Source: a virus. Taken from it: 42,828 nucleotides of DNA. Below the pieces are notes generated by a model. That model was not told where the DNA came from. It saw nothing but the letters and a program-made list of their open reading frames with translations, and ran no database searches. Position numbers and translations under genes: made by a program. The stretch spans positions 1 through 42,828 of the IMG/VR virus record IMGVR_UViG_3300037427_000637; one strand, written 5' to 3'. Shown piece by piece: positions 1 through 42,828 of the stretch (its first letter is position 1; every line of letters starts with the position of its first letter).

Positions 1-2
1 TA

Positions 3-269
3 GCGAAACTTGCACCTAAGATATGTGCTTCTAGATTACCTAGTGCTAAGATTGGCACATCAATTACTTGCGGATCAAAGGTTGCGGTAGGTGCCCCTAA
101 TGTGTTATTATGTAAAGGTGGTGACTCAGTTAGCAAACTTGCTGCTTTAGCTGCTACAATGGCATCATTGGGGATGTTCCCTATTCTATCCATTCCTTCT
201 ATAGGAGGTGGTGGTGGATCTGGATCTCAATCTCCTGGTGACAACTCTGTAACCGATTGCTCTAACTAA
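3..269 (+). CDS. C-terminal part of a protein with PAAR-like repeats (tail-tip or hub associated)
   Basis: Only the last 88 residues are in the window; the 5' end lies upstream. The visible part has two short cysteine/glycine turns (ICASRLPSAKIG and TCGSKVAVGAPNVLLCKGGD) that resemble the repeats of PAAR proteins, which cap the spike of contractile tails. A hydrophobic segment, a GGGGGSGSQS linker and a short polar tail follow. Its place just upstream of gene 25 fits a gp5 hub or gp5.4-like spike-tip protein. The stop codon overlaps the next start as TAATG. The family call is inference from motif and context; the missing N-terminus would settle it. Confidence 0.45.
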   Translation, partial: AKLAPKICASRLPSAKIGTSITCGSKVAVGAPNVLLCKGGDSVSKLAALAATMASLGMFPILSIPSIGGGGGSGSQSPGDNSVTDCSN

Positions 270-409
270 TGGCACTTTATTCAAACAACTCAGACAAAAT
301 TGAACCGACCCCTAAAAAGACCAGTCAAGGCTCTGGTGCTCACACTAAGTATTCTGCTACTTCACGTAATAAGGCACGTAAACCGTACAGAGGTCAAGGT
401 AGAGGATGA
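269..409 (+). CDS. small basic protein of unknown function
   Basis: This 46-residue frame starts at an ATG overlapping the upstream stop (TAATG) and ends at a TGA overlapping the next ATG (ATGA). The product is very hydrophilic and basic, with many Lys, Arg, Ser and Thr residues, a SRNKARKPYRGQGRG tail, no hydrophobic core and no cysteines. It is probably disordered and could bind nucleic acid or an acidic partner. I do not recognise a domain. The overlaps on both sides, the compact arrangement and the absence of any other gene in this interval support real coding. Its position between the spike-like protein and gene 25 suggests a minor structural or assembly role, which is only inference. 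Confidence 0.65.
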   Translation: MALYSNNSDKIEPTPKKTSQGSGAHTKYSATSRNKARKPYRGQGRG

Positions 410-543
410 ATTACAGCAATATGTGGAACAAGGTAGCAGAACTCCTGACAACACTCTCTAAAAGAGATAATGTGGAGTATAGAGTTCGGGCTACTCCTGA
501 ATCTGTTGATGCTAAACTTTGTAAAATTGGGGAATTTCGTTAA
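406..543 (+). CDS. small conserved-looking protein of unknown function
   Basis: This 45-residue frame starts at an ATG sharing four bases with the upstream stop (ATGA at 406-409) and ends with TAA overlapping the next ATG as TAATG. The N-terminal half (NMWNKVAELLTTLSKRD) should form an amphipathic helix. The second half (VEYRVRATPESVDAKLCKIG) is strand-like and polar with one cysteine. No family is recognised. The evidence for coding is its fit into a chain of overlapping genes that would otherwise leave a gap. Confidence 0.6.
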   Translation: MNYSNMWNKVAELLTTLSKRDNVEYRVRATPESVDAKLCKIGEFR

Positions 544-785
544 TGCAATGGATCTATAAGATCTGGACTGAAATCGGATATGGTGAAGGAGTTATCCTCA
601 CTCTCTGGTTAGTAGGTTTGTACTGGGGTAAAAAGAGATTAGATTATCATTTTGCCCGTAAGACATCCAAGGTAGTATACAATGTAAAGGTTGTACCAGA
701 TTCACATATTAGTGTAGATCACGCTCATATCGAACAGATTGATGATATACACGGTGATCTAACTACTCATCCTAGAAAATACTAA
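543..785 (+). CDS. small protein with one predicted membrane segment
   Basis: The 80-residue product has an N-terminal hydrophobic stretch (about residues 14-29, GEGVILTLWLVGLYWG) followed directly by a positive cluster (KKRLDYHFARKTSK). This is the pattern of a single membrane-spanning segment with the C-terminus in the cytoplasm. The C-terminal half is hydrophilic and rich in Asp and His (DSHISVDHAHIEQIDDIHGD). The ATG overlaps the upstream TAA and the TAA overlaps the next ATG, so it should be translationally coupled to both neighbours. Function is unknown. A membrane protein among baseplate genes could act in lysis, in membrane-associated baseplate assembly or in superinfection effects, but nothing in the sequence chooses among these. 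Confidence 0.7.
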   Translation: MQWIYKIWTEIGYGEGVILTLWLVGLYWGKKRLDYHFARKTSKVVYNVKVVPDSHISVDHAHIEQIDDIHGDLTTHPRKY

Positions 786-1084
786 TGTATCAAGCATTAC
801 CTAGGTGTTTACACGTAAAAGATAGCCCTGTCGCTGGACAGGGTTTATTTGCTTTGGAGGATATACCCGATGATGTTTATCTGGGTATATCACACGTTGT
901 GGTTGATGAAGATATTATGAGAACCCCTTTAGGTGGGTTTGTTAACCATAGTGAAACTCCTAATTGCGTTAAAGTATTTGAAGAAGAGGAATGGGGTAAG
1001 ATATATCATATGCGTACTATAAGACCCATTAAAAAGGGAGAAGAGTTGTTTTTGAAATATACCTTTTACGAAGTCGCTAAATAA
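785..1084 (+). CDS. minimal SET-domain protein (putative protein-lysine methyltransferase)
   Basis: The 99-residue product has the landmarks of a SET domain in order: a GQGLFA turn at residues 18-23 following SPVAG (the S-adenosylmethionine-binding N-terminal motif), FVNHSETPNC at 52-61 (the NHS..PN pseudoknot motif) and RPIKKGEELFLKY at 80-92, with GEEL and a downstream Tyr in the usual catalytic position. SET enzymes transfer methyl groups from S-adenosylmethionine to protein lysines. This one lacks pre- and post-SET zinc regions and has almost no insert, so it is close to the smallest possible form. The target is unknown: a virion protein or a host protein are both possible. It closes the chain of overlapping small genes, and its TAA lies in the CTAAATA motif preceding gene 25. 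Confidence 0.8.
   Translation: MYQALPRCLHVKDSPVAGQGLFALEDIPDDVYLGISHVVVDEDIMRTPLGGFVNHSETPNCVKVFEEEEWGKIYHMRTIRPIKKGEELFLKYTFYEVAK
1077..1083 (+). promoter_or_regulatory. T4-type late promoter (CTAAATA) for gene 25
   Basis: CTAAATA lies 26 bases before the gene 25 ATG and overlaps the SET gene stop codon (TAA at 1082-1084). It matches the relaxed late-promoter form used by T4-like cyanophages. No -35 element is expected for this class. Confidence 0.55.
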
Positions 1085-1108
1085 AGTGACGAACCAGTGA
1101 TTTCGTAA

Positions 1109-1507
1109 ATGCCAAAGTCGGTTAACTTTAAGGATATATCCATTTCATTGGGTATGAATCCAGTAACCAACGACGTTCTTACAATTACCGACGAAGCTTC
1201 GGTGAAAAGATCGTTATATAATATTGTGATGACCAGAAAGGGAGAAAGATTTTTTAAACCCGATCTTGGTAGTAATGTAGCGGATCTATTGTTTGAACCA
1301 TTAGATTCAGCGACAGCCTCTCTTTTGCAAGAAGAGATTGAATATGTCATTATTAAATACGAACCACGTATTAACTTAATTCGTTGTGATGTAGAAGCCA
1401 ATTACGATAGTAATGGTTTTGATTGTGCAATTTCATTTGAAATTATCGGTATTGATTCCGATGTGCAAGTTCGTGATGTAGATTTCTTCCTAGAAAGAAC
1501 ACGATAA
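1109..1507 (+). CDS. 25: baseplate wedge subunit gp25
   Basis: The 132-residue product matches the gp25/GPW family of contractile-tail baseplate proteins in size and motifs. Visible landmarks are TRKGERFFKPDLGSN (42-56), the conserved GER..P..G turn, then LFEP (61-64) and the YEPRI segment (84-88) that in the family contributes to the core contacting the sheath and gp6. It should sit at the inner baseplate and help nucleate the sheath. It is followed without a gap by gene 6, the arrangement usual in T4-like phages. The length equals that of T4 gp25. The start was chosen because it follows the late promoter at a normal distance and gives the expected N-terminus. Confidence 0.92.
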   Translation: MPKSVNFKDISISLGMNPVTNDVLTITDEASVKRSLYNIVMTRKGERFFKPDLGSNVADLLFEPLDSATASLLQEEIEYVIIKYEPRINLIRCDVEANYDSNGFDCAISFEIIGIDSDVQVRDVDFFLERTR

Positions 1508-3322
1508 ATGTCTTACGTTCAAGTTGCCAATTTAGACTTTACAGAGGTTAAATCCTCCTTAAAGGAATACCTGCGTAGTAATAGTGATTTCACTGATTAC
1601 GATTTTGAAGGTTCGACTCTATCTACCCTATTAGATGTACTAGCGTATAACACGTACTACACGGCGTTTAACGCTAATATGGTAGTAAATGAGGCGTTCC
1701 TTGAATCAGCGACCCTCAGGGACAATGTGGTCTCTCTGGCGAAACAAATCGGGTATCTTCCCAAGTCATCTGTAGCTCCAACATCAGTTCTAGATATTGC
1801 TGCTGATTTTAGCACAGAAAATAATATTCCAGAGATCGTTAAACTCCCAAGAGGATCTCAATTCCTTACCAGAATAAATGGTACCACTTATTCATTCATT
1901 ACAGCAAAAGATTATGTTGCAGGATTGAATACACAACATATTGCTAACTTTACTGAAGTTGAGATTAAGGAGGGAAATTATGTCACTGAAACATTCACCT
2001 TTAACGCTGCTATTCCCCAAAGATTTGTTCTTCAGAATGCAGGAATTGATACAGGTACTCTCAAAGTCACTATTAGACCAACATTTAATAGTACTAGTGT
2101 GGTTGAGTATCGCCTAGCAGAAAACATTATAGGGTATGATAGCACATCACAAGTATTCTTCTTGCAAGAAGGAGAAGATGAGCGTTATGAGATCATTTTT
2201 GGTGATGGTATATTAGGTAAGAAGTTAGAATCAAACAATTATATTGAAGTATCGTATATTACAACCAATGGGTCAGCTGCCAATGCTGCCAGAGTGTTCT
2301 CCTATGGTGCTGTATTGGAAGATAGCACTGGTGGTAGTGATTATGCTCCTTCAATTGTATTAACCACTACTACAGCAGCATCTGGAGGTGAGTCTCTTGA
2401 ATCGATCGATTCTATCAAAAGAAATGCTCCGAAGTTTTTTAACTCACAAAATAGAGCAGTTACCGCAGATGACTACGAATCCATTATCCGTAATATTTTC
2501 CCTGCAATTGCTGACATCGTTTGTTATGGTGGAGAGGACGCTAGCCCACCAGAATACGGTAAAGTCAAGATTGTCATAAAACCTGCTTACTCTGCTTCAT
2601 TATCACAATATACTAAAAATTTAATTTCTACAGACCTCAAGAAGTTTTCTGTAGTATCAGTGACACCTGAAATCGTTGATCCATCAATTACATACGTTGA
2701 ATTGCAATCAAACGTATACTATAACAAATCCAAGACAACTTTAAACAAATCAGAATTGAAAGCAGAGGTAATATCTGCATTAACTAGCTACAGAGCAACA
2801 TCTGATCTAGAAAAATTTAATGGTAGGTTTAAATACAGTCGTATAGTTGGTATTATTGATGCCACTGATACTAGTATTACTTCTAATGAAACTAGTATTA
2901 AATTAAGAAAGGACTTTGTTCCTGTATTAAATACAGTAACACAATATGAAGTGTGTTACCAAAACCTTATTAAGAGTGGATGCTCAAGTCCTTCTGTACA
3001 AAGCAGTGGTTTTGTAGTTGCTGGCTATCCAAGTGATATCGTCTACTTAGCAGACGATCAAAAAGGAAATATTTACCTTTACAAGATTGATCCTACTACT
3101 CAAGAAAGATTTGTTCTAAATGCACAGCAAGGAACAGTTGATTACGAGAAAGGAGAAGTAATGTTGAATCGGTTAAATATAATCAAAGGAAGTTATGATG
3201 ATGAAAGGGTAGAACTTCGTGTTACTCCTTCAAACAAAGACATATACGCTTATCGTGAAGCATATCTAAGTTTAGATTTGCAGTCTAGCGTATTCCTGAT
3301 CACCCAAGAAGCACTAATCTGA
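1508..3322 (+). CDS. 6: baseplate wedge subunit gp6
   Basis: The 604-residue protein resembles the gp6/gpJ baseplate family. The N-terminus (DFTEVKSSLKEYLRSNSDFTDYDFEGS) and the early LLDVLAYNTYYTAFNANM helix are typical. The FGDGILGKKL turn at residues 231-240 followed by IEVSY is the classic baseplate-J motif. A second typical region begins with NAPKFFNSQNRAVTADDYES. gp6 forms dimers that link wedges into the inner baseplate ring around the hub. It is slightly shorter than T4 gp6 (660 residues). ATG follows the gene 25 TAA directly (TAAATG), suggesting coupled translation. Confidence 0.93.
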   Translation: MSYVQVANLDFTEVKSSLKEYLRSNSDFTDYDFEGSTLSTLLDVLAYNTYYTAFNANMVVNEAFLESATLRDNVVSLAKQIGYLPKSSVAPTSVLDIAADFSTENNIPEIVKLPRGSQFLTRINGTTYSFITAKDYVAGLNTQHIANFTEVEIKEGNYVTETFTFNAAIPQRFVLQNAGIDTGTLKVTIRPTFNSTSVVEYRLAENIIGYDSTSQVFFLQEGEDERYEIIFGDGILGKKLESNNYIEVSYITTNGSAANAARVFSYGAVLEDSTGGSDYAPSIVLTTTTAASGGESLESIDSIKRNAPKFFNSQNRAVTADDYESIIRNIFPAIADIVCYGGEDASPPEYGKVKIVIKPAYSASLSQYTKNLISTDLKKFSVVSVTPEIVDPSITYVELQSNVYYNKSKTTLNKSELKAEVISALTSYRATSDLEKFNGRFKYSRIVGIIDATDTSITSNETSIKLRKDFVPVLNTVTQYEVCYQNLIKSGCSSPSVQSSGFVVAGYPSDIVYLADDQKGNIYLYKIDPTTQERFVLNAQQGTVDYEKGEVMLNRLNIIKGSYDDERVELRVTPSNKDIYAYREAYLSLDLQSSVFLITQEALI

Positions 3323-3325
3323 TAA

Positions 3326-6300
3326 ATGACAGGTCCAAGTCTAGCAGCACTGATAGAAAGTCAGTTACCAGACTTCGTTGTCGAGGATTATCCCCTCGTC
3401 ACGAATTTTCTGTCGAAATATTATGAAGCATTATCGATAAGTGAAGGTCCCCAAGACATAATCAACAATTTTGAGAAATATCTCGATGTTGATACGTTCT
3501 CACCAGAGATTTTAGTTAAAACTGCTAGTTTAGCAATTGAAATTGGGTCTGGTACGGCTAATATCGATATTACAGTCGATAAGACTGATGGATTCCCTGA
3601 AAAGAGTGGAATCATAATGATCGATCAAGAAATTTTCTTGTATTCGACTAAAACAGATACTCAATTTTTAAATTGTGTCCGTGGATATAGTGCAAAGACA
3701 CAAATTGGTAATTTATACGAACCAATTAAGTATGTTGAGTCTAATAGTGCGGTACATAAGCAATTTGCAGTTGTCAACAACTTAAGCAACCTTCTATTGG
3801 CTGCTTTAATCAAGAATTACGAAGAACAGTATACTAGCGGTTTCCCATATCCTTACCTTAGAGACCAAACGAACAAAAATCTCTTAGTTAAGAGAATAAA
3901 GGATTTCTATCGTGTTAAGGGTACCCCACAGTCATTGGAGTTCATCTTCCAGATGCTGTTTAGTGTCAAACCAGACATTATATACCCAAAAGAGAATGTT
4001 TATAAGGCATCTGAGTCTGGATGGAATAATAAGGAGTTATTAGTATGCGAAGTTATATCTGGAGACATTAGACAGGTTGTTGGTAACGAGATTGTTCAGA
4101 CTCCTGATCCATATAACCCTGAACTGACTGCTGCTAGTGCAATAATCGACAATATAGTCGGTGAGCCTTATCAAGGTAGTCTACAGTACACTTTAACTAT
4201 TTCTCCTGGAAGTAAGAAGGGTACTTTTGCTATAGCACGTCGTTCATTCCTTATGAATGACCTTCAGAAGACTGCTGGACCTGGAGATCGCATAGATGTG
4301 TTCTCTACTGTTGGATTTCCTAATAAAGACGGTCGTGTAATCATTGGTAGTGAAGAAATCACATATAGTTTTAAAACTGCTACTCAATTTATCATTAAAG
4401 AGAGAGATGCGGTTAATTCTGACAACAAACAAGAGTATGAACATAAGAAAGGTGTTAGGTGTTTTACTAAGAACAATCTAAGTGGGGTATATCTTGAAAA
4501 TGGTGTTCAGAAAGAAATTAAACTACGTATATACGGTCTTGTTTCAGGATTAGCTTCTAAAGGTATACAGGCTGATGCTTCTGCTGGTTTAGAGTACGAT
4601 GAGACAGCAGACAACTTCTTTGATGTTGCTGCTGGAGGCATACCATATGTTTCCTTCAACAATATGGTTGAATTCAAGTCATCTGGGTTTAGTGATGAAG
4701 AACCATTGACTAATGAGTGGATTATCAATCAAGATTTTGATAAATTATCAGGTTCTGATCCAAGTAACGTAGGAACCAACAATATTAAGAATAAAGTTCT
4801 TTCAGATGTCTCTGCAATCTATAGAGATACAGATAATTACTATATTGCGTCTTCTGGATTCCCATCTTATGCTATAGGACCATTTGACAACATAAGTGTA
4901 CCTGAAGATCAAGAGCATCTCAAAGTTATTCCTAGAAAACCAATAGATGCAAGTTCTAAGAACATTACAACCTCAACAGAGGTTGGTGTTATGGTTAACG
5001 GTGTTCCTTTATTAAATCATAAGTCAACTAGAGGATTAGATTTCGGTAAATTACAATCAATCTCTATTACTAATCCAGGTAGAAATTATAGCGTACCTCC
5101 TTCTGTTAATATTGAAGGGAATGCCACTGCAACTGCTCAAATCAATGGATTAGGTGAAGTTACTGCTGTTAATGTTACAAATCCTGGATCTGGGTATACC
5201 AGTGCTCCAACTGTCACATTCACTAGTGGAACTGGTGGTTTATTCACTGTTTTAATCCAACAAGGAGAAATTGCCAATATTTACCTCTCTGTTAATGCAC
5301 AGGCTGAAATTATTGATGCTGGACAAGACTATACCGAACCACCTCAAGTTTATATCTATGATTCTAGTGGAAAAGGTAAAGGAGCACTCTTTAATTGTCA
5401 AATAGACGTTGCAACAGGTAAGATCACTGGATTTACCAAGCAATCTGGTGGATTTGATTATCAGGAAAGTACAACAACTGTCACATTGGTTCCTGTATCT
5501 AAATTGGCATCTGCAACTGCTGTTTTGACTAGATGGCAGTATAACAGGTACTTAGAGATGCCTGTTGACAATGGAAACGCTGCTGGTGTAGTTGAAACAG
5601 CAAATGATCCTAATTATGGATATTCTTATGGTCATATCATTTCTCCTACCTCTTTAAAGATTTTAAGACAGGATAATGTTGATGGACAGGGTAACCCATT
5701 AGCAAATAAGTCTCATTCTCCTATTATGGGATGGGCTTATGATGGAAATCCGATATATGGTAGTTTTGGATATGAAGATACGTATCAAGATATTACTGCT
5801 GCGAATCCTACCATTAAAAGGATGGAATCTAGTTGGAAACTTAAAACATCTAGGATATCTGATGCCCCAAGTACAAATGACTACTCATTAGGTCGTTTTA
5901 CTAACGATTATGAGTTTGAAGAGCGTTTAGGTGACTTAGATGCTAATAATGGTCGTTTTTGCACAACTCCCGAATTTCCTGAAGGAACATATGCTTATTT
6001 TATGACTTCTGATGATCAGGAGGCACCTACTTTCCCATATTCAATTGGAGAAGCATTTTATAATGTACCAGTTGAAGAAAACTGGAAAACTAAGTCTAAA
6101 CAGTCAGAATTGCCAGATGACGTTCGTAGAAGGACAGTTAATGCTGATGATGTGGCTGGTGAGCTCTTAACCTCTAGAGTTAGTGGTGTTGAGTATGGAC
6201 CAATCACAAATGTTGAAGTTCATCAATCTTCTTACAATTTCACTAATGAAGATGTTCTATATGTTGATAATTCTATTAATAACAATGGAGATGGGTTATT

Positions 6301-9300
6301 TGCTGCTGTAGACCAAATTCAAGGTCAGACAGTTGAATCATTGACTTGCAATACTCCTAAGAACCAATATTTCACTTGCGACAAGAATGTTTACTTAAAT
6401 CACACTGCTACTATCACACAGGAGAATACTGGTGCTACAGCAAACGTTATTGGTAAAATAGACGAAGATGATAGGTTTGTTGTAAAAAATGTTGTAGGTA
6501 CATTTAATTTAACTGATAGCATTAACTCTACAACAGAGATTTACAATTTAACTTTTGATTCTGGAGTTACTGCCATTGTAGGAGATAGAGTCGTATATAC
6601 AGAAACAGCAGGTGGTGTAGCACACGAAGTTGCTATTGGTAAAGTATTGCGTAATGTAGTAGATAAAAATACTCTTATCATAGAATTGCAGTTTGCTAAC
6701 CCAGATAAACTAACCACAGTTGTTGATGGTATTACTACTACGATTCCAACAAGTCAATACAACACTCTTGGCTTCTTTGCTACTGGAAATGGATGTGCAG
6801 TCAATGCAGATGCTGCAACTGTTGTAAATGTAAGGTCTTTATCTAAAGGATTTAAATTATTGGATATTGAGTCTAATATTGCTGTTCTTAAGACATTAGA
6901 TAAGAGGCACGGTCTAGCAGTTGGTGATGAAGTCATTGTTACTGTTCAACCAGACTCTACTATATCTACACAGAAGTATTTTGTCGAGACTAAAAAGTAT
7001 CATAGTTTACAATTAACAGAACCCTCAAAAACCAGTGATATCAATGGATCTGGGGTAGCAAGATTACAACTTATTAATGCTGGTAGTGGATTTACTCCAT
7101 CATCTTCATTTGTTGGGGTTAATCTTACCAATAGTACTGGTACAGGTTCTGCTGGTACAGTAACTGTTAATACAGATGCTGATGGCCACGTTTCTTCATT
7201 CGTCATTATTAATAAAGGTGATGGATATCAGTATGGAAACGTTGTAACTATACAATCTAGTCTTCTAGGTGGTAATGTCAATAGTCAGGAGTGTACATTC
7301 TTTGTAGATGCTGCTGGTTGTGCTAAAAATGATTCTATAATCACACTTACCTCATCTAATGGATTTTCAATTGGTGATATTATAAGAATTACTGATGAAG
7401 AGTGTAAGATCACTAATGTTGATGGTAACAACATCACTGTAAACCGTGGAGTTAATGATACAGAAGTAGAAGACCATATTGAAGGTGTATCTGTTGAACT
7501 ATTAACTAAGGCATACAGATTTACAAAAGATAGTTCTCTTTCTTTTGGAGGAAATACTGCTTATGTTGATTCTTATGATGAGACTACTCAGGTTCTAGTT
7601 GTTTACTATCAGAATGAAGGTGATACGATAGTTTCTACCTCATCTACATTCTTAGATGGAAGTACTCCTGCAAAATCAGTTAGCATAACTTCTACTATAC
7701 CAACATCGTTAAGATTTAGATTTAAAAAGGATGGTGAGACTGAATGGAGTAAAAATATTAGCTTAGACATTCAAAGAACATATCGATACCTATTTGACAC
7801 TAGTGATGCATCACTGGTTAATAGAAATCTTAAGTTCTATGAAAACGTTTATAAAACTACTGATTTAGTACAATCATTCCAGTCAAACATCAAACCAGGT
7901 AATACTGGATCATTTACTTCTTTCCAATTAGGATATGGTATTCCAATAGACGGTACTATTTGGAATAGTACACCTGTACTAGATATCCCACCTAAAATTT
8001 ACTATGGAGAGGTAGCTGAGAAGATCGATGCTGAAGGTCAGTTCTTTACTCTTGTAGAAGACCCATTTGCAGGAAAACACGCTGTCTTCTATGGTTATGA
8101 ATACGAATTTGCTTATAGATTACCATCAACTCCTCAAAATGAAGGATTTACTAATGTTCAGTATTATACCGACTCTCTATACGCTGTAGGAGCGATTAAG
8201 AGGGTTAAAGTCATTAGTGGTGGTAAAAACTATACGATGCCACCTCAAGTTCCTGGTGTTTTCTTAAATAAGCGTTTTAGAGGTAATTTTGAATTAAATA
8301 TCACGGATGGACGTATTGTATCTGTTACAGTTACTGATACTGGTTTAAATTACTCACAACCAGTTGTATTACTTGAAAATAAAGGTAGTGGAGCAAATGC
8401 CAAGTTTACAGTTGAATTAAGAGCAGATGGAAGCGTAAGTCGTATTATTCCTGTTCAAGAAGGAACTAATTACGATTCAAACACTACTTTACGTCTTTAC
8501 GAGTCTGATGTTAAGATGTTTGCCCACGGAAACGATATTGGTAAATTAGCAACCCTAGAAATCATATCTTCTGGTAAAGACTTCAATAATGATCCAACTT
8601 TAAGTCCACAAGTCAATCCACCCATTGTAATGACTCTAAAAGATATGCCAGATAAGGCATTCTTGAATGGAGAGCTAATTACGCAAAGAAACCTTGGTGG
8701 AGACGTAATTGCTTCTGCTAGAGTTGATTATTGGGTTGACGGAATGAATATCCTTCGTTTGAAAGGATTATATGGAAAGTTCGATAAAAGGTACTCAATC
8801 TATGGAGAAACTCTTCGTAGTACCGCAAATATCCAAGTTATTTACGTTGCGAATATAACTCCCGAAATTGGACCTACAAGTACTTCAGTTGGTTCATATT
8901 CGAGTGATAGAAGTAAATTAAGTGCAGTTTCGCAGAAAGTCCAAGATGGGGTCTATTATCAAGATTATTCTTACGTAGTTAAGTCTACAATCTCTATTAA
9001 CGATTGGAGAGACTTTGTTAAGCGTTTTACCCATCCTGCTGGATTTAACCTCTTTGGAGAGGTCTTAATCGAGTCTGAAGGTGATGGAACGCAACCTAAG
9101 ACCATTGACACCCCACAATCGGGTATTAAGGATAATGGATTCGGTGCTGTTGTTAGTATCATCGAACCAGGCGTTCTTGGTGTTACATCTTTACATAAGA
9201 CAACAAGAATTACACAATCCCACGTTAGAGTCGATTCTATGTCGAAACAGCGTGGTAAGGGAACTATTAACTATAGTGAACAGAATAACGTTGAAATTGA

Positions 9301-12300
9301 AGTATTTGATTTAGCAATCTCACCAGCCTTTGATGGTGCTGTTCAGGCAGATGGTACTATTTCTGGTACCACTACATTTACAGTATTCAAGAAAGACATT
9401 AATGAGGTATTATCTCCGTTTAGAGCACAGCAATTAATTGTTACATTGGATGGTATTCTACAGGATCCTGATACTGCTTATACAATTAGTGGATCAACTA
9501 TTACCTTTGCATCTCCACCATTAGGACCATATATTGATGCTCGTACTGGTATTGCAGTTCCTGGAGTTACTTTCTACGGAAAGTCAATGAAATTCCAAGA
9601 TGATACCAATAATGCTGAATATATCCGAGAAGCAACTAATATTACTTCTCTATTCGATGGTACTACTGTAGAATTTGATTTAGGCATTCCTGTTGTAGAA
9701 GGAGACCATTTATATGTTTCTTTAGATGGTGTTATTCAAGAACCTAGTGTTGCGTATACTTTAACAACTAATCCTGGTAATGGTAAAATAACCTTTACAG
9801 AACCACCTAGACAGGTTGGTAAAATTGTAGAATTGGAAATAGGTGATGCAACCAATTGGTTGGTAAATGACTATGTTGTTGGTCAAACTTCTGGTGCTAG
9901 AGCTGAAATTGTAGCTAAGAGGTATTTCCAAGGTAATAAATTCTTAGATGCTGCTAATATCATTGATAACAATGCTTCTGTTTTAGCAGAAGAATCAGTA
10001 GGTATATTAGATGATACAAGTAAGTTTGCTCCCGAATATTTCCAATATCCTGGATTAGGTAGAAATCAATGTATTGTTGACCTTAAGTCTGTCTTGAGAG
10101 CAATGGCAGATGACCTTATTCAGGGTGGTAACAGTAATACATACGACGCTGCTAAGGAGTATCTACTAGATCCTGCTTCAACTACTTCCGATATTAAACA
10201 TATTGAAGGTGAAGTAGAAGCAACTCTATGGGCTATGAAGTATCTCAAGGATATGACGATCCTTGCAGTACGTAATAAGTTTGGTATAGACAATCTATAT
10301 GACTATCAGAGAGCAGCAGCATCTAACTTTAGGTTAACACCTACTAATGCTACTTACAGTCCTGCTAATGGTACATTTGTACTAACAATACCAGATCATA
10401 AACTTGAGGTAGGAGATTCTATAACCATTGCTGATAATTCGTTAGAATTCAGTTGTACAATGGGTTCTACTCCTAAGACTTATCCAAGACAAGGAGATCC
10501 TGCTTATAGGTCAACTCTTCAAATTACACAAAAAACTGATGATACCATTACAGTCAATGTAGGTGTAACATCTAACATCAATCATACTCCTACTGCTGGT
10601 TCATATGATCCAGCAACAGGTCTTATGACCTTGGATATTGGATCGCATAATTTATCACCTAATACTGCTGTTAAGATTGCTCCTAACTCACTATCATTTA
10701 GTTGTGAGATGGATGATCAGGCAACAGTTAAGACTTATCCTAGGACTACAGATCCTTACTACGATACAGCTGTTGATATTGTAAGTGTTGGTTCTACTTT
10801 ACATACTGCTACTACTGCGAGTTATTCTGGTAGTACAGGTATTATGACTGTTACCGTTCCAGATCACGGATTTGAGAATGGAGATAAAGTTAAGATTGCT
10901 GATGGTGGAATAACCTTTAGTTGTACTTATGGTGGTGGTAATCACAACTATACAGGTGGAACTGCAACCAATGCTATAACTGTCACAGGTGGTTCTCAAA
11001 TGGATGTCACCGATGCTCAGTACAATCCTGCAACAGGTGATATGGTACTAACAATTGGTACTCATACTCTGGAACTTGTAGACACAATTACTATTGCTGT
11101 TGGATCCTTAATATTCCAGTGTGATGAAGACAACTTTGGTTCTGATCACTCTTATCCACGTATTACTGACCCTGCATACAATAAGATTTTAGGAATTACC
11201 GCAGTAAATCAAAGTGGTGGTACAATCGTAGTTAATGTTGGTGTAAGTTCACCTGGCTCTGCATATCCTCGTGCTACTGATCCTATTAGTAATAAGTTTA
11301 TGCCTATTTCAAATGTACAAACTGATACATTTGATATTCAAGTATTAGATACAATTCCTTCTTCAAATCTAGATACACACACCTATGTGAGTTCATTACC
11401 TAATGCTATTGAGTTAGAAAAGGGTACAATTACATTACAAGTAGGTACGACACCTCTAGTAAGTCATAATGTTACTTGGGCAGATTATGATCCTGTAACA
11501 GGTGATATGGAACTTACCATTGGTAATCACACATTAACAGCGAATACAAGTATTAGATTATTAGATAATTCTTTAACCTTTAGTTGTACACACGGTAGTG
11601 GTGGACAGTATTCTTATCCTAGAACAGATACTACACCATTAACTGCTGGTGCTGGTACCACTTATAATCCTACTACAGGTGTTATGACCGTAGTCACTCT
11701 TCTAGATCACGAATTAGTAGATGGTGATTGGGTTAAGTTTGCTGATAATTCATTATCACTAAGTTGTGATTATGGTACTACAAACCACACTTATGTTGGT
11801 GGTACAGCAATAAATGCGGTATCCTCAGGTGCTACAAATTATAATGTCATCGATGCTGCTTATAATCCATCAACAGGTGATATGGTACTGACTATTGGTA
11901 CCCATACCCTGTCAACTTCTGATCAGATTACTATTGCTGTAAATTCATTAACATTTACTTGCGACGCAGATAATAATGCTACTACTCACACCTATCCTAG
12001 AGTTACAGATCCATACTATAATACATCAATTGATATTGATACTGTAGATCAAGGTGCTGGCACAATTACAGTTAATGTTGGTCCTGCATCTGGTGGACAG
12101 ACAAAATCATATCCAAGAGCAACTGATTATCCAAGTGATAGATGGTTAAAGGTTTCAAACACTCAAGGCAATAGTAAAGAGTTTGACGTTACTGTATTGG
12201 ACATTATTCCTTCTACTAACACCAATACACACGTATTCCAGTCTGCTGTACCTGATGGTATTAGTAAGAAGAAAGATCCATTCAGAGGGACTGCAATTAA

Positions 12301-15300
12301 TATTAAATCAGTAAGTACTGATAAGATTACTATTAATATATTAAATACTGCTCCTTCTACTAACATAACACCTCATCAGTTTGAGCCATCTCTCACACTT
12401 CCTGGTGCAGTTATTAGTGGTGGTGCATACACTCATAGATTTATTGATGCATCTCCTAATGCTATCATCTCTGGTGGTGACTATCCACACACATATGTTG
12501 ATACTACTCAAAATTCTATAGGTGTATACGAGGATCCCTATAATATTGACAACCCTGTATCAAATACATTTATTGATGCTGCAAAACTAATATCAGATAA
12601 CAAGACTTTTGTTGCTGAAGAAGCAGTAGCAAGAATGGCAGCTGCAGGTGGTACTATAGCTGATCCATATTACGACGACGCTGTTTATATCAAATATGAA
12701 GGTACTCCTCTTACTGCTACTAATGCTGCATATGCTCCCGATACAGGAGTAGTAACACTTACTGTACCTACACAACAATTTACCGTAACAGATGCTACCT
12801 ACGATCCTGCTGGTGGTGATATGGTATTGACCATAGGTACTAATCATAAACTTACTACTTTTGATAGTATTAAGATTACGGCTAATTCTATATCATTTGA
12901 ATGCGAGTATAATGGTGCAATTCAAACTAAGACTTATCCTAGAGCAGCAGGTGCTAATACTACAAGTGGTGCTGATTATGCTTATGATGTCTTCCTACCA
13001 ATTCTTAAAGTTGGTGATTCCACTATTACAGTCAATGTAAATGGTGGTCAAGGTGCTATTAGTCATAATGTTGCCCATACATTTAAAGGTGCTGGTGCAT
13101 TAGGTATCACTACACAAGGTCACGGTTTAACTAATGGAGATAATATTAAGATAGAAGATCTAGCATTAACATTCACTTGTGCTGAGGATAGCAATTCAAC
13201 TACCCACCCATATCCTCGTTCTACTGACCCAATTAGCGGTAAGTGGATAAGTGTATCAAATGTTACAACTAATACTTTTGATATTCAATGTTTAAATTCT
13301 ATACCATCAACCAACGAAACAGTTCATACATTTGTAAGTGCCAAAACTAACGGTATTATAAAACGAGATGGTGTTATCGTTGCAAACGTTGGTAAGTCTT
13401 CCAATACTAGTCCTCATCAATTCGTTGTTCAGGAGGGTAAGACACCTACTGGTGCTTCTTATGATCCAACATCAGGTGTAATGGATGTCACTATTGCTAA
13501 TCACGGATGGAAATCTGGAGATTGGGTAAGATTTGACGATAATGCTATTATATTCCGTTGCGATGAAAATGGACAAGCTGATGATCACGCATATCCTAGA
13601 CCACTTGTAGATACTTTCCAAGCAAGTGCTGGTACTCTATATTCTGGTAATACAGGTGTACTAACAATTAATACAGGTTCTGACCATAATCTATCTAACG
13701 GTGATTGGATCAAATTGGATGATGGTGCAATAACATTTACTTGTGATCAAGATTCAGGTCAAACTCAACACCCATATCCAAGATATACAGACTATGCAAG
13801 TAATAGATGGTTTGAAATATCTAACGCTTCAGGTGCTGTATTTGATATTAACGTTTTAGATATTATTCCTTCTACTAATACTACTACTCACGTATTCGTA
13901 GAGGGTGCACCTAATGGTATTAAGCATAAGAAGGATCCTAATACAGGTCAATTCTTAGAAATTACCAAAATAGATGACAACACATTTAGTGTAGTCGTTA
14001 ATACTACAATACCTTCTAGTAATGTAACTACTCACGTATATCAGACTGCTCTTGATAATAGTGTTAAGAGAGCGACTATTTTAACTGGTGGTACATATAC
14101 TCATACATTTGATAGAGCATTATCTGAGGCTATTACTGCTAATACTGGTGCTAAGTTTACACCTACTAATGTTGATTATAATCCAGCGACAGGAAATACA
14201 GTCTTTACTATTGGTGCTGGACATAGTTTAACTACTACTAATACTATTACTATCGATCCTAATTCCATCTATATGAGATGTAATATGGATAGTAGTGAGA
14301 CCCCTCATTCTTATCCTAGACCTACTGATCCTGCTTATGGTAGAACATTGTCTATAAATGCAGCTGATGATGGTGCAGGGACTATTACTGTATTTGTTGG
14401 TAAGTCTCTTCCAATAGCATACGAACCAACTGTAGGTAGATATGATCCTATTACAGGTGATTTGATAATGGATATTGGTGATCATAGATTAAACAGAGGT
14501 GCTGGATTTAGATTCTTCCATAATGCAATAACACTAACTTGTGGTATGGACAGTCACGCAACTGTCCACACGTATCCTAGAGCATCTTCACACGATGCCC
14601 TTGGAGATTGTGTTGATGATGTTAAGGACATTCTAGAGGCTGTTGTATGGAACCTTAAGTATGGCGGTAACAACAGAGTTTGGGATGCTGCTGATCTATT
14701 CATCGATAGAAGAGGATATCTAGATCACATTCAACATCAAGTAACAGAAGTGCTTTCTGTAATGGGTCATCTTAAGACTATTCTTGCTAACGTAATACGT
14801 AATAATACAGTTAACGCAGTTGGATCGCACGGTTTAACACAATCTAAAGATCTTAGTATTACTAAGGAATCTAGTGAGTGTGCTGCTGTAGAATCTGCTG
14901 TTGATACATTTATAGGATTAATTGAAAATGCGGTACAAAATCCATCTACATTTGAATCCAATATAGTAAGGACTATCCCAGAGAGATGGCCAATTGTACA
15001 CAGTTCATTAACTGCTAATAGAGATCTTACTATTACTGTTGATTCACTTCCTCAGTGTGCTCAAATCGAATCTGCTATCAATACGTTGTTTAGTATAGTT
15101 ACTACAACTATTCAAGAAGCATTCTACAATAATAATAACTATCTACTAGTTGTAGGTCAAGATTTCCCTAATCCCAACCGTATACAGGTTGAGATGACTA
15201 AGAAGGAATTCTTAAATGGTGAAGATATACAGAGTGAAGCATCTCTGGCAACTGCTACAGTTAGCAGTACTAATGTTATTGCTCCAGGTGTTCAACAGAA

Positions 15301-18300
15301 ATTCTTTGGATATAAGCACGGTAAGTACTATAAGTTAGATTCTATTTTAGATCAGTTTAATGATGCTCAGACTATATTTGAATTAGAACGTGGTGGTGTT
15401 CCTTTCTATGCAGAGAGAAGTCAAAACGTTGTGGTTATACTTAACGGTGTTATTCAGCAGAACAGAATAGCATATAGAATTGAAGATAATATCATTGTAT
15501 TCCAAGAGGCTCCTTCAACAGGATCTGCTTGCTTTATATTGTACTACTATGGTTTAGATCCAGAACGTATACTATTAGGATTTAATATAGAAACTCCTGG
15601 TACATTTAAGAAGTTCTTTAAATTAACTGTGGATCAACAAATAGTTCTTCCTTTAGAAGGTGCAGATTGTTGGGTATCTACTGATTCTAATGGTGTTAAT
15701 CATACCTATGTTAACTCTTTTGCTAGAGGTAGAATCTACAAACAGAACTGGGAACCTGGTTCTAGAAATCTTCTATTCGTTGAAGGTGTTACAGCACAAA
15801 AGATTAACTGGACAGGTGGTGTTTTAAGTGTTACTAAGGATAGAGGTGAAAGTGCTTCTTTACTCGATGTTAATATCTTATCGATAGAAGAATCTACCAA
15901 TGATGATTTAAGAGAGAAATTATTTAATAGACAGGATAGGATAACATCCAATCTAACTTCTGGTGATGAGATACAAATAGATGGTGAGGCAGATTCACGT
16001 TCTATCATTCGTGCTGCTAGAGAAGCACTTGTAACCTCTGGTTATGATAGTGATACCACTGTTGGTTCATATTTCAGAACATATGAGTATGAAGTTGTTA
16101 TCAACGTTGGTGCTTATTCTGGTCAGATTGAAGGTCAGGGTGCACAGGCAGTTGCTCGTATCGATGCTGAACTTAGGTATCACACATTAACATCTTCTAG
16201 ACAAGCTGGTGTAGAATTCTTACCTAATGATGTTGTATGTCAGTACAATGATCAGAATGATGTTAATTCTGGTATAGTATGGCAAGGTACAGTTAAGAAC
16301 TATGTTCCTGCTAGAAAGACTTTAGAACTATACAGTCTATATCTTGACGGTGCTGGTAATACTGATCCAGTTGCTGATAACTTCCGTCCTGGTGAAAAGG
16401 TTTATATTAATAATGTTGCTGGTACTGAGTGTATCGGTCTTCAATATCTTAAACCAGGTGGTGTTAATAGCATCGTCGTTTCTAAGAGAGACAATAGGAA
16501 TTATTTTGATAATGTTGCTGCTTGGAGAAATGACAACGTATTGAATAAAGGACTAGATCGTTTAGGTGGTGGATTTGTTCCTAATAATGCCAGTGCTTCG
16601 GGTGTCACACAAGAATACGACTTCACTTCTTCGATATATGATAGTGATCTACAACCACAGATATCTAAGAACTATCGTGAACCACCCGTAATGATTTTCC
16701 GTAGTCAGCCTGAGGTTGACGCAAACGGTGATCCAGTTGGAGCACCTGCTGGTGGTGGTGCACGTGCTAACGCAATCACTGTTAGAGGTGAGATCTCTGA
16801 TATTGAAGTTATATCAAGTGGTACTGGTTATAAAGTTCCACCACAAGTTCTCTTTACTAGAGGATATTTTGTTATCCGTAAGAACCCTCTTGACATCAAG
16901 AACCTCACCACATTTGGTATTGAACCAGTTGGTATCGATGGTTCTTGTAATGTTAGATCATATATCGACACTATCTTTAAAGGTGGTAATCAGACTATAT
17001 GGACTAATTGGGCATCTCAAATCCCATTTGGTACTTCATTAGTATTTGGTAATGCTGGAAGTAGTGCATATCTTCTTAATAGAACTTCTGATCCTGTAAT
17101 TCATATCAGAAAGATCCTTGATTTAAAGGATTTGGATGTTAAAGGACAACCAGAAATTTATATTGAATTAAAAGAAGAACAAGTAACAGTTTCTTATAAA
17201 AAGACTCTTATTACTAATACGCAATGCATAGGCGGTGTACAGGGTGTATCTGTTGAAATGACTAAGTTTAGAAATACCGAAACTAAACTTACTTTTAATG
17301 CTGGTGCTGTTGAAAAACAAGCAGGTAACAATTACTTGATGAGAGGTAATAATTCCTATACTGCTGGCAACCTTGGTCCTCATCTCAATTTCCTACAAAG
17401 CTTCAAGTTTGAAATTCAACCTCAAAGTAGCACTAATTACACTGGTTCTTATGTGGATGGTAAAGGAAATACTATCAACTACACTATGGGTGATATGACT
17501 ATTGAATTCTTCTCCGATCGTTATCCTAATTTAACTGTTGGTGATTTTGAAAATCCTGAGGTTTATAATTCTCAAGTTAATGATCCTGGTGATACTAACC
17601 CATTTGTATTCCAACAAGGATCAAAAATACATTTTGGCACAACTTTGAAGTATCCTGCTTTGGATAATCCAAATGGTACAGATACATTACTTGTTACATC
17701 TACTGCTGGATTCCCTGCTAGTGGAGGTAGTTTAATTATTGGAAGTGCCGTTGATCAAGAAAAGAGAGAAAAGATTACGTATACACAAGCATTTGCCGAT
17801 CGTTTTGTTGGGTGTACACGTGTCAATCCAATAGGTGTAGTCGAAAAAGGATTTAGTGCTTATGATTTTGGTACTACCAATGTAGGGGCATCAGTCGTTG
17901 CAGGTGGTACAGGTACAGGCACAGGAGGTTTTGCTTCCAACATCAATTATCTCTTATTCTCAGGTGCAAGTGGAGCTAGATCCGCAACATTTGCTCCTAC
18001 TGACTTGACTACATACAATACGGTAACATTTAGTGCCATTCGTGGTAATGGTAGCAATGGTGGTAATGCACCTACTACTGGAACACACACCTTGATGCTT
18101 AGTTACAGTGTTGATGGTGGAAATACATTCATTGATATTGGGTCAGTTGTAAACTGGGATCAAACTCCTAAGTTTGATAATTGGGATACAACAACACATA
18201 ACCTCGTATCGAATGCTCAAACTGCCAATACGATAATCCGTATCTATATGGCTGACTCCACTAATCTGACATCAGAACAGTATGGTGTCCGTTTAATGTG

Positions 18301-18370
18301 GTTCAATGATGCTAACACTGATTCCTATGTCGCAGGTGACTATATAATCACCGCAGATTTAGATCTATAA
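3326..18370 (+). CDS. giant 5014-residue baseplate wedge/fibre protein in the gp7 position
   Basis: The frame is open for 15 kb. The position between genes 6 and 8 and the wedge-like N-terminus (SLAALIESQLPDFVVEDYPL) suggest the equivalent of T4 gp7, which has about 1030 residues. Beyond that it is a mosaic. DGFP...RG strand modules lie near residues 87-122 and 325-360 and again near the C-terminus. 'GSGYTSAPTV' β-repeats are scattered from about 580 to 1760 and near 4500. A YHYH-like motif (HSPIMGWAYDGNPIYG) sits at 797-812. Two 'LDGIxQxP' modules lie near 2035-2160 and a third near 4035. A helical module covers 2206-2330, a repeat array about 2340-3755, and a second helical half starts at 3757. 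It probably forms both the wedge arm and an extended surface fibre. Its TAA lies within the late promoter of gene 8. Confidence 0.8.
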   Translation: MTGPSLAALIESQLPDFVVEDYPLVTNFLSKYYEALSISEGPQDIINNFEKYLDVDTFSPEILVKTASLAIEIGSGTANIDITVDKTDGFPEKSGIIMIDQEIFLYSTKTDTQFLNCVRGYSAKTQIGNLYEPIKYVESNSAVHKQFAVVNNLSNLLLAALIKNYEEQYTSGFPYPYLRDQTNKNLLVKRIKDFYRVKGTPQSLEFIFQMLFSVKPDIIYPKENVYKASESGWNNKELLVCEVISGDIRQVVGNEIVQTPDPYNPELTAASAIIDNIVGEPYQGSLQYTLTISPGSKKGTFAIARRSFLMNDLQKTAGPGDRIDVFSTVGFPNKDGRVIIGSEEITYSFKTATQFIIKERDAVNSDNKQEYEHKKGVRCFTKNNLSGVYLENGVQKEIKLRIYGLVSGLASKGIQADASAGLEYDETADNFFDVAAGGIPYVSFNNMVEFKSSGFSDEEPLTNEWIINQDFDKLSGSDPSNVGTNNIKNKVLSDVSAIYRDTDNYYIASSGFPSYAIGPFDNISVPEDQEHLKVIPRKPIDASSKNITTSTEVGVMVNGVPLLNHKSTRGLDFGKLQSISITNPGRNYSVPPSVNIEGNATATAQINGLGEVTAVNVTNPGSGYTSAPTVTFTSGTGGLFTVLIQQGEIANIYLSVNAQAEIIDAGQDYTEPPQVYIYDSSGKGKGALFNCQIDVATGKITGFTKQSGGFDYQESTTTVTLVPVSKLASATAVLTRWQYNRYLEMPVDNGNAAGVVETANDPNYGYSYGHIISPTSLKILRQDNVDGQGNPLANKSHSPIMGWAYDGNPIYGSFGYEDTYQDITAANPTIKRMESSWKLKTSRISDAPSTNDYSLGRFTNDYEFEERLGDLDANNGRFCTTPEFPEGTYAYFMTSDDQEAPTFPYSIGEAFYNVPVEENWKTKSKQSELPDDVRRRTVNADDVAGELLTSRVSGVEYGPITNVEVHQSSYNFTNEDVLYVDNSINNNGDGLFAAVDQIQGQTVESLTCNTPKNQYFTCDKNVYLNHTATITQENTGATANVIGKIDEDDRFVVKNVVGTFNLTDSINSTTEIYNLTFDSGVTAIVGDRVVYTETAGGVAHEVAIGKVLRNVVDKNTLIIELQFANPDKLTTVVDGITTTIPTSQYNTLGFFATGNGCAVNADAATVVNVRSLSKGFKLLDIESNIAVLKTLDKRHGLAVGDEVIVTVQPDSTISTQKYFVETKKYHSLQLTEPSKTSDINGSGVARLQLINAGSGFTPSSSFVGVNLTNSTGTGSAGTVTVNTDADGHVSSFVIINKGDGYQYGNVVTIQSSLLGGNVNSQECTFFVDAAGCAKNDSIITLTSSNGFSIGDIIRITDEECKITNVDGNNITVNRGVNDTEVEDHIEGVSVELLTKAYRFTKDSSLSFGGNTAYVDSYDETTQVLVVYYQNEGDTIVSTSSTFLDGSTPAKSVSITSTIPTSLRFRFKKDGETEWSKNISLDIQRTYRYLFDTSDASLVNRNLKFYENVYKTTDLVQSFQSNIKPGNTGSFTSFQLGYGIPIDGTIWNSTPVLDIPPKIYYGEVAEKIDAEGQFFTLVEDPFAGKHAVFYGYEYEFAYRLPSTPQNEGFTNVQYYTDSLYAVGAIKRVKVISGGKNYTMPPQVPGVFLNKRFRGNFELNITDGRIVSVTVTDTGLNYSQPVVLLENKGSGANAKFTVELRADGSVSRIIPVQEGTNYDSNTTLRLYESDVKMFAHGNDIGKLATLEIISSGKDFNNDPTLSPQVNPPIVMTLKDMPDKAFLNGELITQRNLGGDVIASARVDYWVDGMNILRLKGLYGKFDKRYSIYGETLRSTANIQVIYVANITPEIGPTSTSVGSYSSDRSKLSAVSQKVQDGVYYQDYSYVVKSTISINDWRDFVKRFTHPAGFNLFGEVLIESEGDGTQPKTIDTPQSGIKDNGFGAVVSIIEPGVLGVTSLHKTTRITQSHVRVDSMSKQRGKGTINYSEQNNVEIEVFDLAISPAFDGAVQADGTISGTTTFTVFKKDINEVLSPFRAQQLIVTLDGILQDPDTAYTISGSTITFASPPLGPYIDARTGIAVPGVTFYGKSMKFQDDTNNAEYIREATNITSLFDGTTVEFDLGIPVVEGDHLYVSLDGVIQEPSVAYTLTTNPGNGKITFTEPPRQVGKIVELEIGDATNWLVNDYVVGQTSGARAEIVAKRYFQGNKFLDAANIIDNNASVLAEESVGILDDTSKFAPEYFQYPGLGRNQCIVDLKSVLRAMADDLIQGGNSNTYDAAKEYLLDPASTTSDIKHIEGEVEATLWAMKYLKDMTILAVRNKFGIDNLYDYQRAAASNFRLTPTNATYSPANGTFVLTIPDHKLEVGDSITIADNSLEFSCTMGSTPKTYPRQGDPAYRSTLQITQKTDDTITVNVGVTSNINHTPTAGSYDPATGLMTLDIGSHNLSPNTAVKIAPNSLSFSCEMDDQATVKTYPRTTDPYYDTAVDIVSVGSTLHTATTASYSGSTGIMTVTVPDHGFENGDKVKIADGGITFSCTYGGGNHNYTGGTATNAITVTGGSQMDVTDAQYNPATGDMVLTIGTHTLELVDTITIAVGSLIFQCDEDNFGSDHSYPRITDPAYNKILGITAVNQSGGTIVVNVGVSSPGSAYPRATDPISNKFMPISNVQTDTFDIQVLDTIPSSNLDTHTYVSSLPNAIELEKGTITLQVGTTPLVSHNVTWADYDPVTGDMELTIGNHTLTANTSIRLLDNSLTFSCTHGSGGQYSYPRTDTTPLTAGAGTTYNPTTGVMTVVTLLDHELVDGDWVKFADNSLSLSCDYGTTNHTYVGGTAINAVSSGATNYNVIDAAYNPSTGDMVLTIGTHTLSTSDQITIAVNSLTFTCDADNNATTHTYPRVTDPYYNTSIDIDTVDQGAGTITVNVGPASGGQTKSYPRATDYPSDRWLKVSNTQGNSKEFDVTVLDIIPSTNTNTHVFQSAVPDGISKKKDPFRGTAINIKSVSTDKITINILNTAPSTNITPHQFEPSLTLPGAVISGGAYTHRFIDASPNAIISGGDYPHTYVDTTQNSIGVYEDPYNIDNPVSNTFIDAAKLISDNKTFVAEEAVARMAAAGGTIADPYYDDAVYIKYEGTPLTATNAAYAPDTGVVTLTVPTQQFTVTDATYDPAGGDMVLTIGTNHKLTTFDSIKITANSISFECEYNGAIQTKTYPRAAGANTTSGADYAYDVFLPILKVGDSTITVNVNGGQGAISHNVAHTFKGAGALGITTQGHGLTNGDNIKIEDLALTFTCAEDSNSTTHPYPRSTDPISGKWISVSNVTTNTFDIQCLNSIPSTNETVHTFVSAKTNGIIKRDGVIVANVGKSSNTSPHQFVVQEGKTPTGASYDPTSGVMDVTIANHGWKSGDWVRFDDNAIIFRCDENGQADDHAYPRPLVDTFQASAGTLYSGNTGVLTINTGSDHNLSNGDWIKLDDGAITFTCDQDSGQTQHPYPRYTDYASNRWFEISNASGAVFDINVLDIIPSTNTTTHVFVEGAPNGIKHKKDPNTGQFLEITKIDDNTFSVVVNTTIPSSNVTTHVYQTALDNSVKRATILTGGTYTHTFDRALSEAITANTGAKFTPTNVDYNPATGNTVFTIGAGHSLTTTNTITIDPNSIYMRCNMDSSETPHSYPRPTDPAYGRTLSINAADDGAGTITVFVGKSLPIAYEPTVGRYDPITGDLIMDIGDHRLNRGAGFRFFHNAITLTCGMDSHATVHTYPRASSHDALGDCVDDVKDILEAVVWNLKYGGNNRVWDAADLFIDRRGYLDHIQHQVTEVLSVMGHLKTILANVIRNNTVNAVGSHGLTQSKDLSITKESSECAAVESAVDTFIGLIENAVQNPSTFESNIVRTIPERWPIVHSSLTANRDLTITVDSLPQCAQIESAINTLFSIVTTTIQEAFYNNNNYLLVVGQDFPNPNRIQVEMTKKEFLNGEDIQSEASLATATVSSTNVIAPGVQQKFFGYKHGKYYKLDSILDQFNDAQTIFELERGGVPFYAERSQNVVVILNGVIQQNRIAYRIEDNIIVFQEAPSTGSACFILYYYGLDPERILLGFNIETPGTFKKFFKLTVDQQIVLPLEGADCWVSTDSNGVNHTYVNSFARGRIYKQNWEPGSRNLLFVEGVTAQKINWTGGVLSVTKDRGESASLLDVNILSIEESTNDDLREKLFNRQDRITSNLTSGDEIQIDGEADSRSIIRAAREALVTSGYDSDTTVGSYFRTYEYEVVINVGAYSGQIEGQGAQAVARIDAELRYHTLTSSRQAGVEFLPNDVVCQYNDQNDVNSGIVWQGTVKNYVPARKTLELYSLYLDGAGNTDPVADNFRPGEKVYINNVAGTECIGLQYLKPGGVNSIVVSKRDNRNYFDNVAAWRNDNVLNKGLDRLGGGFVPNNASASGVTQEYDFTSSIYDSDLQPQISKNYREPPVMIFRSQPEVDANGDPVGAPAGGGARANAITVRGEISDIEVISSGTGYKVPPQVLFTRGYFVIRKNPLDIKNLTTFGIEPVGIDGSCNVRSYIDTIFKGGNQTIWTNWASQIPFGTSLVFGNAGSSAYLLNRTSDPVIHIRKILDLKDLDVKGQPEIYIELKEEQVTVSYKKTLITNTQCIGGVQGVSVEMTKFRNTETKLTFNAGAVEKQAGNNYLMRGNNSYTAGNLGPHLNFLQSFKFEIQPQSSTNYTGSYVDGKGNTINYTMGDMTIEFFSDRYPNLTVGDFENPEVYNSQVNDPGDTNPFVFQQGSKIHFGTTLKYPALDNPNGTDTLLVTSTAGFPASGGSLIIGSAVDQEKREKITYTQAFADRFVGCTRVNPIGVVEKGFSAYDFGTTNVGASVVAGGTGTGTGGFASNINYLLFSGASGARSATFAPTDLTTYNTVTFSAIRGNGSNGGNAPTTGTHTLMLSYSVDGGNTFIDIGSVVNWDQTPKFDNWDTTTHNLVSNAQTANTIIRIYMADSTNLTSEQYGVRLMWFNDANTDSYVAGDYIITADLDL
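9941..10310 (+). other. helical module, intact copy, in the giant protein
   Basis: Residues 2206-2330 contain FLDAANIIDNNASVLAEESVG, then after about 26 residues NQCIVDLKSVLRAMADDLIQ, GGN...YDAAKEYL and a long helix ending LKDMTILAVRNK. I recognise this order (DAA.LI..N..AEEAV, then C..D...L.A....GGN...DAA) as a recurring cassette in large marine phage structural proteins. That comparison is from memory, not a search. Confidence 0.6.
10349..14590 (+). repeat. array of about 12-14 diverged ~100-residue units in the giant protein
   Basis: The units share Y.P.TG.M.LTIG.H.L...D.I.IA.NSL.F.C..D....H.YPR.TDP. Signature cysteine/YPR segments occur about a dozen times, for example near 10453, 10702, 11119, 11953, 13168, 13555, 13738, 14275 and 14530. 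Two flavours are visible. One ends in DP.Y and TI.VNVG. The other continues with a DIIPSTN..TH.F..A..NGI segment. DNA identity between units is only partial, so the expansions are not recent, though stretches such as acaggtgatatggtact recur. A β-rich surface or stalk role is inference. Confidence 0.85.
12569..12650 (+). other. first half of the second helical module, separated from its second half
   Basis: Residues 3082-3109 (FIDAAKLISDNKTFVAEEAV, then ARMAAAGG) match the start of the intact module at 9941. Instead of the cysteine helix after about 26 residues, the frame re-enters repeat units for about 660 residues. Confidence 0.6.
14594..15130 (+). other. second half of the helical module plus paired downstream segments
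   Basis: DCVDDVKDILEAVVWNLKYGGN and WDAADLF (from residue 3761) match the second half of the module at 10061. A long helix ending LKTILANVIRNN follows, then two related segments, SSECAAVESAVDTFIGLIENAV and LPQCAQIESAINTLFSIVTTTI, each preceded by an 'xDL(S/T)IT' strand. This looks like an internal duplication. Confidence 0.6.
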
Positions 18371-18379
18371 ATATAAATA
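18366..18379 (+). promoter_or_regulatory. two overlapping late promoters (TATAAATA twice) for gene 8
   Basis: TATAAATATAAATA contains two perfect TATAAATA boxes offset by six bases, 18366-18373 and 18372-18379. The first covers the giant gene's TAA stop. The gene 8 ATG is 38 bases downstream of the second box. The perfect match to the T4 late consensus supports the call. Confidence 0.8.
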
Positions 18380-18417
18380 ACTTTCGGATCCAGTCTCAGA
18401 AACCTTTTTAGAAAACA

Positions 18418-20235
18418 ATGTCTGCTATTATCACTGATCTGTTCAGGATACATAATGCCCAACAGTTCGTCGAGGCATTATCTGAACCCACAACCTCTAC
18501 TCCTGCTGAAGAGTCAGCAGCTGAAGCAGGTACCCAACGAACACGACTCTACTTCTTTATCGGAAGACCGCAAGAGTGGCGTGCATACCTAGAATTATAC
18601 GCAATCAATAATACTTTCCAAGTAGGTGAGGTTGTATATCAAGGTACGTCATATCCTGGTGGTGCTGCTGTATATGGAACTGTAGAAAAAGTATTTCCTA
18701 ATTCTGTCCTATTATCTGGTGTCAATGGTGCACAGGGTCAGAACTCTAACTTCGTTGCTGGTACTACTGTAACTGGTAATGGTAGTGGTGCTACTGCTAA
18801 GGCTGGTGTGTGGAGAACTGGATCTGAGAACGTTCCTACACAACCATTTGACTCTCAAGAAGAGAAGTTCGAGATCTATGATGATATGATCTCTCTTAAA
18901 AGGGTTAAGAAAGATGATTTAACATTTGTGGTTAAGCGTTATAACTTCGGTGCTAACACAGTGTACGATATGTACAAGCCCGATTATTCTAGCTCTAAGA
19001 CTGCTGCTACTGGTGCTACCTCATTGTTTGCTTCCACATTCTATGTGATGAACAGCAACTATGAGGTCTTTAAGTGTATTTACAATGGTCAAACTCCTAC
19101 TGATCCTAACGGTGTAGTATCAGTTACAGAACCTACTAAGGTTCAATCTATCTCTGGTATCTTTATCGAACCAGAAGATGCTGGTAACCCAGGATTCAGA
19201 ACTGATGGTAAGCGTCCATATATTTGGAAGTATATGTACACCATCCCTACTGACAGCGTATTGAAGTTCTTGTCTACTGACTTCCTTCCAATCATTGAAG
19301 AAACTGCTGTTACTTCTGCTGCTGTTAATGGTGCGATTGACACTATTCTTATTACAGACTCTGGTACTAACTATGATGCTGGTACTTACTACACTCCAAT
19401 TAAGGGTGATGGTTCTGCTGGAATCGCTAAACTTGTAGTTGATTCTGGTGCTATTGCAGAAGCAAGTATACAGGCTGCTGGTACTAACTACACTTATGCA
19501 TCTCTTAACTTAGGTGATGTATACAGTGACACTGGATTGACAACTGCATCAAACATTGACGCTAACAGTGACGCAACTGGTGGTGCTCTTGAAGTTGTTA
19601 TTCCTCCTCAGGGTGGACACGGTGCTGACCCAGTTGAAGAATTGGGTGGTAAGCGAGTTATGATTAACACTCGTTTAACATATGATGAAGGAGAAGGTGA
19701 CTTCCCAACAGATAATGACTTCCGTCGTATTGGATTACTTCGTGACCCATACAACTACGGTACTACAGACTTTGCAACTGCTGATAACCTAAGTGCAACT
19801 GGTGCATTAAAAGTACAAAGTCCTTCTGGAGATTTCTTTGTTGACGAGGAAGTTTCACAGACATATACCTTAGGTGGTTCATCCGTAACTGCTAAGGGAA
19901 CAGTTGTTTCTTGGAAAGGAACTACAGGTGGTGTAACATACAACATCCTTAAGTACTTCCAGTCTCCTGATCGTCATACTCATAATGGGGTTGTTTACCC
20001 ATTCAGTAATGGATCTGACGCTATTAGTGGTGCAGGATCACTTTCTACTGCTACGGTAAATAGTTCATATAATACACCTGGTGGACAGACAGATGGCGGT
20101 GTTGTATTCGCAAGTGGCGTAGCAAACGCTGAAATTGCGAAAAACTCAGGCGATATCATTTACATTGAGAACCGTCGTGCTATTTCTCGTGCTTCTGACC
20201 AGATTGAAGATGTCAAGCTCGTAGTTGAGTTCTAA
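18418..20235 (+). CDS. 8: baseplate wedge subunit gp8
   Basis: The 605-residue protein begins MSAIITDLFRIHNAQQFVEAL and carries TRLYFFIGRPQEW at residues 42-54, then a central RPYIWKYMYTIPTDSVLKFL near 261-280. These match T4-like gp8 proteins, which open with a short region before a 'xIFxGR..PW' strand and contain a conserved WKYMY core. gp8 forms dimers in the intermediate baseplate wedge. T4 gp8 has 334 residues; here additional strand-rich material, including 'DSGTNYDAGTYYTP', is inserted in both halves. The gene has its own double late promoter and is followed after 16 bases by the next large gene. The ATG at 18418 was chosen from the conserved N-terminus. Confidence 0.85.
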   Translation: MSAIITDLFRIHNAQQFVEALSEPTTSTPAEESAAEAGTQRTRLYFFIGRPQEWRAYLELYAINNTFQVGEVVYQGTSYPGGAAVYGTVEKVFPNSVLLSGVNGAQGQNSNFVAGTTVTGNGSGATAKAGVWRTGSENVPTQPFDSQEEKFEIYDDMISLKRVKKDDLTFVVKRYNFGANTVYDMYKPDYSSSKTAATGATSLFASTFYVMNSNYEVFKCIYNGQTPTDPNGVVSVTEPTKVQSISGIFIEPEDAGNPGFRTDGKRPYIWKYMYTIPTDSVLKFLSTDFLPIIEETAVTSAAVNGAIDTILITDSGTNYDAGTYYTPIKGDGSAGIAKLVVDSGAIAEASIQAAGTNYTYASLNLGDVYSDTGLTTASNIDANSDATGGALEVVIPPQGGHGADPVEELGGKRVMINTRLTYDEGEGDFPTDNDFRRIGLLRDPYNYGTTDFATADNLSATGALKVQSPSGDFFVDEEVSQTYTLGGSSVTAKGTVVSWKGTTGGVTYNILKYFQSPDRHTHNGVVYPFSNGSDAISGAGSLSTATVNSSYNTPGGQTDGGVVFASGVANAEIAKNSGDIIYIENRRAISRASDQIEDVKLVVEF

Positions 20236-20251
20236 AAAAGAGTCTTAAGAG

Positions 20252-23200
20252 ATGCCACAAAATACTAACCTGAATAGAACCCCGTATTTCGACGACTTTG
20301 ATACGGGGAAGAATTTCTATAGGATTCTATTCCGTCCAGGATATTCTATCCAAGCAAGAGAACTAACCCAACTGCAATCTATGTTGCAGAACCAATTGGA
20401 GTCGGTTGGTAACAGTATGTTTAAACAGGGTCAGATGGTGATCCCTGGTGAAGTGTCATATACAGACACTTATGAATATGTTAAGTTAAGTAGCGTCTCT
20501 CAGGTTGCTCAAAATGTAAATGGTGCTATAAATTTTGTTAAGTATGATATATCACAACTGGTTGGTAAAACAATTGTTGGCCAGACTTCTGGTGTTAAGG
20601 CATTTATCGATAATTATGCATACGAAACTACATTAGATTCAGATACTATTTTTGTTAAGTATATCAGTTCAGGTTCTGATAATATTGATGTTAAATTCCG
20701 TCAAGGTGAATCTCTTAAGTTAGAAAACGCAACTACAGATGATGATCCTACTTTAGTTGTAGGTTCTGATGGGATTAAACCCTCAGATAGTCTTGCAATG
20801 GGTTATGGATCTGCTGTAAACGTACAGCAGGGTATTTACTTCATAAATGGTCATTTCGTTAAGAACGATGCTCAGACGTTGATTTTGAGCAAGTATGTCA
20901 CTAACACTTCATATAAGGTTGGTTGGTCTATTACTGAGAGTATCATTACTCCTGAGGATGATATATCCCTCAAGGATAATGCACAAGGATATTCTAACTT
21001 CTCTGCTCCAGGAGCACATAGATTAAAGATTACTTTATCTTTAGAGAAGTTTGCAATTGATGTACCTTCAAATAAGAATTTTGTACAGTTAGTATACCTT
21101 CAGCAAGGTAAGATTCAGAGGCAGATTAAGCAAACTCCTCCAAGTCAAATTGAAGAGATATTAGCTCGTAGAACATATGATGAGTCTGGTGATTATGTTG
21201 TCAAAGCAATGACAACTGATATTAAGGAATATTACAATAATGATGGTAGTGGATTTTATCAAACAGATACTGATGGCAAAGTTAATGGTCTAGATCCCAC
21301 AGATGCTGCTGATAAGTTAGTATTAAATTTGGGACCAGGTAAAGCATATATTAGAGGTTATGAAGTTGAGAACACAGAACCGAAATATATTGATTTAGAT
21401 AAAGCAAAAGCAAAGCAAAGTAGAGACAAAACGAGATTGTATGCTGCAAGCTTATCTCGTATTCCCCTTCGTTCTGTAGCTGGTAGTGTTCCTATAAGTG
21501 CTACTGCTGATGGTGAAGCTACTCCATTCAAGAAGGTAAATTTATATCGTAAATTTATTGATTCCTATTTGGGTGTTAATGGATCTTTAAATTCTACTAC
21601 TACTGGAGTATTTTCTGTTGATGATCTTAGAGGAACTGTATACACCAATAGTGAAGCGGTAATGACTGTTTGGGTCTATGCTGGTACATCTCCTAATAAC
21701 GGTGATGTTATAGATTTGTCAACTGTTACAGACCCAGTATACACCAATTTAGTATTGGGTAATAAAAAGACTTTATATCATTATAATGGAGCTACTTATG
21801 CTGAGATAGATGTTATTGCAGCACGTGCTAATTTAATGTTTAAGAATGATGTTGATGGCACAGTAGCTTGGGCTAGTGATACTGGTACAGGTGGATTGAA
21901 TGAGGGTAGTGGTGGTAATCCTGCTCACGTAGTTCAGGAGTTTATTATAAGAGCACCTATTGCTACATTAACAAGTATTACTGCTTCATATCAATCACAC
22001 GGTCCTAGTAAAATAGGAGGTAGTGCTACTGATGGTATTTGTTTATATGGTGATGGTTCAGGTACTACTAAGTACGGAATGATTCTTGATTACACAATGC
22101 CAGTAACACCTATTATTGGTCGTGCAATTGCAAGAGATTTTAAATATAGAAATTCTCCTAATGGGTATGATAAGACAACTAATGTTATAGCATCTGGAAC
22201 TCAACAGGATTGTACTTTTGATTTATCATATACAAACCCAATCCTATTCACGAAAGTTAAATTAACAGGAATTCACGCTTTTAACACTGGTGCCAATATT
22301 ATTGGTTCTGTTAGTGGTACAACTGCTGTAGTTGAGGGTGGTTTATCTGTTGGTCAAAATGATCCTGAGAATGCAACTCTTTCTCACGCTACTAATCTTA
22401 TGTTATCCAACGTTGTTGGAGAATTTGTTCAAGGAGAGGAGATATATGATGCAGATGATAGTGAGAAGAGTGCTGTAATTGCGACTAATGGACGTATTAG
22501 CCACTTTACTGTACCTTATGGTGGTCAGAACTACAATACTACAGAGAATTTACAACTTAAAATTGGAAATAGGACGTATTTAAGTAACTACATTATTGTT
22601 AGTAGAGAAACTGCACAAGGTATAGCAGCTAATGCTAATGCTGTAAATTATGTACATAATGTTCGTTTTACCGAATTAGGTAGAAGAGACATTTTAGATA
22701 CATTTACTGTACCACCTACTTGTGTGGTTGTTGATGATTCTACACATAGTGCTAGTGATCCTGATGCTTATGTAAGAGCAGTATTACACACAGATGTAAT
22801 TCAGAACTTTGGTATCGAAGATATCCGTTCTCTTGGTATGGAGCACGGACAAAATTTAGATCATATATTTACTGGTGATATTCAGTATGCAGATCCTACT
22901 TCTACAGATCTTATTACTATCACTAGTAACCTACAATATTCTGGTAAGATAGATTGTGATTATATAGAAGCAACAAACTATAGTGCACGTCCTGCTGATG
23001 AGTTGATTGAAGATGATTTAATCCAGATTACTATTGAAGGTGTAACTTATAGATACGAAGTTGCTAGAGCTTGCAATCCATCTACAGATCGTACAGGTCG
23101 TATACTTTTGAAGCAACGTCTTCTTTCTGGATTTACTTCTAATACTGTTTCACGTGTTAGACCTAGAATAGAAAATTCTGGTAAGTCTACATTATTACTT

Positions 23201-26200
23201 CCATTAGCAAACTCTAAGATTGCTGGAACTGTTGCTTCTGATGATGATAGTGGTATTACCTATTATTCTAGAAGGCAATTTATCGAACCAGTAACAATTG
23301 ATGGTACTAATAATACTGTTAGTATTGCTGCTCAATTGGATTATGGACAACAGCAATTTGTACCATTTAGTCAATCTGATTATGTTTTAGAAATATATGA
23401 TGTAGGTGATGAAACTGTAAGGTATAATGATTCTAATGGTGAACTATTAAAAGATGGTGATCTATTGTACGTAGATGATTCTATGGTCAGTATAAGCAGT
23501 GGTAGTTCAACTAACAATGCTGGATCATTACAGATTAATCTTCCAGATGGATATTTTCATCAAGTAACTGGATCTAGTCTAACACTCTCCAATATGAAGT
23601 TGAAGATTAATGCTACCATTGAGACTTCTAAAGCAAATCCAAAACTTAAAACAGCAACTAAGAATAATAGAATCTCTCTTACTGCTGATTTAGACAATGA
23701 AATTATTCCTTTAAGGGGTGACAATTATGATAATCCTACAGGTCAAGTTAAATCATTTTCTGATGTATATAAGCTTCGTTATGTATATGAGGGTTCTCCT
23801 GGAATTGCACCCACAGTCGATGAGAATGGTGCTATATTAGGAAACAGTGGTACTGATATCACAGACTTCTTCTTATTTGATGATGGACAGAGAGATAATT
23901 TATATGATACTGCTACTATAATTAGAAAACCTGGAGTTAGAACACCAACTGGCACACTCGTTATTGGTTTTGATTACTTTAAACATTCAGAAGGTGACTT
24001 CTTTACAGTAGATTCTTATCTACACGAGAATGGAGTTAAGTATGAAGATATTCCTACTATTAACTCATTAGTATATGGTAAGAAGAGTCTTGCTGATGTA
24101 ATTGATTTCCGTCCTTTAGTTGGTACATCTGCTAGTATTCCTGGATATGTTAATGCTTCTGTGATGGATGATAATTCATCTGTTTCTGAAGTTTATACTA
24201 CAGGTGGTGTTAGTGCTGCTCTTCCTGCTGATACAAAGACTAGTATTGGTACTCCATTTACGTTTGCTTGTTCTTATACTTACTATGTTGATCGTATTGA
24301 CACTATCTACTTAAAGAAAGATGGTAGTTTTATAGTTAAGAAAGGTGCTGGATCCACAAACCCACAGTCTGCTGAGACTGTAGATGAAGCTATTAAGATC
24401 TTTAAGGTCTATATTCCTGCATTTACAGATAACCTTAAGAAGATTAAGATCTTCCCAATAGAGAATAAGAGATTCACGATGAGTGATATCACTAAACTGG
24501 AGAAGAAAATTGAACGTTTAGAAAGATATACAATGCTTTCAGTCCTAGAACAGGGTGCATTAAACACTCAGATCAAGGATCCTGTTAGTGGAATGGACAA
24601 GTTTAAATCTGGTTTTGTAGTTGATAATTTTGAAAGTTATAGTTTAGCACATATTAATTCTGTTGATTATAAAGCATCACTTGATTTAACACGTGGTACT
24701 TTACGTCCAGAGTCTAAAGAGACAACAGTTAATTTAATTGAAATAGATTCAGCAGAAACTACACGTACTCTTTCTAATTACGTTGTTAATAATCACGTTG
24801 TATCATTACCATTTACTGAAACAGTTTTCTGTCAGAATATATTTGCTACCAATACAACAACTGTAAATCCTTTCCTTATCTTCAATTATAAGGGAACAGT
24901 AGATATTACTCCTAATGTTGATCCTTGGTTTGATGAGAACGTATTACCATCTGTTAATAATAACGATAGTCAAACTCTAGATCCTCTAGAAGTTTACAGT
25001 GATGGAGATACAGCACTATCTCAAATACACAACATTACACAGATTGCTGTTACTGGTAATGAGACTGAATTTAGTAATGTAAATTCACTTAGTTCTGATG
25101 CACCAGATTTATCTCAATCTGAAGTTTTATTAGCGTCTACTGGTAGTAGTTCTAATATTGCTGCACAAAATACAGAGGTTCCATTACAACAAAGTTCTAC
25201 AACTGTAGGTGATAAAGTACTTAGTACTTCTTTAACTCTTTACGTCAAAGAACAGTATATTGAATTCCACCTTCGTAGGATGAAGCCTAATACTAGGATT
25301 TTCGGATTCCTAGATGGTCTTGCAATTTCTGATTATGTGGTACCAGATCGTAATTATTCTGGATTACCTGGATCTTCTTTAAGAAATTGGGGTGATACTT
25401 TAACTACTGATGATAATGGTAGTGCAACGGGTATTATATTATTTCCTTCAGGAAGAAAGCCACTTAAAGGAACTCAGTATGAAACTTTATTAGATGATAA
25501 TACCTATGATACTACTCAACCTGGATTACGTTTCCCACTAGGAGATAAGAAGATTAGATTTAGTAGTAGTTCTAATAACGCAACTAATCCAGACACATAT
25601 GCTACAGTTATCTTTAAAGCATCCGCTATTAAGGACAGTGCACCTAATGATATTATTGCATTGGAAAGTTTGGATAATAGTGAGAAAGTAGATGGTACTC
25701 AGTATACAGAAAATATTTTAAACCCAGATGTTAGTGTTTCAGATCCTTTAGCACAGACATTCCGTGTTGAGAGTTTTGAAGGTGGTGTTATGGCATCATC
25801 TATTGATCTATACTTCTCAGCAAAAGATGCTTCATTACCTATTACAGTTAAGTTAGTAGATACGATTGCTGGTAGACCTTCCAAGAATATTCTTCCTGGA
25901 TCTACATCTGTAATGGATGCTAATACTTACGTTAGAGTTATTACTAGTGGTAGTCACACATTAATCCAGAATGAGATTGTTGAGGGTGATACTTCTAATG
26001 CTCAAGGACCATTGATAGGTGTACTTGATTCTCAGAACCAACCAGTAGCTGTAGTAAACGCTACTTACACATTAGGTACTGCTCAAGTTTATACTTTGAT
26101 CTTAGGAGATCATAATAAGGAAGACTTTATTCCTGGCGAACCTTTGGTTTTAACTTCATTAACTGTTGCTAATAACTCAAGATCTGGTGATGACGTTGTT

Positions 26201-28537
26201 AAAATGCAAATCGTTCTAGATTCTGGATATGTTTCGGAAATCATTATGGATGATATGGGTGATGGATATGCAGGTTCTACAACTGTCACAGTTGAATCAC
26301 CTCAATTACCTGGTGGTGTTACAGCAACTGCTGTTCCTCAAATCACAGATCAGAAGGTATATGAAGTACAACCTAGTTTAGGTGGTAGTGAGTATACTAC
26401 TGCACCTAGTGTATTGATCGTAAGTAGTTCTGCAACTCAACTTGCATCTGCAAAAGCAGTACTTAAGATTACTAAGCCTGCCGTAAGAATGGGTGTTGCT
26501 ACATCCGATAAGGCATTAGTCCCAACTAAGTTTAAATTCCAGTATCCTGTTTATCTTGAGAACGATAGAGAATATGCGGTAATTATAGAAAGTAATAGTA
26601 CATTATATCAAACATTCTTGTCTAGATTAGGTGAGACAGAGATAAACTCTAACTCTACAGTTACTACTCAACCTCTACTTGGATCATTATTCAAGTCTCA
26701 GAACTCTAACCTATGGACAGAGAATCAGTATGAAGATCTTAAGTTCGATCTTTATATGGCACAATTCGACACTACAAAATCTGGTGTCATCGATCTTGTT
26801 AATGGAGATCAAGGTTACGAACTTCTTGGTAAGAATCCTATTGAAACAAATGCTACTGGTGCTAACACCACATCAAGTCAATTATTTGCTTCTAATAATA
26901 AGGTCATTAAAGTCTTACATAGGAATCACGGTTTAAACAAAGGTTCTTTCGTTGCTCTTAAAGATTCATCAGCTGTAGGTGGATTCTCTACCACTGCATT
27001 AAATCGTCAAATACTTACTGTCTTATCAGCAGGTATTGATTTCTATACTGTTGGAATGACTACAATTGCAGGAGGTAGTGTGATAGGTGGTGGTACAAAC
27101 GTTAAAGGTTTGGGACAAACTAAATTTGAAAAAGCTTTAGTTAAAGTTGATTCTCTTGATTTTCCATCAACTACGTTAGCGACTACTATCAATACTACAT
27201 TAGTTAAACCTATTGACTCTGAAGTAGAAACTATTGATTATAGTCCAGATACTAGTCTTCCTGTTATCCTAAACAAGGAGTATTATTTCCCAACCCAAAG
27301 AGTTGTCGCATCTAAATTAAATGAAAAATTATTCGCCTCTAGACTCAACAACAAAAAGAGTTTTGGAATTACCGCAACTCTTAGCACTAACAATGCTAAT
27401 CTTTCACCCATAATTAGTTTAAAGAATCCTAAAGCAATCTTGACAACTAATAGGATTGAAGCTGCAACTGGTACAGAAGATAGGTATGGTAGAAAGGTTC
27501 AGGAAGTTGAATTGTATAAAACTGTTTTATTAAGCTTCTCTGATGCAACCAATACACCTCTTGGTACAACTTCTAATATTGTAACTTCAGGTGGTACAGG
27601 TGAAACTATTAAAGGTTTAACATCTGGCACCAGAGGTATTCTATCATATTATGATAATGGACAAAACCCTGCTAATTTATATGTAAGAATTATTGAAGGA
27701 GATGGATTTGTTCTAGGAGAGAATATAGAATTTGGTGGATCATCACCATATAACTTAGACCTTGCTTCTAAAGGTAATAATACTGGAACTACAGGTGCTG
27801 CTTCTGGTAACTTAAATCTTACCAGACCTCTCAAGATCACTGGATCTTTACCATTAGCACAATTTAATATTAGTTCTGGAGATAATATTACCAATTCTTC
27901 ATATACTTCTTCTGAAGCTGTTGGTGGTAAAACAGGTACAGTAACTCGTTGGAATAGGGAAAACTTTAGATTAACCTTAACATCTAACGGTGAGGCATTT
28001 GATAAGACTGATCTTATTGGTAAGGCTGGTACTGATACTTTATACTCAGGTGGTCTTGCAATTATCAACGAAACATTTAAAGTTCCTATTTCTATTAAAA
28101 AGGTATACACTTCTTATGGATATCTTTTCACACCAGATAGATTGAAAAATTCTTCTGGAGTAGCTACATATGTTACAAAGGAGATTTCTCTTGATAATCC
28201 TGCAAATGGTATTAGTTTAATGCTAAATTCTGCATTGCAAGAGATTGATGATGTTGTTGTGATGTATAAAATAAAACGTTCATCTCAACAAATATTCTTC
28301 AAAGATATTAACTGGTCTTACTTTAATGAAACTGGTAAACCAGATTTCGAGATAACTCCTACTAGTGGAACTGGGTTCTCACCAACTACTGAAAATCAAT
28401 CTGATTTTAAAGAATATCAATATTCTATAAGTGGGTTAAAGGAATTTAGTTCATTTGCTATTAAAGTTATTATGAAGACTAAGAACCCTGCTCTACCTCC
28501 TCGGATAAGAGATCTTCGTGCAATCGCAACCTTCTAA
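20252..28537 (+). CDS. large DUF4815-type baseplate/tail protein (2761 residues)
   Basis: The N-terminus (NRTPYFDDFDTGKNFYRILF, RPGYSIQARELTQLQSMLQN) is the hallmark of the DUF4815 family of phage tail proteins, and VIDFRPLVG near residue 1283 is its usual end, so the domain carries large insertions. A coiled-coil (KLEKKIERLERYTMLSVLEQ) starts near 1415. Further landmarks seen in the long versions are IEFHLRRMKPNTRIFGFLDG near 1670, DPLAQTFRVESFEGGVMASSIDLYF near 1830 and a C-terminal 'FSSFAIKVIMKTKNPALPPRIRDLRAIA'-like end. It occupies the place of T4 genes 9-10, so a role in the outer baseplate, perhaps holding fibres, is inferred. The start is fixed by the conserved N-terminus. A weak AAGAG lies just upstream. 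Confidence 0.82.
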   Translation: MPQNTNLNRTPYFDDFDTGKNFYRILFRPGYSIQARELTQLQSMLQNQLESVGNSMFKQGQMVIPGEVSYTDTYEYVKLSSVSQVAQNVNGAINFVKYDISQLVGKTIVGQTSGVKAFIDNYAYETTLDSDTIFVKYISSGSDNIDVKFRQGESLKLENATTDDDPTLVVGSDGIKPSDSLAMGYGSAVNVQQGIYFINGHFVKNDAQTLILSKYVTNTSYKVGWSITESIITPEDDISLKDNAQGYSNFSAPGAHRLKITLSLEKFAIDVPSNKNFVQLVYLQQGKIQRQIKQTPPSQIEEILARRTYDESGDYVVKAMTTDIKEYYNNDGSGFYQTDTDGKVNGLDPTDAADKLVLNLGPGKAYIRGYEVENTEPKYIDLDKAKAKQSRDKTRLYAASLSRIPLRSVAGSVPISATADGEATPFKKVNLYRKFIDSYLGVNGSLNSTTTGVFSVDDLRGTVYTNSEAVMTVWVYAGTSPNNGDVIDLSTVTDPVYTNLVLGNKKTLYHYNGATYAEIDVIAARANLMFKNDVDGTVAWASDTGTGGLNEGSGGNPAHVVQEFIIRAPIATLTSITASYQSHGPSKIGGSATDGICLYGDGSGTTKYGMILDYTMPVTPIIGRAIARDFKYRNSPNGYDKTTNVIASGTQQDCTFDLSYTNPILFTKVKLTGIHAFNTGANIIGSVSGTTAVVEGGLSVGQNDPENATLSHATNLMLSNVVGEFVQGEEIYDADDSEKSAVIATNGRISHFTVPYGGQNYNTTENLQLKIGNRTYLSNYIIVSRETAQGIAANANAVNYVHNVRFTELGRRDILDTFTVPPTCVVVDDSTHSASDPDAYVRAVLHTDVIQNFGIEDIRSLGMEHGQNLDHIFTGDIQYADPTSTDLITITSNLQYSGKIDCDYIEATNYSARPADELIEDDLIQITIEGVTYRYEVARACNPSTDRTGRILLKQRLLSGFTSNTVSRVRPRIENSGKSTLLLPLANSKIAGTVASDDDSGITYYSRRQFIEPVTIDGTNNTVSIAAQLDYGQQQFVPFSQSDYVLEIYDVGDETVRYNDSNGELLKDGDLLYVDDSMVSISSGSSTNNAGSLQINLPDGYFHQVTGSSLTLSNMKLKINATIETSKANPKLKTATKNNRISLTADLDNEIIPLRGDNYDNPTGQVKSFSDVYKLRYVYEGSPGIAPTVDENGAILGNSGTDITDFFLFDDGQRDNLYDTATIIRKPGVRTPTGTLVIGFDYFKHSEGDFFTVDSYLHENGVKYEDIPTINSLVYGKKSLADVIDFRPLVGTSASIPGYVNASVMDDNSSVSEVYTTGGVSAALPADTKTSIGTPFTFACSYTYYVDRIDTIYLKKDGSFIVKKGAGSTNPQSAETVDEAIKIFKVYIPAFTDNLKKIKIFPIENKRFTMSDITKLEKKIERLERYTMLSVLEQGALNTQIKDPVSGMDKFKSGFVVDNFESYSLAHINSVDYKASLDLTRGTLRPESKETTVNLIEIDSAETTRTLSNYVVNNHVVSLPFTETVFCQNIFATNTTTVNPFLIFNYKGTVDITPNVDPWFDENVLPSVNNNDSQTLDPLEVYSDGDTALSQIHNITQIAVTGNETEFSNVNSLSSDAPDLSQSEVLLASTGSSSNIAAQNTEVPLQQSSTTVGDKVLSTSLTLYVKEQYIEFHLRRMKPNTRIFGFLDGLAISDYVVPDRNYSGLPGSSLRNWGDTLTTDDNGSATGIILFPSGRKPLKGTQYETLLDDNTYDTTQPGLRFPLGDKKIRFSSSSNNATNPDTYATVIFKASAIKDSAPNDIIALESLDNSEKVDGTQYTENILNPDVSVSDPLAQTFRVESFEGGVMASSIDLYFSAKDASLPITVKLVDTIAGRPSKNILPGSTSVMDANTYVRVITSGSHTLIQNEIVEGDTSNAQGPLIGVLDSQNQPVAVVNATYTLGTAQVYTLILGDHNKEDFIPGEPLVLTSLTVANNSRSGDDVVKMQIVLDSGYVSEIIMDDMGDGYAGSTTVTVESPQLPGGVTATAVPQITDQKVYEVQPSLGGSEYTTAPSVLIVSSSATQLASAKAVLKITKPAVRMGVATSDKALVPTKFKFQYPVYLENDREYAVIIESNSTLYQTFLSRLGETEINSNSTVTTQPLLGSLFKSQNSNLWTENQYEDLKFDLYMAQFDTTKSGVIDLVNGDQGYELLGKNPIETNATGANTTSSQLFASNNKVIKVLHRNHGLNKGSFVALKDSSAVGGFSTTALNRQILTVLSAGIDFYTVGMTTIAGGSVIGGGTNVKGLGQTKFEKALVKVDSLDFPSTTLATTINTTLVKPIDSEVETIDYSPDTSLPVILNKEYYFPTQRVVASKLNEKLFASRLNNKKSFGITATLSTNNANLSPIISLKNPKAILTTNRIEAATGTEDRYGRKVQEVELYKTVLLSFSDATNTPLGTTSNIVTSGGTGETIKGLTSGTRGILSYYDNGQNPANLYVRIIEGDGFVLGENIEFGGSSPYNLDLASKGNNTGTTGAASGNLNLTRPLKITGSLPLAQFNISSGDNITNSSYTSSEAVGGKTGTVTRWNRENFRLTLTSNGEAFDKTDLIGKAGTDTLYSGGLAIINETFKVPISIKKVYTSYGYLFTPDRLKNSSGVATYVTKEISLDNPANGISLMLNSALQEIDDVVVMYKIKRSSQQIFFKDINWSYFNETGKPDFEITPTSGTGFSPTTENQSDFKEYQYSISGLKEFSSFAIKVIMKTKNPALPPRIRDLRAIATF

Positions 28538-28539
28538 TT

Positions 28540-28752
28540 ATGTCTACACGATCCAATACTATTAACTCCTTACGTGCTTATTACCAAGGTAATATCGAAA
28601 AACATAAGGCAAATCTTGAAATATATCTACAGTCACCAGCAGGTATCGGAGAACATTCTGATATTCTAGGTGCTATGGAAGTGGAAATAAATGAAATTGC
28701 ACAATGGGATGAAAGACTTCAAGTACTTGAAAGGTATTTTGCAGATCGATGA
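28540..28752 (+). CDS. small helical protein of unknown function
   Basis: The 70-residue protein starts two bases after the previous stop. It is almost entirely predicted helix, with a basic N-terminal part (INSLRAYYQGNIEKHKANLEIYL), a central GIGEHSDILGAMEVEIN turn and helix, and an acidic/basic C-terminal helix (DERLQVLERYF). No cysteines or membrane segments are present. Its stop overlaps the next start (ATGA). Placement between the DUF4815-type protein and the fibre genes suggests an assembly chaperone or minor tail protein, as small helical proteins in such positions often are. That is inference. Confidence 0.7.
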   Translation: MSTRSNTINSLRAYYQGNIEKHKANLEIYLQSPAGIGEHSDILGAMEVEINEIAQWDERLQVLERYFADR

Positions 28753-28973
28753 GTTGGGGAGAATTACCTGCTAAGGTTTCAGGACACCCTGATTTACATC
28801 GTGATACATCTACTGGTGCTATCGTTAATACCGATAAACAAGCTTTTGAAGCATATAAGAGACAACGACAGTTATCTCTTCAATCAACTACAAATGCTGA
28901 GGATTTACAAAGTCTCAGGCAGGAAATGGATGAGATAAAAGGACTTCTAAAAGAAGTCCTTTCAAAACTATAA
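28749..28973 (+). CDS. small protein with a C-terminal coiled coil
   Basis: The 74-residue product begins MSWGELPAKVSGHPDLHRDTS and ends in a heptad-patterned helix (DLQSLRQEMDEIKGLLKEVL). The N-terminal half is polar and may be a docking segment; the C-terminal helix should mediate oligomerisation. The start overlaps the upstream stop (ATGA), so translation is probably coupled. A perfect 10-bp hairpin lies inside its last codons, and its TAA forms part of the TATAAATA late promoter of the next gene. Function is unknown. Confidence 0.7.
   Translation: MSWGELPAKVSGHPDLHRDTSTGAIVNTDKQAFEAYKRQRQLSLQSTTNAEDLQSLRQEMDEIKGLLKEVLSKL
28938..28962 (+). terminator. hairpin at the end of the coiled-coil gene, possible weak terminator
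   Basis: AAAGGACTTC at 28938-28947 pairs perfectly with GAAGTCCTTT at 28953-28962 around a 5-base loop (TAAAA). The T run after the stem is short on the + strand, so termination may be partial. The hairpin is inside the coding sequence. Confidence 0.45.
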
Positions 28974-28976
28974 ATA
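28969..28976 (+). promoter_or_regulatory. late promoter TATAAATA for the first fibre-like gene
   Basis: A perfect TATAAATA covers the TAA stop at 28971-28973 and ends 24 bases before the ATG at 29001. Confidence 0.8.
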
Positions 28977-29000
28977 CTCACATAGGAATCGACTAAAGCA

Positions 29001-30545
29001 ATGGCTCTAACAAGAATCAGAAGAACTGGTTTGAACGATGGGCTGGTTAGTGACTCGAAGCTAGATAGCGGAGTCGGTACCCAGGCGGTCACTACTTCTA
29101 CTATCAGAAATGGTGCAATCACTACGTTAAAACTAGCTGACAACAGTATTACAGTTCAGAAACTAAGTTCTACTGGTGGACTAGAAGCTGTTGGAACAGC
29201 AGTTATACAGGATGGTGCGGTAACACCTCCAAAGATAGATGGAACAAGTACTTTCAGTTTTAATGCAGCATCGGTTGCTACTACTCTTTCTGTTACTGGT
29301 AAAGTTAGTAGGGATGACGCTAGTGGTACGGACGTTGCTGGATCGGATTTAATACTTGCTGGTGGAGCATCCACTGGTTCTGCTTCAGGTGGATATTTAC
29401 GTATTAAGACATCACCTTCTGGTGGAAGTAGTAATGCAACACTTAATACTTTAACTGACGCTCTAGTTATTACAGGTCAAGGTAAAGTCGGTATTGGAGT
29501 TGGAAACCCAACACAAGATTTAGAAGTTGCTAATAATGTTGTAATCAATGGTGAGTTGACTGTACTAGGTGGTACTTCAACTATCTCCACAACTAACACC
29601 GTAATCGGTGACAAATTAATTGAACTTGGTAATGGTATTGTAGGAGCACCAACTGGTGACTCTGGTATCATTATCGAACGTGGTTCCGAGGACAATGCTT
29701 TTATTGGATTCGATGAGTCTGAAGATAAGTTTGCATTAGGTACTGGTACTTTCAGTGGTAGCACAGTTGGAGATGTAGCATATACACTTGGTACTCTTCA
29801 GTCTAACGTCGAAGCAGTTGAACTTGATGTATCTGGTACTAACTCATATGTTAAATTCGATGGTGCTGTAGTTACTATTGAACCAACTGGTTCTAACATC
29901 GCACTATTCAAATGCGATCCTACTAATAACAAAATTGGTATTGGACAAGATCCTAACAACGCTCTTGCTCAAATACTTCAAGTTAATGGTAATGTTGGAG
30001 CAACTGCATTTATAGGAGATGGTAACGGATTAACTAACCTGTCTGGTTTCACTGGTGCTGGTGATGGTACTGAAGCCATTCCTGGTATTAGTTTCTACCA
30101 AGATCAGGACAACGGTTTCTACCGTCCAGACAGTGACCAAATGGGTCTATGTCTAGGTGGAGGCGAGAAAGTTCGCTATAATGATGCAGCTGGTGGATCC
30201 TTAATTACAGTTAAGGATATACACGGACAGGATGCAGGAACAGCAACTACTGCTTCTATCACTGCTGCTGTAATTGACTCGTTCACTTCTACTGCTTATA
30301 GTAGTGGTAAGTATGTTGTACAATGTACATCAGGTGCATATATTCAGGTAAAAGAAGTTCTTATCGTTCACGATGGAACTGACATTTATATTGAAGAATA
30401 TGCAACAATGACAACAGGTGGAATTGCCCAAGGTGGACTTGGAACAATTACTGCTCAATTTAACGGAGCAAACATTGAAGTTGTCTTCACTCCAGTATAT
30501 GCCGTGAATACTATTAAGTATTTCAGGGATCTTATTACTGCATAA
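29001..30545 (+). CDS. tail-fibre-like structural protein
   Basis: The 514-residue protein opens with repeated short strand motifs (SDSKLDSGVGTQAVTTSTIRN, then NGAITTLKLADNSI) common at the start of phage fibre proteins. Around residues 198-250 is a module seen in many phage fibres (NTVIGDKLIELGNG, GDSGIIIERGSEDNAFIGFD). Near 355-375 lies GISFYQDQDNGFYRPDSDQM. The last ~95 residues form a domain (VKEVLIVHDGTDIYIEEYAT) that recurs at the end of the protein at 34630-35805. The layout fits a trimeric β-rich fibre or collar protein attached to the baseplate. A perfect late promoter precedes it. The exact fibre type cannot be decided from sequence. Confidence 0.75.
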   Translation: MALTRIRRTGLNDGLVSDSKLDSGVGTQAVTTSTIRNGAITTLKLADNSITVQKLSSTGGLEAVGTAVIQDGAVTPPKIDGTSTFSFNAASVATTLSVTGKVSRDDASGTDVAGSDLILAGGASTGSASGGYLRIKTSPSGGSSNATLNTLTDALVITGQGKVGIGVGNPTQDLEVANNVVINGELTVLGGTSTISTTNTVIGDKLIELGNGIVGAPTGDSGIIIERGSEDNAFIGFDESEDKFALGTGTFSGSTVGDVAYTLGTLQSNVEAVELDVSGTNSYVKFDGAVVTIEPTGSNIALFKCDPTNNKIGIGQDPNNALAQILQVNGNVGATAFIGDGNGLTNLSGFTGAGDGTEAIPGISFYQDQDNGFYRPDSDQMGLCLGGGEKVRYNDAAGGSLITVKDIHGQDAGTATTASITAAVIDSFTSTAYSSGKYVVQCTSGAYIQVKEVLIVHDGTDIYIEEYATMTTGGIAQGGLGTITAQFNGANIEVVFTPVYAVNTIKYFRDLITA

Positions 30546-30548
30546 ATA
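30541..30548 (+). promoter_or_regulatory. late promoter CATAAATA
   Basis: CATAAATA fits NATAAATA, overlaps the TAA at 30543-30545 and lies 22 bases before the ATG at 30571. Confidence 0.65.
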
Positions 30549-30570
30549 AAACCGAGAACCCATAAGTCTA

Positions 30571-31224
30571 ATGCCAGTAAGAACAGTAGACAAAACTTTT
30601 ACCTTTGAACAACAACGTGTCGAGATTAACGAGATCGGTGTTGACAATGGGGATTTTTCTGGCAAAATTGTTGCCCAGTCTGTAGCTAATAACTTAGTTG
30701 CACAAACTATCACTGATTGTCTACTGGAGTTGGACACAGAACTCGGTCCGATTGCTTCTATCACTAGCGAAATTCCAGCTAATGATAAAGATAATGTTGT
30801 AGAGGCAGTTAATTACATTACTGATACTATAATTAAAGCACTGTCAAACCTGACAACTGCTGATAAGACTAGTGTTATAAATGCAATTAATGAACTCGAT
30901 CAAGATGTAGGTGACCTTGGAGTACTATCAGTAAACATTGCTGATCATACAAGTTTGGTTGCTGCTCTCAATGAGACAAAAGATATTATTATTGGTGTTC
31001 TTTCCAGTTTAAGTACAACATCTAAATCTAGTATTGTTGCTGCTATTAACGAAATAAAGGACATTACTATTGGTAATCTTCTTAACCTCACTACTCAAAA
31101 CAAAGCAAACCTCGTTAATGCGATTAATGAATTGCAGGCTGAGGTGAATACCCTTGCTGCACAGGTCGGTGTATCTGTTGAAGCTGGTCTTGATGCTACT
31201 GCACTTGCTATCGCTCTAGGTTAA
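30571..31224 (+). CDS. helical-repeat tail/fibre-associated protein
   Basis: The 217-residue protein starts with a short strand region (RTVDKTFTFEQQRVEINEIG) followed by three or four copies of a helical repeat built on K..(V/I)V.AINE(L/I)...(I/V)..L, for example near residues 102-112 (KTSVINAINEL), 150-160 (KSSIVAAINEI) and 174-184 (KANLVNAINEL). Such repeats are common in phage tail fibre and structural proteins and probably form trimeric coiled-coil stalks. A final Ala-rich helix ends the protein. It has its own late promoter and is followed by the next gene after six bases. Confidence 0.65.
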   Translation: MPVRTVDKTFTFEQQRVEINEIGVDNGDFSGKIVAQSVANNLVAQTITDCLLELDTELGPIASITSEIPANDKDNVVEAVNYITDTIIKALSNLTTADKTSVINAINELDQDVGDLGVLSVNIADHTSLVAALNETKDIIIGVLSSLSTTSKSSIVAAINEIKDITIGNLLNLTTQNKANLVNAINELQAEVNTLAAQVGVSVEAGLDATALAIALG

Positions 31225-31230
31225 TTAACA

Positions 31231-31875
31231 ATGGCAAATAAATTTCTCTCAACTTCCAAACAAAACGTAGGTACAGTCGCAACTTCCATCTATGCGGTTG
31301 AACTTAGTGGGACGGAGACTGAGAAACAAACAGTTGTAATTGGATGCAACTTATCAAATACTACACAGACTGCTGTGATTGCTGAGGTACAAATTAACAG
31401 GTACCCTGCTTTTAACATTAATCCTCAGTATCCTAAGGATGATGTGATGATTGTAAAGAACGTTCCCATCCCTGCTGGATCAGCGTTTGAAGTTATGCAG
31501 GGACAAAAGATTATTTTAGAATATAACCCTGACGGTTATAGGAGTTCAACTCCAGGAGTTAGTGACACTTTGGCGGCTAACATAACATCACCTAGTATTG
31601 TATCAATCACTATCTCCGACAATACAGGTCCAAAGTTAAATACTGGAGATTATATATTAATCAATAACGAAATTTTAAAAATTACATCTCTAGCAGGTGC
31701 TGGAGATACTACTCTTAACGTTGATAGAGGACAAGCAAACTCAACATCAACTACACATACTTCAGGTGACTCACTAGTTAAAATTGATGTAGGATTAGGT
31801 GATGAAATATTAGTCAAGTGTGACACGGCTACATCTTTAGATTGTATTTCTAGTGTTATGGAGGTATCAGTCTAA
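31231..31875 (+). CDS. virion structural protein with a DGxxRG-type strand module
   Basis: The 214-residue protein has an N-terminal β-rich half (STSKQNVGTVATSIYAVELS) and a C-terminal half containing LNTGDYILINNEILKITSLAG and LNVDRGQANS. That second half resembles the 'xGFP..G.I.I..E.I.Y.......CxRG' modules in the giant wedge protein (3580-3690 and 17680-17830). No enzymatic motif is visible. It lies between fibre-like genes, and its stop overlaps the next start as TAATG, indicating coupled expression. A small connector or decoration role in the tail is inferred. Confidence 0.65.
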   Translation: MANKFLSTSKQNVGTVATSIYAVELSGTETEKQTVVIGCNLSNTTQTAVIAEVQINRYPAFNINPQYPKDDVMIVKNVPIPAGSAFEVMQGQKIILEYNPDGYRSSTPGVSDTLAANITSPSIVSITISDNTGPKLNTGDYILINNEILKITSLAGAGDTTLNVDRGQANSTSTTHTSGDSLVKIDVGLGDEILVKCDTATSLDCISSVMEVSV

Positions 31876-33242
31876 TGGCATATCTTGGTCTTAATCCTGA
31901 AGCATACGTAACCAAGATTAAAGAGATACAAAATATCTCCTCTCAGTTTAATGGGGTGCTTGATAATTTCTTATTACGTACTACAAATAACGAGGAAGTT
32001 AAAGTTCAATCATCTATGCAATTGAGCGTGAGTTTGAACGGGGTACATCAACAACCTAATACAGGTAGTTCTTCTAGTGCACCTGGTTCATTCTGGATAC
32101 AAGGAGATAGAATTTATTTCTCTGAAGCACCTGATACAGGTGATGTCTTTTTTGGACAGGTACAGAATTCTGTAGTCAATAATATGGATCGTTCAGAGAT
32201 TTTCTCTGAAACGTTTACTGCTAATGGTGTTGATGTTGATTTCGTAATGTCGAAGGCAGCTCCTAACCTTAATGCCATTATGGTTACCATCGATGGTTTG
32301 GTGCAGCATAAGAATGCTTATACCTTGGTTGGACAGAACTTAACTATACGTTTTGATGATGCTCCTAATATTAATAGTGAAATAGAAGTCACTCATATTG
32401 GTTTCTCATCTTCACTTGTTGGACCTACCAGTGCGGTATCTTCTTTCTATGGAAGATCTGGTGCTACTGAACTTCTAATAACTGATGATATTAATGTAAG
32501 AGATATTGATTGTTATGGAAATATAGGTGTTAATAATTTTAGTCCATCATTTAAAGTTGATATTGATAGTGCTGGTAGTTCTAATGCCCTAAGAGTTAAA
32601 GCAAATACTCTACCAAAAATTACTCTAGAGTCTGCCGATACAGGTGGTAAAACAGAATTAGTTCAGAATGGTGACAACTTTCATTTGTTTGCAGTTGTTG
32701 CTGGTGTAACTACTGATATCCTAGTATCCGATGGAACCTATATTACTACTGCTAATTCTCTTGGATCCCTTACAGATAGGACTACTGTTAACGTTGCTGC
32801 TGATTCGACTGCTACTTTACAATCTTTAAACGATAATACTACAAAATTAGCTACCACAAGTTTTGTTCGTCAAGAACTTAATGACTTGATTGGTGCTGCT
32901 CCAGGAGCACTTAATACATTAAATGAGTTAGCTACTGCATTGGGAAATGATGCTAACTTTAGTACCACTATTAATAACAGCATTGCTTTAAAAGCTGATG
33001 CAACTTCTGGTACACTAACTACACCAATCCTAAATAATGCTACTCTAAATGGTGTTACTATACAGGCAGACCCTGGTGGTCCAACACCTAACAGAATTAG
33101 ATTAGGAAACATTATTTTCCCAGCTACGTCTACTGCTGATGTTGGATACAACCTAGTTGTAACTAGTAGCAATATGGACGGCACTGTTGATATGGATTTC
33201 AGTGATCGCAACGAAATGCGTGACATCTGGCTGTTCAGCTAA
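31875..33242 (+). CDS. tail-fibre-like protein with shared N-terminal docking domain
   Basis: The 455-residue protein starts MAYLGLNPEAYVTKIKEIQN and continues ISSQFNGVLDNFLLR, closely related to the start of the protein at 34630. The first ~190 residues contain two 'L.GV.Q.....Y....I.F..AP' modules. A later stretch (VNVAADSTATLQSLNDNTTK, LATTSFVRQEL, GAAPGALNTLNELATALGND) is the widespread fibre repeat that ends stalks in many phage tail fibres. The C-terminus (MRDIWLFS) is short, with no obvious receptor-binding head. The shared N-terminus probably attaches these fibres to a common baseplate site. The TAA forms part of a CTAAATA motif. Confidence 0.75.
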   Translation: MAYLGLNPEAYVTKIKEIQNISSQFNGVLDNFLLRTTNNEEVKVQSSMQLSVSLNGVHQQPNTGSSSSAPGSFWIQGDRIYFSEAPDTGDVFFGQVQNSVVNNMDRSEIFSETFTANGVDVDFVMSKAAPNLNAIMVTIDGLVQHKNAYTLVGQNLTIRFDDAPNINSEIEVTHIGFSSSLVGPTSAVSSFYGRSGATELLITDDINVRDIDCYGNIGVNNFSPSFKVDIDSAGSSNALRVKANTLPKITLESADTGGKTELVQNGDNFHLFAVVAGVTTDILVSDGTYITTANSLGSLTDRTTVNVAADSTATLQSLNDNTTKLATTSFVRQELNDLIGAAPGALNTLNELATALGNDANFSTTINNSIALKADATSGTLTTPILNNATLNGVTIQADPGGPTPNRIRLGNIIFPATSTADVGYNLVVTSSNMDGTVDMDFSDRNEMRDIWLFS

Positions 33243-33254
33243 ATACCAAGGAGG
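33239..33254 (+). promoter_or_regulatory. late promoter CTAAATA followed by a full Shine-Dalgarno AAGGAGG
   Basis: CTAAATA at 33239-33245 overlaps the TAA stop at 33240-33242. AAGGAGG at 33248-33254 is 12 bases upstream of the ATG at 33267. This is the clearest ribosome-binding site in the window. The two lie so close that the predicted start of transcription falls near the ribosome-binding site. Confidence 0.6.
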
Positions 33255-33266
33255 CTCTAGATTACA

Positions 33267-33641
33267 ATGGCTCTTTCAAGAGGAAATTTAACGAATTCAG
33301 GAAAGAATATACAGTTTGTTCCAGCATCAACTGCTGCTGCAATCTATACTAATCCTGCAACGACAAAGACGTATTTGAAAGGATTTATTCTTTTTAATGC
33401 TAATACAACTACGGAAACAATTAACCTTTATTATGTTGAAGATAATTTAGGTAACACTGATACTTTAGATATTGCTAATAAACCTCAACAGTTCATTAGA
33501 CAAGAGCTAGCATCTGGTGAAACATTCTACGTAGAACTTAATTATCCTATCGTAATGACTGATGAAAATGATCAGATTATGGCAATAACTGACACTGCTC
33601 AGAAAGTGACAATAGTTCTTTTAGGTGATAAGGAATCATAA
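33267..33641 (+). CDS. small β-rich virion structural protein
   Basis: The 124-residue protein looks like a single β-sandwich. It begins MALSRGNLTNSGKNIQFVPA, then KTYLKGFILFNANTTTETINLYYV and a final strand KVTIVLLGDKES. The pattern of alternating hydrophobic strands and acidic loops resembles small tail or collar decoration proteins. There are no cysteines and no catalytic motif. It has a strong ribosome-binding site, and its stop overlaps the next start (TAATG). A connector between baseplate and adhesin is possible given the neighbour, but I do not recognise a named family. Confidence 0.65.
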   Translation: MALSRGNLTNSGKNIQFVPASTAAAIYTNPATTKTYLKGFILFNANTTTETINLYYVEDNLGNTDTLDIANKPQQFIRQELASGETFYVELNYPIVMTDENDQIMAITDTAQKVTIVLLGDKES

Positions 33642-34612
33642 TGTCTTTCCGTATAGGTAACCTTCAAACACTGAATTACGAAAGTCGGTTAGATGATATG
33701 ACCGATGAAGGACATTTGCGTCCTTTTTATGATACAACTAGAGTTCGTAAATCACAATATGAAACCACACCTATAATAAGGATTACACCTGTTGGTGGAA
33801 GTCCTACTGATTATGATCTTACTAATGGTCCTCAAACATTAGGATTAGGAGAATATACTATTCAATTGATTGGAAATTCTACTGCTGTAAAGACTTTAGA
33901 ATTAGAAGCTTGGGGTGCTGGAGGAGGTGGTGGTTCTGAGACTAATGGAGTAGGTGGTGCAGGTGGATATGTAAGTGGTAAATATCAAATAACAGTTGGA
34001 GATCTGTTACACATATGTGTTGGTGGAGGTGGAGATGCCCGTTCCAATGCTGGTGTTACTGCTGGTGAGTGCGGTGGTGCTCTTGGTGGATTAAATGGTG
34101 CTAAGTATGGTGGTTGTGGTGGTGGATTCTCAGGAATTTTCCGTAATTCTGCTACTCAAGTAAATGCACTTTTAATTGCTGCTGGTGGTGGAGGTGCTGG
34201 TGCTGATCAAATAGGTGGTGCTGGTGGTGCTCTTAACGGACAAATAGGTCAACTCTTTGATCAAAGAGGTGGTGGTGGAGGTAGTCAAACCGCAGGTGGT
34301 TTTGCTGGTTTCACTGATTCATTAGATGGTGCTTCCCTTTCAGGTGGTAGAGCAGGTATGCTGCTTCTTTATCCTGGTGGTGGCGGTGGTGCAGGCTACT
34401 ACGGAGGTGGTGGCGGTGGTTCAGGAGATACCAATGGCCACGGTGGTGGTGGAGGATCTTCTTATATCGATCAAACAAGAATAGAAGCTGGATCAACTCT
34501 GGGTGGAACTGATGAAGTTCCAGGAAATAATGCTGATCCAAGCAGGGGTGTCGCTGGAAATGGCGGTGCTTACAATGCTTCTGGAGCAGATGGCAAGTTC
34601 ATCATTACATAA
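33641..34612 (+). CDS. glycine-rich putative receptor-binding adhesin
   Basis: The 323-residue protein has a short N-terminal region (1-88) followed by AWGAGGGGGSE (90-100) and many glycine runs: 106-109, 128-131, 182-185, 210-214, 246-250, 255-260 and 268-272. Hydrophobic or polar connectors separate them (LLIAAGGGGAG, LLLYPGGGGGAGYYGG). The pattern resembles Gly_rich (ALK/LTK-type) domains and the polyglycine helix bundles of T-even gp38 adhesins, in which loops between helices contact the receptor. Three cysteines (126, 144, 159) are present. It lies among fibre genes and is translationally coupled to the small β-rich protein. A host-recognition role is inference from composition and position. 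Confidence 0.6.
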   Translation: MSFRIGNLQTLNYESRLDDMTDEGHLRPFYDTTRVRKSQYETTPIIRITPVGGSPTDYDLTNGPQTLGLGEYTIQLIGNSTAVKTLELEAWGAGGGGGSETNGVGGAGGYVSGKYQITVGDLLHICVGGGGDARSNAGVTAGECGGALGGLNGAKYGGCGGGFSGIFRNSATQVNALLIAAGGGGAGADQIGGAGGALNGQIGQLFDQRGGGGGSQTAGGFAGFTDSLDGASLSGGRAGMLLLYPGGGGGAGYYGGGGGGSGDTNGHGGGGGSSYIDQTRIEAGSTLGGTDEVPGNNADPSRGVAGNGGAYNASGADGKFIIT

Positions 34613-34618
34613 TAAATA
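34611..34618 (+). promoter_or_regulatory. late promoter AATAAATA, very close to the next start
   Basis: AATAAATA fits NATAAATA and overlaps the TAA at 34610-34612. The ATG at 34630 is only 12 bases from its end, which would leave a leader of about 5-7 bases and no room for a Shine-Dalgarno site. Confidence 0.55.
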
Positions 34619-34629
34619 ACTAAAAAGCA

Positions 34630-35805
34630 ATGGCGTATCTAGGCGTAACACCAAAAATAGGTAACATCCGAAAACTGGATGATATTGCAGCACAGTTCAA
34701 CGGTGTTGCGGTAACGTTTAACCTACGTGTTGGTGGACAGGTAATATATCCTGGATCTCCATTGCAGATGCTTATATCACTTGGTGGTGTAATGCAGGAA
34801 GCAAACGTTGCTTTCCAAATCAATAATGATACATTAACATTCTCTGATCCTCCTAATCCAGGTATCGATTTTTATGGGTTAGTTATTGGAGATACATTAG
34901 ATGTTGGAGAACCTTCTGATGGAAGTGTTAATCCAATTAAATTAAATCAAGGTGCCACCTTTACTATGGGTGGACTGGAAGTAAATGGTGATGTAAACTT
35001 AGATAGCACAACACTTGTAGTTGATAAAATTAATCATTATATAGGACTAGGAACTGCAAACCCAACTGCTCGTTTACACGTTTCAGCTGGTGACATATAT
35101 CTAGATTCTGGTAGATATGTTGATTTTGGATTAGGTGCTACTAGATCTAATATTAAAGGAAGTAATAATTTATTGGTATTAAGAGGTCAAAATAATGATC
35201 TTAAAGGATCTATACAGTGTGGAACAACTGATGTTATAGTTAATGATACATTGACGTTTGATGATAGTAGTGCTTCTCAATCTTTAATTAAAACATCTTC
35301 AACAGCAATTCATCTAGAAGCAAATTATAGTGTTGCTGCTACTCCTCAGATTACGGTTGATGATAGTTTAATTACATTAGCAAGAAATACTAGTGTCACT
35401 GGTACTTTATCAACTACAGGAGATATATCAACTCCTTCAGTAATTAAGATAGGTACAACAAATAATACAGACCACATTAATATTACTGATAAGACTGGTA
35501 TTAGTGCTGGAACATTAACCACAACATCTGGAACAGAAGTATTTGATACTCTAATTGCTGGTAATGTACGTGGAGCAAACTATACGGTCTATGCATCACA
35601 CGGTGGACACGTATCAACCAGTCAAGTTATTATCACTCACGATGGAACAGATGCATTCGTAACGATGTTTGGAGATATTCACTCAAACCCTGGAGTCGCA
35701 GTAGCAACTTTTAGTGCTGCAATCAATGGATCTAATTTAGAATTAAGTGCAACTGGCACTATAGGTACCTTTATTCAGTTCACAAGAACAACAATGAATG
35801 TCTAA
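34630..35805 (+). CDS. tail-fibre-like protein combining two shared end domains
   Basis: The 391-residue protein begins MAYLGVTPKIGNIRKLDDIA, then AQFNGVAVTFNLRVGG and LISLGGVMQEANVAFQ, matching the N-terminus of the protein at 31875. Its last ~95 residues (TSQVIITHDGTDAFVTMFGD, then a FSAAINGSNLEL strand) match the C-terminal domain of the protein at 29001. Between them is a β-helix-like stretch with LEVNGDVNLD-type strands and a GLGTANPTARLHVSAGDIYL segment typical of phage fibres. It looks like a chimera of a docking module and a distal module. No clear Shine-Dalgarno precedes the start. Confidence 0.72.
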   Translation: MAYLGVTPKIGNIRKLDDIAAQFNGVAVTFNLRVGGQVIYPGSPLQMLISLGGVMQEANVAFQINNDTLTFSDPPNPGIDFYGLVIGDTLDVGEPSDGSVNPIKLNQGATFTMGGLEVNGDVNLDSTTLVVDKINHYIGLGTANPTARLHVSAGDIYLDSGRYVDFGLGATRSNIKGSNNLLVLRGQNNDLKGSIQCGTTDVIVNDTLTFDDSSASQSLIKTSSTAIHLEANYSVAATPQITVDDSLITLARNTSVTGTLSTTGDISTPSVIKIGTTNNTDHINITDKTGISAGTLTTTSGTEVFDTLIAGNVRGANYTVYASHGGHVSTSQVIITHDGTDAFVTMFGDIHSNPGVAVATFSAAINGSNLELSATGTIGTFIQFTRTTMNV

Positions 35806-35808
35806 TTG

Positions 35809-35816
35809 TATAAATA
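35809..35816 (+). promoter_or_regulatory. late promoter TATAAATA
   Basis: Perfect TATAAATA just after the stop at 35805. The next ATG is 50 bases downstream, giving the longest leader in this block. Confidence 0.8.
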
Positions 35817-35833
35817 ACTGAAGTAAAACCTAT

Positions 35834-35845
35834 ATCGATATCGAT
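35834..35845 (+). promoter_or_regulatory. 12-bp perfect palindrome in the leader, followed by a G-rich ribosome-binding region
   Basis: ATCGATATCGAT is a perfect palindrome within the 5' leader. It is followed by GGGGGGAAAGGG at 35847-35858, the likely ribosome-binding region for the ATG at 35866. A regulatory or structural role is a guess. Confidence 0.35.
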
Positions 35846-35865
35846 CGGGGGGAAAGGGAACCACG

Positions 35866-36093
35866 ATGGCAACCTCAAATGTCAATTTTAATGCCAAGAA
35901 CGGACTATCTGTTTCTGGTACAGAAGTACTTGATGGATCAAGGAACCTAAGAAACGTCGCAACTGGAAACGTAGTTGGCGACTTAGACATCGGTGGAGAT
36001 GTCAACTTGACAGGTACTGCTAAGACCCTAAAGATAGGTGGTGTGGGCATAACTTCAAGTATTGCAGCTCTCTCAATTGCCTTGGGCGGTTGA
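35866..36093 (+). CDS. small fibre-like protein in its own transcription unit
   Basis: The 75-residue protein (ATSNVNFNAKNGLSVSGTEV, later GDLDIGGDVNLTGTAKTLKI) has the strand pattern of short segments found in phage tail fibre proteins, ending in an Ala/Ile-rich tail (SSIAALSIALGG). A perfect late promoter lies upstream and a strong terminator covers its stop codon, so it should be made from a monocistronic message. That suggests a need for many copies, for example a small fibre or baseplate decoration protein. Alternatively it is the remnant of a longer fibre gene that lost its distal part. No stop-disrupted continuation is visible downstream. Confidence 0.65.
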   Translation: MATSNVNFNAKNGLSVSGTEVLDGSRNLRNVATGNVVGDLDIGGDVNLTGTAKTLKIGGVGITSSIAALSIALGG

Positions 36094-36105
36094 GAATTTT
36101 TTATT
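36071..36105 (+). terminator. intrinsic terminator overlapping the stop of the 75-residue gene
   Basis: TCTCAATTGCC (36071-36081) pairs with GGCGGTTGAGA (36085-36095) over 11 positions, including two G-T pairs, around a TTG loop. ATTTTTTATT follows. The stop codon (36091-36093) lies inside the 3' arm. Confidence 0.8.
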
Positions 36106-36135
36106 ATATGTGCATAAACTAAACTCAGGGACACA

Positions 36136-39100
36136 ATGGCAAAAAAACTAGTCAGTGACTATATTTTTACACCTTATGATCCATCTTCGCTGACGGGTGG
36201 AACGGTAGAAATTAAGGATAATATTGCAGGTGAGAGAATTCTACTCATCACGAATATTACCGATAACGAAATTCTTTATAACTTCTCAGACCCAACTAAG
36301 GGATTCACACCAACTGCTTCTACTACTGGTTGTGATTATAATACTATATCTGAAACTACTGTTATCACGCTTGCTGCTGATACCAGTACAATGTCAAATA
36401 CTGACAAGTTACAGGTATTTGTAGAATCGGAAGCAGCAACGTTTGAACCGTCTGAGACACTAATTGACCCAGTGTCGAAACTCAGAGTTTCAAACCCTGA
36501 AACGATGATTGACACCGACTTTGAGTACGGGCCACAGGCAACTAAGTGGGAAACTCTACAGTTGGTTAACAACATTCCTTCTACTTATTCTGCTACATCG
36601 GACACAACAATTCCGTTTATCGACAAAGTTGAGATTCAGGCTAGCTCGGATACAGTAACAGTAACAACGACATATGAGCACAGTTTAACTTCTGGTGTCC
36701 CTATTGTTGTATCTGGTCTTGCAGTAACAACTGCTGAAGGTTCTTACCTTATTCAGTCTGTTCCAACTGCTACAACATTTACATATAAGGCACGTGCTAC
36801 TCAGTCTGTAACAGCAGACGTTTCTGGTTCATATACAAGTATTATTCCAGGTCTATTTTATGAAGGGTCTGCCATTGCTCTTCAGACATCTAAAGGTATT
36901 GTTGCCGACACATTTGAATATGATGTCTCTGTTTTAAACCAGGGTGGTCAAAACTATTTTGCACTTGATGGAACCACTCAAGGAACTACAGTATTTACCG
37001 TTAATAAAAACGGTATGTACATTTTCAAATTGGATGATTCATCTAACATAGGTCACCCATTTAGATTAAGTACAACTGCTGATGGTATCCACGGTGGTGG
37101 TGTTGCATATACTGATGGTGTTTACGTTAACGGTACTGAAGGTACTACTGATGCTTATGTTCGTATCTACGTTACCGACAACACTCCTGCTACTCTATAC
37201 GCATATGATGCACAGGCAGGTAATACTGGTGTTGGTTTTGAATGTTCATTCACACCTGCAACAACTTCTAAAGTTGTTCTTTCAACTCAATATGAGAATG
37301 GTTTCGCTAACGGTACTGCATTGTATTTCGTTAATACCATTTCTCCCAAGATTCTTTCAGTTACAAACACAACTGCAACTGCATCAGATGGTAGAGCTGT
37401 AATTGACTATGAAAATACGTCATCATCAACTATCAACCCTGATATGTCGGAGTTCCAGCCATATGACCATAAACCAACTGGTCTTTGGACAGTTAATGAT
37501 GCTGATGTTGATTACACTAATCACACAGTTACCTTAACAGGTACTAATGCTCAAAGCTTCCGTTCTAGGTATTGCCTACTGTATTATCCTAACGCAGGTG
37601 ACTACTGTATTGAGAACCTACAGCGTAATGGTGTATACCACACACGTGTTGAGTCAACATCATCTGCTAATGGTGGTACTGCTGTTGTTAAACTATCTAA
37701 TGCTTACTTCCAAGCATCTAGTGGTGGTAACCCAGGAAGTCACGGTATAATTAATTTAGCAAATGATAGTAGTTCATTACAAGGAACTCCTGCTACTTAT
37801 AACTACGGTAAGCATAACTTTGCTTTAGTGCATAGGTATACTTCAGATTATAAGAGTTGGACGAACTACTATTGGAGATATAGATGGTCTTGTTGGTCAC
37901 ACGGTACCACACACTCAGGACGTGATTTCGAGGAAATTAATAGTAACTATGGATTGTCTCAATCCTATTGGAATAGGGCATACTTCTTAACAATGAACCG
38001 TCGTCAGTATAATGGTTCAGGAAACTTAAATAACTCTAATTATGATGGAAGATTCTACAACCCTTGGTCTAGAGGTACAAGCTCTGTGTGGGGATGGAAT
38101 GGTGGTTGGAACTATGATGACTACTTACCTGAGGGTCCAACAACTCTAACTAACGGTGACTTCAACCCACTATACGATAGAAATACATATCGTTCAAATA
38201 GATATCGTTACAACTATTCATTGAATGGTGGTGATGGATTCCATTACAGATATGGATATGACTGGTGGAACTCATACTACATTGGTCACGGTGATTGGGT
38301 ATGGGGTCACAACCAAGATTACTATGGTAACGCATATATTATGCTTGTACAAGATCGTTCATCTGACGATGATACTTTCTATGTTGAAGACCACGGTGCT
38401 ACAACTAACGACCAAGTTGCTATTACTAAGACAGCTGGTAATGATCCACGTTACTACAGTAGTGAGTCCAACATTGCATCCCTTAGTTTACCTGCTACAG
38501 TATACGTAGAGAAAGTTGACGATAATAGATTCAGAATTAAGGCAAGCACAGGATCATCTCCTTATAGACTTCTAGATGCTAGAGGTACATATGGTATGAC
38601 TGGTATATTCCAGAACCCAACAAGAGATACGATCTTCTATTCAAACCATAACTTATCTACAGGAGAAAGAGTATTCTATTCTACTGCTGGTACAGCAATT
38701 GGTAACTTAACACCTAACCAATCATACTATGTCAGAGTTGTTAGCAACGATAGATTCGTTCTTGGAAACTCGACTGGATTCTCATATCCTGGCGGTCAAA
38801 ATGACCTTACATCTGCTGGATCGGGAACACAAGTCTTTGAAAACCAGACTGCATCTTTCGGTACGACTGACGGTGCTTACAATGTATCTCAGGTCAAGAG
38901 TGAAACTCAACTCGTTGTTGACGTACCATTCCAAGTCGTTCCTTCAACTAAGACATTCGATGCACGTGCAACTGGATCAGGTGGTGTCGTTAATACGACT
39001 ACTATGACCCTGACCATTCCAAATCACTTTATGAGGACTGGACAGCGTGTAATCTATCAAGATGCTGGTGGTACAACCATTGGTGGATTGACAGATAACA

Positions 39101-41514
39101 GAGACTACTTTGTTATCGTGGTTGACCAAGACACTCTCAAGTTAGCAGAAACTACTGCACTCGCAGTCGCTGGTACTAACGTTACATTAACTGGTGGTGG
39201 TTCACAAACACCTGCACAGAAATTGATCCATACTAATATGGATGGTCAGGTTGTAGGATCTGGTACTATCGCAGTTACAACTGGTTCACGTGTTGCTGCT
39301 GGTACTGATACTAACTTCACACGTTACTACAAACCTGGAGATACATTCAGATTTGTAGATAACGATTCTACTGGTACATTTAATATCATTGAGACAACCA
39401 TTTCTGCCATTAAGGATGATACTCAACTCCTAATGGAAGATGCTGCAACCTTTACAACAGGTGGTGGTAACTCTGCTGGTAACACTGAGTACTTCATCGA
39501 TACTGCGATTTATGTACGTCCAGATGGATACTTCCTACACAGACCGTTTGACGGTGGTATGGAAATTGGAACCAGTAAGTCACCCGATGGTCAAATTTGC
39601 AGACAGACACGTAGATACTTCCGTTACCAGTCAGGTAAAGGTATACAGGTATCTCTCGCTATTAACTTCTGCCCTAAGAACCCTGCAATTCGTGCTTGGT
39701 ACTCACCATATGTTGATGGTAGTGTCGTACATCGTGTATGGGTACAAACTAAGTTACCTCATAACTTAGAAGTTGGTACTAACTGTAAGTTTGTAGATGC
39801 AACTGACAACTCATATAATGGAGCATTTAGTGTCGGATTTGTATATAATGCATTCACATTCAGTTATAACTTAGATTCAGCACCAACAGCTTCAGCCGCT
39901 GGTGGATTCATCGGATATCACGTACTCAACTGGTCTAACTCTGCTGTACGTGCTGGAATGTATGACTTCCAGAATGGTATGTACTTCGAGTATGATGGTA
40001 GTATTCTACACGCCGTTCGCCGTAGTTCCACTACTCAGTTAACAGGTCGTGTATCTGTTGCTAAGAATAGTAACCAGGTTTATGGTTCTGATACATCATT
40101 CTTATCACAGTTATCTAATGGAGAATACATCGTTATTCGTGGACAGTCACATAAGGTGATTCGTGTTGTTAACAACAACGCATTGATCATTCAGCCTCAG
40201 TACAAGGGTATCACTGCTGAAAACATTATTCTAACTAAGACAGTTGACACCAGAGCTCCTCAAGGTGCTTGGAACGTAGACAACTGCGATGGTGCTGGTA
40301 AGTCTGGATTCGTTCTGGATATTACTAAGATCCAGATGGCGTATATGGATTACTCTTGGTATGGTGCTGGTAAGATTCGCTTCGGATTCAAGGATCAGAA
40401 CGGACACGTCAAGTACGTACACGAGTTCAAGCACAACAACCGCCTAACAGAGGCATACTTCAGATCAGGTAACTTACCTGCTCGTTACGAGATTCAGAAC
40501 ACTGGAATTCCAACTTACATTCCAAGTCTGTTCCACTGGGGTACTTCTATTATCACAGACGGTCGTTTCGACTCTGACAAAGCATATCTCTTCACAGCGT
40601 CTGGAAACTTGCTTAAGTTTACCAACGAAGTGTCACAGAGTTCCTCAACTAATCAGAACTCTCAAATTAAGAGACAGTATGATGTTGGTGAAGGTTGGTC
40701 TAGAAACCAAAGATTCTATGTCAGATTGTTCTTTAACACTAACCAGGCTAGTGTTCTTACACAGGGTTCAACGGTTTATAATAGTTCCGTTGCTAATGGT
40801 TGGTTCGTGGATGGACGTTCTATCTACAGATCAAGAACCTCAGGTGGTAACCTAGAAGTTGACTTCCTATACGTTGACAGTAACGGTAACACTACCTTCC
40901 AGTGGAACCAAGGTACAAACATTATAAACACAGCATTAGGCAACCCTGCTGTTCCGAATGGATCAACAATGAGTGTTGGTGCTATTGCTGGTACAGACAA
41001 TACCGTTCCTTCTCAGATACCTCTTGTATCAATTAGACTGTCACCTTCTGTTGACTCGTCTCTATCTGGTACACTAGGTGAACGTGAAATTATCAACCGA
41101 ATGCAGTTACAACTTAACTCTCTCGACATTGTTAACACACACGAGTGCGAAGTAAAACTAATTCTAAACCCATCACTATCAACTGACTCCTTCTTGGATG
41201 TGGCACCTCCGTCACTATCTCAGTTGATTAAGCACACGAATGATGACACCTACGCAGGTGGACTTGAGATCTTCTCCTTCCGTGCTGCTGGTGGTTCTAC
41301 AGACAACAGTGGTAACCGACTAACTGGTGCTACGTCCTACGACATTAGTTCGATCATTGAGATGGGTAACTCCATACTTGGTGGTGACGGAATCTTCCCG
41401 AACGGACCTGACCTTCTAACTGTTACCGCAGAACCTGTTGACCTTACGGGTGTTAACAACTCTAACCCATTCACCTGTACAGGTCGTATTTCTTGGAGTG
41501 AGTCTCAGGCATAA
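36136..41514 (+). CDS. large virion structural protein (1792 residues) with an aromatic-rich region
   Basis: The N-terminus (MAKKLVSDYIFTPYDPSSLT) and the later DGMYFEYDG-like region (FQNGMYFEYDGSILHAVRRS), AWNVDNCDGAGKSGFVLDIT, YSWYGAGKIRFGF and RSGNLPARYE are features I recognise from large marine T4-like structural proteins of unknown exact role. Near 290-367 is a cupredoxin-like stretch (GHPFRLSTTADGIHGGG). Residues 575-743 are extremely rich in Trp and Tyr. Two related modules (VGSGTIAVTTGSRVAAGTDT and GRVSVAKNSNQVYGSDTSFL) lie near 1040 and 1302. A strong terminator follows. No perfect late motif precedes it; CATAAACT at 36113 is the nearest. It is probably a tail-surface or fibre component. 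Confidence 0.72.
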   Translation: MAKKLVSDYIFTPYDPSSLTGGTVEIKDNIAGERILLITNITDNEILYNFSDPTKGFTPTASTTGCDYNTISETTVITLAADTSTMSNTDKLQVFVESEAATFEPSETLIDPVSKLRVSNPETMIDTDFEYGPQATKWETLQLVNNIPSTYSATSDTTIPFIDKVEIQASSDTVTVTTTYEHSLTSGVPIVVSGLAVTTAEGSYLIQSVPTATTFTYKARATQSVTADVSGSYTSIIPGLFYEGSAIALQTSKGIVADTFEYDVSVLNQGGQNYFALDGTTQGTTVFTVNKNGMYIFKLDDSSNIGHPFRLSTTADGIHGGGVAYTDGVYVNGTEGTTDAYVRIYVTDNTPATLYAYDAQAGNTGVGFECSFTPATTSKVVLSTQYENGFANGTALYFVNTISPKILSVTNTTATASDGRAVIDYENTSSSTINPDMSEFQPYDHKPTGLWTVNDADVDYTNHTVTLTGTNAQSFRSRYCLLYYPNAGDYCIENLQRNGVYHTRVESTSSANGGTAVVKLSNAYFQASSGGNPGSHGIINLANDSSSLQGTPATYNYGKHNFALVHRYTSDYKSWTNYYWRYRWSCWSHGTTHSGRDFEEINSNYGLSQSYWNRAYFLTMNRRQYNGSGNLNNSNYDGRFYNPWSRGTSSVWGWNGGWNYDDYLPEGPTTLTNGDFNPLYDRNTYRSNRYRYNYSLNGGDGFHYRYGYDWWNSYYIGHGDWVWGHNQDYYGNAYIMLVQDRSSDDDTFYVEDHGATTNDQVAITKTAGNDPRYYSSESNIASLSLPATVYVEKVDDNRFRIKASTGSSPYRLLDARGTYGMTGIFQNPTRDTIFYSNHNLSTGERVFYSTAGTAIGNLTPNQSYYVRVVSNDRFVLGNSTGFSYPGGQNDLTSAGSGTQVFENQTASFGTTDGAYNVSQVKSETQLVVDVPFQVVPSTKTFDARATGSGGVVNTTTMTLTIPNHFMRTGQRVIYQDAGGTTIGGLTDNRDYFVIVVDQDTLKLAETTALAVAGTNVTLTGGGSQTPAQKLIHTNMDGQVVGSGTIAVTTGSRVAAGTDTNFTRYYKPGDTFRFVDNDSTGTFNIIETTISAIKDDTQLLMEDAATFTTGGGNSAGNTEYFIDTAIYVRPDGYFLHRPFDGGMEIGTSKSPDGQICRQTRRYFRYQSGKGIQVSLAINFCPKNPAIRAWYSPYVDGSVVHRVWVQTKLPHNLEVGTNCKFVDATDNSYNGAFSVGFVYNAFTFSYNLDSAPTASAAGGFIGYHVLNWSNSAVRAGMYDFQNGMYFEYDGSILHAVRRSSTTQLTGRVSVAKNSNQVYGSDTSFLSQLSNGEYIVIRGQSHKVIRVVNNNALIIQPQYKGITAENIILTKTVDTRAPQGAWNVDNCDGAGKSGFVLDITKIQMAYMDYSWYGAGKIRFGFKDQNGHVKYVHEFKHNNRLTEAYFRSGNLPARYEIQNTGIPTYIPSLFHWGTSIITDGRFDSDKAYLFTASGNLLKFTNEVSQSSSTNQNSQIKRQYDVGEGWSRNQRFYVRLFFNTNQASVLTQGSTVYNSSVANGWFVDGRSIYRSRTSGGNLEVDFLYVDSNGNTTFQWNQGTNIINTALGNPAVPNGSTMSVGAIAGTDNTVPSQIPLVSIRLSPSVDSSLSGTLGEREIINRMQLQLNSLDIVNTHECEVKLILNPSLSTDSFLDVAPPSLSQLIKHTNDDTYAGGLEIFSFRAAGGSTDNSGNRLTGATSYDISSIIEMGNSILGGDGIFPNGPDLLTVTAEPVDLTGVNNSNPFTCTGRISWSESQA

Positions 41515-41516
41515 TC

Positions 41517-41545
41517 TTGACACTCTGATAAATATATCATATAAT
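41517..41545 (+). promoter_or_regulatory. perfect host-type (sigma-70) promoter TTGACA-N17-TATAAT
   Basis: TTGACA at 41517-41522 and TATAAT at 41540-41545 are separated by exactly 17 bases. Transcription should start near 41552, inside the adjacent terminator hairpin. It would drive the coiled-coil protein, the ParB-like protein and possibly gene 13. Confidence 0.75.
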
Positions 41546-41572
41546 AAGGGGGTTATAACAACCCCCTTTTTT
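41546..41572 (+). terminator. strong intrinsic terminator after the 1792-residue gene
   Basis: AAGGGGGTT (41546-41554) pairs perfectly with AACCCCCTT (41560-41568) around ATAAC, followed by a run of T to 41572. Confidence 0.9.
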
Positions 41573-41583
41573 ATTCATCGATT

Positions 41584-41796
41584 ATGGCCAATATGAATAC
41601 CGACGAATTAATCGTTAATTTTTCCACTCAGATGAAAGATCTTATGAAAGAGATCGCTGAGATGGAACAGAAATTAAATACTGCTAAAGAACGATACCTT
41701 AAACTACAGGGTGCAGTTGAAGCATTAAACATTGTTAAAGATCAGGCTGCTCCTGAAGATGAGCCAGTAGAAAGAGAACTTCTTAACGAGAGTTGA
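41584..41796 (+). CDS. small coiled-coil protein of unknown function
   Basis: The 70-residue protein is dominated by one long heptad-patterned helix (residues about 14-52: TQMKDLMKEIAEMEQKLNTA and onward) and ends in an acidic tail (PEDEPVERELLNES). It should oligomerise through the coiled coil. It is the first gene after the terminator and promoter at 41517-41572. Its TGA overlaps the TTG start of the next gene (TTGA at 41793-41796), suggesting coupling. I do not recognise a family. A scaffold or chaperone role near neck genes is possible but unsupported. Confidence 0.7.
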   Translation: MANMNTDELIVNFSTQMKDLMKEIAEMEQKLNTAKERYLKLQGAVEALNIVKDQAAPEDEPVERELLNES

Positions 41797-42209
41797 GCGA
41801 GTGGTACGAACATACTTGGTATACTAGAACGCCAAGAGAAGATGTATTTGGAGATTGGGGATTCCATAAGGAGTTCCCATTTTCTCGTGTCGATATACCT
41901 ATCAAAGATTGTTTACCATATCTAACTGAAGAGAATTTAATCGTAGTTCAATTTGAGGATATTGCTTGGAAAGGAAAGCATTTATATCCACATATGTCCT
42001 TTGATAATTGCCCTTGTTGCTTTGGGGCACGTAAGGATCCTGAATTGTATCCAGGAATTATAACAGATATGTCTAATCCATATAATGACAAGTATAGAAT
42101 GTTGGATGGTAAGCATCGTATAGCCAAGATGATTTCTATGGGTCTAACAGAGAGTCAGTTTTACTTTATACCATTTTCTATATTAAAGCGACATTTCCTA
42201 TCTGTCTAA
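41793..42209 (+). CDS. ParB-like-motif protein with a TTG start
   Basis: The 138-residue protein contains YRMLDGKHRIAKM at 101-113. DG.HR followed by a helix is the core of the ParB/sulfiredoxin-like fold, which in various proteins binds nucleotides or cleaves DNA. The region before it carries a cysteine cluster (DNCPCCFGAR, residues 71-80) that could bind metal, with C40 a possible fourth ligand. The upstream in-frame stop is at 41784-41786 and the first ATG codes residue 68, so TTG at 41793 is the only start giving a full domain. It also overlaps the upstream TGA. The rest of a ParB domain is not obvious, so the activity is uncertain. Confidence 0.65.
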   Translation: MSEWYEHTWYTRTPREDVFGDWGFHKEFPFSRVDIPIKDCLPYLTEENLIVVQFEDIAWKGKHLYPHMSFDNCPCCFGARKDPELYPGIITDMSNPYNDKYRMLDGKHRIAKMISMGLTESQFYFIPFSILKRHFLSV

Positions 42210-42212
42210 ATA
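42206..42212 (+). promoter_or_regulatory. late promoter CTAAATA for the neck gene
   Basis: CTAAATA overlaps the TAA stop at 42207-42209 and lies 23 bases before the ATG at 42236. A GAAGAAGGG purine tract (42215-42223) sits between. Confidence 0.55.
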
Positions 42213-42235
42213 TAGAAGAAGGGTAAGAGTGTGTA

Positions 42236-42828
42236 ATGGCAAAACCGAGCACGAGAGCAGAATTACAAGCATACTGTAAGAGGCAGTTAGGAGAACCTGT
42301 ACTGCAAATTAACGTAGCCCAAGAGCAGATAGATGATCTGACTGATGATGCCTTCCAGAAGTTCTCTGAGTGGACTTACAACGGTGCTGAGAAGATGATG
42401 CTTAAGCACGAAGTTACTGCTGCTGATGTCACACGTTTTCAAACTCAGAACCAGACTACTACGGTAGCTGGTAGTACAACTGAGTGGACAGAAAGAGATA
42501 ATTATATCCTAGTTCCCGAACACGTATATGGTATTAGCCGTATATTTGGTATCAAGTCTAGTGGTATAAGAGGTAACTTATTTGGTATAGAATATCAGAT
42601 CTTCCTAAATGACTTATATCATTTTGGTGCTGTTGATATACTTAACTACTATATGACCAAGAGCTATCTTGAGACTCTTGATTTTGTATTGAATAATGGA
42701 ACATTTATTCAGTTCAGATTCAATCAGAGACAAGACAGACTTTATCTTGACACTGCTGCTGAAGATATGAAAGCAGGTGAGTTCGTTATCATTGAATGTT
42801 ATAGGGCATTAGATCCTACAACATATAC
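42236..42828 (+). CDS. 13: neck protein gp13 (N-terminal 197 residues; 3' end outside the window)
   Basis: The visible part starts MAKPSTRAELQAYCKRQLGE and continues PVLQINVAQEQIDDLTDDAF. The 'RxLG.PV..INV...QI.D..D.A' pattern is characteristic of T4-like gp13 neck proteins, which with gp14 close the head after DNA packaging and provide the tail-joining site. The following region (YILVPEHVYGISRIFGIKSS) and the Tyr/Phe-rich core are consistent. T4 gp13 has about 309 residues, so roughly a third is missing at the window edge. In T4-like cyanophages genes 13, 14 and 15 usually follow in this order, so gene 14 is expected just downstream. Confidence 0.8.
   Translation, partial: MAKPSTRAELQAYCKRQLGEPVLQINVAQEQIDDLTDDAFQKFSEWTYNGAEKMMLKHEVTAADVTRFQTQNQTTTVAGSTTEWTERDNYILVPEHVYGISRIFGIKSSGIRGNLFGIEYQIFLNDLYHFGAVDILNYYMTKSYLETLDFVLNNGTFIQFRFNQRQDRLYLDTAAEDMKAGEFVIIECYRALDPTTY

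Follow-up and report, generated by a model that had tools for sequence, protein, structure and literature searches.

We propose that a 69-bp intergenic gap in a T4-like marine cyanophage probably houses a self-insulating sigma-70 promoter, that is, a promoter fused to the terminator of the upstream transcription unit and serving a small coiled-coil gene that lies ahead of gp13. The gap, between the end of a 1792-aa virion structural gene and the start of the 70-aa coiled-coil-like gene, contains the sequence TTGACA-N17-TATAAT and, directly adjoining it, a 9-pair stem followed by a T-run (Table 1). The geometry, conservation and recurrence of this arrangement are visible in the sequences themselves, while from anatomy, conservation and recurrence together we infer the start sites, the termination and the timing. 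The tail/fibre unit upstream would end in a terminator whose stem takes its left arm from the initially transcribed region of the promoter. A polymerase arriving from the 1792-aa gene would make the complete stem and U-tract and stop, and a host-type polymerase starting at the predicted sigma-70 position would make RNA without most of the left arm and continue into the 70-aa gene, perhaps extending towards gp13. Stop signal, start signal and leader would all be fitted between the two genes. The spacer DNA is probably also usable by the phage late sigma factor (gp55 type), whose RNA, begun about 10 nt earlier, would have the complete hairpin at its 5' end; in the late phase the outcome may be attenuation, escape with the 5' hairpin, or no use at all.

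Table 1. Features of the promoter-terminator element and of the genes around it (positions in the window).
Feature	Position	Strand	Remarks
Virion structural gene, 1792 aa	36136..41514	+	from ORF list; stop TAA 41512-41514; upstream of element
-35 box TTGACA	41517..41522	+	exact; TTGAC invariant in 12 haplotypes
Spacer			17 nt between -35 and -10 boxes
T4-type late motif GATAAATA	41527..41534	+	within the 17-nt spacer; predicted late start ~41540-41542, ahead of stem
-10 box TATAAT	41540..41545	+	exact; predicted sigma-70 start ~41551-41553
Terminator stem, left arm AAGGGGGTT	41546..41554	+	adjoins -10 directly
Terminator loop ATAAC	41555-41559	+	
Terminator right arm AACCCCCTT	41560-41568	+	
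Terminator T-run	41567-41572	+	right arm and U-tract together 41560..41572
70-aa coiled-coil-like protein	41584..41796	+	PHROG 580, function unknown; first gene downstream of element
138-aa ORF	41793..42209	+	PHROG 35149, function unknown
TCTAAATA, probable separate late promoter of gp13	42205..42212	+	
gp13 neck protein / head-tail adaptor	42236..42828, truncated by window end	+	PHROG 211, E 1e-26

The window, by which we mean the whole viral record of 42.8 kb (37.6% GC), carries tail, fibre and neck genes of such a cyanophage, including relatives of gp25, gp6, gp8 and gp13. The N-terminal part of the 1792-aa product matches the virion structural protein of PHROG 5838 (E 7e-45), and the nearest isolate match of gp13 is the neck protein of Synechococcus phage S-BM3 (62%). 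In most of the clade a NCTAAATA motif lies at about -31 relative to gp13. The distance from the terminator to gp13 is about 320 nt in some promoter-bearing relatives and about 700 nt in others, so the 138-aa ORF is apparently missing from some of them; this pattern of presence and absence suggests that it was inserted between the 70-aa gene and gp13. Inside this ORF, at 41856-41879, there is a second terminator-like stem, which is kept in four relatives (L005, L006, L008 and L009) and built of other bases in a fifth (L012). A SET domain (Pfam PF00856, E 1e-11), of a type found mostly in eukaryotes, occurs in a small protein encoded at 785-1084, near the gp25 gene.

The initial annotation had described a TTGACA-N17-TATAAT promoter ending at 41545 and a terminator stem beginning at 41546, and these coordinates are exact. 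The hexamers match the sigma-70 consensus at 12 of 12 positions with a spacer within the usual 16-18 nt, and this is the sole exact match to TTGACA-N15-19-TATAAT within the window. The stem has the sequence features of an intrinsic terminator, with 5 GC pairs among its 9 and six T residues immediately after it. In shuffled windows we found a mean of 0.15 exact promoter matches, and 13 of 100 shuffles had at least one, so the exact match taken alone is no more than mildly unusual, and the appreciable expectation of such a match by chance in the window counts against our reading. The window has four terminator-like sites with 5 GC pairs on the + strand, and the promoter is flush with one of them. 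We estimate from the shuffles and the terminator counts that an exact promoter would lie flush with a 5-GC-pair terminator by chance with a probability of about 3e-5.

A near-identity search of the region among isolates gave no match, and relatives were therefore taken from IMG/VR. Of the loci L001-L027, all except L018 and L024, which are cut, include the whole upstream region, and in all 25 the element precedes the same 70-aa gene. The 12 haplotypes all have N17, a -35 box of TTGAC followed by A, C or G, and a -10 box of TATAAT or TATACT; the -10 box of L012 is TACAAT. The left arms found among the relatives are AAGGGGGTT, GGAGGGTT, AGGGGGGAC and AGGGGGGC, or TAAGGGGGT in L012, and the right arms match each of them, so that the stem has been rebuilt with different bases and the pairing kept. 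When the two clades are compared, the hexamers are identical at 10 of 12 positions and the spacers at 5 of 17 (Fisher p 0.006). Several of the more distant relatives (e.g. L028-L032, L036 and S-BM3) show another order, a terminator and then a late promoter.

RNA folding agrees with the division of labor proposed above. The folding energy of the stem in the window is -13.5 kcal/mol (z about -4). RNAs with a 5' end at 41552 or 41553 do not form this stem, which bears out the suggestion of the initial annotation that a transcript begun near 41552 loses the left arm and cannot form the hairpin; the sigma-70 RNA is predicted to lack the first 5 to 7 bases of that arm. It had also been suggested that read-through RNA carries the whole stem, and this holds for every haplotype: in each of the 12 the folding energy is -13.3 to -15.6 kcal/mol for read-through RNA and -13.3 to -15.9 kcal/mol for RNA from the late start, and sigma-70 RNA, starting 7 nt past the -10 box, reaches 0 to -2.0 kcal/mol. 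In all these haplotypes the predicted sigma-70 start is close to where the left arm ends. A start one base earlier would give the second-clade sigma-70 RNA -3.6 to -5.3 kcal/mol, still far from the full stem; against the self-insulating promoter, a start a few bases early in the G-run would retain much of the stem. Rfam models run on the element gave nothing above the gathering score and two sub-threshold chance matches only.

A hairpin whose formation depends on the start position has a precedent in T4, where the late promoter of genes e, soc, 49 and I-TevI lies in the 5' strand of an RNA hairpin that controls translation (PMC3014915, PMC2988022). The likeness is that RNA coming from upstream folds and that the 5' arm is missing from RNA begun at the local promoter. 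The T4 hairpin hides a ribosome site and the promoter within it is late, whereas here the hairpin is followed by a U-tract and lies off the ribosome site, and the arm-losing start is the sigma-70 one. Translational control of the kind known from gene e or I-TevI, in which the hairpin would hide the ribosome site in read-through RNA, shares with our element the logic of a start inside a hairpin (PMC3014915, PMC2988022), but we regard its probability as close to negligible: the hairpin ends 15 nt before the ATG and leaves the usual Shine-Dalgarno position uncovered, and no Shine-Dalgarno sequence is visible, the stem included. On account of this separation between stem and ribosome site, translational gating was rejected.

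A scan of IMG/VR for exact promoters with CCCCTTTTT located 8-38 nt further on gave at least 81 distinct sequences. Among the matches listed, 52 of the 81 form a hairpin in read-through RNA and not in the RNA of the promoter itself, 19 form it in both RNAs and 10 form none; the stems of the switch type mostly begin 0-3 nt past the -10 box, again among the matches listed. With a control pattern of equal GC content the switch type was found in 0 of 100; this pattern, AAAAAGGGG, is Shine-Dalgarno-like and therefore controls for the placement of hairpins, not for their abundance. The downstream proteins that start within 100 nt fall into at least 15 unrelated groups, and the ATG is often only 1-3 nt past the matched T-run. 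The fused layout recurs many times without any late motif.

One of the downstream groups is a lipoprotein-like protein with relatives in 408 cyanophage records. We did not find the flush layout upstream of this gene in eight other isolates, nor at the Syn9 relative; three of the eight instead have the -35 box within the right arm of the terminator. In isolates, using a terminator finder relaxed so that 5-pair stems count, we found the flush layout before SSM2_227 in S-SM2 (at about 168,080-168,134), just after psbD in Syn9, and after both psbA and psbD in S-PM2, with a weaker case near SSM2_272 in S-SM2. These three isolate genomes, which are nearly whole, contain the module only rarely, in one or two clear cases apiece. 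Among promoter sites whose -35 box matches at 4 or more of 6 positions, 5 fall into the 0-4 nt bin, whereas other bins hold about 0.25 per genome; the layout is thus enriched but is not the usual form of a promoter. The initial annotation had called an ideal host promoter unexpected in this late region; the promoter is no one-off but a member of a recurrent cyanophage module.

The spacer between the two hexamers also contains a T4-type late motif, GATAAATA, which the initial annotation did not mention. ATAAATA occurs 7 times in the window, always on the + strand and always 10-60 nt 5' of an ORF start, and the same holds for the placement of 3 of 4 copies of CTAAATA, compared with 1 of 41 copies of six control 7-mers. 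The motif in the sigma-70 spacer is one of these seven copies of ATAAATA. A TATAAATA-like motif on the coding strand upstream of late genes, the mark of a T4-type late promoter, is therefore found here. Both ATAAATA and CTAAATA are also strand-biased and enriched before ORFs in Syn9, S-SM2 and S-PM2, and gp55, gp33 and gp45 are annotated in isolate relatives. In the window and in Syn9, S-SM2 and S-PM2 CTAAATA behaves as a second variant of the late motif would, and several late motifs overlap the stop codon of the preceding gene.

The 5' end of a T4 late RNA lies about 6-7 nt past the late motif. A late start at about 41541 would precede the stem, and the late RNA would therefore contain the entire hairpin. 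Sigma-70 and late promoters overlap in both clades, where GATAAATA or CTAAATA stands in the spacer 9-12 nt before the stem, at an offset that differs between the clades; L012 retains the sigma-70 boxes and the stem, and its late motif is gone. No late motif was found in the interval between stem and ATG in the window. Among the matches listed, 115 distinct sequences have a late motif within an exact sigma-70 promoter, and only the window's own family has a flush T-run hairpin that is lost in the sigma-70 RNA. Two claims of the initial annotation are affected. It had named a NATAAATA site as the alternative source of downstream expression, and one is present, but inside the sigma-70 promoter itself. 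It had also described the two elements as an insulator, for which folding, the conservation of the hexamers and recurrence before unrelated genes speak, and against which stands the same internal site; since late RNA from it would keep the terminator, the element cannot be described simply as an insulator of late transcription, and such RNA is not expected of a device that insulates late genes.

The late motif opens the possibility of a sigma-dependent attenuator, in which two starts, separated by about 10 nt, flank most of the left arm, such that sigma-70 RNA escapes and late-sigma RNA terminates. Early in infection the sigma-70 polymerase would start inside the stem and the gene would be expressed, which is compatible with the self-insulating promoter; later a gp55-type polymerase would stop after about 30 nt, shut the unit off and exclude sigma-70 from the promoter. 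We consider this unlikely, although the motif occupies the spacer of both clades, its RNA folds with a hairpin of -13 to -16 kcal/mol, and no further late motif separates stem and gene. A transcription unit of 38 bp has been measured to terminate intrinsically in vitro (PMC6978380); termination of a late RNA at about 30 nt is therefore physically possible. On the other side, L012 lacks the late motif despite its sigma-70 boxes and stem, the offset of the motif is not the same in the two clades, and the late polymerase may escape or a 5' hairpin may fail to terminate in vivo. If the attenuator were real, the change of sigma factor would itself switch the unit off.

Alternatively, overlapping early and late promoters could allow expression that is continuous or of the 'middle' type, and the hairpin at the 5' end of the late RNA would then stabilize the mRNA. 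Such overlaps have been proposed for middle genes of RB49 and S-PM2 (PMC2984593), and T4 gene 32 mRNA is stabilized by a 5' hairpin (PMC8948821). The window element resembles those middle genes in that a sigma-70 promoter and a NATAAATA motif overlap upstream of one gene; a terminator fused to the -10 box, present here, is not mentioned in their description. This reading seems quite unlikely to us: a stabilizer has no need of a T-run directly after the stem, and the fused layout turns up many times elsewhere without the late motif. It is highly improbable that the sigma-70 boxes are a relic or a chance match, leaving the terminator and the late promoter as the sole working parts. Late motifs precede many genes of the window, which is a late region, and the shuffles do produce exact matches, but the hexamers are conserved above the spacer, N17 is fixed in the 12 haplotypes, L012 keeps the boxes though its late motif is lost, and the layout recurs where there are no late motifs.

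Other fusions of stop and start signals were also encountered. Upstream of gp13 in S-PM2, Syn1 and many contigs, the late motif is nested in a terminator-like hairpin, where it occupies the loop or the inner arm, an arrangement found, among the matches listed, at 13 of 724 non-redundant late sites and at 3 of 3801 control sites. Examples of the nested motif are L082:20210-20242, L084:6787-6817, L034:2952-2984, L066:2945 and L078:2949; the stems change on both sides between phages, and late RNA there would be without the left arm. In S-BM1, S-CAM22 and Syn30 (L637, L639 and L641) TTGACA lies within the terminator right arm and the -10 box past the T-run. A further conserved promoter family (L274, L276, L282, L293, L299, L319, L356, L378 and L384) has TTGACA, a TTTATGGTC-like spacer and TATAAT, with a strong terminator-like hairpin 16-17 nt past the -10 box; its own RNA carries the hairpin, which makes it attenuator-like. 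From the flush, the nested and the -35-in-right-arm designs we conclude that cyanophages fuse stop and start signals in several geometries.

Host genes offer a further comparison: in pyrC of E. coli and Salmonella and pyrG of B. subtilis, start choice or slippage at a short run alters a 5' hairpin or a downstream terminator. These are nucleotide-sensing host genes, in which they differ from the window element. Many cyanophage contigs place a terminator and then a late promoter in a short gap, for example after gp23, and likewise stop one unit and start the next; there the stop comes before the start, whereas in the window element the start is inside the stop. A literature search, with most subscription journals outside it, returned no description of a terminator flush with a sigma-70 -10 box, nor of its recurrence. 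The individual parts are textbook material; the fused layout before about 15 unrelated groups of marine-phage genes and in three cultured cyanophages was not found described in this search.

The biology of the host bears on the self-insulating promoter in both directions. Rho is absent from cyanobacteria, which we count in its favor, and only a minority of cyanobacterial transcript ends have the look of intrinsic termination, which we count against it (PMC13289151). A terminated polymerase can slide and then re-initiate at a nearby promoter (PMC6978380, PMC11347151), a behavior that would suit a fused element. The window version, with a late motif in its spacer, lends itself to a clean test of whether the sigma factor decides if an RNA can terminate. 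If these elements work as inferred, prediction programs in which a promoter and a terminator rule each other out would misread the genes behind them, and the phages of Rho-less hosts would possess a compact insulated promoter.
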